From: Aurantimonas manganoxydans SI85-9A1
GTDB taxonomy: Bacteria > Pseudomonadota > Alphaproteobacteria > Rhizobiales > Rhizobiaceae
DNA: 64,000 nt
Assembly: GCF_000153465.1 (NCBI RefSeq)
Contig: NZ_CH672387.1
Location: 2,705,903-2,769,902, forward strand
Direction: 5' to 3'
Below the pieces are notes generated by a model that saw only the letters and a program-made list of their open reading frames with translations, was not told the origin of the DNA and made no database searches. A program made the position numbers and the translations under genes. This document shows positions 1 through 64,000 of this stretch, in pieces. Each line of letters begins with the position of its first letter. Position 1 is the stretch's first letter.

Positions 1-126
1 GGCCCGTCGGTCTTCTATAGGCAAGCGCCCGTCCGGTGAAGCGCACATCTCGCTACGGCCCGACGCTTCGGTCCGGCTGTGGCTTTCCTGCGGCAGCGGT
101 TCCGGCCGCCGCAGGTGATCCCCGGT

Positions 127-1863
127 CTAGTAGGAGACCAGCAGCGACTTGCCCTCGTCGCCGAACTCGGGCCGCACGCCCAGGAGGGTCGCCGAACGCC
201 GGATGATGTTGCCGACGGTCGGCGCGGCGTTCATGCCGGCGGTGGCGTAATACTGGCCATCCTCGGGCTTCGGCTCGTCGATGACGACGAGGACGATGTA
301 GCGCGGATTGTCTATCGGGAAGGCCGACAGGAAGGCGTTGAACTTCTTGGTGTCGGAGTAGCGCCCGTTGACCACCTTGTTGGCCGTGCCGGTCTTGCCG
401 CCGACGCGGTAGCCGGTGACGTCGGCCTTGTTGCCCGAGCCGCGCTGGTCGGCGACGTTCAGGCGGAAGAGATAGCGCATCTCGTCGCTGGTCTTCTCGC
501 TGAGAACCCGCGTGGCGACGGCCTCGGCCTCGGCGCGGCTGCGCGGCAGGAAGGTCGGCGGGATCAGCTTGCCGCCGTTCATCAGCGCGGCGGCGGCGAC
601 GGCGGTGTTCAGCGGCGTCGTGGACACGCCGTGACCGAAGGAGATCGTCACCGAGTTGATCTGCTTCCAGACCTTCGGCTGGGTCGGCGTGGCGACTTCC
701 GGCAGCTCGGTCGTCATGCGCGACAACAGGCCGACGCGGGTCAGGAATTCCTGGTGCCCCTCGATGCCGACGGCCTCGGCTTCCTTGGCGCTGCCGATGT
801 TCGAGGAATAGATGAAGACCTCGGGCACGCTCAGCACCCGGCGCTTGCCGTGGAAGTCGGAGATGGTGAAGCCGCCCATGCGGATCGGCCGCGTCGCGTC
901 GAAGCTGTCGGTGATCTTCACCTTGCCGGAATCCAGCGCCATCGCCGTGGTGAAGGCCTTGAAGGTCGAGCCCATCTCGTACAGGCCCGCCGACATGCGG
1001 TTCATGCGGTCCTTGTCCAGCGCCTGGCTCGGCTGGTTCGGATCGTAATCCGGCAGCGAGGTCATGGCGACGACCTCGCCGGTGTGGACGTCGAGCACGA
1101 CGCCGCCGGCGGCGATCGCCTTGTAGCGCGCCATGGCGGCGGCCAGTTCGTCGCGCACGATGTGCTGGACGCGCAGGTCGAGCGACAGCTTCACCGGCTC
1201 CAGATCGGTGCCGACGGCAAGGCCCGCATCCTGCAGGGCGCGGTAGCCTTGGTCGTCGATGTATTTCTCCATGCCGGCGGTGCCCTGATTGTCGACATTG
1301 GTATGTCCGACAATGAAGCCCGCGGTGGTGCCGCCCGGATAGAAGCGCCGCTTCTCGGTGCGGAAGCCGATGCCCGGAATGCCGAGATCGAGCACGGCCT
1401 GCTGCTGGCCCGGCGTCAGCTCGCGGCGCAGCCAGACGAAGCCGGCATTGCTGGCGAGACGGCGATAGAGCCATTTCGGGTCGAGATCCGGCATGACGCC
1501 GAGCAGCAGTTCGCTCGCCTCGTCCGGATCGATGATGCGGCGCGGCTCGGCGAAGAGCGAGGCGGTCTTGATGTCGGTGGCCAGCACCTCGCCGTTGCGG
1601 TCGAGGAGGTCCGGCCGGTCCGACATGATCTTGTCGGCGGCGCCATAGGCCGCGGCGCTTTCGGTGGGCGCGACGCCCCACATGACGAGGCGGCCGCCGA
1701 TGACGCCGTAGATGCCGACGAACAGGCCCATGGCGATGACGAAGCGGCTGCGGTTCTTCGGGCCGCCGCGATGGCGGCGGGGCCGGCCGAAATGGTCGCA
1801 GTCCGGCAGCATGGTGCCGGCGGCGACGGGCTTGTTGCGCTTGAACGGATTGGGGACTCGCAT
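127..1863 (-). CDS. ftsI: Peptidoglycan D,D-transpeptidase FtsI (PBP3)
   Basis: Class B penicillin-binding protein that cross-links septal peptidoglycan in the periplasm during division. An N-terminal arginine-rich tail is followed by one membrane anchor (about residues 40-62), a dimerisation region, then the transpeptidase domain with all three active-site motifs: SxxK in MGSTFKAF, SxN in YSSNIGS and KTG in GGKTGTAN. At about 578 residues it is normal length for the family. The ATG used here overlaps the ftsL stop (TGATG); a GTG one codon upstream is equally possible. It is the last visible gene of the mraZ-rsmH-ftsL-ftsI run. murE would be expected next, but the 126 bases to the window edge show no start I can defend. 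Confidence 0.96.
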   Translation of the reverse strand: MRVPNPFKRNKPVAAGTMLPDCDHFGRPRRHRGGPKNRSRFVIAMGLFVGIYGVIGGRLVMWGVAPTESAAAYGAADKIMSDRPDLLDRNGEVLATDIKTASLFAEPRRIIDPDEASELLLGVMPDLDPKWLYRRLASNAGFVWLRRELTPGQQQAVLDLGIPGIGFRTEKRRFYPGGTTAGFIVGHTNVDNQGTAGMEKYIDDQGYRALQDAGLAVGTDLEPVKLSLDLRVQHIVRDELAAAMARYKAIAAGGVVLDVHTGEVVAMTSLPDYDPNQPSQALDKDRMNRMSAGLYEMGSTFKAFTTAMALDSGKVKITDSFDATRPIRMGGFTISDFHGKRRVLSVPEVFIYSSNIGSAKEAEAVGIEGHQEFLTRVGLLSRMTTELPEVATPTQPKVWKQINSVTISFGHGVSTTPLNTAVAAAALMNGGKLIPPTFLPRSRAEAEAVATRVLSEKTSDEMRYLFRLNVADQRGSGNKADVTGYRVGGKTGTANKVVNGRYSDTKKFNAFLSAFPIDNPRYIVLVVIDEPKPEDGQYYATAGMNAAPTVGNIIRRSATLLGVRPEFGDEGKSLLVSY

Positions 1864-2219
1864 CACCGCACCACCGTGTCGGAGCTGTCGGCATAGCCGC
1901 CGAGATTGCCGCCGGTCTCGGGCACGAGGTTCACCGGACGCCGGGGCAACTCGTCGGGCCGCACGATCTGGTCGGGACGCATGGGCTGCAGCTGCAGCTC
2001 GTCCTGGAAGGCATTGGCGATGCGCTGCAGCCGGTTCGGCTGGTCGAGCAGGCTCCAGTCGGCTTCTAGGAGCGAGATCGTCTCGCGCTCCAGCGCGATG
2101 CGGCGCTCGACCTTGGCGACCTCGGTCTCCAGCGTCTCGGCCTCATGCTTGATCTTGTAGGTCCAGGCCGCCGCAGAAATCATGATTGCAATCAGGACGA
2201 TATCAAGAGTTTTCAACAT
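1863..2219 (-). CDS. ftsL: Cell division protein FtsL-like
   Basis: Small bitopic division protein of the FtsQLB/FtsWI septal complex. The sequence shows a short cytoplasmic start (MLKTLD), one membrane segment (about residues 6-24), then a predicted coiled coil rich in Glu, Arg and Leu, and a Pro-rich tail. This architecture plus its place between rsmH and ftsI identifies it; FtsL sequences themselves diverge strongly. The start chosen is ATG at 2219, six bases past the rsmH stop; a TTG at 2228 would overlap that stop and add three residues. The stop overlaps the ftsI start, suggesting translational coupling. Confidence 0.88.
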   Translation of the reverse strand: MLKTLDIVLIAIMISAAAWTYKIKHEAETLETEVAKVERRIALERETISLLEADWSLLDQPNRLQRIANAFQDELQLQPMRPDQIVRPDELPRRPVNLVPETGGNLGGYADSSDTVVR

Positions 2220-2224
2220 GGTAC

Positions 2225-3271
2225 TCAAACTCCGGTATCTGGGAGATCGGCGAGCGACGGCAGTCCGGCGAAGCCGAGCTCGTCGGCGTCCTGGCGGGCC
2301 GGCTCGGCGGTGCGGATGCCGGCGCGCAGCTTGGCCGAGCGGGCACGCGGATTGCGCTCCGCCTCGGCGTCGGTCGCGCCGACGGCGCGGTTGCGCGCCA
2401 CGAAGGTCTGGGTGGCCGGCGCCATGTCCGGCAGATGGCGCGAGCCCGAAGGCGGCGAGGACCGGTCGCGCAGGAAGCGCTTGACGATGCGGTCTTCCAG
2501 CGAATGGAAGCTGACGATCACCAGCCGGCCGCCCGGCTTGAGCACCCGCTCGGCCGCCACCAGCGCCCGGGCAAGCTCGCCCAACTCGTCATTGACGAAG
2601 ATGCGCAGGCCCTGAAAGCTGCGCGTCGCCGGATCGATCTTGTCCTTGGGTCCGCGCCCGACGACCTTGCCGATGACGCCAGCCAGATCGAGGGTCCGCG
2701 TGAAGGGCTGCTCGAGACGGCGCGCCTCGATGGCGCGGGCGACCCGGCCTGCCTGCTTTTCCTCGCCGAGAATGCCGATGACCCGCAGGAGGTCGCCGAC
2801 CTTCAGGCGGTTGACGACATCGGCGGCGCTCGGACCGGCGCCGCTCATGCGCATGTCGAGGGGACCGTCCTTCTGGAAGGAAAAGCCGCGTTCGGCCTCG
2901 TCGAGCTGCATGGAGGAGACGCCGACATCGAGAACGATGCCGTCGACCCGCCCGCCGGCGGCCTCGGCCTGGGTCTCGACGATGCGCTGCAGATCGCCGA
3001 AGCGGCCTTCGACCGGCGCCAGCCGGCCGTCGTAGCCCTCGGCCAGCCCGCGCGCCGTCGCGATCGCCGCCGGATCGCGGTCGATGGCGATGACATCGGC
3101 GCCGGCATCCAGGATGGCGCGCGTATAGCCGCCGGCCCCGAAGGTACCGTCCACGATGACTTCACCCGGCTTCGGTGCCAGCGCCTCGAGCACTTCCGCG
3201 AGAAGCACCGGAATGTGGCGAGCCGGTCCGCCAACCACGGGATCGTCGATCCCGCCGTGACCCGCCGTCAT
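2225..3271 (-). CDS. rsmH: 16S rRNA (cytosine(1402)-N(4))-methyltransferase RsmH
   Basis: SAM-dependent methyltransferase (formerly MraW) that N4-methylates C1402 of 16S rRNA in the ribosomal P site. Near the N-terminus [13 protein letters not shown] and the SAM-binding loop [15 protein letters not shown] are diagnostic. Further motifs are [26 protein letters not shown] and the C-terminal [14 protein letters not shown]. The product is about 348 residues, as usual for the family. The ATG overlaps the mraZ stop (ATGA), so the open frame that continues upstream through mraZ is not used. The last ~30 residues are Ala/Pro-rich and poorly conserved. Confidence 0.97.
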
Positions 3272-3729
3272 TCCGGTGCCCCCGCAGAAGCCTTGCCGCC
3301 CGGCGATGTCGCCAGAAGCCGCGCCCGTGCCTCGCTGCGTGCCGCCTCGAACCGCGCCGGCTCCCACAGCTGGAAGTATTTGCGCGTTCCCACGAAGGCG
3401 ACCTTGTCCGTGATGCCGGTATGCGAGCGGATGAAGTCCGTCACCACGATCCGCCCCTCCGCATCGAATTTGAGATACGCGCCGTCGCCGTAGGCGAACA
3501 GCGCAAGGTCCTGATAGGCCTCGCTGAACGGATCCTGGGCATCCATCTGGCGCTCGAAGCGCTCCAGCAGATCCGGGCCGCCCACTTCCATCACCGGCAG
3601 CGACAGGCTGCGCATGGCGAACAGGTCGCGAATGCCCCGCGCGGCGATCACCTGCCGGAACGAGGCCGGCACGGACACCCGACCCTTGGAGTCGATGTTG
3701 TTGACGTAGTTGGAGAGGAACCAGTCCAT
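3268..3729 (-). CDS. mraZ: Transcriptional regulator MraZ
   Basis: First gene of the dcw cluster, a DNA-binding repressor of its own operon in the species where it has been studied. The 153-residue product holds two SpoVT-AbrB-type MraZ repeats. The first opens with [20 protein letters not shown], the characteristic D-x-KGR motif; the second half carries [19 protein letters not shown]. The stop overlaps the rsmH start. No strong Shine-Dalgarno is visible before the ATG. A promoter and CtrA-type boxes lie 180-290 bases upstream. Confidence 0.96.
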
Positions 3730-3903
3730 CAGCCGCAGCGCTGCCCGTCGCGACAGATTCCCATCTCATCAAGGCCCCCGCCTGCCTGCCGTGCGACCGG
3801 TGCACCATCCCCACGGCGCTGCCCGACTTGCGGCGTCTCAAGTCCGCCCCGAACAGTCCGGGACACGTTGCTTTCTGCCCGAAACGGGGTCCCGACCGAC
3901 CCC

Positions 3904-3918
3904 TTAATGATGGCTTAT
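3904..3918. promoter_or_regulatory. CtrA-type box, one mismatch
   Basis: TTAA-TGATGGC-TTAT, one base from the CtrA consensus TTAA-N7-TTAA. It lies directly against the -10 element of the proposed mraZ promoter, between it and the transcript start. A CtrA-family protein bound there would be expected to block initiation. Assignment is by consensus only. Confidence 0.4.
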
Positions 3919-3947
3919 GGAATATCATGGGCACTCTTGGTCGTCAA
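3919..3947 (-). promoter_or_regulatory. Sigma-70-type promoter of mraZ operon
   Basis: Reading the minus strand, TTGACG (3947-3942) is followed after exactly 17 bases by TATTCC (3924-3919), a good housekeeping promoter. It points at mraZ and implies a leader of about 180 bases. It is the only such match in the gap and sits in its AT-rich part. Confidence 0.55.
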
Positions 3948-4006
3948 TGGGATCGCCCCACATGAAGGCTGCGCACGGCCTTCTGAAATGGCCTAGCATG
4001 CAGCCA

Positions 4007-4021
4007 TTAATGGCCTATTAA
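4007..4021. promoter_or_regulatory. Perfect CtrA-type box upstream of mraZ
   Basis: TTAA-TGGCCTA-TTAA followed by C matches the alphaproteobacterial CtrA consensus TTAA-N7-TTAA(C) without mismatch. Its left half lies within the palindrome GCCATTAATGGC. The box is about 60 bases upstream of the proposed mraZ -35 element. CtrA is the cell-cycle response regulator of this class; control of division genes by it would be consistent. Confidence 0.55.
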
Positions 4022-4262
4022 CATTGACGTTTTCCAAACACTTCGGGATTTCTGGCGGCCATGAGTTCAGTCGCAGCAAGGCCTTCGGCCGCCGTCTGAC
4101 GGAACGGAAATTCCATAGGAATTCGGGGTGCTTGCGGCGCGGGGGGGGACGCCAGCCCATGGCCGAACAGAAATATCTGCCGGAACGCTTTCGGCGGACC
4201 GCCGACCGGGACGATCGGCCGATCGCGGCGACGCGCCCGAAGTGGGGAAGTGGGAATGAAAA

Positions 4263-4702
4263 GTGCCAGCCGGCCTGTAAGCCGGGTTCTGTCAGCGGAT
4301 TGACCGCCGGACGACCATTCCTCTGGGACGACCCTTGCGGGCCGCCTCTAGCAACCTACCCGAACGACCGGCCCGGAGAGGGCTGGCGACCCGTCTTGCG
4401 ACGGACCGACCGCGTCGTTCCTATTCGGTCTTGCTCCCGGTGGGGTTTGCCGTGCCGTCGCTGTTGCCAGAGACGCGGTGGGCTCTTACCCCACCGTTTC
4501 ACCCTTACCCCGCCAGCACTGCGGCTCCGTCGCGCTTCGTCGCGCGAGCCGCACTGCAGGCGGGGCGGTCTGTTTTCTGTGGCACTTTCCCTGGGATCAC
4601 TCCCGCCGGACGTTATCCGGCACCGTTTCTCCGTGGAGCCCGGACTTTCCTCCCCCGCCGTCTTTCGACATGTGACGGGAGCGGCCGTCCAGCCGGCTGG
4701 CG
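4263..4702 (-). ncRNA. rnpB: RNase P RNA (M1 RNA), bacterial type A
   Basis: Catalytic RNA of RNase P, which matures the 5' ends of tRNAs. On the minus strand the 5' part carries the hallmark GAGGAAAGTCCGGGCTCC (about 4654-4637), and the 3' part ends ACAGAACCCGGCTTACAGG. The terminal P1 helix is visible: GCCAGCCGG at 4701-4693 pairs perfectly with CCGGCTGGC at 4273-4265, followed by TTTTC. Further conserved pieces are GGGTGAAACGGTG and AGAGCCCACC. The length of about 440 is slightly long for the type. Location upstream of mraZ is as in rhizobia. Ends are set by P1 and may be off by a few bases. Confidence 0.97.
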
Positions 4703-4707
4703 TCCGC

Positions 4708-4736
4708 TACGTGTTCCGCACGGCCGGCGAAGTCAA
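4708..4736 (-). promoter_or_regulatory. Promoter of rnpB
   Basis: On the minus strand TTGACT (4736-4731), a 17-base spacer and CACGTA (4713-4708). The expected start six to seven bases further on falls at about 4702, exactly where the P1 helix of RNase P RNA begins. The -10 is weak, but the position agrees independently with the RNA end. Confidence 0.55.
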
Positions 4737-4767
4737 CGCCTAATCGTCATCGACCGCAGCGCGCCTG

Positions 4768-5487
4768 TCATTCCGGTGTCGTCGCAGCCAGCCTCGCCTC
4801 GGCCTTGGACGGCAGCGCGAACAGCGCCACGAAGCGCTCGGCGACAGCCCGGTCGCCGGTGACGGTCAGCGCGCCGTCGGCCTCCAGTGCCGCCAGTGGC
4901 ACCTTGCCGTAGACCGCGCCGGCGATCACCGGCGGCTCGGCGGCCAGGACCACGTCGGCCGTGTCCGGCGTCTCGGCGGCGATCTCGATCCGGCCGTCCG
5001 CGACATCGGCGAGGAAGCTCTGGTCGCCGACGACGAAGCCGAGCCGCGCGGCAAAGCCGTCGGCCTTTTCGGGATCGAACATGGTGCGCAGCGACAGCAT
5101 CAGCGAGGACGCGCTGAACGGCATCGCCGGATCGTGCGCGGGCGAGCGCACCGCCCAGCGCCCCAGCGCCTGGAAGATCGGCTCGCTCTCGTAGCCCCAT
5201 TCGGTGAGCTCGTAGACCTGCGAGGCCGCCGGCGGTGGCAGCTTTCGCCGCAACAGCACGCCGGCCGCCTCCAGACCCTCCAGCCGCTGGGTCAGGACAT
5301 TGGCGCTGAGCCCCGGCAGGGCCGACCGCAGATCGGAGAAGCGGCGCGGCCCCCACATCAGCTCGCGCACGACCAGAAGCGCCCAGCGCTCGCCGAGCAG
5401 GTCCATGGCGTGGGCAGCGGCACAGGCATCTTCATAACGACGGCGCTGGCGGGTGTCAGGATTCTTAGTTATTTTTTCTAACTTCAT
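4768..5487 (-). CDS. HxlR-family regulator with C-terminal SCP2-like domain
   Basis: Predicted transcription factor. Residues ~20-110 form an HxlR winged helix (DLLGERWALLVVRELMWGPR, RFSDLRSALPGLSANVLTQRL, YELTEWG). The remaining ~120 residues (from about SSLMLSLRTMF) resemble a sterol-carrier/SCP2-type lipid-binding fold (VVLAAEPPVIAGAVYGKVPL). The combination is known in larger HxlR proteins; the ligand is unknown. It is divergent, by 60 bases, from the VOC gene at 5548, which it probably controls. The AT-rich repeat AGTTA-N7-TAACT (5467-5483) lies inside its first codons. Confidence 0.85.
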   Translation of the reverse strand: MKLEKITKNPDTRQRRRYEDACAAAHAMDLLGERWALLVVRELMWGPRRFSDLRSALPGLSANVLTQRLEGLEAAGVLLRRKLPPPAASQVYELTEWGYESEPIFQALGRWAVRSPAHDPAMPFSASSLMLSLRTMFDPEKADGFAARLGFVVGDQSFLADVADGRIEIAAETPDTADVVLAAEPPVIAGAVYGKVPLAALEADGALTVTGDRAVAERFVALFALPSKAEARLAATTPE

Positions 5488-5547
5488 TGTTGTCTTTTAT
5501 AACTGGATGCGCCATCAATCGCAAATACGAGATCGCGAGAGGTGTTC

Positions 5548-5976
5548 ATGTCCCGCCTGATATTCGTCAATCTGCCCGTGGCCGACCTGCCACGCGCCAT
5601 TGCCTTCTACGAGGCCGTCGGCGCCGTGCGAAATCCGCAATACTCCAACGAGACCGCCGCCTGTATGGTGTTTTCGGAGACCATCCACGTGATGATCCTG
5701 ACCCATGCGCGCTTCGCCGACTTCACCCGCAAGCCGATCGCCGACGCACACGCCACCACCGAGGTGCTGCTCTGCACGACGGTGGACAGCCGCGAGACCG
5801 TGGATGCGGTGGTCGGATGGGCCGGCGCGGCCGGCGGCGTCTCCGACCCGACGCCCAGCCAGGATCACGGCTTCATGTACATGCGCAGTTTCGAGGATCC
5901 CGACGGTCACATCTGGGAAGTCGCCTGGATGGATCCGGCCGCGGTTCCGGCCGACAGCGAGATGGCGACGGCCTGA
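5548..5976 (+). CDS. VOC-family (glyoxalase/bleomycin-resistance fold) protein
   Basis: Small metal-binding-fold protein of about 142 residues with paired beta-alpha-beta-beta-beta modules (LIFVNLPVADLPRAIAFYEA at the N-terminus, FMYMRSFEDPDGHIWEVAWMD at the C-terminus, where the terminal Glu is a usual metal ligand). It is close to the lactoylglutathione lyase-like proteins often called extradiol dioxygenase-like; substrate unknown. ATG at 5548 is preceded by GAGAGGT; a GTG two codons earlier is possible. First gene facing away from the HxlR regulator, followed at some distance by two more small proteins of linked type. Confidence 0.85.
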   Translation: MSRLIFVNLPVADLPRAIAFYEAVGAVRNPQYSNETAACMVFSETIHVMILTHARFADFTRKPIADAHATTEVLLCTTVDSRETVDAVVGWAGAAGGVSDPTPSQDHGFMYMRSFEDPDGHIWEVAWMDPAAVPADSEMATA

Positions 5977-6129
5977 CACGCCGCGGGGCGGATCGCCGGC
6001 TCGGCCCGGCGCGTGGCCCATCACCCGCCGCGGCATCGGCGCGAACCGGACACCGGTCGCGGCCATCCGCCCCCGGCACGGCGACCCTCGCCGTGCCGCA
6101 GCGCAGACAGTCCAACGAAGGAGGAACGC

Positions 6130-6480
6130 ATGGAATATGTCGATGGATTCGTGGTGCCGGTGCCCGCCGGCAACAAGGACGCTTATCGCGAGATGGCGGT
6201 GAAATTCGCGCCGCTGTTCAAGGAGTTCGGCGCCCTGCGCATGGTCGAATGCTGGGGCGACGACGTTCCCGACGGCAAGGTCACCGACTTTCGCCGCGCG
6301 GTGCAGGCCGAGGAGGGCGAGGTCGTCGTCTTCTCCTGGATCACCTGGCCGGACAAGGCGACCCGCGATGCCGGCATGAAGCGGGTGATGGAGGATCCGC
6401 GCATGCAGCCGGGCGGCGACATGCCCTTCGACGGCAAGCGGATGATCTACGGCGGCTTCCAGGTCATTCTGGACGGCTGA
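6130..6480 (+). CDS. DUF1428 family protein
   Basis: 116-residue protein of the DUF1428 family, a dimeric ferredoxin-like (alpha-beta barrel) fold of unknown activity. Typical segments are MEYVDGFVVPVPAGNKDAYR at the start, ECWGDDVPDGKVTDFRRAVQ in the middle, and DGKRMIYGGFQVILD at the end. The Shine-Dalgarno AAGGAGGAA lies just before the ATG. The stop is four bases before the next gene, so the two are co-transcribed. A 153-base gap separates it from the upstream VOC gene. Confidence 0.9.
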   Translation: MEYVDGFVVPVPAGNKDAYREMAVKFAPLFKEFGALRMVECWGDDVPDGKVTDFRRAVQAEEGEVVVFSWITWPDKATRDAGMKRVMEDPRMQPGGDMPFDGKRMIYGGFQVILDG

Positions 6481-6484
6481 GCCC

Positions 6485-6973
6485 ATGTCGAAGATTTCCC
6501 CCTGCCTCTGGTTCGACACCGAGGCCGAGGCGGCGGCGCGCTTCTATGTCGAGACGTTCCGCGCCTGTGGCCAGACCGCCTCGCTCGGCGACACGCTGCT
6601 TTACGGCGAAGCCTTCCCGGACCGGGAGGGCAGCGTCCTGACCATCGGCTTCACGCTGGCCGGACAGGACTTCATCGCGCTCAACGGCGGAACGAGCTTC
6701 AAGATCACCCCGGCGGTGTCGCTGTTCGTGTCCTGCGCCGACCAGACCGAGATCGACGCCTTCTGGGAGCGCTTCCTCGACGGCGGCACGGTGCAGCAAT
6801 GCGGCTGGATCACCGACCGGTTCGGCCTGTCCTGGCAGATCGTTCCGGCCGCCCTCAAGCGGATGACCCACGACCCGGACAAGGCGCGGGCGGCCCGCGT
6901 CATGCAGGCGATGATGGGCATGGTGAAACTCGACCTGGCGTCCCTCGAAGCCGCATATCGAGGCGAGGCCTGA
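6485..6973 (+). CDS. PhnB-like VOC protein
   Basis: 162-residue protein of the PhnB / 3-demethylubiquinone-9 3-methyltransferase-like branch of the VOC superfamily. It opens with ISPCLWFDTEAEAAARFYVE and carries GQDFIALNGG, the conserved strand of this branch, then DRFGLSWQIVP and a helical C-terminal tail with repeated Met (VMQAMMGMVKLD). Activity is unknown despite the old methyltransferase-like name. Tightly coupled to the DUF1428 gene, so the HxlR/VOC/DUF1428/PhnB-like set probably forms one small regulon. Confidence 0.9.
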   Translation: MSKISPCLWFDTEAEAAARFYVETFRACGQTASLGDTLLYGEAFPDREGSVLTIGFTLAGQDFIALNGGTSFKITPAVSLFVSCADQTEIDAFWERFLDGGTVQQCGWITDRFGLSWQIVPAALKRMTHDPDKARAARVMQAMMGMVKLDLASLEAAYRGEA

Positions 6974-7018
6974 CGGGAGCGCGGGCGCGCATTGTCACCC
7001 CTCTGCCCGCCGCGATCC

Positions 7019-7059
7019 CGATGGAAGCGGCCGCAGCCCCCTCGCGGCCGCTTCCATCG
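7019..7059. terminator. 16-bp perfect hairpin between convergent genes
   Basis: Arms at 7019-7034 and 7044-7059 pair without mismatch (core GGAAGCGGCCGC) around a 9-base loop. It sits between the PhnB-like gene and the converging SLT gene, 46 and 14 bases from their stops. There is no T-tract on either strand, so it may act as a transcript-end or barrier structure rather than a classic intrinsic terminator. Confidence 0.5.
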
Positions 7060-7072
7060 CATGTAAGGCCGA

Positions 7073-7576
7073 TCAGGCCTGGGCGAGCTCGCGCTTGACC
7101 TTCGAGCAATAGCGCTGGGAGATCGGGTTCATCCGCTTGGCGTAGTGACCGGCATTGTACTTCAGGATCGTGCCGCAGGTGGTGCCGCCGCCGCGCTGGA
7201 CGGCGCCGGCCAGGTAGCGCATGCCCCATTTGATGTTGGTGGCCGGGTCGTAAAGCGCCTTGGTGCTGCCGCGATAGCCCATGCCCCGCGCCGTCGCCGG
7301 CTTGATCTGCATCAGCCCGACTTCGCCGGCCGCGCCGGTGACCGAGGAGCGGTAGCTGCTCTCGATGTTGATGACCGCGTGAGCCAGGTTCAGCGGCACG
7401 CCATGGGCGGCGGCTTCCTTGGCAATGATCGTCGCGAACGGCCGGTTGGCGAAGCGCTCGAGCGCTGCAACCTGCGTGGCGGGCGTGATCTCGGATGTCG
7501 TGTCGTTGGCGAAAGCAGTCGTCGTATGGCCGAATGCAAGCGTCGCGGCGAGAGCCACGGCAGTCAGTCTGTACAT
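7073..7576 (-). CDS. Secreted lytic transglycosylase (SLT domain)
   Basis: 167-residue periplasmic muramidase-like enzyme that cleaves peptidoglycan with 1,6-anhydro product. A signal peptide (MYRLTAVALAATLAFG...TTAFA) is followed by the SLT fold: NIESSYRSSVTGAAGEVGLM contains the catalytic Glu (of ESSY) and the GLMQIKP motif, then ATNIKWGMRYLAG and LKYNAGHYAKR. Single-domain and short, like the small SLT proteins of rhizobia. It is the first of four wall hydrolases within 4.5 kb but forms its own unit, with 165 bases to the next gene. Confidence 0.93.
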   Translation of the reverse strand: MYRLTAVALAATLAFGHTTTAFANDTTSEITPATQVAALERFANRPFATIIAKEAAAHGVPLNLAHAVINIESSYRSSVTGAAGEVGLMQIKPATARGMGYRGSTKALYDPATNIKWGMRYLAGAVQRGGGTTCGTILKYNAGHYAKRMNPISQRYCSKVKRELAQA

Positions 7577-7741
7577 AAAAACCCCAAGTGATCGATGCCG
7601 GCCATCCCCTTGCAGGGCCGGCGCTATTTCCCTCGAAAGCGGCGCACCGCAGTTGCGAAGGACCGCTGTGTGCGGCGCAAAACCATCGGGATTGTGACGA
7701 AGCGATCACGCAACATTTCAGGGTGTAACAAACACCGTGAA

Positions 7742-8530
7742 TCAGACGCCTGTGATTGCGCTTTCATCGGCGTCGAAGGGCGACCGGGGCAGGCTGGTCA
7801 GAAGCCGGTGCAGGGTTTCGATCGTCGAGGCGTCGGCGATGCCGTCGACCCGCTCCTGGCGGAAGTGCCGCTGGAAGGCGACGGTCGCCTGACGCGTTGT
7901 GTCGTCGAAGGTTCCGTCGCATGGCACGCCGTAGCCATAGGCCGCCAGCAGCGACTGGTAGGCGGCGACGGGCTCGCCCCGATCGCCGAGGCTGAAATAG
8001 CGTCCGCCCCGCAATGGCGCAGGATCGACCGCATGGCCGATGCCAGCGGAAAAAAGTTGAAGCCAGGGGAACTTTTCGCCGGGATCGGACTTTCGCGCGG
8101 GAGCAACGTCCGAGTGCGCCAGCACGAATTCAGGCCGGATCGGCCACCGGGCGACACAATCGGCACACAATCGGGTCACCGCATCGATCTGTGCGGGCGG
8201 GAAATCGGGATAGCCGTTGCCGTGCCCGACATTGACGATCTCGATGCCGATCGAACGCGAATTGATGTCGTCGCGGCCGCGCCAGCTGCCGGCGCCCGCA
8301 TGCCAGGCGCGCCTTTCCTCCGGCACCAACTGCACGACCCGCCCGTCCTCATGGACGAGATAGTGGCAGGACACCTCGCTTTCGGGGGTGCAGAGCCAGC
8401 GCATGGCCGCCTCCCCGGTACCCATGCCGGTATAGTGCAGGATCAGCATGTCCGGGCGCAGCCCGTCGCGGCGTTCGGTATGGTTCGGCGACGGACAGAT
8501 CTCGTCGACGCCGGCATGGTCTGGAATCAC
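7742..8530 (-). CDS. N-acetylmuramoyl-L-alanine amidase with PG-binding domain
   Basis: AmpD/AmiD-type zinc amidase cleaving the lactyl-amide bond between MurNAc and the stem peptide. Motifs include LHYTGM (zinc His), RRAWHAGAGSWRGRDDINS, SIGIEIVN and LAHSDVAPARKSDPG (second zinc His and catalytic Lys region). The C-terminal ~70 residues form a PG_binding_1 module (YQSLLAAYGYGVPCDGTFDD). No signal peptide is visible, so it is probably cytoplasmic or exported by another route. The GTG start overlaps the stop of the TerB/J-domain gene. Confidence 0.92.
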   Translation of the reverse strand: MIPDHAGVDEICPSPNHTERRDGLRPDMLILHYTGMGTGEAAMRWLCTPESEVSCHYLVHEDGRVVQLVPEERRAWHAGAGSWRGRDDINSRSIGIEIVNVGHGNGYPDFPPAQIDAVTRLCADCVARWPIRPEFVLAHSDVAPARKSDPGEKFPWLQLFSAGIGHAVDPAPLRGGRYFSLGDRGEPVAAYQSLLAAYGYGVPCDGTFDDTTRQATVAFQRHFRQERVDGIADASTIETLHRLLTSLPRSPFDADESAITGV

Positions 8531-9240
8531 GCCGCGGTCTTTCCTGCAATCTGGCTGTAGGCGTTGTTGATCGCCTTCATCCGCTCGGTGGCGATGAACA
8601 TGAACTCGTCGGGCACGCCGCGGGCGGCCAGCCGGTCGGGATGGTTCTCGCGCACCAGCGTCAGATAGCGGGCGCGGGTCTCCGACGGCGCGGCGTCCGG
8701 GTCGAGCCCGAGCACCGCATAGGGATTGCTCGGCCCCAGAATGTGCCGGTTCTTCACGTCGGTGAACTCGGTCTCGCTCAGGCCGAAGATGCGGGCCACC
8801 TCGGCCAGGAACTCCAGCTCGCGCTCATGCACCAGCCCGTCCGCCTTGGCGATGTGGAACAGCCCGTCGAGAACGTCGGTCAGGAGTTCGCAAGTCTCGC
8901 CTTCCTCGCGGCACAGCCCCTTCAGCCGCATCGCGTAGGTGTCGAAGCCGGCGATGTCCTGCTTGGCGATGTCGTAGAGACGGAAGACGTTGCGCAGCTC
9001 CTCAGGCGGAATCTCGAGGATCTCCTGGAACGCCGTCACCTCGCGCGGCGAGACGATGCCGTCGGCCTTGGCCATCTTGGCGGACAGGGCGATCACGGCG
9101 ACACCGAAGGCGACGCGCTTGCGGGTGTCGCGATCGCCGCCGAAGATCGCACGGATGCTCTCGAAGATGGCGTCCAGCGTCGCGCGGCTGCCGGCCGGTA
9201 TGCCCTGCAGCAGCGTGTTGAGGCTCGTCAGAATGTTCAT
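8527..9240 (-). CDS. DjlA-like co-chaperone: TerB domain plus J domain
   Basis: Protein of 237 residues with an N-terminal TerB-like helical domain (about 45-165; acidic KADGIVSPREVTAFQEIL and KADGLVHERELEFLAEVA pair) and a C-terminal J domain (PYAVLGLDPDAA, then NHPDRL with the HPD signature). The order matches DjlA, but the N-terminal membrane helix is weak. J domains stimulate DnaK ATPase. ATG at 9240 was chosen because the TerB fold begins soon after; an upstream in-frame start at 9303 would add unconserved Arg-rich residues. Translationally coupled to the amidase. Confidence 0.88.
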   Translation of the reverse strand: MNILTSLNTLLQGIPAGSRATLDAIFESIRAIFGGDRDTRKRVAFGVAVIALSAKMAKADGIVSPREVTAFQEILEIPPEELRNVFRLYDIAKQDIAGFDTYAMRLKGLCREEGETCELLTDVLDGLFHIAKADGLVHERELEFLAEVARIFGLSETEFTDVKNRHILGPSNPYAVLGLDPDAAPSETRARYLTLVRENHPDRLAARGVPDEFMFIATERMKAINNAYSQIAGKTAA

Positions 9241-9554
9241 CGCGCCGCCCCGCCGGCCATGTTGTCGAATCGAGATTATCTGCGATCGTTCGCTGCGACG
9301 CAAACAGAAGGGCGCGCAACGCCTGCGAACAGCCCGTCACCGCCGCAAAAGCGTGTCGGTCCGTGCCAAACGACGCCATCGCCCGTTGGTTTCGTGCGCC
9401 CGCGCCGGAATTTCGCGTCTGCGTCGCCAGCCCCGTTCCAGCCAGCCATGATCAATGGGAGAGCGGCGCAGACCGTCCGCCGTCGCCGATGCGGAACCGT
9501 GCGTGCGATCCGGGCCGTGCGGCGACCTTCCTTCTGCTGAATTCGAGTGACCCG
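9241..9554. other. Intergenic region between divergent genes
   Basis: 314 bases between the DjlA-like gene (leftward) and the GH25 gene (rightward). I see no conserved RNA, repeat or convincing promoter. The open frame that extends the GH25 gene leftward is not preceded by a ribosome site and lacks the lipoprotein start. Confidence 0.5.
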
Positions 9555-10358
9555 ATGCGCGACCGCCACGAGACCATTTCTTCCCCCGCCGCGCGCCGCC
9601 GCACCGGACGCCGCCTCGCCATGGCCGGCATGGCGCTGGTCCTGGCGCTTGCCGGCTGCCGCTCCACGGCGCTCAGCGTCGCCGAGCTCGGCCTGTCCGA
9701 CATGGCGGTCGAGGCCTCGCACCAATACCCGATCCACGGCATCGACGTCGCCAAGTACCAGGGCGACATCGACTGGACCGCGGCCCGCCAGGGAGGCGTC
9801 GCCTTCGCCTGGCTGAAGGCGACCGAGGGCGGCGACCGCCTCGACGACCGCTTCCAGGAGAACTGGCGCGAGGCCCGCGCCGCCGGCGTGCCGCGCGGCG
9901 CCTATCATTTCTGGTATCATTGCCGGCCGGGCATCGAGCAGGCTCGCTGGTTCATCGACAATGTCCCGCGCGAAAAGGGCGCCCTGCCCCCGGTGATCGA
10001 CGTCGAGTGGACGCCCTTCTCGCCGACCTGCACCAAGCGGCCGCCGCGCGAGGACCTGATCCGCGAGGTCATGGCGATGTCCGACGCGCTGGAGCGCCAT
10101 TACGGCCAGCGCCCGATCCTCTACGTGCCCATCGACGTGCATCGCGAGCGTCTGGTGGCCGCCTTCCCACGCCATGAATTCTGGGTGCGCGCCGTCGCCG
10201 ACCACCCCGACAATGTCTATGAGGACCGCAAATTCCGCTTCTGGCAGTACACCGCCACCGGTTCGGTGCCGGGCGTCCGCGGCGAGGTCGACCGCAACGC
10301 GTTTGCCGGCTCGCGGGCCGACTGGGCGAAATGGCTGCAGGCGCGCATGCGGCGTTGA
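9555..10358 (+). CDS. GH25 muramidase (lysozyme) lipoprotein
   Basis: Glycoside hydrolase family 25 enzyme cleaving the MurNAc-GlcNAc bond. The sequence starts with an Arg-rich n-region, a hydrophobic stretch and the lipobox LALAGC, so it is probably anchored to the envelope. Catalytic features are HGIDVAKYQGDIDW (first Asp), AYHFWYHC and PVIDVEW (Asp and Glu pair), then RPILYVP and FRFWQYTATGSVPGV. The 267-residue length is normal. The following MltB gene reads in the same direction 75 bases downstream. Confidence 0.93.
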   Translation: MRDRHETISSPAARRRTGRRLAMAGMALVLALAGCRSTALSVAELGLSDMAVEASHQYPIHGIDVAKYQGDIDWTAARQGGVAFAWLKATEGGDRLDDRFQENWREARAAGVPRGAYHFWYHCRPGIEQARWFIDNVPREKGALPPVIDVEWTPFSPTCTKRPPREDLIREVMAMSDALERHYGQRPILYVPIDVHRERLVAAFPRHEFWVRAVADHPDNVYEDRKFRFWQYTATGSVPGVRGEVDRNAFAGSRADWAKWLQARMRR

Positions 10359-10433
10359 CCTTCTTCAAAGCGCCATGATGATCGCCTAGGCGCGGGCCAA
10401 ACGCTCTGTGTCCTGTTTTGGAGGAATTCGCCG

Positions 10434-11621
10434 ATGCCTGTTGCCAGCCGTTTCGCCCTGACCCTGTCGCTTCTCCTGTCCGGCAGCGGCTTCGCGGCGG
10501 CCCAGCAATGCGGCGGCGATTTCGGCGCCTTCCTGCAGGGCGTGCGGGCCGAGGCTCAGGCCAAGGGCCTGTCGGCCGGCGCCGTCGGCGCGGCCGTTGC
10601 CGACATGCGGCAGGACCCGAAGGTGCTCGCCGCCGATCGCGCCCAGGGCGTCTTTGCCCAGGACTGGCAGCAATTCGCCACCCGCATGGTCAATGGCTAC
10701 CGGCTGCAGCAGGGCAAGGAAAACCTGCAGAAATACGCCAGCGTCCTGTCGCGCATCGAAGCCGAGACCGGCGTGCCCGGCCCGGTTATCGCCGCGTTCT
10801 GGGGACTGGAGACCGATTACGGCGCCGTCCTCGGCAATTTCGACACGCTGGCGGCGCTGGCCACCCTCGCCCATGACTGCCGCCGTCCCGAACTCTTCCG
10901 CCCGCATCTGCTGGCGGCGATCGAGATCGTCGATCGCGGCTATCTGACCCCGTCCGAGATGAAGGGCGCCTGGGCCGGCGAGATCGGCCAGACCCAGCTG
11001 CTGCCCGAGGAATATCTCGAATTCGGCACCGACGGCGACGGCAATGGCCGGATCGACCTGCGCCAGGACGCCGCCGATGTCCTGTTCACCACCGGCAAAT
11101 ACATCCAGTCGCTCGGCTGGCGCGGCGGCGAGCCGTGGCTCGAAGCGGTGCAGGTGCCGTCGGAATTCCCATGGGACCGCGCCGCTTTGGTCAACAAGGA
11201 GCCGCGCGCCAATTTCGCCGAGCTCGGCGTGACCAGGGCCGACGGATCGGCGCTGCCGTCCGACCAGCTGCCGGCCTCGCTGATCCTGCCGATGGGACGC
11301 GGCGGCCCGGCCTTCCTCGCCTATCCGAATTTCGACATCTATCTGAAGTGGAACAAGTCGCTGGTCTACTCGCTGACTGCGGCCTATTTCTCGACGCGCC
11401 TCGCCGGCGCCCCCCCGGTCGACATGGGCAATCCGCAGCCGGGCCTCGATCTGGAGGCCACCAAGCGGCTCCAGCAGCGCCTGACTGATCTCGGATACGA
11501 CACCGGCGGCGTCGACGGCATCATCGGCGAGAACACCCGCGCCGCCGTCCGCAAGGAGCAGATGCGCCTCGGCCTGCCGGCCGATGGCTGGCCGACGGCC
11601 GATCTCCTCCGCGCACTCTAG
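10434..11621 (+). CDS. Lytic murein transglycosylase, MltB family, with PG-binding domain
   Basis: 395-residue periplasmic transglycosylase. A signal peptide ends at about FAAAQQ. The MltB domain follows with FWGLETDYGAV (catalytic Glu of ETDYG) and WAGEIGQTQLLPEEYLEFG; family members usually read GxMGxxQFxPS here, so the IGQTQLLP variant is a small divergence. The C-terminal 65 residues are a PG_binding_1 repeat (RLQQRLTDLGYDTGGVDGII). The typical lipobox is missing, so it is soluble rather than anchored. The Shine-Dalgarno TTGGAGGAA precedes the ATG. Confidence 0.93.
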   Translation: MPVASRFALTLSLLLSGSGFAAAQQCGGDFGAFLQGVRAEAQAKGLSAGAVGAAVADMRQDPKVLAADRAQGVFAQDWQQFATRMVNGYRLQQGKENLQKYASVLSRIEAETGVPGPVIAAFWGLETDYGAVLGNFDTLAALATLAHDCRRPELFRPHLLAAIEIVDRGYLTPSEMKGAWAGEIGQTQLLPEEYLEFGTDGDGNGRIDLRQDAADVLFTTGKYIQSLGWRGGEPWLEAVQVPSEFPWDRAALVNKEPRANFAELGVTRADGSALPSDQLPASLILPMGRGGPAFLAYPNFDIYLKWNKSLVYSLTAAYFSTRLAGAPPVDMGNPQPGLDLEATKRLQQRLTDLGYDTGGVDGIIGENTRAAVRKEQMRLGLPADGWPTADLLRAL

Positions 11622-11631
11622 AGACGACGGC

Positions 11632-11655
11632 GCCCCGGCGAACCTTAGCCGGGGC
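11632..11655. terminator. GC-rich hairpin after MltB gene
   Basis: GCCCCGGC (11632-11639) pairs with GCCGGGGC (11648-11655) around an 8-base loop, ten bases after the stop codon. No T-run follows, so termination is only suggested. Confidence 0.4.
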
Positions 11656-11840
11656 CCCCGCCGGATCGCCGATGGCCGCGTGCCCTCGCCATCCGGTGCC
11701 GAAGACGCTAAGCACGGCTTATCTCCATCGATGCCCGCGCCCAGCCATCTGCGGCGCGGGCGGCAGGACGTGCCCGTGACCCGACCCCGTCTCCCCGCTC
11801 TTCCAGCCATCGCTCCCTTACGGGCCGGTGCGGAGCGGCG

Positions 11841-12974
11841 GTGCACCCGGCCAGCTTCGCGGCCCCGCGCGTGAGGGACGACGCCCTTCCGCCCGTCGAG
11901 ACGCCCGGCGCGGTGAGCCGGACGCCGGTGCCGCTCCAGTGGCTGGCACTGCTGGCGCTCTCGATTCTGATCGGCAGCCTGCTCGAACTCGTCGGCATGC
12001 CGGCCGCGATGCTTTTGGGGCCGATGATCGCCGCCATCGTCATCGCGGTGTTCGGCACCACGATCGCCGTGCCCAAGGCGCCCTATCACGGCGCCCAGGC
12101 GGCGATCGGCTGCCTCGTCGCCTCGTCCATCACGCTGGAGATCCTCGCCACCTTCCTGCGCGACTGGCCGCTCTATGTCGGTGTCGTCCTTGCCGTGGTG
12201 ACCGCCAGCGGCGTGCTCGGCGCCCTGATGAGCCGCTGGCACGTCCTGCCCGGCACGACCGCCGTCTGGGGTTCCTGGCCCGGTGCCGCCACCGCGATGA
12301 TGGTCATGGCCGAAGCCTTCGGGGCGGATGCCCGGCTCGTCGGCTTCATGCAGTATCTGCGGGTGATCTTCGTCGCCTTCGCCGCTGCGCTGATGGCGCG
12401 ATTCTGGACGGGCAGCGATGCGGCGGCCTATGCCGGCGCGGCAATTGTCTGGTTTCCGGCACTCGACTGGTCGCATTTCGGCCCGGCGCTCGGCTTCGTC
12501 GGCCTCGGCATTCTGGTCGGCCGCTTCCCGAAAGTTCCCGCCGGTCCGTTTCTGTTGCCCATGGCCATCGCCGTCGCGCTCACGCTCGGCGGCGTCGTCC
12601 AGTTCCAGCTGCCGGAATGGTTCCTGGTTCTCGGCTACGGCATTCTGGGATGGAAGATCGGCCTCGGCTTCACCCGCGCCGTCCTCGCCCATGCCTGGCG
12701 GGCGCTGCCCAAGATCGTCGGCTCGATCGTCCTGCTGATGGCGTTCTGCGGCGGCATCGCCGCGCTCTTGCATGTCTGGCTCGGCATCGATCCGGTCACC
12801 GCCTATCTGGCGACCAGCCCAGGCGGCATGGATTCCATCGCCATCATCGCGGCGTCGACCGATGTCGATCTGCCCTTCGTCATGGCGCTGCAGACGGTGC
12901 GCTTCGTCATCGTGCTGGTGGCCGGCCCGCCGATCGCCCGCCTCGTCGCGAGCCGCATCGGCGCGCGCGACTGA
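11841..12974 (+). CDS. AbrB-family membrane protein (putative transporter)
   Basis: About 377 residues with ten or more membrane helices in two related halves; each half contains a conserved helix pair (LELVGMPAAMLLGPMIAA; PGTTAVWGSWPGAATAMMVM; YLATSPGGMDSIAIIAAST). The PGG/PGAA signatures are typical of the COG3180 'AbrB duplication' family, proposed to be transporters and in some species linked to ammonia monooxygenase-like annotation. Substrate is unknown. The GTG start at 11841 is uncertain; another GTG at 11872 is out of frame, and the hydrophobic region begins near residue 30. Converges with the antiporter gene. Confidence 0.82.
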   Translation: MHPASFAAPRVRDDALPPVETPGAVSRTPVPLQWLALLALSILIGSLLELVGMPAAMLLGPMIAAIVIAVFGTTIAVPKAPYHGAQAAIGCLVASSITLEILATFLRDWPLYVGVVLAVVTASGVLGALMSRWHVLPGTTAVWGSWPGAATAMMVMAEAFGADARLVGFMQYLRVIFVAFAAALMARFWTGSDAAAYAGAAIVWFPALDWSHFGPALGFVGLGILVGRFPKVPAGPFLLPMAIAVALTLGGVVQFQLPEWFLVLGYGILGWKIGLGFTRAVLAHAWRALPKIVGSIVLLMAFCGGIAALLHVWLGIDPVTAYLATSPGGMDSIAIIAASTDVDLPFVMALQTVRFVIVLVAGPPIARLVASRIGARD

Positions 12975-12994
12975 CAGCGGGCCCCGGTACTGCG

Positions 12995-14431
12995 CTATTC
13001 GCGCGGTGCCCGCTCGCCGGTCTCGTCCTCGGCTCCCGTCTTGCCGTTGCGCCGGGCGACACGGCGCCGGGTCATCGCCCGACGCAACGCGCGGCCGCGC
13101 ACCTTCAGCCAGACGCCCATGTCCTCGACGGTCTCGATCCGGTCGCCATAGAGCTCGGTCAGGGCGGCGCGGAACTCGGCGTAGCCGAAGCGCGCCTCGC
13201 CCTCCAGATGGCGGATCACCACCATCCAGGCCGGCGAGACCAGCAGCGACACGGCGGTCACCGCCAGCGCCAGCCGGTAGACGTCGCCGCCGATCGCGCC
13301 CGAAGCGAAGGCCGCCGCCGCCAGCACGAAGGAGAACTCGCCGATCTGCGCCATGGAGAGCCCCGCCTCGACCGCGGTCTTGTGCGGCAAGCCAGCGAGG
13401 CGGATCAGCAGGATGTTGAGGACGGTCTTCGCCAGGATCACGAAGAGCGAGGCGACCAGCACCAGCACCCAGTTCTCGACGATGTAGTTCAGGTCGATCA
13501 GGAGGCCGATGGACAGGAAGAACACCACCAGCAGCAGCGCCTGGATCGGCTCGACCACGTGGATGACCGGCGAGCGCAGGGTCGAGGCGCCGACGACCAG
13601 CCCGGCGATGAAGGCGCCATAGGCCGGCGACAGGCCGACGAGACCCGAAAAGGAGGCGGCGGCGAAGCAGAAGGCGAGCGAGCCGAGCGCCAGGATCTCG
13701 ACATTGTTCTCCACCGCCGGCGCGAAGGACGGCTTCAGCTTCGGCCGCCGGCCGAGGAACCACAGCAGCCCGCCGAGAACCGCCACGGCGACGGCGATCT
13801 TCAGCCCGACATCGACCCAGCTCACCGCTTCCTCGCCGCCCAGCGAGGTGGCGAGGATCAGCATCGGCACCACCGCCAGGTCCTGGGCGATCAGCACCGC
13901 GACGGCGATCCGCCCCGGTTCTTGGCGCAGCTCGCCGATATCCTCCAGCATCTTCATCGCCACCACGGTCGAGGACAGCGCGATGATGAAGCCGAGGATG
14001 ATCGCCTCGGCCAGCGTCGCCTCCGAGATCGCCATCAGGCCGAAGGAGATCGCCATGGCGGCGATGAGCTGGCCGCCGGCGATCTGCACCGCCGGCTTCA
14101 GCGAGGCGACGAAGGCCTTCAGCGACAATTCCATGCCGATGAAGAACAGGAGCATCAAGACGCCCATCTCGGCGAGCATGGTGACGTTCTCGTTGGAGGT
14201 GGAGATGACGCCCAGCGCCGAGGGGCCGAGCAGCACGCCGGCGAGGATGAAGCCGACCAGCGGCGGCTGCCGCAGCCGCATCAGCCCGAGGCCGGCGGTC
14301 ACCGCAACGACGATCACGAAGGCGATGGCGGTCAGCCCGTTGTCGGCGCCGTGGCCGCCATGGGCCCCCTGGGCCACCTCCGCGACCGCGTGTTCGACCG
14401 TCGCCGTGGCCTCGGTGACCGCTTCCTCCAT
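12995..14431 (-). CDS. CPA2 cation:proton antiporter (KefB/YbaL-like)
   Basis: 478-residue monovalent cation:proton antiporter-2 protein. About twelve membrane helices span residues 32-405, with conserved LLGPSALGVI, MLLFFIGMELSLK, SSTVVAMKMLED, AQDLAVVPMLIL (the QD pair of the ion path) and FLSIGLLIDL. It ends in a 70-residue basic tail and lacks the RCK/TrkA-N nucleotide-binding domain of KefB/KefC. An unusual N-terminal tail with His and Gly (AQGAHGGHGADNG) precedes helix 1. The ion could be K+ or Na+; the sequence does not tell. Confidence 0.9.
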   Translation of the reverse strand: MEEAVTEATATVEHAVAEVAQGAHGGHGADNGLTAIAFVIVVAVTAGLGLMRLRQPPLVGFILAGVLLGPSALGVISTSNENVTMLAEMGVLMLLFFIGMELSLKAFVASLKPAVQIAGGQLIAAMAISFGLMAISEATLAEAIILGFIIALSSTVVAMKMLEDIGELRQEPGRIAVAVLIAQDLAVVPMLILATSLGGEEAVSWVDVGLKIAVAVAVLGGLLWFLGRRPKLKPSFAPAVENNVEILALGSLAFCFAAASFSGLVGLSPAYGAFIAGLVVGASTLRSPVIHVVEPIQALLLVVFFLSIGLLIDLNYIVENWVLVLVASLFVILAKTVLNILLIRLAGLPHKTAVEAGLSMAQIGEFSFVLAAAAFASGAIGGDVYRLALAVTAVSLLVSPAWMVVIRHLEGEARFGYAEFRAALTELYGDRIETVEDMGVWLKVRGRALRRAMTRRRVARRNGKTGAEDETGERAPRE

Positions 14432-14644
14432 GTTGTCTCCCTTTGATCCGCCTGCCTGATTCGCGGTTGCGGCACGAAAGGCGAGAACCTTGGCCCGCTT
14501 GTGTCCGGCACCCGCGCACGGGCTGCTTTCCTCGGCATCGGCAGGTCGGGGACGGTCGCGATCACCCTATCACCCTGCCCACGCATCTGTTTCGCCGCTC
14601 GGGCGTTCCCATATGGAAACCACCATCGAACCGGAGAGCCGTCC

Positions 14645-15073
14645 ATGAATGCCGCCGACCCTTCCCATCATGCCGACCACCAGCGGCGCCTGACGCGCAT
14701 CAGCCGGGTCGCGCGGCTGATGGACACGGCGATCCGCATTCCCGGCACCGGCATCCGCTTCGGCGGCGATTCCGTGCTGGGCCTCATTCCGGGCGTCGGC
14801 GACGCCGCCGGCAGCCTCATCGGCATCTACATCCTGAACGAGGCCCGGCGGCTCGGCGTGCCCAGGCACAAGCTGGTCAAGATGGCCGGCAATCTCGGCA
14901 TCGACTTCGCCGTCGGCGCCGTACCGCTGCTCGGCGACGTCTTCGACGTCTTCTACAAGGCGCACCGGCGCAATCTCGACATCGTCCTCGACCATTTCGG
15001 CGAGGCCGGCACCGCCTATGGCGACGCCTTGCGCGATCCGCCGATGAAGGACATCACGCCGAAGCGCGCCTGA
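14645..15073 (+). CDS. DUF4112 family protein
   Basis: 142-residue protein of the DUF4112 family, function unknown. The conserved core is RIPGTGIRFGGDSVLGLIPG, VGDAAGSLIGIYIL, the KMAGNLGIDFAVGAVPLLGD segment and VFYKAHRRNLDIV. Two weakly hydrophobic helices suggest membrane association. The start is ATG at 14645, preceded by CCGGAGAGCC. The in-frame extension to 14501 has no ribosome site. It reads toward chrA, 73 bases away. Confidence 0.88.
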   Translation: MNAADPSHHADHQRRLTRISRVARLMDTAIRIPGTGIRFGGDSVLGLIPGVGDAAGSLIGIYILNEARRLGVPRHKLVKMAGNLGIDFAVGAVPLLGDVFDVFYKAHRRNLDIVLDHFGEAGTAYGDALRDPPMKDITPKRA

Positions 15074-15146
15074 CCGCTTTCGCGCCTTCGCGTCGACATT
15101 CATCCGTGCCACCCTTGGCCGCGGTCACGCAGGCGGGGGACGACGG

Positions 15147-16415
15147 GTGAAGGATGCAGATGCGGCAGCACGCGGGGACCGGGCAGCGGATGCGGTGGCG
15201 GGATCGGAACGGCCCGCCCACACTCCGCAGGGCTCGCCCGGCGAGGTGTTCCGCGCCTTCCTGAAACTCGGCGTCTCGGCTTTTGGCGGGCCGATCGCCC
15301 ATCTGGGCTATTTCCGCGATGAGTTCGTCACCCGGCGACGCTGGGTCGACGAGGCCGGCTATGCCGATCTGGTGGCGCTTTGCCAGTTCCTGCCCGGCCC
15401 GGCCTCCAGCCAGGTCGGCTTCGCGCTGGGCCTGATGCGGGCCGGCCCGCTGGGCGCGCTGGCGGCCTGGACCGCCTTCACCCTACCCTCGGCCATCCTG
15501 TTGATCCTCTTTGCGGCCGGCGCGTCGGCCTTCGAAAGCGGCATCGGCGCGGCGATCGTCCATGGCCTGAAGATCGTCGCGGTCGCCGTGGTGGCGCAGG
15601 CGGTGTTCGGCATGGCGCGTAGCCTCTGTCCCGATCGCACGCGCGCGACCATCGCGGTCGTCGCCGTCGTCGCGGCGGCCGCCCTGGCCGGCTCGCTCGG
15701 CCAGATCGCGGCAATCCTCATGGGCGGGCTCGCCGGCCTCTGGTTCTGCCGCGCCGATGCCGCGGCATTGCCGCCGATCCCCATGGTCCCCGTCTCGCGT
15801 ACCGCGGGGCTCGTCGCCCTCGCCGTCTTCGCCGCTCTCCTGATCCTGCTGCCGGTCTTCGCCGCCATGGGCCCGGCGGCGAACGCTGCCGGTCCCGTCG
15901 CGCTGTTCGACGCCTTCTACCGGGCCGGCTCGCTGGTGTTCGGCGGCGGCCATGTCGTCCTGCCGCTCCTGCAGGCCTTCGTCGTCGAGCCGGGATGGGC
16001 GAGCGACGATGCCTTCCTCGCCGGCTACGGCGCCGCCCAGGCCGTGCCCGGCCCGCTCTTCACCTTCGCCGCCTATCTCGGCGCCATCGCCTCGCCGCAG
16101 GGCTACGGCCTGCCGGGGGCGGTCATCGGGCTGGTGGCGATCTCGCTGCCCGGTCTGCTGCTCGTGGTGGCGGCGCTGCCGTTCTGGGACGAATTTCGCC
16201 GCCGCGTCACGGCGCAGGCCGCCATGCGCGGCGCCAATGCCGCCGTCGTCGGCATTCTCGGCGCCGCGCTCTACGATCCGGTGTTCGTCAGCGCCGTGCG
16301 CGGACCGGCCGACTTCGCCCTGGCACTGGCCGGCTTCGTGGCGCTGGTCGTCTGGAAGGCGCCGCCCTGGACGGTCGTCCTCGCCTCCGCCCTCGCGAGC
16401 ATCGCCATCGCCTAG
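15147..16415 (+). CDS. chrA: Chromate transporter ChrA (CHR family)
   Basis: 422-residue bidomain CHR protein that exports chromate by proton motive force in characterised members. Both halves show the duplicated signatures: KLGVSAFGGPIAHLGYFRDE then CQFLPGPASSQVGFALG in the first, RAGSLVFGGGHVVLPLLQAF then AAQAVPGPLFTFAAYLGAI in the second. About ten membrane helices. The GTG start at 15147 gives the usual length. No chrB regulator is nearby, and some CHR proteins have other substrates. Confidence 0.93.
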   Translation: MKDADAAARGDRAADAVAGSERPAHTPQGSPGEVFRAFLKLGVSAFGGPIAHLGYFRDEFVTRRRWVDEAGYADLVALCQFLPGPASSQVGFALGLMRAGPLGALAAWTAFTLPSAILLILFAAGASAFESGIGAAIVHGLKIVAVAVVAQAVFGMARSLCPDRTRATIAVVAVVAAAALAGSLGQIAAILMGGLAGLWFCRADAAALPPIPMVPVSRTAGLVALAVFAALLILLPVFAAMGPAANAAGPVALFDAFYRAGSLVFGGGHVVLPLLQAFVVEPGWASDDAFLAGYGAAQAVPGPLFTFAAYLGAIASPQGYGLPGAVIGLVAISLPGLLLVVAALPFWDEFRRRVTAQAAMRGANAAVVGILGAALYDPVFVSAVRGPADFALALAGFVALVVWKAPPWTVVLASALASIAIA

Positions 16416-16530
16416 TCCACAGCAACGTCAACGAAGCCGTGATCGGATCATAGCAATCCCTTAAGCGACCCATGGCATTCTTGTGGCCATCGAGAGCAGG
16501 CGTGCGCGCGATGCCGGTGGGGGGATGGGG

Positions 16531-17697
16531 ATGAATTCGCGGGTCGACATGGATATCGGCGTCGATGTTCAGACGCTGTTCCTGACCAATGCCATGATCC
16601 TCATCGTCATGGGTCTCGCCTTCTATGCGGCCTGGCGCAAGCAGCCGGACGAAACCTACTGGCCGGCCTGGATCGGCGCGAATTTCGTCATCGCGGGATC
16701 GCTGTTTTCCTACATGGCCTTTCCCGGCAACGAGCCGAGCTTCGGCCTGGCGCTGCCGAACAGCCTGCTGGTCCTCGGCTTCGGACTGCGCTGGACGGCG
16801 TCCCGCCTGTTCGCCCGGCGCCGCGTTCCCATGTCGCTGATCGTCGTGCCGACACTCGTCGTTGCGCTCATGTTCGGCCTTCCCGGCTGGATCGACTATC
16901 CTTTGGCCTATTACACCGTGAACGCCATCCTGATGCTGTTCGCCGCCGCGACGGCCTGGGAGTTCTATACCGATCGCGAGACCGGCCTGCCGTCGCGCTA
17001 CGGCCTGCTCATCGCCTACGGCGTCATGGCGCTGTCCTTCGCCGGCCGCATCGTGCAGGGCATCAACGCCCATACCGCGGAGACCGCACATCTGGTCTTC
17101 GACAGCGTGCTGCAGATCCATCTGCTGATCGCGGTGATCCACACCACCGCCAGCGGCGCCTTTGTCCTGTCGGTTGCCTATGAGCGGATGGCCAGGGACC
17201 TGCGCCACGCGGCGATGCATGATGCCCTGACCGGACTTCCCAACCGCCGCGCCTTCGAGCAGCGGCTGGAGAAGGCCCTGCAGGACCGCGGCCACTTCGC
17301 GCTGGTCGTCTTCGATCTCGATCACTTCAAGAGCATCAACGACCGCTACGGCCACGCCGCCGGCGACGAGGCGCTGAGGCGCTGCGCCCTGCTCTGCCCG
17401 TCGGTGCTGCGCCAGCAGGACTTCGTCGCGCGGGTCGGCGGGGAGGAGTTCGCGGCGATCCTGCCCGGTGTCACCCCGACCGAGGCCTTCATGCTGACGG
17501 ACGGGGTACGTTCCACCGTCGCGGCGACGCGGATCGCGGCCGACGACGTCAGCTTCGGGCTGACGCTCAGCGCCGGCATCGCCCATTCGGCCGAAGGCGA
17601 GGCCAGCTTCGACCGGCTGATGCGCGCGGCCGACGCCAATCTCTACCGGGCCAAGAACGGCGGCCGCAATCGCATCGCCGAGACCGCCGCCGCCTGA
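16531..17697 (+). CDS. Membrane diguanylate cyclase (GGDEF)
   Basis: About 388 residues. Six or seven membrane helices (about residues 14-205, MASE-like sensor) precede a GGDEF domain (about 220-385): HDALTGLPNRRAFEQRL, FDLDHFKSINDRYGHAAGDE and the intact active-site motif ARVGGEEFAAIL. It should make cyclic di-GMP. The allosteric RxxD I-site is not at the usual position. ATG at 16531 follows GGTGGGGGGATGG; a GTG at 16483 would add 16 residues. Ends 13 bases before a convergent gene. Confidence 0.92.
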   Translation: MNSRVDMDIGVDVQTLFLTNAMILIVMGLAFYAAWRKQPDETYWPAWIGANFVIAGSLFSYMAFPGNEPSFGLALPNSLLVLGFGLRWTASRLFARRRVPMSLIVVPTLVVALMFGLPGWIDYPLAYYTVNAILMLFAAATAWEFYTDRETGLPSRYGLLIAYGVMALSFAGRIVQGINAHTAETAHLVFDSVLQIHLLIAVIHTTASGAFVLSVAYERMARDLRHAAMHDALTGLPNRRAFEQRLEKALQDRGHFALVVFDLDHFKSINDRYGHAAGDEALRRCALLCPSVLRQQDFVARVGGEEFAAILPGVTPTEAFMLTDGVRSTVAATRIAADDVSFGLTLSAGIAHSAEGEASFDRLMRAADANLYRAKNGGRNRIAETAAA

Positions 17698-17710
17698 CGC
17701 CTCGCCGGCG

Positions 17711-18166
17711 TTACCACCGCCTGGTGCGGGCGATATAAGCCTCCGCCTCGGCGCCGAAGGCCGACCGCAGGGCCGCCTCCTCGCCGCGGATGAAGCGGGC
17801 GGTGATCACGAAGGGAAAGACCAGGGCGATCGCTACGGCCGACAGGGCGCCGATCCAGAACGCGATCCCGACGAGCACCAGCGCCATGCCCGTGTAGATC
17901 GGGTTGCGGTTGATCTTGAACGGGCCCTCGACGATCAGCACCTTCGGCACGTCCCGCGGCTCGATCGAGGTTCGCTTGCGCCGGAACCACAGCGCCGACC
18001 ATGCCGCCAGAACGACGCCGACCACGATCAGCCCGATACCGATCAGCGTCGCAGGCGCCGACACGAAGACGGCGATCGGCAGCACCGACGCGGCGACCAC
18101 CTCGGCGACGAGAAAGCCGGAGGCCCAGACCGGCGGAAGGTCGGGGAAATCGCGCTTCATCGACAT
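17711..18166 (-). CDS. Isoprenylcysteine carboxyl methyltransferase-like membrane protein
   Basis: 151-residue membrane protein of the ICMT/PEMT family. Four hydrophobic segments and the SAM-contacting signature GPFKINRNPIYTGMALVLVG (the RNPxY motif) are clear, followed by FVITARFIRGEEAALRSAFG with the conserved Glu-Glu. Bacterial members methylate unknown small or lipid substrates. Start at the first of two nearby ATGs. Confidence 0.88.
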   Translation of the reverse strand: MSMKRDFPDLPPVWASGFLVAEVVAASVLPIAVFVSAPATLIGIGLIVVGVVLAAWSALWFRRKRTSIEPRDVPKVLIVEGPFKINRNPIYTGMALVLVGIAFWIGALSAVAIALVFPFVITARFIRGEEAALRSAFGAEAEAYIARTRRW

Positions 18167-18317
18167 GGTCGTCTCCGTTGGTTTCGTCGCCGGCCCCGCA
18201 TATGGGGGGCTACGCGGCCGGGCACGAGGCCCTGCGGCCCCGCGTCGGCAGGCAGGGTCTTGCGGGTCGGTTCCAGCGTTGGGTTCAAGATTGGGCGCCC
18301 GGCGGGCGCCGGACCGG

Positions 18318-19322
18318 TCAGGCGGCGCGCGAGCGCAGCGGGTTCTGCATGGTCGAGCTGAACATCCGATAGGCGTTCCGGCCGGACGCCTTGGCGGCGT
18401 AGAGAGCAGAATCGGCGCGGCAGAACAGCGTGTCCGGCGCCATCCCGGCTTCGGCCATGGCGATGCCGACCGAGGCGCCGAGATCGGACGCCGTGCCGTC
18501 GGCGGCAGGACCGTTGAGGAGATCGACGATGGTCGCGGCCAGGGTTTCGACGGCAACGGCATCGCGGTGGCTGCCGAGCAGCACGGCGAACTCGTCGCCG
18601 CCGATACGGGCGACCAGCTCGGCGTCGTCGCAAACCTGCCGCAGCCGGGTCGCCGTCGCTTTCAGGCAAACGTCGCCGAAGGCGTGCCCATAGGTGTCGT
18701 TGATCGCCTTGAAGCCGTCGAGATCGATCAGGAGCAGCGCGCCGACGGGACGCTTGCCGGCCGTGGTGCCTTCCAGGTCGGCCAGCCGGGTCTGGAACTG
18801 GCTGCGATTGGCGAGACCCGTCATCACGTCATATTCTGCCAGATAGCGCATCTTGTCGGCCAGCAGCTTCTCTTCGGTGATGTCCTGCTTGAACCCGAAG
18901 ATGCGGACCGGCTCGCCGTTCTCGCACTCCACCGAGGCGGTGATGCGGATCCAGCGCTGGCGACCGGTGGCCGTGGTGATTTCCACGTCGAGGCCGAAAC
19001 CGCCGCGCGTGGCGATCGCCTCGTTGCGGATCTTCTCCAGGGTCCGCCGGGATTCTTCCGGATAGCATTTGAGGATCGTCTTGCGGTCGAGCGGCGCGCC
19101 CCGAGGCAATTCGTAGAGATCGTAGACGACGTCGGTCCAGCGCAGCGTGTTCTGCGGCAAGGCGCATTCCCACACCCCCATCCGCGCGGCCTCGGACGCC
19201 CGGTCGAAGATCTTGGTCATGTGCGCAAGCTGGGTGTTCTTCTGGCGCAACAGGCGCGAGGTGGCCTCCAGCGCCGCCGACAGGCGGGCAATGCGCGCGG
19301 TATTATTCGTCCGGAAGATCAT
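18318..19322 (-). CDS. PAS-GGDEF diguanylate cyclase
   Basis: 334-residue soluble protein: short coiled coil (about 8-40), a PAS/PAC domain (about 40-160; ARMGVWECALPQNTLRWTD and VRIFGFKQDITEEK), and a GGDEF domain (170-325) with YDVMTGLANRSQFQTRL, LIDLDGFKAINDTYGHAFGD and the intact ARIGGDEFAVLL. It is the second cyclic di-GMP synthase candidate within 3 kb. The unexpectedly long upstream frame is not used; coding character starts at the ATG at 19322. Confidence 0.92.
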   Translation of the reverse strand: MIFRTNNTARIARLSAALEATSRLLRQKNTQLAHMTKIFDRASEAARMGVWECALPQNTLRWTDVVYDLYELPRGAPLDRKTILKCYPEESRRTLEKIRNEAIATRGGFGLDVEITTATGRQRWIRITASVECENGEPVRIFGFKQDITEEKLLADKMRYLAEYDVMTGLANRSQFQTRLADLEGTTAGKRPVGALLLIDLDGFKAINDTYGHAFGDVCLKATATRLRQVCDDAELVARIGGDEFAVLLGSHRDAVAVETLAATIVDLLNGPAADGTASDLGASVGIAMAEAGMAPDTLFCRADSALYAAKASGRNAYRMFSSTMQNPLRSRAA

Positions 19323-19533
19323 CGCTGGCCGGCTCCGTCCCGACCCGGCCGAAAGGCCACCTGGCGGCCCGACGCGACGCACGGCGCGGTGACGGAAGCA
19401 ACGGCTTCGGCGCTTGGCGGGCTCGGCACGACAGTCGGCATGGCGGGTCACGGTTCCTCGGTCGCGATCACCCGACATTCTTAGGCGGCTACGACTTAAG
19501 ATTTCCCTTGCGCCGGCCGTCTTGATCGATCGG

Positions 19534-20838
19534 TCAATCCGCCATGGTTTCCAGACTGGCGTAGCTCTCGGCCGCGTCGCCCTCGTCGAACGGGGTTTCC
19601 ACCTCGACAAAGGTGTCGGGATAGAAGCCGTTGAAGCGGGTGCGCAGCGACAGGGAATAGGCCCCGATATGGCCGATCTCGATCCAGTCGCCGGTATCGA
19701 CGGTCTCTGGCAGCCAGAACGGCCGCGACAGGATGTCGACGCTGTCGCAGGTCGCGCCGCAGACCTTGAAGGCCTGGATGTTCGCCGGGTCGCCATTGCG
19801 GCTCTGGCGGGCCGGATCGGGGATGAAGCGCGCCGGCAGGGTGATCTTGCCGGTCCACGAATCCGACAGCGACGCCCAGATGCCGTCGTTGATGTAGAGC
19901 CGCTTGCCCTTGCGCAGCAGCACCCGCACGATCAGCGAGAAGGCCCGCGCGACGACCACCCGGCCCGGCTCGGCGACCATCGGCATGTCCGAAAAGCCCC
20001 ATTCCTCCATGTCGGCGGTCAGCCGCGTCATGATCGCGCCGAAGCCGGGCATCTCCTTCTTGCGGCGGCGCGGATCGTGGCCGTACTCGGCCGGAAAGCC
20101 GCCGCCGACATCGATGCCGGCCAGCGGCACGTCGGCCCGGTTGCGCACCCAGTCGGCCGAGGCGAGCGCCCGCTCGTAGGTGTCCGGGTCCTCGATCTGC
20201 GAGCCGACATGGAAGCAGATGCCGACCTTGAAGCCGATCCGGTGGCAGCGCTGCAGGAGCTCCACCGCATGGGCCGGCGCCGCGCCGAACTTCTTGGACA
20301 GCTCATAGGCGGCGCTGCCCTTGGTCTGGATGCGGATGAACAGGGTGATCTTGCCCGGATCGAGATCGAGCGCCCGCACGACGCGCAGGATCTTCACCAC
20401 CTCGTCCTCGTGGTCGAGGGACATCACCCGGATGCCGTAGGTCTCCAAGGCCAGGCGGATGTCGGACTGGGCCTTCACCGGGTGCATGTAGAGCATCTCG
20501 GCATCCGGCTGGGCGGCGCGCACCGCCTCGAACTCGCCGGGGGAGGCCACGTCGAAGATGCGCACGCCGGCCCGGCTCAGCGTCTCCAGCACCATCGGCT
20601 CGCCATTGGTCTTCACCGCATAGGCGGTGTCGCCGGGAAACGCCGCCATGAAGCGCTCCGCATCGGCGGTCAGGACGGCGGGACGGAAGCAGTAGACCGG
20701 CACGTCGGGCCGAAGCGTCAGGGCGGCATCCTTGGCGGACTTGAAGGTCTGCAACAGGCGGTTCTCCACGGGTGACACTCGGGTCACGAAACGGCTCGGA
20801 CGAACTGCGAATGGGGAATCACCCGCACTACCCGTCAT
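19534..20838 (-). CDS. PLP-dependent ornithine/lysine/arginine decarboxylase family (fold type III)
   Basis: Group IV decarboxylase of polyamine or related metabolism. Landmarks are TAYAVKTNGEP (Schiff-base Lys), FHVGSQ, IDVGGGFPAEYG (phosphate loop), VAEPGRVVVA, INDGIWASLSD and CGATCDSVDIL (catalytic Cys and Asp). Ornithine and diaminopimelate decarboxylases share these; the length and CGATCDS favour ornithine or a carboxynorspermidine-like substrate over DAP. Conservation starts at about SPVENRLLQTFKSA, some 20 residues after the ATG used; GTG codons nearer that point are alternatives. Confidence 0.88.
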   Translation of the reverse strand: MTGSAGDSPFAVRPSRFVTRVSPVENRLLQTFKSAKDAALTLRPDVPVYCFRPAVLTADAERFMAAFPGDTAYAVKTNGEPMVLETLSRAGVRIFDVASPGEFEAVRAAQPDAEMLYMHPVKAQSDIRLALETYGIRVMSLDHEDEVVKILRVVRALDLDPGKITLFIRIQTKGSAAYELSKKFGAAPAHAVELLQRCHRIGFKVGICFHVGSQIEDPDTYERALASADWVRNRADVPLAGIDVGGGFPAEYGHDPRRRKKEMPGFGAIMTRLTADMEEWGFSDMPMVAEPGRVVVARAFSLIVRVLLRKGKRLYINDGIWASLSDSWTGKITLPARFIPDPARQSRNGDPANIQAFKVCGATCDSVDILSRPFWLPETVDTGDWIEIGHIGAYSLSLRTRFNGFYPDTFVEVETPFDEGDAAESYASLETMAD

Positions 20839-21023
20839 CGCGGCGCAACTAGAGCATGGATCGGCGTTGTCAGCGCCCCTGCCCGCGGCCCGCCTGCGGA
20901 TCGGCCCCAAGACCCGGCAATTCCGGCGGCGGAAAGCCGGCTCGCGTGCCGCCCGCAGGAGCCGCTTGTCCGACAGCCGGACAGCGCTCTAAACAGGGAC
21001 ACCCGCCAACAGGAACCATCGCC

Positions 21024-22292
21024 ATGTCCGCCGCCCCGCTTCGCCTGACCGACATCGTCCGTGACATCGAGGCCGGGCGCACGACGCCGCAGGCGGTGCT
21101 GGCCGCCACCAACGAGCGGATCGACGCGGGCGACGGCGCGCTCGGCGTGTTCACCCACCGCGCGCCGGAGACCTCTCGCGCCGAGGCGGCGGCGGCCAAA
21201 GGTCCGCTGGCCGGCGTGCCCTTCGGCGCCAAGGACGTCTTCGACAGTTTCGACATGCCGACCGAACACGGCTCGGCGATCTATCGCGGCCACCAGCCGG
21301 CGGCCGATGCCCCGGTCATCGCGCTGGCGCGGGCCCAGGGCGCGGCCATCGTCGGCAAGACCGCGACGACCGAATTCGCCTCGCTCGATCCGACCCCGAC
21401 CCGCAATCCGCACAATCCGGACCACACGCCGGGCGGCTCCTCCTCCGGCTCGGCGGCGGGCGTTGCCGCCGGCTACCTGGCTGGCGCCTGCGGCACCCAG
21501 ACCGGCGGCTCGGTCATCCGCCCCGCCTCCTTCTGCGGCGTCGCCGGATACAAGCCGAGCTTCCGGCTGTTTCCGACGGTCGGCGTGAAGACCTATTCCT
21601 GGTCGCTCGACACGGTCGGATTCTTCGCCGCCACGGTGCCCGACGTCGCGCTGCTGGCCGCGCTGATCAGCGGCCGGCCGCTGGCCGACACGCCGCCCGC
21701 CGATGCGTCGGGGCTGACCATCGGCCTCTACCGTTCGGCCGTCGACGACCTGCTCGAACCCGACATGGCCGCCGCCTGGGACACGGCCGCCCGCGCCATC
21801 GAGGCGGCCGGGGCGAAGCTGATCGAGATTGCCGAGCCGGCCTCGCTGTCGGCGGCCCGCGAGATCCACGCGCCGCTGCAGAATTTCGAGGCGGCGCAGG
21901 CGCTGTTCCACGAGCGCACCCGGCACCGCGCCCTGATGGGCCCGAAAGTGCTGGAACAGCTCGACCATGGCGCGAGCGTGACTCCGGAGGAATACGACGA
22001 CGCGCGGCGCACGGCCCGGATCGGCCGCAAGGCGGCGACCACCCTGTTCGAGAATGCCGACGCGCTGCTGGTGCCGTCGGCCATCGGCGCGGCGCCCTAC
22101 AGCCTCGGCTCGACCGGCGACGCCATGTTCAACAAGCTCTGGACGATCACCGGCAATCCCTGCGTCAATGTCCCCGGCCTGCACGCCGCCAACGGCCTGC
22201 CGGTGGGCCTGACCATCGTCACCCGTTTCGGCCGCGACGCACGGGCGCTCGCCATCGCCGCCATGCTGGAACAGCGGCTCGCGGTGGACTGA
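21024..22292 (+). CDS. Amidase signature enzyme
   Basis: 422-residue amidohydrolase. The Ser-cisSer-Lys triad can be placed: Lys in GVPFGAKDVFD, the cis-Ser in HTPGGSSSGSAAGVAAG, and the nucleophile Ser in GTQTGGSVIRPASFCG. The C-terminus has NPCVNVPGLHAANGLPVGLT, the usual substrate-pocket end. Substrate cannot be read (family includes indoleacetamide hydrolases, urea amidolyase parts and GatA). It lacks a GatC partner, so GatA is excluded. Start chosen at ATG 21024; ACAGGAACC precedes it. Divergent from the decarboxylase. Confidence 0.9.
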   Translation: MSAAPLRLTDIVRDIEAGRTTPQAVLAATNERIDAGDGALGVFTHRAPETSRAEAAAAKGPLAGVPFGAKDVFDSFDMPTEHGSAIYRGHQPAADAPVIALARAQGAAIVGKTATTEFASLDPTPTRNPHNPDHTPGGSSSGSAAGVAAGYLAGACGTQTGGSVIRPASFCGVAGYKPSFRLFPTVGVKTYSWSLDTVGFFAATVPDVALLAALISGRPLADTPPADASGLTIGLYRSAVDDLLEPDMAAAWDTAARAIEAAGAKLIEIAEPASLSAAREIHAPLQNFEAAQALFHERTRHRALMGPKVLEQLDHGASVTPEEYDDARRTARIGRKAATTLFENADALLVPSAIGAAPYSLGSTGDAMFNKLWTITGNPCVNVPGLHAANGLPVGLTIVTRFGRDARALAIAAMLEQRLAVD

Positions 22293-22382
22293 GCGTCGTC
22301 GCGCCGCTTTTCCACCACAATTGCTGGAACCGAACCGACCTCCCCCCGTTGAGACCCCGCCTGTCAACGAGGGGAACAAGCA

Positions 22383-22481
22383 ATGCGGATCGAAACTCTG
22401 GTCACCGTCTTCGGCACGGTCGTCTTCTTTGGAATGCTGGGCGGCATTACCACCGTCGGCGCGATCGTCCTCTTCCCCTGA
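22383..22481 (+). CDS. Small single-span membrane peptide (32 aa)
   Basis: MRIETLVTVFGT... to ...GAIVLFP, 32 residues with one strongly hydrophobic Gly/Thr/Val-rich helix covering most of its length. A strong Shine-Dalgarno (CGAGGGGAAC) lies at correct distance before the ATG. No family known to me. The frame is short, so chance cannot be excluded, but the ribosome site, hydrophobicity and the similar peptide at 22856 favour it. Confidence 0.5.
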   Translation: MRIETLVTVFGTVVFFGMLGGITTVGAIVLFP

Positions 22482-22855
22482 TCGCCGCGACGCCGCTCCC
22501 TGGCGGCGTCCACGATCGGGTCCATTCCCAAATTCGGCAGCTTCGCCACATTTGCCCCGCTTCGGGGTCGCGTGCCGTTTCGCTCCGTCGCCTGGCCACG
22601 ACGGGCGCCAATCGCCTGATCACGCTGACTTTCCTGCTGCGTAGACCCTTCAGAGAGAGCCCGGTCCTGCCGCACGCGGCAGCTCGCGTTCCCGCCATTG
22701 TCCCAAAAAAACACAGGCCGGATGGCGCAGTGCATCGCCGCGCTCACAGGGGCTGCGCGAATTTGGCACGCCGTCCTTCCGCAGTGCAGCGACGAATTCG
22801 CATTTACGCACTGTGTCACGCCGTTACTCTTCGTGTGTCCGTGAACGAGGAGGCA
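22482..22855. other. Intergenic region between two small peptides
   Basis: 374 bases without an identifiable gene. Just after the first peptide there is a hairpin GACGCCG (22489-22495) / CGGCGTC (22504-22510), without a T-tract. A second hairpin TGCCGC-AC-GCGGCA occurs near 22670-22683, and a run of seven A near 22706. No family of RNA recognised. Confidence 0.45.
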
Positions 22856-22948
22856 ATGCAAATGGAACTGACGCGTCCGCTGAATTTGCTGATGATCTGT
22901 GCCGCGTTTGCATTCGTCGGAGCCATGGTGATCGGCGTCGTGCCCTGA
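22856..22948 (+). CDS. Small single-span membrane peptide (30 aa)
   Basis: 30 residues (28 if the second Met is used), starting MQMELTRPLNLLMICAAFAF. It has a short polar start, then one Ala/Val-rich membrane helix, and ends in VVP. A near-perfect Shine-Dalgarno, ACGAGGAGGCA, precedes the ATG. An intrinsic terminator follows 43 bases after the stop, making this a self-contained tiny transcription unit. I recognise no family. Confidence 0.6.
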   Translation: MQMELTRPLNLLMICAAFAFVGAMVIGVVP

Positions 22949-22990
22949 TCCCATCCGTCCGACGGGCGCCTGACGGTGCCCCATCGACAA

Positions 22991-23017
22991 AAAAGCCGGG
23001 GTCCTGCCCCGGCTTTT
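22991..23017. terminator. Bidirectional intrinsic terminator
   Basis: AAAAGCCGGGG (22991-23001) pairs perfectly with CCCCGGCTTTT (23007-23017), loop TCCTG. The A-run on one side and T-run on the other let it stop transcription from both the small peptide gene and metF, which converge here. Confidence 0.88.
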
Positions 23018-23052
23018 CTCGTTTCGGTCGATGCCTTTCGCTCGCGGCCGGC

Positions 23053-23964
23053 TCAGGCCGCGGCGGCCTCGCTCTTCGGGGCGGCGGCCGTTCCGGCCCG
23101 CATGCCGAGGATGTGGCAGATCGAATAGACAAGGTCGGCCCGGTTCATCGTGTAGAAATGGAAGTCCGACAGGCCGCGCTTCTGCAGGTCCAGCACCTGC
23201 TCGGCACAGACCGCCGCCGCCACGTGACTGCGGGTCTGCGGGTCTTCCTCCAGCCCGTCGAAGCGTTCGGCCAGCCAGGACGGGATCTTGGCGCCGGTGG
23301 CGTTGGAGAAGCGTGCGACCTTGACGAAGTCGTGGATCGGCACGATGCCCGGCACGATCGGAATGTAGATGCCAGCCCGGCGCACCCGCTCGACGTAACG
23401 CTCGAAGACGTCGTTGTCGAAGAAGAACTGGGTGATCGCGCGGGTCGCGCCATTGTCGACCTTGCGCTTCAACAGGTCGATGTCGGTGGCGAAATCCGGG
23501 CTCTCCGGATGCTTCTCGGGATAGGCCGCGACGGAGATCTCGAAATCGGCGAAGGCCTTCAGCCCGGCGACCAGCTCGACGGCGTTGCGATAGCCGTCCT
23601 CGCGCGGGACATATTTGCCGCCGACGCCGTTCTGCCCGTCGCCGCGCAACGCCACGAAATGGCGCACGCCGGTCTCCCAGTACTGGCGCACCACCTCGTC
23701 GACCTCTTCCCGGGAGGCATCGACGCAGGTCAGATGCGCGGCCGGGGTCAGCGTGGTCTCCTTGAGGATCCGCTCGATCGTCTGGTGGGTGCGCTCGCGG
23801 GTCGAGCCGCCGGCGCCGTAGGTCACCGAGACGAAGCTGGGGCCGAGTGGCGCCAGACGCTCGATCGAGCGCCAGAGGTTCTCTTCCATCTTCTCTGTCT
23901 TCGGCGGGAAGAACTCGAAGGATACGCGAAGTCCGGAACCGGCAAGCGGCGGGGTCTGGCTCAT
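23053..23964 (-). CDS. metF: Methylenetetrahydrofolate reductase MetF
   Basis: 303-residue FAD enzyme reducing 5,10-methylene-THF to 5-methyl-THF for methionine synthesis. Signatures: VSFEFFPPKTEKMEENLW, FVSVTYGAGGSTRERT, HLTCVDASREEV, HFVALRGDG, AAYPEKHPESP, ITQFFFDNDVFERYV and PGIVPIHDF. Length and order are those of the E. coli-type enzyme. It starts 14 bases after the ArsR/methyltransferase gene and surely shares its transcript; the palindrome at 25012 is the probable control point. Confidence 0.97.
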   Translation of the reverse strand: MSQTPPLAGSGLRVSFEFFPPKTEKMEENLWRSIERLAPLGPSFVSVTYGAGGSTRERTHQTIERILKETTLTPAAHLTCVDASREEVDEVVRQYWETGVRHFVALRGDGQNGVGGKYVPREDGYRNAVELVAGLKAFADFEISVAAYPEKHPESPDFATDIDLLKRKVDNGATRAITQFFFDNDVFERYVERVRRAGIYIPIVPGIVPIHDFVKVARFSNATGAKIPSWLAERFDGLEEDPQTRSHVAAAVCAEQVLDLQKRGLSDFHFYTMNRADLVYSICHILGMRAGTAAAPKSEAAAA

Positions 23965-23978
23965 GACGGGGCTCTCTA

Positions 23979-24992
23979 TCAGCTGACGAGGGTTGTGCGG
24001 TTCGGGCTGTCGCCTGCCACAAGCAGGCGGGGGTCCCGGGCGATGCAGATGGTCACGGTGAGTTCGCCGGTCTCGTCTCCGCTGGAGACGAGATGGTCGA
24101 GGGACACCAGTTCGAGGCCGGCATCGTCCAGATAGCCGGCCAGCGTGTCGTCGGAGAAGCCGAGGCGCAGATGCGCATGCTCGGCGCGCAGGAACTCCAG
24201 CTCGTGCGGCGCGAAATCGATGATCGCCAGGCGGCCGCCCGGCGCGACGGCCCGGGCCGCCTCGGCCACGGCGGCCTGCGGGTCCTCCAGATAGTGCAGC
24301 ACCTGATGAATGGTGACGAGGTCGTAGGCCTGACGCTCGACCGGCAGGTGATAGGCCTCGCCCTGGCGCACGACGGCATTGCCGATCCCGGCGCTGTCGA
24401 GCTTGGCCCGGGCGATCGCCAGCATCTCGCGCGAGGCGTCGATGCCGACGGCGCGCTCGCAGCGCGGCGCCAGCACCTCCAGCATGCGGCCGGTGCCGGT
24501 GCCCACGTCGAGCAGCGTGCCGATGCGCTTGTTGCCGAGCGCGGCCAGAAGCGCCTGCTCGACTTCCGCGTCCGAGGCATGCAGCGCCCGGATCGTGTCC
24601 CAGCTTCCGGCATTGCGGGCGAAATAGTCGGCGGCGCGGCGGGCGCGCTCCACCCGGACCGCGTCCAGCCGCTCGCTGTCGCGCTCGACCACCGGATCGG
24701 CCTCGTCGGCCCAGTTCAGAACAGCATGGACGAGACCGGAGACGCTGGCCTCCTCCGACAAGCGGAAATAGGCCCAGGCGCCTTCCTGATAGCGGGTCAG
24801 CACGCCCGACTCGACCAGCAGCTTCAGGTGCCGCGAGATGCGTGGCTGCGACTGGCCGAGAATCGCGGTAAGGTCGCTGACCGTCAGATCGCTTCGTGCC
24901 AGAAGCAGGACGAGCCGCAGGCGCGTCGGCTCGGCGACCGCCTTGAGGGCATCGACCAGTCGGCCGAAGGAGAGCTTCTGAATGTCCAGCAT
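23979..24992 (-). CDS. ArsR-family regulator fused to SAM-methyltransferase-like domain (SahR-like)
   Basis: 337 residues. Residues ~1-100 are an ArsR winged helix (LVDALKAVAEPTRLRLVLLL, QSQPRISRHLKLLVESGVL). Residues ~125-320 form a class I methyltransferase fold with SAM motif LLDVGTGTGRMLEVL and GGRLAIIDFAPHELEF. It lies in front of metF. From memory, such fusions are SahR, sensing S-adenosylhomocysteine to control the methionine cycle; the methyltransferase-like domain would then be a ligand sensor. Lack of the ArsR metal-binding Cys pair fits that. The upstream 16-bp palindrome is its probable operator. Confidence 0.85.
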   Translation of the reverse strand: MLDIQKLSFGRLVDALKAVAEPTRLRLVLLLARSDLTVSDLTAILGQSQPRISRHLKLLVESGVLTRYQEGAWAYFRLSEEASVSGLVHAVLNWADEADPVVERDSERLDAVRVERARRAADYFARNAGSWDTIRALHASDAEVEQALLAALGNKRIGTLLDVGTGTGRMLEVLAPRCERAVGIDASREMLAIARAKLDSAGIGNAVVRQGEAYHLPVERQAYDLVTIHQVLHYLEDPQAAVAEAARAVAPGGRLAIIDFAPHELEFLRAEHAHLRLGFSDDTLAGYLDDAGLELVSLDHLVSSGDETGELTVTICIARDPRLLVAGDSPNRTTLVS

Positions 24993-25011
24993 GTTCCGTC
25001 CCGATTTCGAT

Positions 25012-25027
25012 ATAAAGATATCTTTAT
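25012..25027. promoter_or_regulatory. 16-bp perfect palindrome, probable SahR-type operator
   Basis: ATAAAGATATCTTTAT is exactly self-complementary, in otherwise GC-rich DNA, 20 bases upstream of the ArsR/methyltransferase start. Its position suits autoregulation of the regulator-metF operon. It is also about 90 bases upstream of the divergent trmO-like gene. Confidence 0.75.
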
Positions 25028-25115
25028 GTGAAAATACGGACCGATGCAAGCGATACCATGCGCCGCTGACGACTGGCCGGAGCCACCGCCCCGCCGCCAT
25101 GGCCGTCGCAGCGCC

Positions 25116-25628
25116 ATGACGCCGCCTGCCGTTTCCCCGGCCGACCGGGACGCCACCGTCGCGCGGCCCGGCGAGCGCCGCTTCGAGGGGCCCGCACCGG
25201 CCTATGACGATGCCGGGCTGGTCTTCATCGGCCGCATCCGCTCGCCCTGGACCGAGCGGTCGCAATGCCCGAAGAATGTCGGCCGTGCCCGCGAGGCGGG
25301 CCAGCCCGCCGAAATCCGGCTCGACCCGCGTTGGCGCGAGGGCCTTGCGGGTCTGGGCGCCGGGCAATGGGTGCTGCTCCTGACCTGGCTCGACCAGGCG
25401 GATCGCGATCTCGCCTTGCAGATGCCGCGCCACGCCGACGGGCCCCGTGGCACCTTCTCTCTGCGCTCGCCGGTGAGGCCCAATCCGGTCGGCCTGCATC
25501 TCGTCCAGATCGTCGCCCTCGACCGCGAGACCGGAATCATCGGCATCGATGCCATCGACGTCCTCGACGGCACGCCCCTCCTCGACATCAAGCCCTATCT
25601 CGCGTCGGTCGACGCCCCGCCGGCCTGA
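25116..25628 (+). CDS. trmO: tRNA (N6-threonylcarbamoyladenosine(37)-N6)-methyltransferase TrmO
   Basis: 170-residue TsaA/YaeB-like protein. Core signatures: LVFIGRIRSPWTERSQCPKN, then DRDLALQMPRHADG, GTFSLRSPVRPNPVGLHLVQ (the RPNPIG motif) and IDVLDGTPLLDIKPYL. In E. coli TrmO methylates t6A37 of threonine tRNAs; many TsaA-domain proteins are unproven. ATG at 25116 is used; an in-frame ATG at 25044 adds 24 unconserved residues and would leave little room after the operator. Confidence 0.88.
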   Translation: MTPPAVSPADRDATVARPGERRFEGPAPAYDDAGLVFIGRIRSPWTERSQCPKNVGRAREAGQPAEIRLDPRWREGLAGLGAGQWVLLLTWLDQADRDLALQMPRHADGPRGTFSLRSPVRPNPVGLHLVQIVALDRETGIIGIDAIDVLDGTPLLDIKPYLASVDAPPA

Positions 25629-25642
25629 CCGACGGAGTTCCC

Positions 25643-25996
25643 TTGGCCACCGAACGCCAGAAGCGCATCGCCCGCGCCCTCACCGCCCTGATCCCGCGCG
25701 CGCCCTTTATCGACGCCGAGGCGATCCGCGAGGCGGCGCGCGCCCGGCACATGCGCTCCCTGCCGCCCGAACGCGCCGTCTGGCTCGCCGCGGTCGCCCA
25801 TATCCGCCATGTCCATACCGACTATGACGAGCTCATGGACGACGGCTACGACAAGGACGCGGCACGCTTCTTCGTCCTCGACGACACCAATGCGGTGCTG
25901 GACGGCTGGGGCGCCACCCGCCATCTCGCCCCCGACGCTATCGACGAAGAGCCGGGGCTCAACGAAGCGGACGACGACGCTTCCGATTCCGGATGA
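25643..25996 (+). CDS. DUF2293 family protein
   Basis: 117 residues, DUF2293. The conserved part is ALTALIPRAPFIDAEAIREA, then HMRSLPPERAVWLAAVAHIR and HVHTDYDELMDDGYDKDAAR, ending in an acidic tail. Function unknown; the family often reads as a small helical, possibly nucleic-acid-related protein. The only plausible start near the beginning of homology is TTG at 25643, preceded by GACGGAG. It follows trmO by 14 bases and is probably co-transcribed. Confidence 0.82.
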   Translation: MATERQKRIARALTALIPRAPFIDAEAIREAARARHMRSLPPERAVWLAAVAHIRHVHTDYDELMDDGYDKDAARFFVLDDTNAVLDGWGATRHLAPDAIDEEPGLNEADDDASDSG

Positions 25997-26004
25997 ACGA
26001 GCGG

Positions 26005-26025
26005 GCGCCGCGTCACGCGGCGTTC
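26005..26025. terminator. Hairpin between convergent genes
   Basis: CGCCGCG (26006-26012) and CGCGGCG (26016-26022) pair around TCA, followed by TTCCTG. It lies just after the DUF2293 stop and before the end of the oppositely read nucleotidyltransferase gene. Weak T-tract. Confidence 0.4.
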
Positions 26026-26056
26026 CTGTCCGGTGACGGCCGGCAAGGCCGCGAGG

Positions 26057-26839
26057 TCATGCGCGTGAGGTGGCCTGATCCCGCACAATCCCGGCCATCC
26101 AGCTGACGAAAATCCCCAACCGGCGCGTAAAACCGACGGGATCGATGTCCGGCGTGATCGCCTGCTCCAGAAAGTAGAGGATCTGTTCGCCCTGCGCCGG
26201 GTAACGGCACCGGAACGCCTGAGCATGCTCTGCGAGCGTTCCCGGCCAACACGGATCATCCTCGCTTCGCAACACGTTGGTCGAACGGATCAGCTTGCGC
26301 GACGCCTCCCTGACCAGGCGGTTCGCAATGGCGTCGGACCGCGCCACCAGCAACGCGTTACGATAGTCCCCCAGAACGCGCTCGAAATCCCCGTTTACCG
26401 CGAGGGCGAGTGTCATCGAGGGACGGAACAGGGCGATACCATCCGCCAGATCCTCACCGACGAGGCAGCGGCAATGGTGCCTGATCCAGTAGCGCCATGC
26501 CATACCGGCGTCCTCCGACGTAACCTCCTTGAGCAAGCCCATGTCGAAATCGACCTTGCTGATGACCGGGTGAGCCAGATCGATTTCAAGCCTGATCGCG
26601 TCGAGGACAGCCGCTTCGCGATCGGACAACGGTCGGCGCATGATCAGTGACAGGTCGAGGTCCGAACACCCTGGGACTGCACGGCCGGCCGCGATGCTCC
26701 CATAGACATAGACGCTGTGAATCGAACGAACCGAATCCAGGGACAGCCGGTCCCGGACCTGCGCGAGGACGGGGAGGAACGCGCCCTGGAACGGGCGGTC
26801 TCCGATCACCGGAATGAAACCTCGTTGGTCAGCGGTCAT
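26057..26839 (-). CDS. Stand-alone nucleotidyltransferase-domain protein
   Basis: 260 residues. The N-terminal half has the polymerase-beta-type nucleotidyltransferase motif YVYGSIAAGRAVPGCSDLDL (GS and the DxD pair). The C-terminal half is helical with FVSWMAGIVRD near the end, resembling aminoglycoside adenylyltransferase-like proteins, but no particular substrate can be assigned. Base composition is visibly less GC-rich and codon use less extreme than neighbours, and the flanks are non-coding, which suggests acquisition. No antitoxin-like (HEPN/MNT) partner is adjacent. Confidence 0.8.
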   Translation of the reverse strand: MTADQRGFIPVIGDRPFQGAFLPVLAQVRDRLSLDSVRSIHSVYVYGSIAAGRAVPGCSDLDLSLIMRRPLSDREAAVLDAIRLEIDLAHPVISKVDFDMGLLKEVTSEDAGMAWRYWIRHHCRCLVGEDLADGIALFRPSMTLALAVNGDFERVLGDYRNALLVARSDAIANRLVREASRKLIRSTNVLRSEDDPCWPGTLAEHAQAFRCRYPAQGEQILYFLEQAITPDIDPVGFTRRLGIFVSWMAGIVRDQATSRA

Positions 26840-27033
26840 CGTGCCAGCATGCTTCCAGCAATGGGACGGGCCCAGTCAGCCTATCCGCGCATGAGGGCTC
26901 CCGTAAGAGCGAAGCTAGTTCTGCTGCACTCACCGGAACGTCCGCTCGGGGCGGGGCACCTGAGCCTCATCGGCAGGGGCCGGATGCCGGGCTCTCAACC
27001 CTCTCCGCGCAACGGCAACGTCACGAGAAAACC

Positions 27034-27615
27034 TCAGGCGTAGATCCACTGCTCGGGAATGCGCGCCTCGACGGCCTCGCCGACAGCGATGCGGCCGGGC
27101 TTCTCGACCCAGGCGACGAGGCCGCGGCGGTGCATGGCGGCCTTCACGAAGCCCAGTTCGATGTCGCCGCGATCCGGGTAATGCGCCGCGATCGCTGCGC
27201 CGGAGGATCGGCAGGGGCCGTTGTCGCCGTCGACCCGCAGGGTCACGCCGCCGGCAAACATCAGGAGCGTGCGCGGCGGCAGCCAGGTGAGATGCGCAAT
27301 GCCGCCGACGAGCAGATTGCCGCCGATCCATTCCGGCCGGATCTCGGGAATGCCGAGCGCAGCTGCGGCCTCGGCCAGTTCGTCGGCGGCCAGCAGCGAG
27401 AGCTGGCGCTCGTTGCGCATCCTTGTGCCGCGCGGATACCAGGGCTCGCGCCCCCCTGAACGCCGCGTCATCCCGCCATGGCGGTCGCCGTCGATGCCGT
27501 CGAAGCCGAGGTCGAGATGATCGACCGGCACGGTGGCAAACCCTTCGCCCTGCGTGCGGAAGAGCCCTTCGATCGTGGCGGCGATCTTGCGCGCCCGCGT
27601 GCGTTGCATCTGCAT
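27034..27615 (-). CDS. MOSC domain protein
   Basis: 193-residue MOSC (molybdenum cofactor sulfurase C-terminal) protein. Key parts: GIDGDRHGGMTRRSGGRE, NERQLSLLAADELAEAAAAL, IRPEWIGGNLLVGGI and the conserved Cys in VDGDNGPCRSSGAAI, which in the family carries sulfide or binds the cofactor. Partner and substrate are unknown. It lies 42 bases after the DedA-family gene on the same strand. Confidence 0.92.
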   Translation of the reverse strand: MQMQRTRARKIAATIEGLFRTQGEGFATVPVDHLDLGFDGIDGDRHGGMTRRSGGREPWYPRGTRMRNERQLSLLAADELAEAAAALGIPEIRPEWIGGNLLVGGIAHLTWLPPRTLLMFAGGVTLRVDGDNGPCRSSGAAIAAHYPDRGDIELGFVKAAMHRRGLVAWVEKPGRIAVGEAVEARIPEQWIYA

Positions 27616-27657
27616 CCGTCGGTGTCGTCCGGCATCGTGTTGGCGGGGACGGCCCGC

Positions 27658-28290
27658 CTAGCGCGGCGAATCGTCGGTGGTCTCCGCCCGCCCGTGGCTG
27701 CGGTCGAAGGTGGCGACACGATAGATGTAGAAGCCGACGATGGCGATGAGCACGGCGTTGGAAACCGGCCCGACATAGGATTCCACCGCCTCGTAGTTCT
27801 GGCCGAGCGCATAGCCCGCATAGGCCAGAAGCGTCGTCCAGGCGGCGCTGCCGATGGCGGAGAAGATCAGGAAGGTCAGGAAGGACATCTTCGCGATGCC
27901 GGCCGGGACCGAGATCAGCGTGCGCACCGCCGGCACGAGGCGTCCGAACAGGACGGCGGCGATGCCGTATTTGCGGAACCAGCGATCGGCCGCGTCGACG
28001 TCTTCCGGGCCCATCGTCAGCCAGCGGCCATGGCGCTCGGTGAAGCGCTTCAGCCGCCGCTCGCCGACAAAGCGGCCGGCATAGTACCAGGGGATGACGC
28101 CGAGGAGCGACCCCACCGTGCCGGCGAGGATCACCGTGACCAGCGACATCTGGCCGGTCGCCGATTGGTAGCCGGCCAGCGGCATGATCAGTTCGGAGGG
28201 GATCGGCGGAAAGACGTTTTCCAGGAACATCAGAAGCGCGATTCCGAAGGGGCCGAGCGTTTCCATCATGCTGCGGACAAAGGCGTCCAT
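27658..28290 (-). CDS. DedA-family (SNARE-associated/VTT) membrane protein
   Basis: 210 residues with about five membrane segments. The family core is visible: FLENVFPPIPSELIMPLAGY (conserved Glu and Pro), GSLLGVIPWYYAGRFVGERR, WFRKYGIAAVLFGRLVPAVR (the FxRxxPxxR motif, important in DedA) and ISVPAGIAKMSFLTFLIFS. DedA proteins are linked to lipid (undecaprenyl phosphate or phospholipid) flipping and membrane homeostasis. Start at ATG 28290; the leftover upstream frame has no coding signal. Confidence 0.92.
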   Translation of the reverse strand: MDAFVRSMMETLGPFGIALLMFLENVFPPIPSELIMPLAGYQSATGQMSLVTVILAGTVGSLLGVIPWYYAGRFVGERRLKRFTERHGRWLTMGPEDVDAADRWFRKYGIAAVLFGRLVPAVRTLISVPAGIAKMSFLTFLIFSAIGSAAWTTLLAYAGYALGQNYEAVESYVGPVSNAVLIAIVGFYIYRVATFDRSHGRAETTDDSPR

Positions 28291-28446
28291 GTCGTCTCCG
28301 TTCAGTCTCGCCGCGCGCGGCGCCATTCGTCGGGAAGAAAGCCCCGCATGGCGATTCGGGTTCCGCCCCGCATGCGGCCTGTGGGCATCCCTTCGCGTAA
28401 GGCCGGCGCGCTTGCCGGCATCGCGGGAGACTGATCTGTTGCCTGG

Positions 28447-28848
28447 ATGACGACCGGTCTCGACACATTCGACGGCTTCAGCTGGGCGAGCCTCCTCGCC
28501 GGACAGGACGTGCTCGTCCTCGACCCCGACGCGGCGCGGGGCCTGCACACAGCCAACGCGCTCGATGCCGCCGGGGCCCGCGCCAGCCGCGTCGCCACCG
28601 CGGAGGCGGCGCGCGACCGCATGCTGCGCCGCGCCTTCGTCGTCGCGGTGGTCGCTCTGCCTGGCGAGGCCAGCCTCGACGAGAGCCTGCACGCGCAGTT
28701 CGCGGCGGCGGGCCTGCATCTGATGCTGCTGGCCGCGCCCGCGCGCCACGCCGCGCTGCGGGCCCGTTATCCCGGCGCCCGCGTCGCCGGCCTCGACCTC
28801 GGCGAACGCCAGTTCGTCATGCTGCTGACCGGCACCGCCGACGAATAG
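28447..28848 (+). CDS. Degenerate receiver-like domain protein
   Basis: 133 residues, Ala/Arg-rich. The pattern DVLVLDPDAARGLHTANALD followed by alternating strand-helix units resembles a response-regulator receiver fold whose DxD acidic pocket is kept, but the phospho-acceptor strand reads VVAVVALPGEAS without an Asp and the C-terminal Lys is missing. It would be an inactive (pseudo-)receiver. I do not recognise a named family; this is a fold guess. Confidence 0.6.
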   Translation: MTTGLDTFDGFSWASLLAGQDVLVLDPDAARGLHTANALDAAGARASRVATAEAARDRMLRRAFVVAVVALPGEASLDESLHAQFAAAGLHLMLLAAPARHAALRARYPGARVAGLDLGERQFVMLLTGTADE

Positions 28849-28920
28849 GCCGCGCCTCTCCCCGGACGATCGCGGCAGGCGGCAGCCCTGCCCGTCGCCG
28901 TTCCGCCAGCCTCGCCCGCG

Positions 28921-29346
28921 TCAGGGGGCCGGATGGCTGTCCGCCAGGCACTGGTCGTGATCGGCCAGCACCTCGATCACCCGGCACTCCTCGACGGTCT
29001 CGTGGCAGCAGCGGGTCATCCGTTCGACCTCGACGCGCAGCGCTGACAGCCGCGCGATCTTGCGGTCGATGTCGGCCAGATGCGCGGTGGCGATCTCGTC
29101 CGCCTTGGCGCAGGGCCGCGTCGGATGTCCGGCCAGATCGAGCAGCTCCCGGATCGCGTCGATGTCGAAGCCGAGTTCGCGCGCATGGCGCACGAAACCG
29201 AGGCGGCGCAGATGCGCCTCGCCATAAAGCCGCCGGTTGCCGGTGCTGCGCGGCGGCGCCGGCAGCAGGCCGATCTCCTCGTAATAGCGGATGGTCGGGA
29301 TCTTCACGCCGGTGCGGCGCGACAGCGCGCCGATCGCGAGATTCAT
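28921..29346 (-). CDS. MerR-family metal-responsive regulator (ZntR/CadR-like)
   Basis: 141 residues. N-terminal MerR helix-turn-helix: LAIGALSRRTGVKIPTIRYY, EEIGLLPAPPRSTGNRRLYG. A dimerisation helix and a Cys-rich effector region follow: RPCAKADEIA at about residue 79, then CCHETVEEC and DHDQC near the C-terminus, the pattern for divalent soft metals (Zn, Cd, Pb). Divergent from the cation efflux gene, with the typical operator in between. Confidence 0.92.
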   Translation of the reverse strand: MNLAIGALSRRTGVKIPTIRYYEEIGLLPAPPRSTGNRRLYGEAHLRRLGFVRHARELGFDIDAIRELLDLAGHPTRPCAKADEIATAHLADIDRKIARLSALRVEVERMTRCCHETVEECRVIEVLADHDQCLADSHPAP

Positions 29347-29358
29347 CGGATTTTCCCC

Positions 29359-29389
29359 TTGCTTCTCCAGTCACTGGAGATTGTAGGGT
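29359..29389 (+). promoter_or_regulatory. MerR-type promoter/operator for the cation efflux gene
   Basis: -35 TTGCTT (29359-29364), a 19-base spacer, -10 TAGGGT (29384-29389). The spacer carries the dyad TCTCCAG-TCA-CTGGAGA (29364-29380). An over-long 19-base spacer with a dyad between the boxes is the hallmark of promoters that MerR proteins twist into activity. The arms resemble known CadR/PbrR/ZntR sites. Confidence 0.85.
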
Positions 29390-29419
29390 CGCGCCGAACG
29401 CATGAAAAGGAGCCCTGCG

Positions 29420-30145
29420 ATGGCCGACCATTGCTGCGCCAGCACCGCCACACCCGCCGCCCCGACCGAGCCGGCAGCGGCCGAACCCGCACCGACCGCT
29501 GCCTGCGGCTGTTCGGGCGGGGTTCCCGTCTTCGACGGCGTCGATCCGCGCTACAAGCGCATCCTGTGGACCGTCATCGCCATCAACGGCGCGATGTTCT
29601 TCGTCGAGATGGGCGCCGGCCGCATCGCCGGATCACAGGCGCTCATGGCCGATGCGCTCGACTTCCTCGGCGACACCCTGACCTACGGCCTCAGCCTGGC
29701 GGTCATCGGCGCAAGCCTGAAGATCCGTGCCTCGGCGGCCCTGTTCAAGGGCGTCTCGCTCAGCCTGATGGCGCTGTGGGTGTTCGGCTCGACGGCCTAT
29801 CAGGTGCTGGTGCTCGGCGTTCCCAGCGCCCAGATCATGGGGCTGATCGGACTGCTGGCGCTCATCGCCAACCTGGCCTCGGTCGCCCTCTTGATGCGCT
29901 ACAAGGACGGCGATGCCAATGTGCGCTCGGTCTGGCTGTGCTCGCGCAACGACGCGATCGGCAATGTGGTGGTGATGGTCGCCGCCCTCGGCGTCTGGGG
30001 GGCGGGCTCGGCCTGGCCCGACCTCGCCGTCGCAGGGGTCATGGCCGGCCTGTTCCTCACCTCGTCTGTCGCCATCCTGCGCCAGGCCTTTGCGGAATAT
30101 GGCGAAACGCCCGCCGGGCTCGCAGCGTCAGAGACCCGCTCCTGA
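29420..30145 (+). CDS. Cation efflux (CDF) family transporter with Cys-rich N-terminus
   Basis: 241 residues. A cytosolic N-terminal tail has CC (MADHCC) and CGCSGG, likely metal-capture sites. Then come six membrane helices with the CDF site residues: NGAMFFVEMGAGRIAGSQAL, MADALDFLGDTLTYGLS (the HxxxD/DxxxD-type site reads D-A-L-D) and SRNDAIGNVVVMVAA. It lacks the usual His of HxxxD and the long C-terminal domain, a pattern seen in short MerR-linked members. The Shine-Dalgarno AAAAGGAG fits ATG 29420 rather than 29402. Confidence 0.9.
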   Translation: MADHCCASTATPAAPTEPAAAEPAPTAACGCSGGVPVFDGVDPRYKRILWTVIAINGAMFFVEMGAGRIAGSQALMADALDFLGDTLTYGLSLAVIGASLKIRASAALFKGVSLSLMALWVFGSTAYQVLVLGVPSAQIMGLIGLLALIANLASVALLMRYKDGDANVRSVWLCSRNDAIGNVVVMVAALGVWGAGSAWPDLAVAGVMAGLFLTSSVAILRQAFAEYGETPAGLAASETRS

Positions 30146-30157
30146 CAGGGCACGGCG

Positions 30158-30176
30158 TGGGAGCACATGGCTCCCA
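30158..30176. terminator. Hairpin between convergent genes
   Basis: TGGGAGC (30158-30164) pairs with GCTCCCA (30170-30176), loop of five. It is 13 bases after the transporter stop and 43 bases before the end of the receiver gene. No T-run. Confidence 0.45.
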
Positions 30177-30218
30177 ACGTCAGCCAGCCGCACGCGCCTG
30201 GACGCGAACCGGCTGTCC

Positions 30219-30605
30219 TCAGTCGGTGACGGCGAGGATGGAATGCTCGATCTGGCTGGCGCTGTAGGGCTTCTGCAGCACCGGGCAAACCTGCCATTCC
30301 GTCTCCAGCCCCTCGCGGCCGTAGCCGGTGGCGAAGACGATCGGGATGCCGGCCTCCCGCAGCCGCGTGGCGATCGGATAGATCTTCTCGCCGCCGATAT
30401 TGACGTCGAGAATGGCCACGTCGATCGCCATGCCGGAATCCAGCATGTCATGGGCGCGCTTCAGCCGCATGGCCAGTCCGACGACCTCGCAGCCGAGGTC
30501 GAACAGCATGTCTTCCAGTTGCATGGCGACGAGGCTCTCGTCCTCGACCACGAACACCTTCAGTCCGGCGACGTCACGAGCAGTGTTATGCGGCTGTGCT
30601 TGCAA
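30219..30605 (-). CDS. Stand-alone response regulator receiver
   Basis: 128 residues, one REC domain with no output domain. FVVEDESLVAMQLEDML gives the acidic pocket, the phospho-acceptor is in VAILDVNIGGEKIYP, the Thr in IVFATGYG and the Lys in VLQKPYS. The start overlaps the end of the HWE kinase gene by 20 bases; the two are surely a cognate pair. This kind of single-domain regulator commonly accompanies HWE kinases in rhizobia. Confidence 0.93.
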   Translation of the reverse strand: MQAQPHNTARDVAGLKVFVVEDESLVAMQLEDMLFDLGCEVVGLAMRLKRAHDMLDSGMAIDVAILDVNIGGEKIYPIATRLREAGIPIVFATGYGREGLETEWQVCPVLQKPYSASQIEHSILAVTD

Positions 30606-32070
30606 ATTCCTCCACCTCGGACAGGGCTAGTTCGATACGGCAGATGAGGCCGCCGGAGGCAAGGTCAAGGGACAGCGTACCGGATAGTTCGCCTTCGACC
30701 ACACGGTGCAGCATGCGCATCCCGAACCCCTCGACGAGCGGGTTCGCGGAAACCGGCGTTCCCGCCGTCTCCGTCCAGGCGATCGACAGGTGGCGCCCGG
30801 CGCCTTCGCCGGCGACCTGCCAACTCACCGCCAGCTCGCCCTCGTCGCTGGACAGCGCACCGTAGGCGGCCGCGTTGGCGGCCAGCTCGTGGAACACCAT
30901 GCTCAGGGCGATCGCCGAGCGGGCGGTCAAATGGACCTCCGGCCCGGACATGGTGACCCGGCTGCCCGGGAACGGCGACAGCTCCTGGCGCAGGAGCACG
31001 CGGAGCCCTGCCGCCTCCCAGCGCCGCTCGGCCAGAACGTTGTGGGCGTGGCTGAGCGCCAGGATGCGCGCGTCGAATGCGGCGCGCGCCTCCTGGGCCT
31101 GCGGCAGCTTGCGGAAGCTCTGGCGCGCCATGGACTGGACGGTGGAGAGCGTGTTCTTCACCCGGTGATTGAGTTCGTCGATCAGCAGCCGCTGGCGATC
31201 GGCGGCGCGGATCGCGTCGGTCCGGTCGGCGCCCTGCACGAAGACGCCGGTCACACGGCCTTCGGCATCGCGGATCGGATTGTAGGTGAAATCGATGAAG
31301 GTCTCGCTCAGCCCCTCGTCGCCCTCCCCGTGGATGAGCAGGCGCACGCCCTCGCCGGTGAAGGACTTGCCCTCGGCATAGACCGCGTCGAGCATCTCGA
31401 AGAAGCCCTGCCCCTCCACCTCGGGCAGCGCCTGGCGGATCGGCAGGCCGATCACGTCGCGATGGCCGACGAATCGGGCATAGCTGTCATTGGCGAAGAC
31501 GGGGACATGATCGGGTCCCTGCAGTACCGCGATCATGCCCGGCGCCTGTCGGAACAGGCGGCGGAACTCCTCGCTCTCGGAGCGGGTCTCCTGATAGGCC
31601 TCCTCGACCTCGCGCGCATTGCGCAGCAGCGCCAGTTCGCCCGGCACGGCGCTGCTCGGCACGGTGTTCGCCTGTTTCAGCCGGACGATCTCGGTGACGT
31701 CCACGGTGTTCTGCACGATGAAGGCAACCGCGCCGTCATCGTCCAGGATCGGCGTGTGCGTGGCGGTCCAGTAGCGTTCCTCGACGCCCCCGCCCTGTGA
31801 TTGCGGCCGTGGGATCTCGTAGGGGATGAAGGCGATCGTGTCGGGTTCGCCGGTCTCCAGGACCTCGGCGAAGGAGGCCCTGAGCCGTCGGCCGCTCTCG
31901 CCCTCGTTGGGAAACAGGTCGAACAGCAGCCGGCCGACGAGTTCGTCGCGCGGCTTCAGGAGGGCCTGCTCGTAGGCGCGGTTGACCGACACGTAACGCA
32001 GATCCCGGTCCAGCACCATGTAGGGGCTGGGAAGCACGTCGAAAATGTGGGCGAAGAGGGGATCGTTCAT
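30586..32070 (-). CDS. HWE-type sensor histidine kinase with two PAS domains
   Basis: About 494 residues. PAS 1 (about 5-130; VLPSPYMVLDRDLRYVSVNR) and PAS 2 (about 165-295; FRQAPGMIAVLQGPDHVPVF) precede a HisKA_2/HWE core with DELNHRVKNTLSTVQSMARQ (phospho-His) and a divergent ATPase (FHELAANAAAYGALS, GFGMRMLHRVVEGELSG). No membrane segment, so it senses cytoplasmic signals, plausibly redox or light-like ligands bound by PAS. Transmits to the overlapping receiver. Start at ATG 32070, where the PAS begins soon after. Confidence 0.92.
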   Translation of the reverse strand: MNDPLFAHIFDVLPSPYMVLDRDLRYVSVNRAYEQALLKPRDELVGRLLFDLFPNEGESGRRLRASFAEVLETGEPDTIAFIPYEIPRPQSQGGGVEERYWTATHTPILDDDGAVAFIVQNTVDVTEIVRLKQANTVPSSAVPGELALLRNAREVEEAYQETRSESEEFRRLFRQAPGMIAVLQGPDHVPVFANDSYARFVGHRDVIGLPIRQALPEVEGQGFFEMLDAVYAEGKSFTGEGVRLLIHGEGDEGLSETFIDFTYNPIRDAEGRVTGVFVQGADRTDAIRAADRQRLLIDELNHRVKNTLSTVQSMARQSFRKLPQAQEARAAFDARILALSHAHNVLAERRWEAAGLRVLLRQELSPFPGSRVTMSGPEVHLTARSAIALSMVFHELAANAAAYGALSSDEGELAVSWQVAGEGAGRHLSIAWTETAGTPVSANPLVEGFGMRMLHRVVEGELSGTLSLDLASGGLICRIELALSEVEEFASTAA

Positions 32071-32406
32071 GCCAGCGCGGGGGACCTGCAATCCGTACCC
32101 GTCATCCCATCGGGTCCGCACCCCGGTCCGGCCGGATCGCGGGGCGATGTCGGGCGGCATCGGGCGGACGCCTTCGTGAATTTCGGCTTGTCTGTCGGCA
32201 CATCCGCGCCCTTGTTGACGGCAGGCGACCCCAGGTCGGCGCCGAGCGAATTCGTCTCGTCTTCAGTGGAGGCCGGACGGACACCGGCACCGGTATGCAC
32301 CGTTATTCCACCCCTCGTCCCCCGTAATCCTAAAATGCCATCCCTGCCATTTGGTTGCTGATGCCATGATGAATCTTCACAGGGAAGCGACAGCGCGAAC
32401 AAAACC
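32071..32406. other. Intergenic region upstream of the HWE kinase
   Basis: 336 bases between the kinase start and the end of the small secreted protein gene, both on the minus strand. I see no gene or structured RNA. The right part (about 32310-32400) is relatively AT-rich and may hold the kinase promoter, but no clean -35/-10 pair stands out. Confidence 0.45.
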
Positions 32407-32742
32407 TTACCAGGCGCAGATGCGCGTATCGGTCGCGGCGCTCGACCAGCAGGCCGGGTCGCCGCGCTCGCGCACATAGGTGCCGGGCAAGGGAACGTTG
32501 CGATGGCCCAGATTGACGAAGCCCGAGGCATAGCCCGGACTGTCGATGACGAGGATATAGGTCACGTCCGGCCCGGTGATGGTGAAGCTGCCAGCCGAAT
32601 CGGTCATCTGGAAGTCGCAGTCGAAATAGCCGTCGTCGGAGCTGTAGCAATCGGCCGGTTTCGCCTGCGCACCCGCATGGCCGAGGATCAGAAGCCCCGC
32701 TCCGGCGAGGGTCGCGATCATGGATAGACGTCTGTTCGTCAC
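32407..32742 (-). CDS. Small secreted Cys-containing protein, unknown
   Basis: 111 residues. A signal peptide (Met/Leu/Ala-rich start, cleavage at about AGAQAKPAD) precedes a short mature region of about 80 residues. Four Cys (CYSSDD, YFDCDF, ACWSS, RICAW) could form two disulfides. The strands DSAGSFTITGPDVTYILVID suggest a small beta fold. GTG at 32742 is preceded by GAGGGAGGGCAG; an upstream ATG lacks that. I know no function. A CtrA-like box lies 68 bases upstream. Confidence 0.72.
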   Translation of the reverse strand: MTNRRLSMIATLAGAGLLILGHAGAQAKPADCYSSDDGYFDCDFQMTDSAGSFTITGPDVTYILVIDSPGYASGFVNLGHRNVPLPGTYVRERGDPACWSSAATDTRICAW

Positions 32743-32809
32743 GGCTGCCCTCCCTCGCGCCCATTGCGCGAGGACAAAGTAGCAGGACACAACCGGGACC
32801 GATAGCCGG

Positions 32810-32824
32810 CTAACACCCTGTTAA
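32810..32824. promoter_or_regulatory. CtrA-type box, one mismatch
   Basis: CTAA-CACCCTG-TTAA, followed by C: one base from TTAA-N7-TTAAC. It lies upstream of the small secreted protein gene (32742, minus strand) and downstream of the ettA stop. Confidence 0.35.
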
Positions 32825-32841
32825 CCGTTCGGTCCCGGCCC

Positions 32842-32873
32842 CCGGTCCGGCTCCCTTCCGGAAACCGGACCGG
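32842..32873. terminator. 9-bp hairpin after ettA
   Basis: CCGGTCCGG (32842-32850) and CCGGACCGG (32865-32873) pair perfectly, 11 bases after the ettA stop on the minus strand. No T-tract follows; termination is only suggested. Confidence 0.4.
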
Positions 32874-32883
32874 TGCGAGCCCG

Positions 32884-34533
32884 TCAGCGGGTCAGGCGCT
32901 TGTAGGTCGGACGCTTCGGATTGACCGACTCGGGACCGAGGCGGCGGATCTTGTCCTGCTCGTAATCCTCGAAGTTGCCCTCGAACCATTCGACATGGCT
33001 GTCGCCCTCGAAGGCGAGGATGTGCGTCGCCAGCCGGTCGAGGAACATGCGGTCATGGCTGATGACCACGGCGCAGCCGGCGTATTCCTCCAGCGCATCC
33101 TCCAGCGCGGTCAGCGTCTCGGTGTCGAGATCGTTGGTCGGCTCGTCGAGCAGGATGACGTTGGAGCCGGACTTCAGCATCTTGGCGAGATGGACGCGGT
33201 TGCGCTGGCCGCCCGACAGGGTGCCGACCTTCTGCTGCTGGTTCGGACCCTTGAAGTTGAAGTTGCCGACATAGGCGCGGCTGTTCATCTCGTATTTGCC
33301 GAGCTTCATGATGTCGACGCCGCCGGAGATTTCCTCCCAGACGGTGTTGTTCGGCGTCAGGTCGTCGCGGCTCTGGTCGACATAGCCGAGATCGACGGTC
33401 TCGCCGATCTTGATCTCGCCGCTGTCGGGCTTCTCCTGGCCGGTGAGCATCTTGAACAGCGTCGACTTGCCGGCGCCGTTCGGGCCGATGATGCCGACGA
33501 TGCCGCCGGCCGGCAGCTTGAAGGAGAGGTTCTCGATCAGCACCCGGTCGCCGTAGCTCTTGGTCAGGTTCTCGACCTCGATGACCCGGTTGCCAAGGCG
33601 CTCGCCGGTCGGGATGACGATCTTGCCGTCCGCCGGCTTGCGGTTCTCGGCGGCCTCGACCAGTTCGTTATAGGCCCGGATACGCGCCTTCGACTTGGTC
33701 TGGCGGGCCTTGGCGCCCTGCTGGATCCACTCGCGCTCGCGGGTGATGGCACGCATGCGGGCGTCGTCCTCGCGGCCCTCCTGCTGCATGCGCTTCTGCT
33801 TCTTCTCCAGATAGACCGAATAGTTGCCCTCGTAAGGCACGCCATGGCCGCGATCGAGCTCGAGAATCCAGCCCGTGACGTTGTCGAGGAAGTAGCGATC
33901 ATGGGTGATCATCAGCACCGAGCCCTCGTACTCGCGCAGGTGCTTTTCCAGCCACAGGATCGTCTCGGCGTCGAGATGGTTGGTCGGCTCGTCGAGCAGC
34001 AGGATGTCGGGCTTGGACAGGAGCAGCTGGCAGAGCGCGACGCGGCGCTTCTCACCGCCCGAGAGCGGCGCGATCTCGGCGTCCGGCGGCGGACAGCGCA
34101 GCGCGTCCATCGCCATCTCGACCTGGTTCTCCAGGTCCCACAGGTTCTGGGCGTCGATGACGTCCTGGAGCTTGGCGCCCTCCTCGGCGATCTCCTCGGA
34201 GTAGTTCATCATCAGTTCGTTGTAGCGGTCGAGGATCGCCTGCTTGTCGGCGACGCCTTCCATGACGTTCTCGAACACCGTCTTCGACTCGTCGAGATGC
34301 GGCTCCTGCGGCAGGTAGCCGACGGTCGCGCCCTCGGCGGCCCAGGCCTCGCCCGTATAATCCTTGTCTTCGCCGGCCATGATCTTGAGCAGCGTCGACT
34401 TGCCGGCGCCGTTCGGGCCGAGAATGCCGATCTTGGCGTCGGGGTAGAAGGAGAGATGGATGTTCTCGAGGACCTTCTTGTTGCCGTAGGCCTTCGAAAG
34501 TCCGGACATGTGATAGATGAACTGGCGTGCCAT
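32884..34533 (-). CDS. ettA: Energy-dependent translational throttle protein EttA (ABC-F)
   Basis: 549-residue ABC-F ATPase that binds the ribosomal E site and gates entry into elongation according to ADP/ATP. Two ABC cassettes: Walker [20 protein letters not shown] and [19 protein letters not shown], signatures [16 protein letters not shown] and [15 protein letters not shown], Walker [14 protein letters not shown] and [13 protein letters not shown]. The arm and the linker [20 protein letters not shown] (P-site tRNA interaction motif region) match EttA. ATG at 34533 gives the standard MARQFIYHM start. Confidence 0.97.
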
Positions 34534-34705
34534 TGCGCGCTGCCGCTCCGTATCGAGATGGAAAGAGAAGTTGCGCCGTACGTAAGCCATCGGAGCAGGC
34601 GGAGCAACGGCAGCGACGCGAAGAGGCGCGGCAGACGCTCCCTCGCAACAGCGCGCAGCTCGCCTATCCTTGTCGCCAGCCGCAACGCTGCCGAGGAGCC
34701 AGCCC

Positions 34706-35392
34706 ATGTCCATCGCCCTGATCGTGGGGGTCGGCGACGGCCTTTCCGCCTCGCTGGCCCGCCAGCTCGCCGCCCGCGGGCATCATCTGGTGCTGGCCGC
34801 CCGGAACACCGACAAGCTCGCCGATCTCGAAGCCGAGACCGGTGCGACGACCGCCGCCGGCGACGCGGCCGATCCGGCTGCCGTCTGCCGCCTGTTTGAA
34901 CAGGTGGACGGCATCGACGGCGACCTCGCGGTGGCCATCTACAATCCGTCGGCGCGGGTGCGCGGCCCGCTGGTCGATCTCGACCCTGCCGAGGTCCGCC
35001 GGGCGCTGGACGTCACCGCCTATGGCGCCTTCCTCGTCGCGCAGGCCGCCGCCCGGCGCATGCTCGCACAGGGCCACGGCACCATCCTGTTCACCGGGGC
35101 CTCGGCCGGCGTGAAGGGCTTTGCCCAGTCGGCCCCCTTCGCCATGGGCAAGTTCGCCCTGCGCGGCCTCGCCCAGTCCATGGCCCGCGAGTTGCATCCG
35201 CAGAACATCCATGTCGGCCACGTCGTCATCGACGGCGCCATCCGCAATCCCGGCCGCAGCGAGCCGGCCGACAAGCCCGATTCCATGCTCGATCCCGACG
35301 CGATCGCCGAGACCTATCTGGCACTGATCGACCAGCATCGCTCGGCCTGGAGCTGGGAGATCGAGCTGCGCCCCTTCGTCGAGCGCTTCTGA
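34706..35392 (+). CDS. SDR-family oxidoreductase
   Basis: 228-residue short-chain dehydrogenase/reductase-like protein. The nucleotide loop reads VGVGDGLSASLARQLA, a variant of GxxxGxG, followed by AARNTDKLADLEAE. The active-site region is atypical: GASAGVKGFAQSAPFAMGKFALRG has Ser and Lys, but the usual Tyr (YxxxK) is replaced by Phe (FAMGK). It may be catalytically inactive or altered, as in some related glucose/ribitol-dehydrogenase-like annotations. The Shine-Dalgarno GAGGAGCC fits ATG 34706. Divergent from ettA. Confidence 0.85.
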   Translation: MSIALIVGVGDGLSASLARQLAARGHHLVLAARNTDKLADLEAETGATTAAGDAADPAAVCRLFEQVDGIDGDLAVAIYNPSARVRGPLVDLDPAEVRRALDVTAYGAFLVAQAAARRMLAQGHGTILFTGASAGVKGFAQSAPFAMGKFALRGLAQSMARELHPQNIHVGHVVIDGAIRNPGRSEPADKPDSMLDPDAIAETYLALIDQHRSAWSWEIELRPFVERF

Positions 35393-35507
35393 CCGCGGCA
35401 GGCGCGCGCCGTCCCACTGCCCGATCGTCCCCGGCATCGCGGTTGCCAAGCGCGACGCCCTGCCGCATCACTGGCGCCACGAGGGATCGCAAGCGAGGGG
35501 AAGAGAC

Positions 35508-36149
35508 ATGCTGACCGTATGGGGACGCCGGAATTCGTCGAATGTGCAGGTGGTGATGTGGGGCATCGCCGAACTCGGGCTCGAGGCGACACGCCACGAT
35601 GCCGGCCACAAATACGGCGGCACCGACACGCCGGAATACCGGGCGATGAACCCCAACGGCCTCGTGCCGGTGCTCAAGGACGGCGATGACGAGCCGCTGT
35701 TCGAATCCGCCGTTATCCTGCGGTATCTCGCCAGCCGCTACGGTGACGCGCCGTTCTGGCCGGACGACGTCCCGGCCCGCGCCCAGATCGACAAATGGGC
35801 CGAATGGGCCAAGCTCAACATCTGGCTGAATTTCAGCGGCCCGGTGTTCTGGCAGATCGTCCGGGTCCCGGAGGCCGACCGCAACGCGGCCGCCATCGCC
35901 GCGGCGGTCCAGGCGCTCAAGCCGCGCTTCGACATCGCCGAGGCGCGCATTGCCGAACACGGCTACATTGCCGGCAAGGACTTCACCCTCGCCGACCTGC
36001 AGTTCGGCCATCTGCTCTACCGCTATTACGACCTGCCCATCGACCGGCCGTCACATCCGGCCATCGAACGCTACTACGCCGCCCTCACCGAGCGCCCGGC
36101 ATATCGCGAACACGTCATGGTGTCCTACGACGACCTGCGCGTGGTCTGA
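35508..36149 (+). CDS. Glutathione S-transferase family protein
   Basis: 213 residues. N-terminal thioredoxin-like domain (LTVWGRRNSSNVQVVMWGIA, with the conserved cis-Pro and Glu-Ser in NGLVPVLKDGD and PLFESAVILRYLA) and a helical C-terminal domain (FTLADLQFGHLLYRYYDLPI, the N-capping box). The Ser residues near residue 10 suggest a Ser- or Cys-type catalytic residue. Substrate unknown. AGGGGAAGAG precedes the ATG. Confidence 0.92.
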   Translation: MLTVWGRRNSSNVQVVMWGIAELGLEATRHDAGHKYGGTDTPEYRAMNPNGLVPVLKDGDDEPLFESAVILRYLASRYGDAPFWPDDVPARAQIDKWAEWAKLNIWLNFSGPVFWQIVRVPEADRNAAAIAAAVQALKPRFDIAEARIAEHGYIAGKDFTLADLQFGHLLYRYYDLPIDRPSHPAIERYYAALTERPAYREHVMVSYDDLRVV

Positions 36150-36163
36150 TGCCCATGCCCCGG

Positions 36164-36187
36164 CAGCGCCCCTCTCGACGGGCGCTG
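36164..36187. terminator. 8-bp hairpin between convergent genes
   Basis: CAGCGCCC (36164-36171) pairs with GGGCGCTG (36180-36187), loop of eight, 15 bases after the transferase stop. No T-run. Confidence 0.4.
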
Positions 36188-36248
36188 GCCGGCCGGCATG
36201 TCGCGAGCGATCCGGCGGGCGCTTGCTGCCACGTCCGGGGGCCGGCGC

Positions 36249-36530
36249 CTACTGGCAGATAAAGCTCGCATAGACCCAGCCGGTCGGCTCGCCATCGGCC
36301 TCGACGACGTACCAGGACCCGTCGTCATTGGCATCGATGATGTCGACATAGGTCCGCTGACCCAGCCGGGTCAGTTCCGGATAGCGCGAGCCCGGGCCTT
36401 CCCGGACCGACAGGTAATAGTCGCCATTGGGATCGAGGCCGCACACTTCGGCGGCATGGGCAGGCGCCGTGCCCGCCCCGATACGCAGCATGGCCAGCAT
36501 CACTCCCGAGATCGTCGCGGACCGCAGCAT
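36249..36530 (-). CDS. Secreted SH3-domain protein
   Basis: 93 residues. A signal peptide (MLRSATISGVMLAMLRIGAG, cleavage near AHAAE) and one bacterial SH3 domain: YYLSVREGPGSRYPELTRLG, DIIDANDDGSWYVVEADG, GWVYASFIC. Two Cys, near the start and end of the mature part, may be bridged. Such proteins bind peptidoglycan or act as inhibitors; target unknown. Start ATG 36530 gives a clean signal sequence. Confidence 0.85.
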   Translation of the reverse strand: MLRSATISGVMLAMLRIGAGTAPAHAAEVCGLDPNGDYYLSVREGPGSRYPELTRLGQRTYVDIIDANDDGSWYVVEADGEPTGWVYASFICQ

Positions 36531-36699
36531 CGCCTTGAACTCCCTGTGCGCGACGCCGGATCCGTGCCGGCGTCCCGCCATGAGTGGCGTGTCTGGCAGG
36601 GCGTGACCATGCCCCGGCGTCCGGATTGCACGTCCGGGCGTCCGCTCGCGATCACCAGGCGTGGCGCGGCGGGAAATATCGGCTCCGCCGCGTGCGGGC

Positions 36700-39600
36700 T
36701 CAGTCCTCCGCGAGGATCGCCTGGATGCGCCGGGTCAGGTCGCCCATGTCGAAGGGCTTGGTCACCACCTGCATGCCGTGTTCCAGATGGCCGTGATTGA
36801 GAACGGCGTTCTCGGCGTAGCCGGTGATGAACAGCACCTTCAGGCCGGCGCGAATCTGCCGCGCCGCTTCGGCCACCTGCCGCCCGTTCATGCCGTTCGG
36901 CAGGCCGACATCGGTGATCAGCAGGTCGATGCGGGCCTCGGACTCGATCACCTTCATGCCCGACGGACCGTCGCCGGCCTCGAGCGCGGTGTAGCCGAGC
37001 TCCTCCAGAACGTCGACGACCAGCATGCGCACCAGCGGCTCGTCGTCGATGACCAGCACCGTCCTGCCGGTCTCGGTCGGCGCAACCGCCGGCGCCGGCG
37101 GCGCCGCGTCCTCGCTGTCGTCCTTGGTGCCGAGGTAGCGCGGCAGGTAGATGCACACCATCGTGCCCTGGCCGAGCTCGGAATAGATCCGCACCTGGCC
37201 GCCCGACTGGCGGGCAAAACCGTAGATCATCGACAGGCCGAGGCCGGTGCCCATGCCGATCGGCTTGGTGGTGAAGAACGGGTCGAAGGCCTTCTCGACC
37301 ACGTCCGGCGTCATGCCCGAGCCGTTGTCGCTGACGCAGAGCGAGATGTACTGGCCGGGGGCGAGATCGCGCTCTCGCGCCGCGCGCCCGTCGAGCCAGC
37401 GGTTCGCGGTCTCGATGGTGATCTTGCCGCCGTCCGGCATGGCGTCGCGCGCATTGATGCACAGGTTCAGCAGCGCGTTTTCGAGCTGGTTGGGATCGAC
37501 GAGAATGCTCCACACCCCGCCGCCGCCGACGCTCTCGACACCGATCGCCGGCCCCACCGTGCGCCGAATCAGTTCCTCCATGCCGCTGATCAGCGTACCG
37601 GTGTTGGTCGGCTTGGGATCGAGCGTCTGGCGCCGCGAGAAGGCGAGCAGCCGGTGCGTCAGCGCCGCGGCGCGCTTGGCCGCGCCCTGGGCCGCCACGA
37701 GATAGCGGTCGGCTTCGCTCAGCCGCCCCTGCGCCAGGCGCGTGCCCATCAGGTCCAGCGAGCCCGAAATGCCGGCCAGCAGGTTGTTGAAATCATGGGC
37801 CAGCCCGCCGGTGAGCTGGCCGACGGCTTCCATCTTCTGCGACTGGCGCAGCGCTTCCTGCGCCCGCTCCAGCTCGGCCGCGGCGTCCTTCTCGGCGTTC
37901 ACGTCGCGGGCGACCGCGTGGATGAACTGCTCGTCGGGGACGGCGGTCCAGGACAACCAGACATAGCTGCCGTCCCGTGTGCGGTAGCGGTTCTCGAAGC
38001 GCAGGGTCGAGAGCCCCTCGGAGAGCCGGGCCGCCTCGGCTTGCGTCGCTTCGGTGTCGTCAGGATGGATCAGGTCGAGGAAGGAGGTGCCGACGAGGTC
38101 CGCCTCGTCCCAGCCGAGCAGCGTCGTCCAGGCCGGATTGGTGGCAAGGATCGTGCCGTCGAACCGCGCCACCAGCATCAGGTCGGTCGACAGCCGCCAC
38201 ATGCGGTCGCGGTCCGCCGTGCGCTCGGCCACCAGACGTTCCAGGTCCTCGCTTTGCCGCGCCTTGGCATCGCGCGCCTCGACGATGTCCTGCATGTCGA
38301 CGCAGGTGCCGATCCAGCGCAGCGCCGCGCCCTCCTGCGCGGCTCGGGCCGGCACGCAGCGTCCGAGGAACCAGCGATAGACCCCGTCGTCGCGGCGCAG
38401 GCGGTACTCGATCTCGAACGGCTCCTCGGCGGCGCGCCGCTCGTCCCAGACCGCCAGCGCCCGGGCGCGGTCGTCCGGATGCAGCGCCTCGCTCCAGCCG
38501 AAGCCCGCCAGCGCCTCGGCCGACATGCCGGTAAAGGCCTGCAGGAACGGATTGGTGTAGTCGTAGCGCCCGTCGGCATCAGTGGTGAACAGCACCAGCG
38601 GCAGCGCCTCGGCAAAGGTCCGGAAGCGCGTCTCGCTCTCGCGGAGCGCCGCCTGGTTGCGGCGCTGCTCGGTCAGATCCAGCATCGCCCCGAGCATGCG
38701 CACCGCCTGTCCGCTGTCGTCGCGGATCACATGGCCGCGGTCGAGCACATCCGCATAGCTGCCGTCGGCCCGCAGAAACCGGTATTCGTCGACCCAGCTG
38801 GTCTCCGTCCCGTCGATCGCCGCATGGATGCTGGCATCGACCCGCGCGCGGTCCTCCGGATGAATACGGCCGATCCACCATTCCCCGGTCGGCTCGACAT
38901 CTTCCGGCTTGTGACCATAGGCGGTCTCCAGCGCCTCGTTCCAGAGCACGTGGTTGCTGGCGAAGTGCCAGTCCCAGATCGCGTCGTTGGTGGCCCGGAC
39001 CGCAAGGCGGTATCGTTCGGCCGTTTCGCGCGCGACAGCCTCGGTCTGCTTCTGCTCGGTCACGTCGCGGAAGAACACGGCGAGCCCGTCCTCGACCGGA
39101 TAGGCGCGCGCCTCGACCCAGACCGGGCGACCATCGGGCCAGACGTGGCGATATTCCAGCGCCACCGGGACCCGTTCGCTCATCGCCTTCTTGTATTGGC
39201 GGCCGAGTTCGCTGTCCTCGGTTCCGGGATAGAGCTCCCAATGCAAGTGTCCGACCAACTCCTCGCGCGGGCGGCTTTCGATCCGCTGGGCCTCGACATT
39301 GAGATCGATGACCCGGAACTCCCGGTCGAGCAGCGCGAAGCCTTCGCCCATCCCGTCGAGAACGCCCTTGGCCCGCGCCTCGCTCTCGCGCAGGCGGCGT
39401 TCGGCCAGAACCTGGCCGGTGATCTCGTTGCAGGGACAGAAGAAGCCGGCGATGGCACCGGTCTCATCGCGCACGGGGGTGTAGGAGAAGCTGAAATGCG
39501 TCTCCTCGAGATAGCCCCGCCGCTGCATGTGCAGCGTGATGTCGTCCATGTGCACGGGTTCGCCCGCATAGGCCTGGTCGACGATCGGCACCAGGTCGGC

Positions 39601-39903
39601 GCGGATCTCCTGCCAGACCTCCAGGAAGTCGCGGCCCAGCCCTGCAGGGTGCTTCGACGCGAGAATCTCGGAATAGGCGTCGTTGTAGATCAGCGTGCGC
39701 TCCCGCCCCCAGGCGATGAACATGGCCTGGTTGGACGACAGCATGACGCCGACCAGCGTCTTCAGTGCCGTCGGCCAGTGCTGCGGGGCCCCGAGCGGCG
39801 TGTCGGCCCAGGCGAATGTGCGCAGGCATTCGCCCGTCGCGCCGCCGCCGGCCAGAAACGCTGGAATGGCCGTAGAGGCGTTGCCAACCTGCTGATCTGT
39901 CAT
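36700..39903 (-). CDS. Hybrid sensor histidine kinase: five PAS, HisKA, HATPase, receiver
   Basis: 1067-residue cytoplasmic hybrid kinase. Five PAS/PAC units occupy about 30-700 (PAC ends include [51 protein letters not shown] and [12 protein letters not shown]). The HisKA site is [18 protein letters not shown], the ATPase boxes are [16 protein letters not shown] and [22 protein letters not shown]-terminal receiver has [10 protein letters not shown], phospho-acceptor in [11 protein letters not shown] and KPFD. No DNA-binding output. It belongs with the other sensors clustered here but shares no transcript with them for certain. Confidence 0.94.
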
Positions 39904-39938
39904 GGTCTCCGCATCGCCTCTGCTACCCCGGCCATCAG

Positions 39939-40094
39939 TTAGTGCCCGTGGCCGTATCCGCCATCCCCGCCTTCCGGCTCTTCGTTGCCGATGAGCCGGG
40001 CGATGGCCGGTGCGGGCGCGGCAGGCGCGCGGTGTCTGGGATATTGCGTTCGCGGGCCGTCTTGAGCGGCCCCTTCAGGCTTCGTATCGGTCAC
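39939..40094 (-). CDS. Possible small protein ending in GHGH
   Basis: 51-codon frame (GTG start) between the two kinase genes, ending GGDGGYGHGH. It is Pro/Ala-rich with a His/Gly tail. No convincing ribosome site. It fills a 323-base gap (39904-40226) that otherwise shows nothing, but composition alone could leave such a frame open. Confidence 0.25.
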   Translation of the reverse strand: MTDTKPEGAAQDGPRTQYPRHRAPAAPAPAIARLIGNEEPEGGDGGYGHGH

Positions 40095-40226
40095 AGAACG
40101 CCCGTTTACGCAAGAGGCAGACCGGCCGAGTCCCACATCCGGCTACCGACCTGCGCTGCCGTGCCGCGCGGACAGGCGCCGCATGGCCCTGCGCCTGGTG
40201 CCCTCCGGCTCGACCGACCCGGATTC

Positions 40227-41399
40227 TCAGATCGGCATGCGGAAGGTAAACCGGGTCTCGTCCCGGGTCGAAGCAGCATCCAGCGTCCCGCCATGGGCCT
40301 CGGCGATCTGCGCGGCGATGTAGAGGCCGAGACCCAGCCCCTGCTGGCTCGGACGCGTGTCGGCGCGAAAGAACGGCTGAAACAGGCTGGCCATCGCCGC
40401 GTCGGGGATCGGCGTACCGTGATTGCGGACCGACAGCTCGAATCCGCCGTCGTCGGTGCGCGCCTCGACCATGATCGGCCGGTCCTCGGCACCGTGGGTC
40501 AGCGCGTTGCCGAGAAGGTTCGACAGGAGCTGGCCGACCCGCGAGCGGTCGCAGGGCACCGGGCGGTCGATCGTCAGATCCACCTCGACCCGGGCATCCG
40601 GCCGAATGGAGCGCAATTCGTCGACCACCTGGCGCAGCGTCTCCTCGATCGGCACATCGGCGTCGCGAGACAGGCTGAGGCCGCCGCCGAGCCGCGACCG
40701 GGCGAGATCGAGCACGTTGTCGATGATGCCGCCCATGCGCACGACGCTGCCGCGCATCAGCCCGACGATGTTCCGGGCGCGCTCGTCCAGCGGCCGCTTC
40801 GCCAGCATACTGACGCCGGCATCGATGGAGGCGAGCGGGTTGCGCAGATCGTGACCGAGAACCGCGATGAACTGCTCGCGCAGATCGGCTACATGGCGGG
40901 CCGACGCCAGTTCCGCCTCGCTGGCCGCCAGCTTCTCCTGGTCGTCGAGATGCGAGGCGATCAGGTCGGCGAACAAGGTGAACGTGCCGACAATCGTCTC
41001 GTCCTTGAGCGTCGCCGGCAGCGGATCGATGGCGCAGAGGGTGCCGAAGAACCCGCCGTCGGCGCGGATGATCGGCACCGAGATATAGCTGCGGAAGCCA
41101 TACATCTGCGGGGTGGGATGATTGCAGTAGGCACCGTCCGTTTCGACGTCGTCGATGATGACGGGTTGGTGGCTCTGCTCGATCTCGTGACAGATGGTGG
41201 TCTCCACCTGCAATTCGTCGCCGGGGGTAAGCCCAAAGCCGATCCGGTCGAGGGAACTGCAGGTCACCCAGCGCTCGCCCGTGACCCGCGCCACGGCGAC
41301 AAAGCGCATCCCCGTTACACGGGCGAGGACATTGAGAATTGTCGGCACCGACGGGATTCGACCTATGGCGTCGATGTCGAACTGCAAATCGGTCTGCAC
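40227..41399 (-). CDS. GAF-domain sensor histidine kinase
   Basis: 390 residues. An N-terminal GAF domain (about 20-165; TTICHEIEQSHQPVIIDDVE, SYISVPIIRADGGFFGTLCA) is followed by HisKA with FIAVLGHDLRNPLASIDAG and an ATPase (LLSNLLGNALTHGAEDRP, QQGLGLGLYIAAQIAEAHGG). Soluble, so likely sensing a small cytoplasmic ligand. No receiver is fused or adjacent; its partner must be elsewhere or be the nearby hybrid kinase's receiver. Confidence 0.93.
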   Translation of the reverse strand: MQTDLQFDIDAIGRIPSVPTILNVLARVTGMRFVAVARVTGERWVTCSSLDRIGFGLTPGDELQVETTICHEIEQSHQPVIIDDVETDGAYCNHPTPQMYGFRSYISVPIIRADGGFFGTLCAIDPLPATLKDETIVGTFTLFADLIASHLDDQEKLAASEAELASARHVADLREQFIAVLGHDLRNPLASIDAGVSMLAKRPLDERARNIVGLMRGSVVRMGGIIDNVLDLARSRLGGGLSLSRDADVPIEETLRQVVDELRSIRPDARVEVDLTIDRPVPCDRSRVGQLLSNLLGNALTHGAEDRPIMVEARTDDGGFELSVRNHGTPIPDAAMASLFQPFFRADTRPSQQGLGLGLYIAAQIAEAHGGTLDAASTRDETRFTFRMPI

Positions 41400-41494
41400 G
41401 CGTCAGAAACTTTCCTGCTGGGTCAACCATTTGTTCCGGCAGATCATGCCGGCTCGGTTTTCAAGGCGCAAGCGCGCGGTCCGCGCCGCCAGCC

Positions 41495-42520
41495 TCATTG
41501 CAGGCCGACGGCGTCGACGATCCCTGCGGCACAGCCGCCCCGCATGCGCGGCGCCGCCCGGATCAGCGCGCCGACATCCGCCTGCGGCGTGATCTCGCCC
41601 TTCAGGCCAATGATCAGGTCCCGCACGATCCGGCGGCCGCCGTCATCGACGCAGCCGACCCGCACCCGCTCGCCAGCGCCGTTGCCGAACGCCGCGTCGA
41701 AGGCCTCGCGGATCTGCGACGCCGTCACCTCCCGCCCGATCGCCCCGGCAAACAGGCGGCGCACCGGCGAGGCGTTGATCGCGCCCAGGACGATCAGCGA
41801 GTCGGCAAAATATTCCTCGGCATCGGCCCGGTAGCAGGTGCCGTGGCGCAGCCATTCGTGGCGGTCGAGGGCGGAGCGGGCGCCGGGCATCGCCTCGGCC
41901 AGCGCCGCCGCGGTGTCGGGCTTCAGCGGCAGCGGGGCGAGGTCGGACCAGCGCCCGGCCTTGTCGAGCCGCTGCTGTGCCGGTGCGACGCCGCAATATT
42001 CGGTGCCGCGCGGCTGTGGCCACAGGCCATGCAGCGAGAAATTGTCGACGTCGAAGCGGCCCTGGTGCTGCGACCGGCATTCGGGCCGCCCCGGCCGGGT
42101 CTCGCAGAAGGCCGGCTGCCAGCTGATCGCCAGCACCAGATCGCGATGGGCATTGCGCCCGGCATCCGCGTCCCGCTGGCTGGCCGGCGCGGATATTTCG
42201 CCGGCCGTCTCGACGCGGCGCACACGCTCGCCGCAGGTCTTGGCGATCCAGCGCCGTGCCGGATCGGCGCCCGGAATCTGGACCTGGTAGTGGCTGCCGT
42301 CGCGGCGGTTCTCGCCGATCAGCCTGTAGGCCCGGTCGACGACCAGCCGCTCTCTCTGCCGGTCGGGACCGCCGCGGATGGACAAAGTCGCGTCGCAGGC
42401 CTCGCGGGCGATGACGAAGCCCTCCAGCGGTTCCTGCGCGCGCGCGCCGCTTGTCCCGGGCCATGCCAGGACCAGCGCCAGCCCCATTGCGATCATGCCG
42501 TTCCGTGCGAAGCCGTTCAT
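41495..42520 (-). CDS. Secreted RNase T2 with extra N-terminal domain
   Basis: 341 residues. Signal peptide to about residue 28, then an unnamed ~70-residue module (31-102) containing two Cys and the block QIPGADPARRWIAKTCG, then the RNase T2 domain. Both active-site segments are present: CAS I FSLHGLWPQ (His164) and CAS II HEWLRHGTCY (Glu222, His226). It should cleave RNA through 2',3'-cyclic phosphates in the periplasm or outside. The N-terminal module is repeated as a separate protein directly upstream (42621-42920). Confidence 0.9.
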   Translation of the reverse strand: MNGFARNGMIAMGLALVLAWPGTSGARAQEPLEGFVIAREACDATLSIRGGPDRQRERLVVDRAYRLIGENRRDGSHYQVQIPGADPARRWIAKTCGERVRRVETAGEISAPASQRDADAGRNAHRDLVLAISWQPAFCETRPGRPECRSQHQGRFDVDNFSLHGLWPQPRGTEYCGVAPAQQRLDKAGRWSDLAPLPLKPDTAAALAEAMPGARSALDRHEWLRHGTCYRADAEEYFADSLIVLGAINASPVRRLFAGAIGREVTASQIREAFDAAFGNGAGERVRVGCVDDGGRRIVRDLIIGLKGEITPQADVGALIRAAPRMRGGCAAGIVDAVGLQ

Positions 42521-42620
42521 GCGGCGTCCTCCTCCCGTCCAGCCCGAGCCGATTGTGCACGCCGGACGGCGATCGGCCAACCGCCTGACGGTCCGCCGCA
42601 GGCGTATGCGCGACTTGCGG

Positions 42621-42920
42621 TCAGGACGCCGCGTTGTCGGCGGCCGCCTCGATCCGGCCGCAGCCGACCGCGACCCAGCGCCGGGCCGGCTCGGCGCCCG
42701 GAATGCGGACGAGATAATGCGTCGCCGGCGCGCCGCTGCGCGCGATCAGCGCATAGGCCTTGCCGGGCTCGGTGGCGACGGTCCCGGGATTGGACGGATC
42801 GGTCAGCGAGGCCAGCGCCGGACAGCGCGCCTCGGCGATGAAGCGGCCGGTCACGGGCGTCTGGGCGGCAACCGGCAAGGCTGCGAGAAGAAGGAGGGTA
42901 GCGAGAACCGTGCGTGTCAT
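42621..42920 (-). CDS. Small secreted protein homologous to the RNase T2 N-terminal module
   Basis: 99 residues: signal peptide (MTRTVLATLLLLAALPVAAQ) and one copy (24-91) of the module found in the downstream RNase T2. The block RIPGAEPARRWVAVGCG matches QIPGADPARRWIAKTCG, and both have a Cys in the first strand (EARCPA / REACDA) and a paired region around Ala-Tyr-Leu (KAYALIA / RAYRLIG). No catalytic residues. It is 100 bases upstream of the RNase gene on the same strand, so co-expression is likely. Confidence 0.78.
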   Translation of the reverse strand: MTRTVLATLLLLAALPVAAQTPVTGRFIAEARCPALASLTDPSNPGTVATEPGKAYALIARSGAPATHYLVRIPGAEPARRWVAVGCGRIEAAADNAAS

Positions 42921-43094
42921 GATCCCGGCGATAGAGCGGAACCACGGCGGACGAAAGGCGAAACCCGCATCAGCGCCCGGCAGCGCACGCGCGCAACGAC
43001 CGGCCGCCCATTCTGCCGCCATTCCGGCCGCCGATCGCCGTGCGCGGCCCGGCGAATCCGGCTATCGTCCGGCATTGCGACGCGGAGAGACGAC

Positions 43095-44054
43095 ATGTTC
43101 GACGGCAGCTACACACTGGATACCAAGACCGGCGCCGCGCTCCATGTCCATCATGCGCGGGCAACCGGCCCCGCGCGCGCCATCGTCCTCGTCCATCACG
43201 GCCTTGCCGAACATGCCGGACGCTACGGCGATCTCGCCGCGGCGCTCGCCGCGAAGGGCTGTCACGTCTTTGCCCACGATCATCGCGGCCATGGCTCGAC
43301 CACGGCGGCGGATGCGCCGCTGCGCCGTTTTGCCCGCCGCAACGGCGCCGAAAAGGTGCTGACCGACTGCCGCGCCGTGCATCTGGACGCAACCGCCCGC
43401 CATCCGGGCCTGCCGGTGATCGTCTTCGGCCATTCCATGGGCGGCCTGATCGCCCTCAATTACGCCGAACGCCATGGCCGCGAACTGGCCGGCGTCGCCG
43501 TCTGGAACGCCAATTTCACCGCCGGGCTCGAGGAGCGCGTCGGCCGTCTGGCGCTCAAGGTGGAGAAGGCGCTGAAGGGCTCCGACGTGCCCAGCGGCAT
43601 CCTGCAGCGCGCCACCTTCGAGGCCTGGGGCAAGGCGATCTCGCCCCGCCGCACCATGCAGGACTGGCTGTCCCACGATCCGGCGGCGGTCGACGCCTTC
43701 ATCGCCGATCCGCTCTGCGGCTTCGCACCGACCCTGTCGATGATGGAGGACGTCATGGCGCTGATCTTCCAGGGCGGGTCGGAGGCCGGGCTGGCGATGC
43801 TGCCGGCCGAGCTTCCCGTCCACTGCCTCGGCGGCACCGCCGACCCGGCGACGGACAAGGGCGAGGCGGTCACGGTGCTGGCCGGACGGTTGCGCCTCGC
43901 CGGCGTCAGGGACGTGACCCTGCAGATCGTCGAGGGGGCGCGCCACGAGACGCTGAACGAGGTGCCGGTCTATCGCGCGCCGGCCATGGCGGGACTGTTC
44001 GGCTGGCTCGACCGGATCGTGCCGGCCGGCGGCGCCGCGCCCCGCCCCGGCTGA
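43095..44054 (+). CDS. Alpha/beta hydrolase, monoacylglycerol lipase-like
   Basis: 319 residues. Fold signatures: VLVHHGLAEHAGRYGDLAAA (oxyanion and HG), FAHDHRGHGSTTAADAP, the nucleophile elbow FGHSMGGLIALNYAERHG, and the late His in EGARHETLNEV. This set is typical of the Serine aminopeptidase-S33/monoglyceride lipase branch, acting on lysolipids or monoglycerides. No signal peptide. CGGAGAGACG precedes ATG 43095. Divergent from the small secreted protein. Confidence 0.9.
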   Translation: MFDGSYTLDTKTGAALHVHHARATGPARAIVLVHHGLAEHAGRYGDLAAALAAKGCHVFAHDHRGHGSTTAADAPLRRFARRNGAEKVLTDCRAVHLDATARHPGLPVIVFGHSMGGLIALNYAERHGRELAGVAVWNANFTAGLEERVGRLALKVEKALKGSDVPSGILQRATFEAWGKAISPRRTMQDWLSHDPAAVDAFIADPLCGFAPTLSMMEDVMALIFQGGSEAGLAMLPAELPVHCLGGTADPATDKGEAVTVLAGRLRLAGVRDVTLQIVEGARHETLNEVPVYRAPAMAGLFGWLDRIVPAGGAAPRPG

Positions 44055-44185
44055 ACGCACGCCGTCCGCGCGCCGCCCCTTGCCGGAGCGCAACGCCGGC
44101 GCATTCTCCTCCGCATGTCCGAATTCGTCATCGCGACCTCGTGTCCGGCGCGCGCCGACCGGGTCGCGACAGCGGGGAGAATGCC

Positions 44186-44629
44186 ATGATCGATTTCTTC
44201 AGCGAGCCGGCCCTTCGGGAGGTCCTCCAGCAGACCGCGCGGCTCTTCGCGGCGGCGATCTTCGGCGGCATCGTCGGCTACGAGCGCGAGAGCGGCGAAC
44301 ATGCCGCGGGCCTGCGCACCCACATGCTGGTGGCGATCGGCGCCTGCCTCTTCACCCTGCTGATGGTCGTGCTGATCGACCGCTTCGACAGCGACTCGAC
44401 CCGGGCCGACCCGATCCGCATCGTCGAGGCGGTGACCAGCGGCATCGCGTTCCTCGCCGCCGGCGTCATCATCCAGGCGCGCGGCCGGGTGAAGGGGCTG
44501 ACCACCGGCGCCTCGCTCTGGTTGGCCGGCGCCGTGGGTCTCGCCTGCGGTCTCGGGGAATATCTGCTCGCGGTGATCGCCGTCGTCCTGACGCTGATCA
44601 TCCTGCGGGTCGTCAAGCACCTGGAATAG
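44186..44629 (+). CDS. MgtC/SapB-family membrane protein
   Basis: 147 residues with four membrane helices. Family core: RLFAAAIFGGIVGYERESGE, AAGLRTHMLVAIGACLFTL, VTSGIAFLAAGVIIQARGRV (the GxxFLGAG-type motif) and GLTTGASLWLAGAVGLACG. MgtC-like proteins modulate ATP synthase, phosphate uptake or Mg2+ stress; the short form without a C-terminal ACT domain is as common. CGGGGAGAATG precedes the ATG. Confidence 0.92.
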   Translation: MIDFFSEPALREVLQQTARLFAAAIFGGIVGYERESGEHAAGLRTHMLVAIGACLFTLLMVVLIDRFDSDSTRADPIRIVEAVTSGIAFLAAGVIIQARGRVKGLTTGASLWLAGAVGLACGLGEYLLAVIAVVLTLIILRVVKHLE

Positions 44630-44728
44630 TCAACGGCTTGCTCACCGAATGCGAAGCGCAAGCAGCAGCTTCCGCTGCGTGCGACGGTCGCCGATCCGTC
44701 AGGTTAGCTGAGCGAACACGCCGCAGCG

Positions 44729-45670
44729 TCAGCCGGAACTGTCCGATGAGGCCGGGTCAGCCGCGCCGTCACCCGCCACCGACAGCGTCGGAACCGGCAA
44801 GGCCGGCGGCGCCGGCGGGCCGATGAAGCTGGTGTCGTCGGGGAACGGACGCACCATGCGAAAGGCGATCAACTCGTCGCGCGTCAGCACGTAGAGGCTG
44901 TCCGCCGGCGTCTGCATCGCCTTGATCCACACCGCCGGGTCGACGCCCATCGCCACCAGCAGTTCCTGGCACCGGGCGATGGTTTCCTGCACGCCGGCGA
45001 TGGAGCGGTCGACGTCGCGCGACACGTCCGAGAGCGGCAGCGCATAGACCTGGTGGACGCCCACCCAGGCACCCTCCCCCGCGTTTCGGGTCAGGCCGCC
45101 GGCCAGCAGCAGCGGACAGGCCGAGGCGCAATAGCCGTCGGCCGGCACCATGGCGGACAGGCGCCGCTCGCGCAGCTCCCGCGCCATGAGGATCGCGTCG
45201 TCCACCGCGCCGCCCGGCGAATGCAGGTAGAGCGTGCGGGCTCCGGCCGCCTCGGGGCTCGCCAGGAAATCGCGGAAATCGCCCGCCGTGCCGATCTCGA
45301 TCCGCCCGATCGCGCTGATCGCACCGTCCGGCCCGGCGACGAAGCGCATGCGCTCGGCCATCGCCTCGCCGTCCACCGGACCGTCCCAGCCGGGCAGGCT
45401 CGGCACGCCCCGGTCGGGTGCCACCGGAATCGTCTTCGGCAGATAGGGGCGAACCTGGTCGCCCGGCTCGGGACGCGCCAGCGGCATCGGTTCGGTGCGG
45501 CTGATCCGCTCGCGGTCGGCCGTCGCCTCGGCCAGCTGCCGGTAGTCGAGGAAGGCGATCGAGCCGGCGATGACGAGCAGCGCCACGAAGACGCCGCGCA
45601 GGACCGCGCCCTCCGGGATCGCCCGGATCAGCCGTTCGACGCGTCCCGGTGATGCCTCCTCGCCGATCAT
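44729..45670 (-). CDS. Membrane-anchored ClpP-fold serine protease-like protein (COG3904 type)
   Basis: 313 residues. A membrane helix (about 23-41) is followed by a Pro-rich linker and a ClpP/crotonase domain (about 105-260). LYLHSPGGAVDDAILMAREL matches the ClpP/SppA oxyanion strand, YCASACPLLLAGG places the nucleophile at Ser183, and WVGVHQVYA gives His206. All protease residues are thus present on the outer side of the membrane. Target unknown. It starts seven bases after the next gene's stop and forms an operon with it. Confidence 0.8.
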   Translation of the reverse strand: MIGEEASPGRVERLIRAIPEGAVLRGVFVALLVIAGSIAFLDYRQLAEATADRERISRTEPMPLARPEPGDQVRPYLPKTIPVAPDRGVPSLPGWDGPVDGEAMAERMRFVAGPDGAISAIGRIEIGTAGDFRDFLASPEAAGARTLYLHSPGGAVDDAILMARELRERRLSAMVPADGYCASACPLLLAGGLTRNAGEGAWVGVHQVYALPLSDVSRDVDRSIAGVQETIARCQELLVAMGVDPAVWIKAMQTPADSLYVLTRDELIAFRMVRPFPDDTSFIGPPAPPALPVPTLSVAGDGAADPASSDSSG

Positions 45671-45676
45671 CGCGGT

Positions 45677-46999
45677 TCAGCGCACCACGGTCTTGGGAAA
45701 CGGCGTCGGCCCGCCGGCAGTGTTGGCCTGGACGATGTCGTCGTCGGGGACCTCCCGCGGATCGTGCGCCGCCATCTCGGCGCGCGCCGCCGCCGGCAGC
45801 GCCTCGTCGGCTTCGGCCGTGCGCAGCTTCTTCTGGATGCGGATCGCCCGCATCAGCTCGGCCGCGCTCATGTCGCCGGTCTCCATCTCCTCGCCGTCCT
45901 CGCGGCGGATGACGTCCTGGACGATGCAAAGGATGAAGATCAGCACCGCCGGCAACAGGTCGATGGAGATCGCGCCGGCCCAGGACGGCAGGAAGTCGCG
46001 GGCATAGCGGATGACGGCTTCGGGCGACGACAGCGGCGTGAAGCGCACCGGCACCACCACCGGCCGCGCGAGGATCTCGTCGGCGGCGGCCGCGAGAGCC
46101 TGGCTCTGGGCCTGCACCGCGGTCTCGACCCGGCCCACGACCTCGCTCTGGCGGGTGCGCAGGTCGTCGTCGGCCCCGTCGGCGATCGGTGCGATGAAGG
46201 TGCGGCCGAGATCCTCCGCCGCGCGGCGCACGGTCGGCGCCACCGAGGTCTGCTGCAGGGCGGTGATCAGGCCGGACAGGGCGACCGCCTGCTCGGCATA
46301 GGCATTGGCGCGGTCGGCGATCGGCCCCTGCGAGGACACGAGCTGGCGCATCGCCGCCAGGCGCTCGCCGCCCTCCCCGAACAGCGTCTTGACGTCTTCG
46401 CGCGAGGCGGTGATCTCGCCCTGCAGCCCAGTGAGCTGGTTCGACATCTGGCGCAGCAGCTGCACCACCGTTCCCGAGCCGGACGTGCCGGTGAGAATGC
46501 CCGAACGGGCTTCCTGCTCGGACAGCCGGGCAAAACGCTGCGAGGCGAGCTGGATGTCGGGCAGAAGGCTCTGGGCGGCCAGGGCGTTCTCATGCGCCTC
46601 GTTCAGCTTGCCCTGATATTCCTCGGTGGTGACCGCCAGATGCTGCTCCAGCGCCGCCGCGCCGGCCAGCGCCGCGGCGTTCAGCCAGGACGACATGGCG
46701 ATGATCATCGCCGCGCCGAGGCCCATCGCGACATAGAGCATCCGCCGGCTGCCCGGCTGGCGCACATGCGGCATGAACCGCATCAGATAGGACCAGAAGG
46801 CGTAGATCGCGACGGAGACCGCCGAGGAATAGACGATGGCGCCCAGAAACACCGTCGTCGCCGTGCCGTCGAGCAGCTCGCGCACGCCGAGATAGGTGTA
46901 GACGCCGCTGGCCAGTGCCAGGACGGCCAGCGTGATGCGGGTGGTCGTATCGAGGCGGGTCAACTGCCCGCGCAGCGTATAGGATTGCGATGCGCTCAT
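45677..46999 (-). CDS. Membrane protein with long helical domain, unknown
   Basis: 440 residues. Three membrane helices near the N-terminus (about 22-43, 48-72, 88-115), a ~210-residue Gln/Ala/Glu-rich helical region probably outside the membrane, a fourth helix (about 335-360, ISIDLLPAVLIFILCIVQDV), and an acidic cytoplasmic tail. I recognise no named family. It is directly upstream of, and coupled to, the ClpP-fold protease gene, so it may be its partner or substrate. A CtrA-like box lies 54 bases before its start. Confidence 0.72.
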   Translation of the reverse strand: MSASQSYTLRGQLTRLDTTTRITLAVLALASGVYTYLGVRELLDGTATTVFLGAIVYSSAVSVAIYAFWSYLMRFMPHVRQPGSRRMLYVAMGLGAAMIIAMSSWLNAAALAGAAALEQHLAVTTEEYQGKLNEAHENALAAQSLLPDIQLASQRFARLSEQEARSGILTGTSGSGTVVQLLRQMSNQLTGLQGEITASREDVKTLFGEGGERLAAMRQLVSSQGPIADRANAYAEQAVALSGLITALQQTSVAPTVRRAAEDLGRTFIAPIADGADDDLRTRQSEVVGRVETAVQAQSQALAAAADEILARPVVVPVRFTPLSSPEAVIRYARDFLPSWAGAISIDLLPAVLIFILCIVQDVIRREDGEEMETGDMSAAELMRAIRIQKKLRTAEADEALPAAARAEMAAHDPREVPDDDIVQANTAGGPTPFPKTVVR

Positions 47000-47052
47000 C
47001 GGCCCCTGGCCCTTCAGACATTCGTCGATGCGGGTCGAGCCGCTCAGCGTTG

Positions 47053-47067
47053 TTAACCCGACATTAG
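47053..47067. promoter_or_regulatory. CtrA-type box, one mismatch
   Basis: TTAA-CCCGACA-TTAG, beginning TTAACC as in many known CtrA sites. It is upstream of the membrane protein/protease pair (start 46999, minus strand). Nearby, GCGGTTAACCGC (47116-47127) is a 12-base perfect palindrome of unknown role. Confidence 0.38.
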
Positions 47068-47269
47068 GGCTATCGCATGTTGGCGGGTAGCCGGGTGCCG
47101 CCGAAAGCTGCGCATGCGGTTAACCGCCGCGCCACCCCATCGGTTTTGCCAATCGGCCGATCGGGTTTTGCTATGACGACCAAGCAGAGGCGTCGCCCGC
47201 AGTCATGCATTAAGCGCATGGCTCACATACCGAATTGGGCATGGTGCCGAATCCGCCGATGACTATGTT

Positions 47270-47389
47270 CCACCGCAGTCAGCCGCCGACGGCACCTCCT
47301 CCCGCCGTTTGGCACTGGCTGTTTCCTCCCAAGGGTTTTTCGGAATCCTTCCTAATTCAGCCGGGTTCTCGCGAACCCGGCTTTTTTTC
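47270..47389 (+). ncRNA. Candidate trans-acting small RNA with anti-Shine-Dalgarno loops (alpha-r14-like)
   Basis: About 120 bases with three hairpins. Hairpin 1: ACGGC (47289-47293) and GCCGT (47304-47308) present the loop ACCTCCTCCC, complementary to ribosome sites. A second exposed TTCCTCCC follows. Hairpin 2: AAGGGTT / AATCCTT around TTTCGG. Hairpin 3 is an intrinsic terminator. This layout (three hairpins, CCUCCUCCC in a loop, strong terminator) matches what I remember of the rhizobial alpha-r14/NfeR1 family. The 5' end is a guess; a -10-like CTATGT lies at 47263. The overlapping open frames look accidental. Confidence 0.62.
47359..47389 (+). terminator. Intrinsic terminator of the small RNA
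   Basis: AGCCGGGTTC (47359-47368) pairs perfectly with GAACCCGGCT (47373-47382), loop TCGC, followed by a run of eight T. No protein gene on the plus strand ends here, which itself argues for a non-coding transcript. Confidence 0.93.
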
Positions 47390-47434
47390 TGTCCGGGCCC
47401 TGCCCGCACCTGCGCTTCCGACCATCGCCCACGT

Positions 47435-47462
47435 AAAAAGGCGGCCCCGGGGAGCCGCCTTT
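47435..47462 (-). terminator. Intrinsic terminator of the aminotransferase gene
   Basis: AAAGGCGGC (47437-47445) pairs with GCCGCCTTT (47454-47462). On the minus strand the stem is followed by TTTTTA, 25 bases after the aminotransferase stop. Confidence 0.85.
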
Positions 47463-47486
47463 CGTCACAGAATCAGTTTCGGAATG

Positions 47487-48994
<1,508 letters not shown>

Positions 48995-50464
48995 ATGCAT
49001 TGGCGCTCGATGAAACCCTCCGCCCTTCGGTCCAGCTTCCTGCGCGCCAAAGCCGGCAGCATCCCGGTCATGACGGCCCTGATGCTGGTGCCGATGATCG
49101 TCATCTCCGGCGGCGCCATCGACCTCATCGCCCATGAACGGCTGCGCTCGGTGCTGCAGGACGGGCTCGATCGCGGCGTCCTGGCAGCGGCCTCCCTGAC
49201 CCAGACGCGCCCGCCCCGCGAGACCATCGAGAGCTTCCTCAAGGCGGCCGTGACGAAGGGCAGCTACGCCCTCGACGTGAAGGCCGACGAGCTCAGCAAC
49301 GCCAAGCGGGTCGAGGCCAGTGCCACCGCCGTCACCGACACGGCCTTCCTGCGGCTGATCGGCATCGACAAGCTCACGGTGGAGGCCCATGCGGAGGCCG
49401 AGGAGAAGCGCAAGAACATCGAGATCTCGCTGCTGCTCGACATGTCCGGCTCCATGCGCTTCGACAAGTCCGGCAGCTATCCCGGCCCCAGCGGCGCCAT
49501 GCGCATCAACTACCTGCGCCCGGCCGCCAAATCCTTCATGGACATGGTGCTGGCCGACGGCGCCGAGGACTACACCACCGTCAGCATCGTGCCCTATGCC
49601 GGCCAGGTCAGCATCGGCCCGGTGCTGTTCGACGCCCTGGCGCGCAACCGCCGGCAGCACGATCGCTCGTCCTGCTTCCAGTTCGGGCGCAACGACTTCA
49701 CCCTCGGCGTGCCCGATTTCGCCAATCTTCCCCAGACCCAGCACTTCACCCAGGCGAACCATCACGATGCGCTGAAGAAGGCCGGCGAGGCGCAGATCAC
49801 CGAACCCTGGTGGTGCCCGGACGATCCCCACGATCCGCGGCCGGGCACGACGCCCGACTTCGTCGCGGGCGAAGGCAAGGACACCGACCGGACCAGCGTC
49901 TCATTCCTGTCCAACGACCGCGAATATCTCAAGCGGCAGATCGACAACTACAAGCTCTATGACGGCACCGGCACGCCGATCGCGCTGAAATGGGGGCTGC
50001 TGCTGCTCGACCCGGCGATCCAGCCGATGCTGCGCGAAGCGGCGCGCTACCGGGCCCTGTCCGAGGAGCTCGACATCGACGCGCGCTTCAGCAACCGGCC
50101 GGCCAGCTTCACCGATCCCGACACGATGAAGTTCCTCGTGCTGATGACCGACGGCGCGATCAGCAGCCAGCGCATTCCCAAGGATGCCAGCAAGCCGGTC
50201 CAGTACTACAACAATGGCAGCCTCAACACCGACCTCTATTCCGTCGGCGACGCCGAGCGCTTCGCGGCGGCCCTGTGCACCGCGGCCAAGCAGAAGAACG
50301 TCATCGTCTTCACCATCGGCTTCGACGTCAACGACACGGCGGCCAAGCAGATGTCGAACTGCGCCAGCGGCGCGGAGCGCTTCTACCGGGTCAACGCCCT
50401 CGACATCCAGGACGCGTTCAAGTCGATCGCCACCGCGATCCAGAAGATCAAGCTGATCGGATGA
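48995..50464 (+). CDS. TadG-like pilus-associated protein with vWA domain
   Basis: 489 residues. An N-terminal TadE/TadG-type membrane helix (AKAGSIPVMTALMLVPMIVI) exports the rest. A von Willebrand factor A domain is split by insertions: ISLLLDMSGSMRF carries the MIDAS DxSxS; later come FLVLMTDGAISS and VFTIGFDVND. Family members belong to the Tad/Flp pilus system and may mediate adhesion. ATG 48995 is used; ATG 49010 is as likely. First gene of a three-gene operon with overlapping ends. Confidence 0.9.
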   Translation: MHWRSMKPSALRSSFLRAKAGSIPVMTALMLVPMIVISGGAIDLIAHERLRSVLQDGLDRGVLAAASLTQTRPPRETIESFLKAAVTKGSYALDVKADELSNAKRVEASATAVTDTAFLRLIGIDKLTVEAHAEAEEKRKNIEISLLLDMSGSMRFDKSGSYPGPSGAMRINYLRPAAKSFMDMVLADGAEDYTTVSIVPYAGQVSIGPVLFDALARNRRQHDRSSCFQFGRNDFTLGVPDFANLPQTQHFTQANHHDALKKAGEAQITEPWWCPDDPHDPRPGTTPDFVAGEGKDTDRTSVSFLSNDREYLKRQIDNYKLYDGTGTPIALKWGLLLLDPAIQPMLREAARYRALSEELDIDARFSNRPASFTDPDTMKFLVLMTDGAISSQRIPKDASKPVQYYNNGSLNTDLYSVGDAERFAAALCTAAKQKNVIVFTIGFDVNDTAAKQMSNCASGAERFYRVNALDIQDAFKSIATAIQKIKLIG

Positions 50465-50991
50465 CGCGTCCCCTGCCGCTCCCGAAGGCTCTGCTGCGCC
50501 TTGCCCGCGACCGGCGCGGCGCGACCGCCGTCGAGTTCGCGCTGGTGCTGCCGCTGTTCCTTGCCATGGTCTTCTCGATCTTCGAGGCCGGCTGGCTGAT
50601 GACCCAGACGATCATGCAGGACGGCGCGCTGAACCGGATCGTGCGGCAGCTGCGCATCGCCGACAATGCGGCGATCTCGGCCGACGACCTGAAGCGGCGC
50701 ATCTGCGCCCAGGCGATGGTCTTCACCAATTGCGCGGCCAATACGACGGTCGAGCTGATCGTCCTGAGCAATGCCTCCGACACGATCCCGAAGACGGCGG
50801 CCAGCTGCGTCCATCGCGGCACCGTGCCGGCCTATCGGCCGGGCGAGCGCTCGGAGCTGATGTTCGTGCGGGTCTGCACCTCGGTGCGGCCGATGACGCC
50901 GATGCTCGGCCTCGCCGTGGCGCTGCCCGACGGCGACACCGGCGCCTATGGCATCAATTCCTACGCCGCCTTCGTCAACGAGCCGCAATGA
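50461..50991 (+). CDS. TadE-family pseudopilin-like protein
   Basis: 176 residues. A basic N-terminus is followed by the TadE signature RGATAVEFALVLPLFLAMVF, i.e. a pilin-like helix with the conserved Glu, then a periplasmic domain with several Cys (RICAQ, FTNCAAN, SCVHRG, VCTSV). Minor pseudopilin role expected in Tad assembly. The ATG overlaps the TadG stop (ATGA) and its own stop overlaps the next start, so translation is coupled throughout. Confidence 0.9.
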   Translation: MTRPLPLPKALLRLARDRRGATAVEFALVLPLFLAMVFSIFEAGWLMTQTIMQDGALNRIVRQLRIADNAAISADDLKRRICAQAMVFTNCAANTTVELIVLSNASDTIPKTAASCVHRGTVPAYRPGERSELMFVRVCTSVRPMTPMLGLAVALPDGDTGAYGINSYAAFVNEPQ

Positions 50992-51554
50992 TGGCCGATC
51001 CGGACCCCACGGATGGCGCTCGCCCGCCCGCTCCGCATCGGCGCCTCCTCGGCGACCGGTCCGGCGTCGCGGCGGTCGAGTTCGCGCTGATCGCGCCGCT
51101 GCTCGTCCTCGTCCTGCTCGGCACTGTCACGCTCTTCGACTTCTACCGGGAGAGCCTGGCGCTCGAACGCGCCACCGCCTCGATGAGCGACTACATGTCC
51201 CGCCAGACCGAACTGCCGAAATCGGTGCTCGACAACCGCATCATCGCCACGCTGAAGGCGCTGGTGCCGCAGCCCGACGGTGCGCTCGAGGTCCGGATCT
51301 CCAGCCTGACCCGCTCGTCGCGCGGCTTCGACACCGACTGGACCTACCCGCCGGACGCCTCGTCCGCCTTCGCGGACCGCCCCATGCCCGTCGATCTCCT
51401 GCCGTCGGTCGCCATCGGCGACTCGATCCTCGTCACCGAGACGATGATCCCCCAGAACGCCATGTTCGACGTGGTCCGGCTGAAGGGCATGACCCACAGT
51501 TCCGTCGCCGCCGTCCGCCCGCGCTTCACCAAGCGCATCGCCGGGCCGAACTGA
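50988..51554 (+). CDS. Second TadE-family pseudopilin-like protein
   Basis: 188 residues. After a Pro/Arg-rich tail comes RSGVAAVEFALIAPLLVLVL, the same signature with the conserved Glu. The mature part (about 150 residues) lacks the Cys set of its neighbour. Together with TadG-like and the first TadE it forms the usual rhizobial triplet of envelope components; the secretion ATPase (TadA/CpaF) and the major pilin are not in this window. Confidence 0.9.
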   Translation: MMADPDPTDGARPPAPHRRLLGDRSGVAAVEFALIAPLLVLVLLGTVTLFDFYRESLALERATASMSDYMSRQTELPKSVLDNRIIATLKALVPQPDGALEVRISSLTRSSRGFDTDWTYPPDASSAFADRPMPVDLLPSVAIGDSILVTETMIPQNAMFDVVRLKGMTHSSVAAVRPRFTKRIAGPN

Positions 51555-51673
51555 GCCGACGCGACACGCCCGGCCCGCGCCCGACCTCACTCCACGGCCT
51601 GCGCCGCATCTTCATTGCCGGCGGCGGCCGATGCTATGCTGCCCATTCAGGCAAGCGGCGCGAGAGGCACGCG

Positions 51674-52291
51674 ATGTTGACGATCCACGGCATGTCCGAT
51701 TCCGGCAATTGCTACAAACCCCGGCTGCTGATGGCGCTGCTCGGTCGCCCGTTTCGCCATGTCGAGGTGAGTTCGCTCGACGGCGGCACGAAGCAGCCCG
51801 CCTTCCTCGCCGCCAATCCCAACGGCAAGGTGCCGCTGCTCGAACTGGAGGACGGCTGCACCCTGCCGGAATCCAACGCCATCCTCTGCTATCTCGGCGA
51901 CGGCACGCGCTTCGTGCCGGACGACCGCTTCGCGCGCGCGCAGATGCTCGGCTGGATGTTCTTCGAGCAATACAGCCACGAGCCACAGGTCGCCGTGCGG
52001 CGCTCGCTGCTGGTCTATCCGCAGATGCGCGCAGCCGCGACGCCGCAGCGTCTGGCCGACACGCTGGCCGGCGGCCACAAGGCCCTGGCGGTGATGGAGC
52101 AGCGTCTGTCCGGGGCGCAATGGCTGGTCGGCGACGCGCCGAGCCTCGCCGACATCGCGCTCTATGCCTACACCCACCGGGCCGGCGAAGGCGGCTTCGA
52201 ACTGGCGGATTATCCGGGCATCCGGGCCTGGCTGGCACGGATCGAGGGCCTGTCCGACTACCGGCCGATCAGCTGGCTGCCCGGCGCCTGA
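51674..52291 (+). CDS. Glutathione S-transferase family protein
   Basis: 205 residues. The N-terminal domain starts LTIHGMSDSGNCYKPRLLMA with a Ser and Cys near the active site, then NPNGKVPLLELEDG and LPESNAILCYLGDGT (cis-Pro and Glu-Ser). The C-terminal domain has APSLADIALYAYTHRAGEGG. Sequence is unlike the transferase at 35508, so they are different subfamilies. Substrate unknown. AGAGGCACGCG precedes the ATG. Confidence 0.92.
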   Translation: MLTIHGMSDSGNCYKPRLLMALLGRPFRHVEVSSLDGGTKQPAFLAANPNGKVPLLELEDGCTLPESNAILCYLGDGTRFVPDDRFARAQMLGWMFFEQYSHEPQVAVRRSLLVYPQMRAAATPQRLADTLAGGHKALAVMEQRLSGAQWLVGDAPSLADIALYAYTHRAGEGGFELADYPGIRAWLARIEGLSDYRPISWLPGA

Positions 52292-52315
52292 GCGCCGAGC
52301 ATCGCTTGAAGTGGC

Positions 52316-52333
52316 TGCCGGCCTGCGCCGGCA
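52316..52333. terminator. Hairpin between convergent genes
   Basis: TGCCGGC (52316-52322) pairs with GCCGGCA (52327-52333), loop CTGC, between the transferase and sodC ends. No T-run. Confidence 0.4.
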
Positions 52334-52355
52334 ACCCGTTCTGTCAGCGGTCGGC

Positions 52356-52946
52356 TTACTGGCCCGAATAGACGACACCGCAGGCAATGCGGTTGCCGGC
52401 GTCGCCCGAGGGCTGCGAAGAGTAATCGTCGGTGCCGCCGTGCACGACGATCGCCGAGCCGTCGGCATCGTTCAGCGGCGCCTCGCCGCCGGTCAAGGTC
52501 AGCGCCGGCGCGAAGCTCTCGAAGCTTGCCGAGCCGTCGGTGGTGGTGAAGTTCGGCAGGTCGCCGGCATGATGGCCGCCCTCGACCTTGTAGCCATGCT
52601 CCTTGTCGGTCGGGTTGTAGTGCCCGCCGGCCGAGGAGAAGTCGCCTTCACAGACGCCGGTCTCGTGGACGTGGAAGGCATGATCGCCATCGGCGAGATT
52701 GGCGAGATCGGCCGACAGCAGCAGGCCATGCGGCGTCGGGGTCACCGTGACCGTGCCGGCCGAGCTGCCATCGGCGCCCTTCATCTCGACGGTGATCGGC
52801 TCCATATCATTCTGCATGCCGGCATTCATGCCGTCGGACGGCGCGTTGGCCGGCTTGTCGGTCGGGGTCGGCGTCGAATCCTGCGCCATGGCCGGAACGG
52901 CGAACAGGGCGGAGGTGGCAAGAGCGAGGGTCGCGATGCGAAGCAT
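52356..52946 (-). CDS. sodC: Cu/Zn superoxide dismutase SodC
   Basis: 196 residues. Signal peptide (MLRIATLALATSALFAVPAM), a Thr/Pro/Met-rich linker, then the dismutase domain: HGLLLSADLANLADGDHAFH, the metal ligands in FHVHETGVCEGDFSSAGGHY, GHHAGDLPNF and IVVHGGTDDY, and GNRIACGVV closing the disulfide with CEGDF. Periplasmic removal of superoxide is the known role. The Met/Asp-rich linker (MNAGMQNDM) could bind copper, an inference. Confidence 0.95.
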   Translation of the reverse strand: MLRIATLALATSALFAVPAMAQDSTPTPTDKPANAPSDGMNAGMQNDMEPITVEMKGADGSSAGTVTVTPTPHGLLLSADLANLADGDHAFHVHETGVCEGDFSSAGGHYNPTDKEHGYKVEGGHHAGDLPNFTTTDGSASFESFAPALTLTGGEAPLNDADGSAIVVHGGTDDYSSQPSGDAGNRIACGVVYSGQ

Positions 52947-53104
52947 GGGACGGTTCCTTCCGGTTTCGCAGGCCCGCGTGAAGATTGGTTCGCAGACCTG
53001 AGTGTCGTCCCCGCAACGACCGCCCGCCGGCGATCGTTCCGCTCTGATCAGCGAGGTGTGACCGCGCCGGCTGCCCGCAGGCGTTGTGGACGGAAAGGCA
53101 AAGC

Positions 53105-53548
53105 ATGGCCCATCTTCTCGAGGCGCTCTGGATACGGCTGGGCGGGCCCGCCGACCAGGGACCGGTCGATCTGGCGACGCTGACGCGGCGCTCCGTGCCG
53201 AACGACAGCGTCGCGGCGTCGCCCGGCGCGACCGCGGCCCGGGTCGATGTCGCCCTGCCCGTCTTCGCGCTCCCGCCGCAGGCGCTGCTGGCCCGTCTCG
53301 ACGTGGCCCTCGCCGAGGACGGCGACGTCGTGCGGGTCGACCACGGCCAGACGCCGAACTACCGCCGCTATGTGGCGCGCAGCGCCGTCCTGCGCTTTCC
53401 CGACACGATCGACGTGGATGCCTTCGGCGCGCCGGACGGCACGCTGATGCGGATCTATGCGCGCTCACTGCTCGGCCGTGCCGATCTCGGCGCCAACGCC
53501 AGGCGCCTCAGCCGCTGGGCGGAGCTTCTGGCAAACGCCGCCCGCTGA
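53105..53548 (+). CDS. DUF1499 family protein
   Basis: 147 residues. The DUF1499 core is visible: ALLARLDVALAEDGDVVRVD, then RRYVARSAVLRFPDTIDVDA and MRIYARSLLGRADLGANARR (the SRS-x-GxxDxGxNxxR consensus, here Ala-Arg-Ser). Function unknown. The family is widespread in alphaproteobacteria, often near cytochrome or envelope genes; that link is weak. No signal peptide in this copy. Confidence 0.88.
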   Translation: MAHLLEALWIRLGGPADQGPVDLATLTRRSVPNDSVAASPGATAARVDVALPVFALPPQALLARLDVALAEDGDVVRVDHGQTPNYRRYVARSAVLRFPDTIDVDAFGAPDGTLMRIYARSLLGRADLGANARRLSRWAELLANAAR

Positions 53549-53681
53549 TCGCGCGCGCCGATGGCCGGCGCGGCGCTGGGCCTGCCTTGCCTCGCCCCAC
53601 CGGCTCCGATAGTCAGCGAGGCGATCGGTTCGCGGCGCTCCCAGGCCCTCGCGGACCTCTCCCATCCGTTCTCCGGTCGCC

Positions 53682-54578
53682 ATGACACGCCTTCGCGCCA
53701 ATTGCCTGCTGCTTCTCGCCGGTGCTGTCTGGGGCATGGGCTTCGTCGCCCAGTCGACGGCGATGGCCGCGGTCGGTCCCTGGACCTTCACCGCGGCGAA
53801 GTTCGGCATCGCGGCGCTGACCCTCGTGCCCTTCGCCATCGCCGAAGGCCGCCGTGCGGCCACGCCGGTACCGCCGCGCACCCGGATCGGCTTCGTCGGC
53901 ATCGGCGCGCTGCTGTTTCTGGCCGCCATCACCCAGCAGATCGGCATGGTCACCACGACCGTGACCAATGCCGGCTTCCTGACCGGTCTGTATGTGGTGC
54001 TGACGCCGATCCTCGGCCTTGCCCTGCTGCGGAGCCGGCCGCACTGGGTGGTCTGGCCGGCGGCGCTCACCGCGCTGACCGGCATCGCCCTTCTGGGCGG
54101 CGGCAGCCTGGCGGCGCTGAATGTCGGGGATGTGTGGATGCTGGTCTGCGCCGTGTTCTGGGCGCTGCAGATCGTCTTCGTCGGGCTGTTCGCCGGCCCG
54201 AGCGGCCGGCCCTACACGCTGTCCTTCGTGCAGTTCGCCGTCACCGCGATCCTTGCCGGCCTCGGCACGCTGGCCTTCGAGACGCCGACCCTGGCCGGCC
54301 TGTGGCAGGCCTGGCCGGAAATCGTCTATGGCGGCGTCCTGTCGACCGGGCTCGCCTTCACCCTGCAGATCATCGGGCAGCGTCACACGACGGCGGCGCA
54401 GGCGGCGATCTTCCTGTCGTCGGAATCGCTGTTCGCGGCGCTGTTCGGCGCGATCATCCTCGGCGAGCGCATCGCGGCCATCGGCCTCGTCGGCTGCGCC
54501 CTGATCTTCACCGCCATGCTGGCGGTCGAACTGGTGCCGATGCGGCGCTGGGGCAAAGCGCGGCACGCCGGGGCCTGA
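53682..54578 (+). CDS. EamA/DMT-superfamily transporter
   Basis: 298 residues with ten membrane helices in two five-helix EamA halves. Signatures: LAGAVWGMGFVAQSTAMAAV, IGMVTTTVTNAGFLTGLYVV, LGLALLRSRPHWVVWPAALT and the second-half repeat AIFLSSESLFAALFGAIILG, GERIAAIGLVGCALIF. Substrate cannot be inferred (amino acids, nucleotides and drugs are all known). Confidence 0.92.
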   Translation: MTRLRANCLLLLAGAVWGMGFVAQSTAMAAVGPWTFTAAKFGIAALTLVPFAIAEGRRAATPVPPRTRIGFVGIGALLFLAAITQQIGMVTTTVTNAGFLTGLYVVLTPILGLALLRSRPHWVVWPAALTALTGIALLGGGSLAALNVGDVWMLVCAVFWALQIVFVGLFAGPSGRPYTLSFVQFAVTAILAGLGTLAFETPTLAGLWQAWPEIVYGGVLSTGLAFTLQIIGQRHTTAAQAAIFLSSESLFAALFGAIILGERIAAIGLVGCALIFTAMLAVELVPMRRWGKARHAGA

Positions 54579-54654
54579 CGGCACGCGGCTTGGCATCGCG
54601 CGGCGCTGTCTCAGCCGCGCTGTTCCGCCCGGCGCCAGTCGGCGCCGATCCTGC

Positions 54655-54798
54655 CTACTCGATCATGCCGCGATGGTTGCGGCGGTACTCGTCGCGCATG
54701 CGGCGGGCATCCTCGATGACCGCGGCGGCCTCGACGAAGAAGCCGGCGACGCGCTGGTGAAAGCGGCGGGGACGGCTGGGAGAAGTCTGAGGGGCCAT
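54655..54798 (-). CDS. Small basic protein (47 aa), unknown
   Basis: 47 residues: a Ser/Pro/Arg-rich start, then a probable amphipathic helix (FFVEAAAVIEDARRMRDEYR) and a basic tail. CCGGAGACCC precedes the ATG. It resembles the many short Arg-rich alphaproteobacterial proteins near DUF1127, but I cannot assign it to a family. A perfect inverted repeat lies 23 bases upstream of the start. Confidence 0.6.
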   Translation of the reverse strand: MAPQTSPSRPRRFHQRVAGFFVEAAAVIEDARRMRDEYRRNHRGMIE

Positions 54799-54820
54799 GA
54801 TGGGTCTCCGGTCTGTTTCA

Positions 54821-54835
54821 TGTTGCAATGCAACA
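54821..54835. promoter_or_regulatory. Perfect inverted repeat upstream of small basic protein
   Basis: TGTTGCA-A-TGCAACA, two perfect 7-base arms around one base. The spot is where a promoter or operator of the 47-residue gene would be. The protein that binds it is unknown; a TetR- or MarR-like factor would suit the size. Confidence 0.45.
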
Positions 54836-55038
54836 GATAGGCCGCTCCGGGGTCGCGTGGCACCGGGCCGCGTGCAAGGCAGCCATGCAGGATTGCCGCG
54901 ATCGGCGCGCCGCACCGCCTCCTGCCGCTGCCGCCTCACCCCGCTTCACGTTTTCGGGATCGGATCGCAGCGTGCCGCGTTGGCGCTGGACGCTTCCTCT
55001 TCACCGCTCCTTAACGGCCCCGATCCGGAACACTCGCC

Positions 55039-56085
55039 ATGATCCTTCTCTCGCTTCTCGGCGCGGCCCTCGTCGCCTGGACCATCATCGAAATCGGCCT
55101 GACCACCCTGACGGCCCGCGGCGCCGGCCCGCTCACTGCCTGGTCCATGCAGGGGGCATGGCGGCTGGCGCTCCGGATCTCCGATGGCGGCGAGCGCGGC
55201 CATCGGCTGCTGTCGGCCGCCGGCCCGCTCATTCTCGCCGGCTCGGCGCTGGTCTGGTTCGTCGGCCTGTGGCTCGGCTGGTGGCTGATCTTCCTCGGCG
55301 GCGGCGACGGCATCGTCAACTCCCAGACCAAGGCGCCGGCCGATGCGGTGGAAATGCTTTATGTCGCCGGCTACACGCTGACGACCCTCGGCCTCGGCGA
55401 CTTCCAGCCGTCGGGCGCGCTGTGGCAGTTGCTCACCGCGCTCTGCGCCGCCAACGGCCTTCTCGCCCTGACCCTGTCGGTCACCTATCTCGTGCCGGTG
55501 ATCTCGGCGGCGGTCGCCAAGCGCCAGCTGGCGATCATCATTCACGGCCTGGGCAGCACGCCGGACGGCATTCTGAGCCAGTGCCGGGACGGCGCCGGCT
55601 ATGGGCGGCTCGCCAGCGTCCTCGATACGCTGTCCCCGAACATCATCACCCTCGGCCAGCAGCATCTGGCCTATCCGGCGCTGCATTACTTCCACTCGGG
55701 CGAAGCGGCGGCGGCGCTGCCGCTGCGCCTGGCCGCACTCAGCGAAGCCATCGACAGCATCGCGGCTACCGTGCCCGCCGATCGCCAGCCCGATCGGCTG
55801 TCGATGATCCGCTGCCAGTCGGCGATCACCTCGTTCCTCTGGTCGCTGCGATCCGGTCACATCAAGCTGGCCCGGGAGGAGCCACCACGGCTGCATGGCG
55901 ACGATGCCGCCCGCCCCGCACCGGCCGGCGGCATGGACGGGGTGCCCGCCGGCCATGCCGGATCGGTCGATCGCCGGCTGCTCCTGTCGCTGGTCCAGAG
56001 CGACGGCTGGCCCTGGCAGGCGATCAATCGCTGCGACAGCGACGACGACGCCCTGGAGCGCCAGACCCGTCAAAACAGCGACTGA
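55039..56085 (+). CDS. Two-TM potassium-channel-like (ion_trans_2) protein
   Basis: 348 residues. Helices near 2-20, 60-85 and 120-150 flank a pore loop with the filter-like sequence TLTTLGLGDF (consensus TxGxGD), so it resembles Ion channel family 2. The remaining ~190 residues are a helical cytoplasmic domain without an RCK signature. The filter reads TLGLGD, an unusual variant of TVGYGD, so K+ selectivity is open. Ends three bases before the convergent globin gene. Confidence 0.85.
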   Translation: MILLSLLGAALVAWTIIEIGLTTLTARGAGPLTAWSMQGAWRLALRISDGGERGHRLLSAAGPLILAGSALVWFVGLWLGWWLIFLGGGDGIVNSQTKAPADAVEMLYVAGYTLTTLGLGDFQPSGALWQLLTALCAANGLLALTLSVTYLVPVISAAVAKRQLAIIIHGLGSTPDGILSQCRDGAGYGRLASVLDTLSPNIITLGQQHLAYPALHYFHSGEAAAALPLRLAALSEAIDSIAATVPADRQPDRLSMIRCQSAITSFLWSLRSGHIKLAREEPPRLHGDDAARPAPAGGMDGVPAGHAGSVDRRLLLSLVQSDGWPWQAINRCDSDDDALERQTRQNSD

Positions 56086-56088
56086 CGA

Positions 56089-56511
56089 TCACTGGCCGCG
56101 CGGATTGGCCGGCCGCAGATCGGCCAGCTCCGGTCGGAAGAACAGCCCGGCCTTCAGGCTGTCGGCGATCCGCTCGGCCTTCTCGTGGAACACTGCGGCC
56201 GTCGCCGCCGGAAACCGCCGGCTGGTCGTCTCGCGCCACAGGCCGAGCCAGCGATCGAACATGGCGAGATCGATCTCGCCGCGATGGCGGTGGTGGACGG
56301 CGAAGGGATTGCCCTTGTAGCGGCCCGAGGTGAGCATCACCGACGACCAGAAGGCGGTGAGCCGCTCCAGATGCGCCGGCCAGTCCACGACGGCCCCCTC
56401 GAAGACCGGCCCCAACACCGGGTCGGCGCGCACCCGATCGTAGAAATCGGCGACCAGCAGGCACAGCGAATCCTCGTCGACGATCAGCGAAGCAATGCGG
56501 TCCTCGGACAT
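56089..56511 (-). CDS. Group III truncated hemoglobin
   Basis: 140 residues, 2-on-2 globin of group III. FYDRVRADPVLGPVFEGAV, WPAHLERLTAFWSSVML and NPFAVHHRHRGEIDLAMFDR hold the typical helices and the proximal His; FDRWLGLWRET follows. Group III globins are linked to NO or redox chemistry. It is divergent from an NsrR-type repressor with an NsrR-like site between them, supporting a role in NO stress. Confidence 0.93.
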   Translation of the reverse strand: MSEDRIASLIVDEDSLCLLVADFYDRVRADPVLGPVFEGAVVDWPAHLERLTAFWSSVMLTSGRYKGNPFAVHHRHRGEIDLAMFDRWLGLWRETTSRRFPAATAAVFHEKAERIADSLKAGLFFRPELADLRPANPRGQ

Positions 56512-56553
56512 GGGTCGACCTCGCGGCAGGCCGGCGGCGTCGCGCCGCTGGCT

Positions 56554-56578
56554 AAACATGTATTTCTGATATATGTTT
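56554..56578. promoter_or_regulatory. NsrR-type operator between globin and nsrR genes
   Basis: AAACATGTATTT-C-TGATATATGTTT: two 12-base arms around one base, 9 of 12 positions symmetric. This is the geometry of NsrR sites (11-1-11), with the outer AAACAT/ATGTTT halves perfect. It lies 43 bases from the globin start and 30 from the regulator start, so one site could control both. Confidence 0.75.
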
Positions 56579-56607
56579 TATCCGCACAGCGAAAGGGAGC
56601 CCGGCGC

Positions 56608-57063
56608 ATGCGCCTTACCCGCTACACCGACTATGCGCTGCGCGTCGTGATCTACCTCGCCGCGCGGCCCGACGGCCTCTCCTCGGTGGCCGACATTTCC
56701 GAGGCCTACGGGATTTCGCGCAACCATCTGACCAAGGTGGTCCACGAGCTCGGCAAGGCCGGCTATGTCACGACCCTGCGTGGGCGGTCCGGCGGGATTC
56801 GCCTTGCCCGCCCCGCGTCGCAGATCTTCGTCGGCGAGCTGGTGCGGACGACCGAGGACGGGTTCGACCTTGCCGATTGCAATCGCTGCATCATCCAGCC
56901 GGCCTGCGGCATGAGCGGCGTCCTGGCCGAAGCGGTCACTGCCTTCCTCGCCGTTCTCGACCGCTACAGCTTTGCCGACCTGCCGAAGCGCGAGATCGAC
57001 ATCCTGTCGCTGTTCCCGCTGGCCGAGCCCGGCAATGCGCCCCGCGTGGCGGCGCGCGCCTGA
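56608..57063 (+). CDS. nsrR: Rrf2-family NO-sensing repressor NsrR
   Basis: 151 residues. Winged helix MRLTRYTDYALRVVIYLAAR, ISRNHLTKVVHELGKAGYVT, GRSGGIRLARP. The iron-sulfur ligands are in DCNRCIIQPACGM, the C-x2-C-x5-C spacing used by NsrR. Known NsrR loses its cluster with NO and derepresses globins and NO reductases. Start ATG at 56608 after AAAGGGAGC. Its stop overlaps the start of the DUF6522 gene. Confidence 0.95.
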   Translation: MRLTRYTDYALRVVIYLAARPDGLSSVADISEAYGISRNHLTKVVHELGKAGYVTTLRGRSGGIRLARPASQIFVGELVRTTEDGFDLADCNRCIIQPACGMSGVLAEAVTAFLAVLDRYSFADLPKREIDILSLFPLAEPGNAPRVAARA

Positions 57064-57335
57064 TGGCCGATCACGCTCCCCAGGACGACAGCGGCGACGT
57101 CGAGGTCGACAGCACGGCGGTGGCCGCCGCCTTCGGCCTGCCACTCGCCTTCTTCCGGACCGAGCTGCGCCGCGGCAATGTCCGCGGCACGGTGGAGCGC
57201 GGCGTCGGCGCCGATGCCGGGCGCCACCGGCTGGTCTTTCGCTATCGCGGCCAGCGCCGGGTGCTGATCCGCCAGCCCGACGGGCATCTGGTCCCGGAAG
57301 AACCGGAGAGCGGCGTCCCGCCCTGCCAGAGCTGA
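57063..57335 (+). CDS. DUF6522 family protein
   Basis: 90 residues, acidic N-terminus, then DSTAVAAAFGLPLAFFRTEL and GVGADAGRHRLVFRYRGQRR, the pattern I recall for DUF6522. Unknown function, but the family is frequently next to nitrogen-oxide and respiratory genes in alphaproteobacteria. Translationally coupled to nsrR (TGATG), hence probably part of the NO response. Confidence 0.8.
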   Translation: MADHAPQDDSGDVEVDSTAVAAAFGLPLAFFRTELRRGNVRGTVERGVGADAGRHRLVFRYRGQRRVLIRQPDGHLVPEEPESGVPPCQS

Positions 57336-57463
57336 TCGCGGCCGAATACCGCCGCAGGCTCCGCCAGGATGCCGCTGCGCCCTCACCCCGCGCGATCCGT
57401 CCGTCACCGCTGCCAAGTCCCGCCGCGTCTGCTATGCCATTCGGGCCAATCAGGAGACGCGCG

Positions 57464-57865
57464 ATGGACGAAACCGACGAACAGCCCCGGGGCGAACTGA
57501 CCATCCGGCTGCCGGCCATGCCGGCCGACGCCAATGCCAATGGCGACATCTTCGGCGGCTGGGTGATGTCGCAGATGGATCTGGCGGCCGGCATCCGCGC
57601 CGCCGAGCGGGCCCGCGGCCGGGTCGCCACCATCGCGGTCAACACGCTGATCTTCAAGAAGCCGGTGAAGATCGGCGATACGCTCTGCGTCTATTCGACC
57701 ATCGACAAGGTCGGCCGCACCTCGATCACCCTGTCCATCGAGGCCTGGGCCAAGGGCCGTGCCCGCCACGAGCGCACCAAGGTCACCGAGGGCACCTTCG
57801 TCATGGTGGCGATCGATGACGAGGGCCGCCCCACCGCCGTGCCGGCCGAGACCATCGCCGACTGA
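57464..57865 (+). CDS. Acyl-CoA thioesterase, YciA-like hotdog fold
   Basis: 133 residues. The hotdog thioesterase signature NANGDIFGGWVMSQMDLAAG contains the catalytic Asn and Asp, followed by VATIAVNTLIFKKPVKIGDT and VTEGTFVMVAIDDEGRP. YciA hydrolyses a broad set of acyl-CoAs in E. coli and Haemophilus. AGGAGACGCGCG precedes ATG 57464. Ends ten bases before the convergent YnfA gene. Confidence 0.93.
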   Translation: MDETDEQPRGELTIRLPAMPADANANGDIFGGWVMSQMDLAAGIRAAERARGRVATIAVNTLIFKKPVKIGDTLCVYSTIDKVGRTSITLSIEAWAKGRARHERTKVTEGTFVMVAIDDEGRPTAVPAETIAD

Positions 57866-57875
57866 GCATAAGCCG

Positions 57876-58211
57876 TCAGGCGCCGCGCGGCGCCCACAGG
57901 ATGATCGCCGCGCCGACGAGGCAGAGCCCGGCGCCGGCCATGTCCCAGCGGTCCGGCCGGCTGCCCTCCACCAGCCACAGCCAGCCGAGCGAGGCGGCGA
58001 TATAGACGCCGCCATAGGCCGCATAGGCCCGTCCCGCCGCCTCCACCGGCACCAATGTCAGGAGGAAGGCAAACAGCGCGAGGCTGGCGAGGCCCGGCAC
58101 CAGCCAGAGCCCCGACGCGCCGGAGCGCAGCCACGACCACATGGCGAAGCAGCCGGCGATCTCGGCCAGCGCGGCCGCGACATAGGTGACGGCGGTGAGT
58201 GCGGGCGTCAT
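57876..58211 (-). CDS. YnfA-family membrane protein
   Basis: 111 residues, four membrane helices. The family pattern is clear: [20 protein letters not shown] (the conserved E-x2-GC), then [20 protein letters not shown] and [20 protein letters not shown]. YnfA is a small-multidrug-resistance-like protein reported to act in E. coli and Shigella efflux. A run of twelve five-base repeats begins 20 bases upstream of its start. Confidence 0.93.
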
Positions 58212-58230
58212 CGGATCTCCCTCGGCGCCG

Positions 58231-58290
58231 CCCGGCCCGGCCCGGCCCGGCCCGGTTCGGTTCGGTTCGGTTCGGTTCGGTTCGGTTCGG
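58231..58290. repeat. Pentanucleotide tandem repeat (CCCGG)5(TTCGG)7
   Basis: Twelve uninterrupted five-base units: five CCCGG (58231-58255) then seven TTCGG (58256-58290), differing only by two C-to-T transitions. It sits 20-79 bases upstream of the YnfA start (minus strand). Tandem units of five are prone to slippage, so length may vary between cells. No reading frame crosses it in a way that would be interrupted. Confidence 0.97.
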
Positions 58291-58585
58291 CGCATTGCAT
58301 CAGCGGCAGGCAACCCGCAACCGCGACGGCCGCAAGGATGTCACCGCCATGTCGGCCGGCAAGCCGCCTTTCCCGCACGGCGCAGCATCGGCCGGACATG
58401 CCTGCTGCCCATTTCCGGGCGGTCGTTCCCGCAGCGAGGCCCCCCGCCCGGTTGCCTTGTCGTATCGGGGACCGTTATGCCGGACCGGCAGGGTTCGGCC
58501 CGCCGGCCGCCGCAGACTGGGCAAGGCAGCGGGTGCCGCCCTGCCGTCGTCACCACACAGACGCCACGCATTCCGAAGGTCCAAG

Positions 58586-58816
58586 ATGCTGCAAATTCTC
58601 GTTCGCGACTTCGGCTACGTCCATCTCGGAATCGGCCTCGTCGGCAATCTGCTCTTCGTCATCGGCTCGGTGCTGTTCTTCAAGGCCTTCGAAGAGTGGT
58701 ACACCCTGGCCGTCTGGATGTTCGTCGCCGGCTCCACCGGGATGTTCCTCGGCTCGCTCGGCGAACTCGCCAAGACGATCTACGAGGCCAGGGAAAAGCG
58801 CCGCGACAAGCGCTGA
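58586..58816 (+). CDS. YrhK-like small membrane protein
   Basis: 76 residues with two membrane helices (about 12-32 and 38-60): GYVHLGIGLVGNLLFVIGSV and EEWYTLAVWMFVAGSTGMFL, then a basic tail. The Phe-Lys-x-Phe-Glu turn between the helices fits the YrhK domain. Function unknown. It is 296 bases downstream of the pentamer repeat. Confidence 0.82.
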   Translation: MLQILVRDFGYVHLGIGLVGNLLFVIGSVLFFKAFEEWYTLAVWMFVAGSTGMFLGSLGELAKTIYEAREKRRDKR

Positions 58817-58883
58817 CCGGGCGCGGGCCAGCCTCAGGCACCTCACCGCCCCGGCCGGCCTGCCACAGCCGAACGCCGCGTCA

Positions 58884-59195
58884 TCACGCCTTGCGCGTCT
58901 TCCGGTCGATCAGCACCGCCTGCTGCCAGGCGCCCGGCGCCTTGTCCGTGCGGTGGATGCAGCCGGCCCAGCAGCAGGGCCGCTTCCGGCCCTCGCGCAA
59001 TTCGTCGATGGTGCGTGCGATACGCCGCTGCCGCGTCTTCGCCTGCATGGCATCCTCGACCCAGCAGATGAACTCGTTCCGCCCAAGCGGTGTCAGCTTC
59101 TGCCAGAGATCCAGCACCTCCGGCTCCGCCGTCAGCGCCGCCTTCATGTCCTCGCCGACCCGGTGGACCGTCCCCTGGGCAAAATCGTCGGCCAT
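58884..59195 (-). CDS. YdeI/OmpD-associated-family-like protein (fragment-length)
   Basis: 103 residues. Its C-terminal part, KLTPLGRNEFICWVEDAMQA, KTRQRRIARTIDELREGRKR and the Cys pair in RPCCWAGC, resembles the helical end of bacteriocin-protection YdeI-type proteins (the 'T/K-R-x-x-R-I' helix). The N-terminal half is short (LTAEPEVLDLWQ), so it covers only the helical domain. An earlier in-frame ATG five codons upstream is possible. Function not established. Confidence 0.68.
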   Translation of the reverse strand: MADDFAQGTVHRVGEDMKAALTAEPEVLDLWQKLTPLGRNEFICWVEDAMQAKTRQRRIARTIDELREGRKRPCCWAGCIHRTDKAPGAWQQAVLIDRKTRKA

Positions 59196-59287
59196 GATGC
59201 CTCCCGGCATGTCTCGTCCGGTTGCAGGTTCGTGGAAGTCAGGCAACCCTACGGTCCGGACCGGCGCCGCCGCAACCCGCCCTGGCG

Positions 59288-60487
59288 CTATTTGCAGACG
59301 ACGCGGCGGCGGTTCTTGGCGTCGAGATGCAGATGGTCGCGGTGGTCGTAATTGTAGCCCGGCCCCAGAACCGTGCCGAAATAGCGGCAGGCCGAATGGC
59401 GCACGGCTTTCTGAAAGCTCTTCTCGCGGAAGGAAAAGAAGCCCTTCTTCTCCACGTCGAACACCGAGCCGTCGGAAAAGGCGAAGCCGCGCACGTCGAG
59501 GGCGTTGCCCGTGGCGTGCTCGGACACCGTGCGCGAGCCGGCGATGCGCGAGCAGCGATAGGACGAGGCGTTGAGCACCGCCGTCGGTCGCTTCCAAAGT
59601 TTCCAGCGGGCGGCGGATTTCACCTCGTCCTCGACCCATTGCGAGATCCGAGCGGCGGCCGCGCAGTTCATCGTCGCGGCGGGCTTCATCGCGACGCCCT
59701 TGGCGATCGCGGTGATCTTCACCGGATGGGCGATGCCGCAGGATTTGCTGCTGCCGACCGGATCGATGTCGACGAAGCTCACGCCCATCTTGCGCAGCGC
59801 CGTCCGGCACATGGCTTCCGAGCGCGGCATGGTGCGATAGCCGCTCGGCGTCTGGTTCTCCAGCGCGCCGCGGCCCGGCACCGGGCTCTGGGGCGCCGGC
59901 TTGCGCGCTTCCCCCAGCGAGGCGACGACGCTGCGCTGCGGCACGATCTTCGAGGTCGCGGGGGCCTGCCGTCGCTGCGGCGGCGGTGCGGCGGTCACGG
60001 CCTTCAGGCCGGTCCAGGGATCGGCGGCCGGCGCGGCAGAACTCGTCTCGCCGCCGACGCTGCGCGGCGCGTCCAGCGGCGGCAGGGCGCCATTGCCGGC
60101 CGGCTGCATTGGGGCAGCGGCGGGCACGCTGGCGCGGCGGCCGAGAAGATCCTGATAGAGCGAGCTCGTCGTCGATGCCGAAGGCGCAGCGGATGCCGGC
60201 GCGGCGGGCGCGGCGCGGACGATCGGCTGGGTCGCGGCAAGCGGTTCGGGGGCCGCCGGCGGCGCGGCGGCGACGCCATCGGGCCGGCCGACGCTCGGCC
60301 GGTAGCCCTCGCCGGCCGACGGAACGTGGCCGCCCCAGACCATGCCACCCGTTTGCGGAATGTCGCCGGGCGGGACCGGGGGCGCGAAGCCTGTCTGGGC
60401 GGCGGCATGCTGCGAGGAAAGGCTCGCCGTCACGATACAGGCGACGGCGAGCGCAGCGAAGCGCCATTCGCGAATACGCGATACCAT
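59288..60487 (-). CDS. Extensin-like C-terminal domain protein
   Basis: 399 residues. Signal peptide (to about SLSSQHAAAQ), a ~180-residue Pro/Ala-rich low-complexity linker, and an extensin-like_C domain with MCRTALRKMGVSFVDIDPVG, SYRCSRIAGSRTVSEHATGN, ALDVRGFAFSDGS and HRDHLHLDAKNR. The SEHxxGxAxD and DHxH motifs recall metal-dependent LAS-type peptidases, so it may cleave cell-wall peptides, an inference. Periplasmic. It adds a possible fifth wall enzyme to the window. Confidence 0.9.
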   Translation of the reverse strand: MVSRIREWRFAALAVACIVTASLSSQHAAAQTGFAPPVPPGDIPQTGGMVWGGHVPSAGEGYRPSVGRPDGVAAAPPAAPEPLAATQPIVRAAPAAPASAAPSASTTSSLYQDLLGRRASVPAAAPMQPAGNGALPPLDAPRSVGGETSSAAPAADPWTGLKAVTAAPPPQRRQAPATSKIVPQRSVVASLGEARKPAPQSPVPGRGALENQTPSGYRTMPRSEAMCRTALRKMGVSFVDIDPVGSSKSCGIAHPVKITAIAKGVAMKPAATMNCAAAARISQWVEDEVKSAARWKLWKRPTAVLNASSYRCSRIAGSRTVSEHATGNALDVRGFAFSDGSVFDVEKKGFFSFREKSFQKAVRHSACRYFGTVLGPGYNYDHRDHLHLDAKNRRRVVCK

Positions 60488-60625
60488 GCGATGGCCTTTC
60501 GTCTTCCGCGAAACTCGAGCGGACAGCCGAAAGCTAGCCGGGTTTGGTAAGCGAAGAATGAACAGGCGGCGCTTTGTGCCGGGATGGAACAGCGCAGCCC
60601 ACACGTGAAAGGCCGACCCGGCGCG

Positions 60626-60871
60626 TCAGGCGCGGCCGTCGTCGCGCAGCGCACTGGCCAGCCAGCCGGCCTCCGCCTGCCGCAGCCGCCGGGCCGCGCG
60701 GGCCATGGGCGGTTCGGCGGACAGCGGCCCGGGCAGGTCGCCGGCCGCCGCGCAGCGCTCGCCGGAGGACGGCGCGACCGGCCGGCCCGGCGCGCTCCGC
60801 AAAGGGCGGGCCGGCCGGCGGTCTGGAGCCGCAGCGGGGCGATGGCGAATGGTGATCATGGCCGCCAGCAT
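60626..60871 (-). CDS. Possible small basic protein (81 aa)
   Basis: An Arg/Ala/Pro-rich frame starting MLAAMITIRHRPAAAPD and ending in a plausible helix (MARAARRLRQAEAGWLASAL). No clear ribosome site and no known family. High GC leaves many such frames open by chance. Confidence 0.28.
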   Translation of the reverse strand: MLAAMITIRHRPAAAPDRRPARPLRSAPGRPVAPSSGERCAAAGDLPGPLSAEPPMARAARRLRQAEAGWLASALRDDGRA

Positions 60872-60923
60872 GGTGGCCGGCGGCTGAACCTCGGCTGAAC
60901 GGCACGGCACTGGCCGTTCATTT

Positions 60924-60943
60924 GCAGGTCAATGCGAACCTGC
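60924..60943. promoter_or_regulatory. Inverted repeat overlapping probable promoter of the 61010 gene
   Basis: GCAGGT-CAATGCGA-ACCTGC, perfect 6-base arms, immediately upstream of CTATAT (60947-60952), an alphaproteobacterial-type -10. A binding protein there would overlap the -35. The factor is unknown. Confidence 0.4.
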
Positions 60944-61009
60944 GCCCTATATGAAGGGGAACGCAGCGCCCGACGGGCGCGCGCGGCGTCCAACCAACGG
61001 AGCTGACGT

Positions 61010-61270
61010 ATGTCTTCCCTGAATTTCGATCTGCCCGCCGATTTCTTCTGGGCCAAGTCGGCGCGCCGCGTCAGCCCGCGCGGCGGCGTCTCGCACAAGC
61101 GCTTCGACACGCTGGCCGAGGCGATCTGCAGCGCGATGGAAAACCAGGACACGCCCCGCTACAGCGTCTCGATCGACACCGACGAGACTTCCCTGACCAT
61201 GGACGAGGTCGACGCGCTGTATCGCAGCGACGATTTCGCCGCCTATCGCAAGCGCTACAGCGCCGCCTGA
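61010..61270 (+). CDS. Small conserved-looking protein (86 aa), unknown
   Basis: 86 residues, soluble, mixed charge: LPADFFWAKSARRVSPRGGV, SHKRFDTLAEAICSAMENQD and MDEVDALYRSDDFAAYRKRY. Codon use is typical of a real gene and a promoter-like region precedes it. Helix-strand-helix prediction; I know no family. Transcribed alone. Confidence 0.75.
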   Translation: MSSLNFDLPADFFWAKSARRVSPRGGVSHKRFDTLAEAICSAMENQDTPRYSVSIDTDETSLTMDEVDALYRSDDFAAYRKRYSAA

Positions 61271-61387
61271 CCCCCGCATCGCCGGCCGCGGGCGCCGCAG
61301 AGCCGCGTCCGCGCAGGCCGGAGCGGAGCCGATCCGCATCCCCGACGCCTGACCTCAATCCGGCCGCACAATGGCGGCCGGCATTCC

Positions 61388-62518
61388 TCAGGCGCGCTCG
61401 CGGTTGCGCATGATCCAGGTCAGGAACAGGGCGGTCGGCAGCGCCACCGCCACGATCTTCGCCGTGCCGTGCCGCCGATGCAGGAAGTCTTCCAGTTCCT
61501 CGCGCCGGGTCGGCAGGTCCGGCTCCTCCAGCGACACCGAGGCCCGGCCGACCGTGTCGGCCATCGTGGCGCCGCGCGAGCCCAGCGGCTGGGCCGGCGC
61601 GCGGGTCGTGTCGCGGGCGGTCTGGTGCTCCATCTCGGCATTCACCTCGCCGCCGACGATCAGGATCGTGGTGGAGATCCAGATCCAGGTCATGAAGCCG
61701 ATCAGGGCGCCCAGCGAGCCATAGGTGGCGTTGTAGGAGCCGAAATTGGCCACGTACCAGGAGAACAGCATCGAGACGACGACGATCACCACCACCGTCA
61801 GCACGGTGCCCGGGGTGATCCAGCGCCATTTGGCGCGGGTGCGGCTCGGGCCCCAATGGTACAGGGCCGCGATGCCGAAGGACACCAGCAGGAAGATGCC
61901 GGCATAGCTGGCGATGCTGACCAGCCATTTCGTGTCGGTGCCGATGCCCAGGAGGTCCAGCGCCAGCGGCAGTGCGATGACGAGGCCGATGAACAGGATC
62001 GCCGCGACGATCGCCCCCAGCGTGAAGACGAAGGAGGTCAGGGTCAGCGTGACGAAGCTGCGCTTTTCCGCTTCGTCATAGGCAACGTTCATCGCCTCGA
62101 ACAACGCCTTCATGCCGGCATTGGCGCTCCACAGGGCGATGGCCAGCGAGATGGCGAAGGTGAAGCCCAGCGTGGTGTCGCCCTGCGACGCCAGCCGCGT
62201 CAGCTGTTCGTTGATGATCTCCATGCCGCCGCCGGGGATCAGCGCCTGCAGCATCGCGGCGTGCTCCTGCACCGTGGCGGGATCGGCGAACAGGCCATAG
62301 ACCGAAACGAGCGCCGACAGCGCCGGAACGAAGGCCAGCAGCAGGTAATAGGTCACGCCGGCCGCCACGAGCATCACCCGGTCGTCGCTGATCTCGGCGA
62401 GGACCCGCCAGGCCACGTCCTTCCAGCCCGCGGCCGGGATCTGCGACGGCCGCACGGCCCCGCGTCCCCTGCCCGCTTGGTCGGCCCGCCCCGCCGCGTT
62501 CCGGGTATCACTCGCCAT
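61388..62518 (-). CDS. YihY/virulence factor BrkB-family membrane protein
   Basis: 376 residues, about six membrane helices. Family landmarks: RVMLVAAGVTYYLLLAFVPA, ALWSANAGMKALFEAMNVAY, DEAEKRSFVTLTLTSFVFTL, LYHWGPSRTRAKWRWITPGT and GSYNATYGSLGALIGFMTWI, then GGEVNAEMEHQTARDT. Once mis-annotated as RNase BN. The role is unclear; some act in envelope stress. A ~75-residue acidic C-terminal tail ends in one more hydrophobic segment (VAVALPTALFLTW). Start ATG 62518. Confidence 0.92.
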   Translation of the reverse strand: MASDTRNAAGRADQAGRGRGAVRPSQIPAAGWKDVAWRVLAEISDDRVMLVAAGVTYYLLLAFVPALSALVSVYGLFADPATVQEHAAMLQALIPGGGMEIINEQLTRLASQGDTTLGFTFAISLAIALWSANAGMKALFEAMNVAYDEAEKRSFVTLTLTSFVFTLGAIVAAILFIGLVIALPLALDLLGIGTDTKWLVSIASYAGIFLLVSFGIAALYHWGPSRTRAKWRWITPGTVLTVVVIVVVSMLFSWYVANFGSYNATYGSLGALIGFMTWIWISTTILIVGGEVNAEMEHQTARDTTRAPAQPLGSRGATMADTVGRASVSLEEPDLPTRREELEDFLHRRHGTAKIVAVALPTALFLTWIMRNRERA

Positions 62519-62815
62519 CGATTGCGCTCCTTGGTCCGTCCATTCGCAGGACAAACGGCGGAAACGCCATTCCGTTGCCACATTGCAGCGAGGTGGGGAT
62601 GGGGGCCAGTGCGGTAGCCAGATTGCATGACGTAAGCTGCGATTTTCCATTTCCAGCCTGTCATCGCGGATTAGGCTTACGAGGGCCGAGGCACCAAGGC
62701 AGCTTCGGCTGTGGGCGCGACGAAATTACGGGGTAAGGTGGATTGCCGACGGTCGGCTTCCACAAGCTGGTGCAGAGAATGCGGCCGCTAACCGAAGCCT
62801 TTCATCGGCGCGCCT

Positions 62816-63187
62816 CTATGCTTCCGGCTTGGCCTCCGCCCATGTCAGAAGGGTGTCAAGCGCCGGGCAGAGTGACTGTCCCCATTCGGTGAGCCCGTAC
62901 TCGACCTTCGGCGGCACCTGATGGTGTACGAAACGGGTCACGATTCCGTCCGCCTCCATCTGCCGAAGCTGCTGGATCAACATCTTTTGCGAGATGCTGG
63001 GAATGGCTCGCTCCAGGTCGGAGAAGCGCATAAGCCGGCCGCCGAAGAGGTGGAATAGGATAACCAGCTTCCAACGCCCTTCGAGCATCCGAAACGCCGC
63101 TTCAATGCCCTTGGCTGCCGTCACAGGAGTATGCTGAACGGGCTTACTCTCGGGTAAGTACCCGACTTTTTCGTGCGTACTTGTCAT
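62816..63187 (-). CDS. HxlR-family transcriptional regulator
   Basis: 123 residues, one winged helix: IEAAFRMLEGRWKLVILFHL, RFSDLERAIPSISQKMLIQQ and PPKVEYGLTEWGQSLCPALD. HxlR factors usually sense reactive small molecules or redox. It lacks the extra domain of the first HxlR gene at 4768. Divergent, by 57 bases, from the SnoaL-like/SDR pair, which it probably controls. CTTAC-N6-GTAAG (63143-63158) in its 5' codons resembles HxlR-type half-sites. Confidence 0.92.
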   Translation of the reverse strand: MTSTHEKVGYLPESKPVQHTPVTAAKGIEAAFRMLEGRWKLVILFHLFGGRLMRFSDLERAIPSISQKMLIQQLRQMEADGIVTRFVHHQVPPKVEYGLTEWGQSLCPALDTLLTWAEAKPEA

Positions 63188-63244
63188 GGCCGTTTTGTAG
63201 AGCGATCTCTCAGGCATCACAACTGTCAAGACAAAGGACAGGCC

Positions 63245-63568
63245 ATGACCGCACTTCCCGAAATCATCGCCAACTACTTTTCGCTTCCGGCGAACGCCTC
63301 GATCCCCGAACTCGGCCTTATCCTTGCAGAGGATGCCGTCGTCCGGGACGAGCGTCGCGCTCACCAGGGCCTTCGCGCCATCCGCCACTGGCGCATCGAC
63401 ACGATGACCCGCACGCCGTTCCAACTGCGTCCGCTCGACGTCGAGGATCGCGACGGTACCGTGGTCGTGAGGACACAAATCTCGGGCGCCTTCCCAGGCA
63501 GCCCCGTGGTACTCGACCATCACTTCACGCTACGCAACGATCGCATAGCCGCGTTGGAGATCGTCTGA
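63245..63568 (+). CDS. SnoaL-like (NTF2-fold) small protein
   Basis: 107 residues. ALPEIIANYFSLPANASIPE, ILAEDAVVRDERRAHQGLRA and FPGSPVVLDHHFTLRNDRIA are typical of NTF2-like/SnoaL_2 proteins, which bind or isomerise small hydrophobic ligands. AAAGGACAGG precedes ATG 63245. Its stop overlaps the start of the following SDR gene (TGATG), so the two act together. Confidence 0.85.
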   Translation: MTALPEIIANYFSLPANASIPELGLILAEDAVVRDERRAHQGLRAIRHWRIDTMTRTPFQLRPLDVEDRDGTVVVRTQISGAFPGSPVVLDHHFTLRNDRIAALEIV

Positions 63569-64000
63569 TGAGCGGCGGCTGGATAGATCTCTCAGATCAG
63601 CGCGTCGCTGTGTCAGGCGGCACAAAGGGAGTGGGCGCGGCCGTCGTAGCCGCACTGCTTTCGGCCGGCGCCCGGGTCGCGACTGCTGCACGTACGGCTC
63701 CGAACGCAGTGCCGACCGGCGTTCATTTCATGCCCACCGATCTTCTGTCGGCCGAAGGCTCGGCCACCTTTGCGGATTTCGCCCTGTCCGAACTCGGGGG
63801 GATCGACATCCTCGTCAATGTGCTCGGCGGCTCCGACGCGCCTGGTGGTGGGTATGCGGCTTCCACCGACGCTGTCTGGGCAAGCGAAATCGACCGGAAC
63901 CTGATGAGCGCGGTCCGGCTCGACCGCGCATTCCTGCCAGGAATGATCGAGCGAGGCTCAGGCGTCGTGATTCACGTCACCTCGATCCAGCGCGAACTGC
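63568..64000 (+). CDS. SDR-family oxidoreductase, 3' end beyond window
   Basis: Reading from the coupled ATG, the first 144 residues hold a Rossmann start with the cofactor loop VSGGTKGVGAAVVAALLSAG, then ARVATAARTA (favouring NADP by the Arg), DILVNVLGGSDAPGG (NAG-type strand) and GVVIHVTSIQRE, the strand holding the catalytic Ser. The Tyr-Lys pair lies beyond the window. Probably acts on the same small molecule as its SnoaL-like partner, under the HxlR regulator. Confidence 0.88.
   Translation, partial: MSGGWIDLSDQRVAVSGGTKGVGAAVVAALLSAGARVATAARTAPNAVPTGVHFMPTDLLSAEGSATFADFALSELGGIDILVNVLGGSDAPGGGYAASTDAVWASEIDRNLMSAVRLDRAFLPGMIERGSGVVIHVTSIQREL

Follow-up and report, generated by a model that had tools for sequence, protein, structure and literature searches.

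The window, a stretch of 64,000 nucleotides, holds a small-RNA gene whose existence our analysis confirms and which is very probably an orthologue of AbcR (alpha-r15), so diverged that its score stays below the Rfam threshold. AbcR is a known regulator of bacteria: by masking the ribosome-binding sites of nutrient-uptake genes, it switches these genes off. Three lines of evidence, namely homology, gene order and promoter, lead to this assignment. In the literature searched, we found no mention of AbcR together with Aureimonas or Aurantimonas. The features of the locus are listed in Table 1.

Table 1. Features of the small-RNA locus and of its surroundings in the window.
Feature	Position	Strand	Evidence
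AbcR-type small RNA gene (diverged alpha-r15)	~47275..47391	+	R1 model, best ar15 match, covariation
Hairpin 1	47275..47322	+	Predicted fold and covariation (7/14 pairs changed on both sides)
aSD1 seed ACCUCCUCCC in the hairpin-1 loop (AbcR M1 region)	47294..47303	+	Invariant in 8/8; TCCTCCC in other AbcRs
aSD2 seed GCUGUUUCCUCCCA, unpaired from ~47323 (AbcR M2 region)	47318..47331	+	CUGUUUCCUCCCA invariant in 8/8
Hairpin 2	47331..47350	+	Predicted fold and covariation (3/6 pairs changed on both sides)
Intrinsic terminator, 10-bp stem (47359-47382) and T run	47359..47389	+	Predicted fold, terminator scan
Candidate LsrB/VtlR-type operator GCATGGCTCACAT (consensus GCAT-N3-TG-N3-T, one mismatch)	47216..47228	+	8-genome alignment
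Putative core promoter region: TGGTGC (relatives TGGcTT/TGGtTT), 16-nt spacer, TATGTT	47241..47269	+	8-genome alignment; inferred
aspC (aspartate aminotransferase), convergent neighbour	47487..48692	-	NCBIfam aspartate transaminase, 569.5 bits, under the model's cut-off of 617
Membrane-protein gene, divergent, upstream of the sRNA	45677..46999	-	Synteny marker; 440-aa predicted product, zero Pfam or NCBIfam matches

The predicted fold of the segment 47275-47391 is unusually stable (MFE -50.5 kcal/mol; not one of 200 dinucleotide shuffles was equally stable, z = -5.6). An earlier note on this DNA had described three hairpins with ACCUCCUCCC in the first loop, together with a strong terminator and a second motif, UUUCCUCCC, left unpaired, and the fold bears this out, with UUUCCUCCC essentially unpaired at 47322-47330. 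The terminator is the sole terminator-like site within 47000-47520. As the same note had claimed, protein genes do not account for it: aspC and the membrane-protein gene both lie on the - strand, so that neither would use a terminator on the + strand. The extent given for the gene, 47270-47389, was correct in place and slightly off at the start, which we put near 47275 because of a -10-like TATGTT at 47264-47269. Transcription of the RNA is predicted from these sequence features.

The region was found in all 8 genomes of the window's genus, the window counted. Covariation among relatives, one of the tests that the earlier note had set for the candidate, is present: in the alignment of these 8 sequences, 97.1% of the cells pair under the proposed structure, and 10 of the 30 pairs are altered on both sides (4.7 +/- 1.4 in shuffles, with 0/500 reaching 10), a signal that vanishes once the structure is slid along the alignment. 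Both anti-Shine-Dalgarno (aSD) motifs are invariant in the 8 genomes, and ACCTCCTCCC and CTGTTTCCTCCCA are kept letter for letter. A protein-coding reading of the stretch was rejected, as members of the genus differ by indels of 1 and 6 nt alongside the covarying stems; the ORFs of the + strand (e.g., 47235-48653) are antisense to aspC, which is part of the case against such a reading.

A scan with Rfam at gathering scores gave no match at the sRNA. The only match at this level in the window is the class A RNase P RNA (4262-4700, - strand, 300.6 bits). With the ar15 model, the sRNA is the best match in the 4.3-Mb genome, at 26.5 bits (runner-up 17.8), below the gathering cut-off of 40 bits for RF02345. 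This cut-off marks curated similarity, and a broader AbcR model does find the sRNA. AbcRs above the ar15 cut-off are present in 79 of the 121 genomes of the family, and we compared 40 of these loci, mainly middle and low scorers from genera other than the window's. In nearly all of them, the first hairpin has TCCTCCC in its loop and is followed by an unpaired part that resembles GTTCCCCTCT, by a second, small hairpin and by the terminator. A covariance model (R1) based on 33 of these 40 AbcRs, with the window's genus left out, matches 8/8 members of that genus at 36.7-43.8 bits, the next match in the window set being at 9.8. The window's own sRNA scores 36.7 bits, with an E-value of 3e-8 in 89 kb and of 1.5e-6 genome-wide, against 0.12 for the genome-wide runner-up. 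The same model gives 7.4 bits on the genome's own ar14 genes and no match on its mmgR.

The sRNA shares with AbcR1 and AbcR2 (RF02345) the aSD in the loop of hairpin 1, that is the M1 region, the second aSD (M2) single-stranded between hairpins 1 and 2, the small middle hairpin, the terminator and the length. It differs from them in its score below the cut-off, in an M2 that reads GUUUCCUCCCA and not GUUCCCCUCU, and in an M1 that ends in CUCCCG. The published AbcR hexamers are CUCCCA for M1 and GUUCCC for M2 (PMC5461406); neither occurs exactly in the window sRNA, which has CUCCCG and GUUUCC instead. The M2 region, UGUUCCCCUCU in canonical AbcRs, is UUUCCUCCC in the Aurantimonas/Aureimonas group. 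The RNAs linked to aspC form a series from UGUUCCCCUCU in Brucella to UGUUUCCUCCCA in the Aurantimonas/Aureimonas group, as in the window, and intermediates at the same position are found in other genera, namely UGUUCCCUCC (L087/L117) and UAUUCCUCCCA (Consotaella). In this reading, the second seed of the diverged AbcR changed from GUUCCCCUCU to GUUUCCUCCCA.

The gene order points in the same direction. The sRNA and aspC converge here, as they do in Brucella, Aureimonas and Aurantimonas, and aspC lies convergent downstream in 12 of the 40 AbcR loci of other genera. The reverse test, in which AspC alone was searched in named genomes and 80 loci were scanned with the AbcR model, gave 11 loci in which an AbcR, encoded on the opposite strand, lies 81-351 nt past the aspC stop (Brucella x4, Paenochrobactrum, Pseudochrobactrum, Paramesorhizobium, Aureimonas x2, Aurantimonas and Consotaella), and 4 further loci with an AbcR about 1.3 kb away. 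The likeness in neighbourhood is one with the Brucella-group loci; it counts against the assignment that AbcR does not adjoin aspC in most of the scanned loci of Rhizobium, Ensifer, Agrobacterium and Mesorhizobium. The membrane-protein gene, which flanks the sRNA opposite aspC, has homologues at the same place both in its genus and in Aurantimonas; the one in Aurantimonas sp. VKM B-3413, at the far side of the sRNA, is 87.8% identical.

The upstream region also resembles that of AbcR genes. The abcR1 gene of A. tumefaciens is activated via GCAT-N3-TG-N3-T by VtlR, which is homologous to LsrB of S. meliloti (PMC7486931), and the S. meliloti promoter PabcR1 has its box at -61 to -49 and needs LsrB for activity (PMC8844928). 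The candidate box of the window spans -60 to -48 relative to the inferred start of the sRNA, as expected of an AbcR1-type promoter. It is found at the same position throughout the genus, perfect in 5 of the 8 members and one base off in the window, L002 and L008, while a perfect box precedes the RNA by about 60-67 nt in 25 of the 40 AbcR loci. A block around GCATGGCTGACAT and the -10-like TATgTt are conserved among the 8 genus members. The scan for E. coli-type sigma-70 promoters upstream of the sRNA found none, which is expected of an alphaproteobacterial promoter. The genome encodes hfq and, directly after trxB, a LysR regulator, which we take to be lsrB-like because lsrB has its place beside trxB and because of its similarity, rather than because it was aligned with a characterised LsrB. 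The sRNA would probably depend on both LsrB and Hfq.

The complements of the seeds occur at the starts of transporter genes. Among the 28 ORFs examined that begin at UGGGAGGA-N-AUG sites (TGGGAGGA), 15 encode solute-binding proteins, against 0/15 for the control Shine-Dalgarno GAAAGGAG (p = 0.0004), the control being a small set of 15 ORFs with a single sequence. The longer GGGAGGAAAC-N-ATG has just two sites in the genome, both at the start of genes for solute-binding proteins, one of the DctP and one of the SBP_bac_1 type. The SBP_bac_1 gene (ABC) carries over its Shine-Dalgarno a 13-nt perfect complement to aSD2, with a predicted duplex of -28.2 kcal/mol. The remaining candidate targets include phaC, a phaB-like gene and the gene of an ABC permease. 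This enrichment fits AbcR, yet it is unspecific, because the ar14 and mmgR RNAs of the same genome would pair at these sites too. We also observed UGGGAGGA ribosome-binding sites on phaC (L225) and on the phaB-like short-chain dehydrogenase gene (L238), so that in this genome aSD RNAs may control the synthesis of PHB.

Taken as an AbcR, the sRNA would work as follows. LsrB/VtlR would bind the GCAT-N3-TG-N3-T box and activate transcription from about 47275. The resulting RNA of about 115 nt, probably with Hfq, would expose two seeds, CCUCCUCCC in the loop of hairpin 1 and CUGUUUCCUCCCA between hairpins 1 and 2. Both would pair with ribosome-binding sites of the GGGAGGA type, chiefly those of mRNAs for solute-binding proteins (ABC, TRAP and TTT transporters), and block their translation, thereby silencing the targets.

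Since the genome has separate ar14 genes and a normal mmgR, the window RNA is a third, separate gene. We considered three other origins for it. That it is a member or paralogue of mmgR/suhB (alpha-r8) is the one that survives best, although we regard it as very unlikely. The 3' two thirds of the sRNA are mmgR-like, with the UGUUUCCUCCC seed followed by a terminator hairpin, and the RF00519 match (47317-47397) is the second best of the genome, at 34.9 bits (E 3e-5). This is under the cut-off of 41 bits, the canonical mmgR lies elsewhere (C1:928608-928685, 58.9 bits), and mmgR lacks the 5' hairpin with the additional seed, aSD1. Moreover, the aspC synteny and the LsrB box belong to AbcR and not to mmgR, and the series from Brucella through Aurantimonas to the window already suggests that the 3' part groups with AbcR.

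Slightly less probable still is that a lineage-specific aSD RNA came to occupy the AbcR locus together with its promoter, or that the 5' half of an AbcR was fused to an mmgR-like 3' half. Such an event would fit an M2 region that equals the UUUCCUCCC of mmgR, and not the GUUCCCCUC of AbcR, and scores that are split between ar15 and suhB. The M2 intermediates of other genera speak against it, since with them gradual change suffices and neither takeover nor fusion is needed.

The earlier note had placed the sRNA in alpha-r14. It was right about the class, since there is good support for an sRNA that acts in trans, exposes anti-Shine-Dalgarno seeds and ends in an intrinsic terminator, and wrong about the family. 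Alpha-r14 RNAs (NfeR1/cuckoo) carry CCUCCUCCC in the loops of all three hairpins, and NfeR1 is likewise activated by LsrB in S. meliloti (PMC10746234). The window sRNA shares with NfeR1/alpha-r14 (RF02344) and the CcsR cuckoo RNAs (RF02791) the loop motif and the anti-SD principle, along with three hairpins and a terminator, but it has the motif in hairpin 1 only, is far under the cut-offs of these models (17.2 bits for ar14, cut-off 58.8), coexists with three canonical ar14 genes in tandem elsewhere in the genome (C1:1667097-1667473, - strand; 87, 74.5 and 74 bits) and is fitted far better by the AbcR model and synteny, which makes this the least credible of the three. The match to RF02278, a toxic small RNA of Betaproteobacteria, reaches 32.1 bits (cut-off 50) and is a local likeness over aSD2 and the terminator, from a different clade and with no further support.

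Two observations concern other RNAs of the genome. The gene just upstream of the tandem ar14 array (L035, C1:1667097-1667473, - strand) encodes what was judged by eye to be a DUF1127-type small protein, an arrangement that resembles CcaF1-CcsR of Rhodobacter. The weak second matches to R1, ar14 and mmgR in the genome look like chance terminators, with the exception of L038 1501-1588 (- strand, C1:2850073-2850160). This is a possible further aSD RNA, in which a terminator comes after a UUCCUCCUCCCAA-loop hairpin; it scores 29.8 bits with the ar14 model and has no LsrB box within 75 nt upstream.

The identification of the sRNA as an AbcR extends the family to a lineage that the Rfam threshold had missed, and the aspC neighbour and the LsrB box provide an independent marker for finding more AbcRs. 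It also shows that a different anti-SD can take the place of the M2 seed, a critical element in Brucella. Tentatively, the AbcR regulon may have been rewired in the Aurantimonas-like lineage, both seeds having become full anti-Shine-Dalgarno sequences and M2 having converged on the mmgR seed; AbcR, MmgR and the ar14 array might then compete for GGGAGGA start sites on mRNAs of solute-binding proteins and possibly of phaC and phaB (PHB synthesis). With a seed common to AbcR, MmgR and ar14 in one genome, such sharing and competition become testable.
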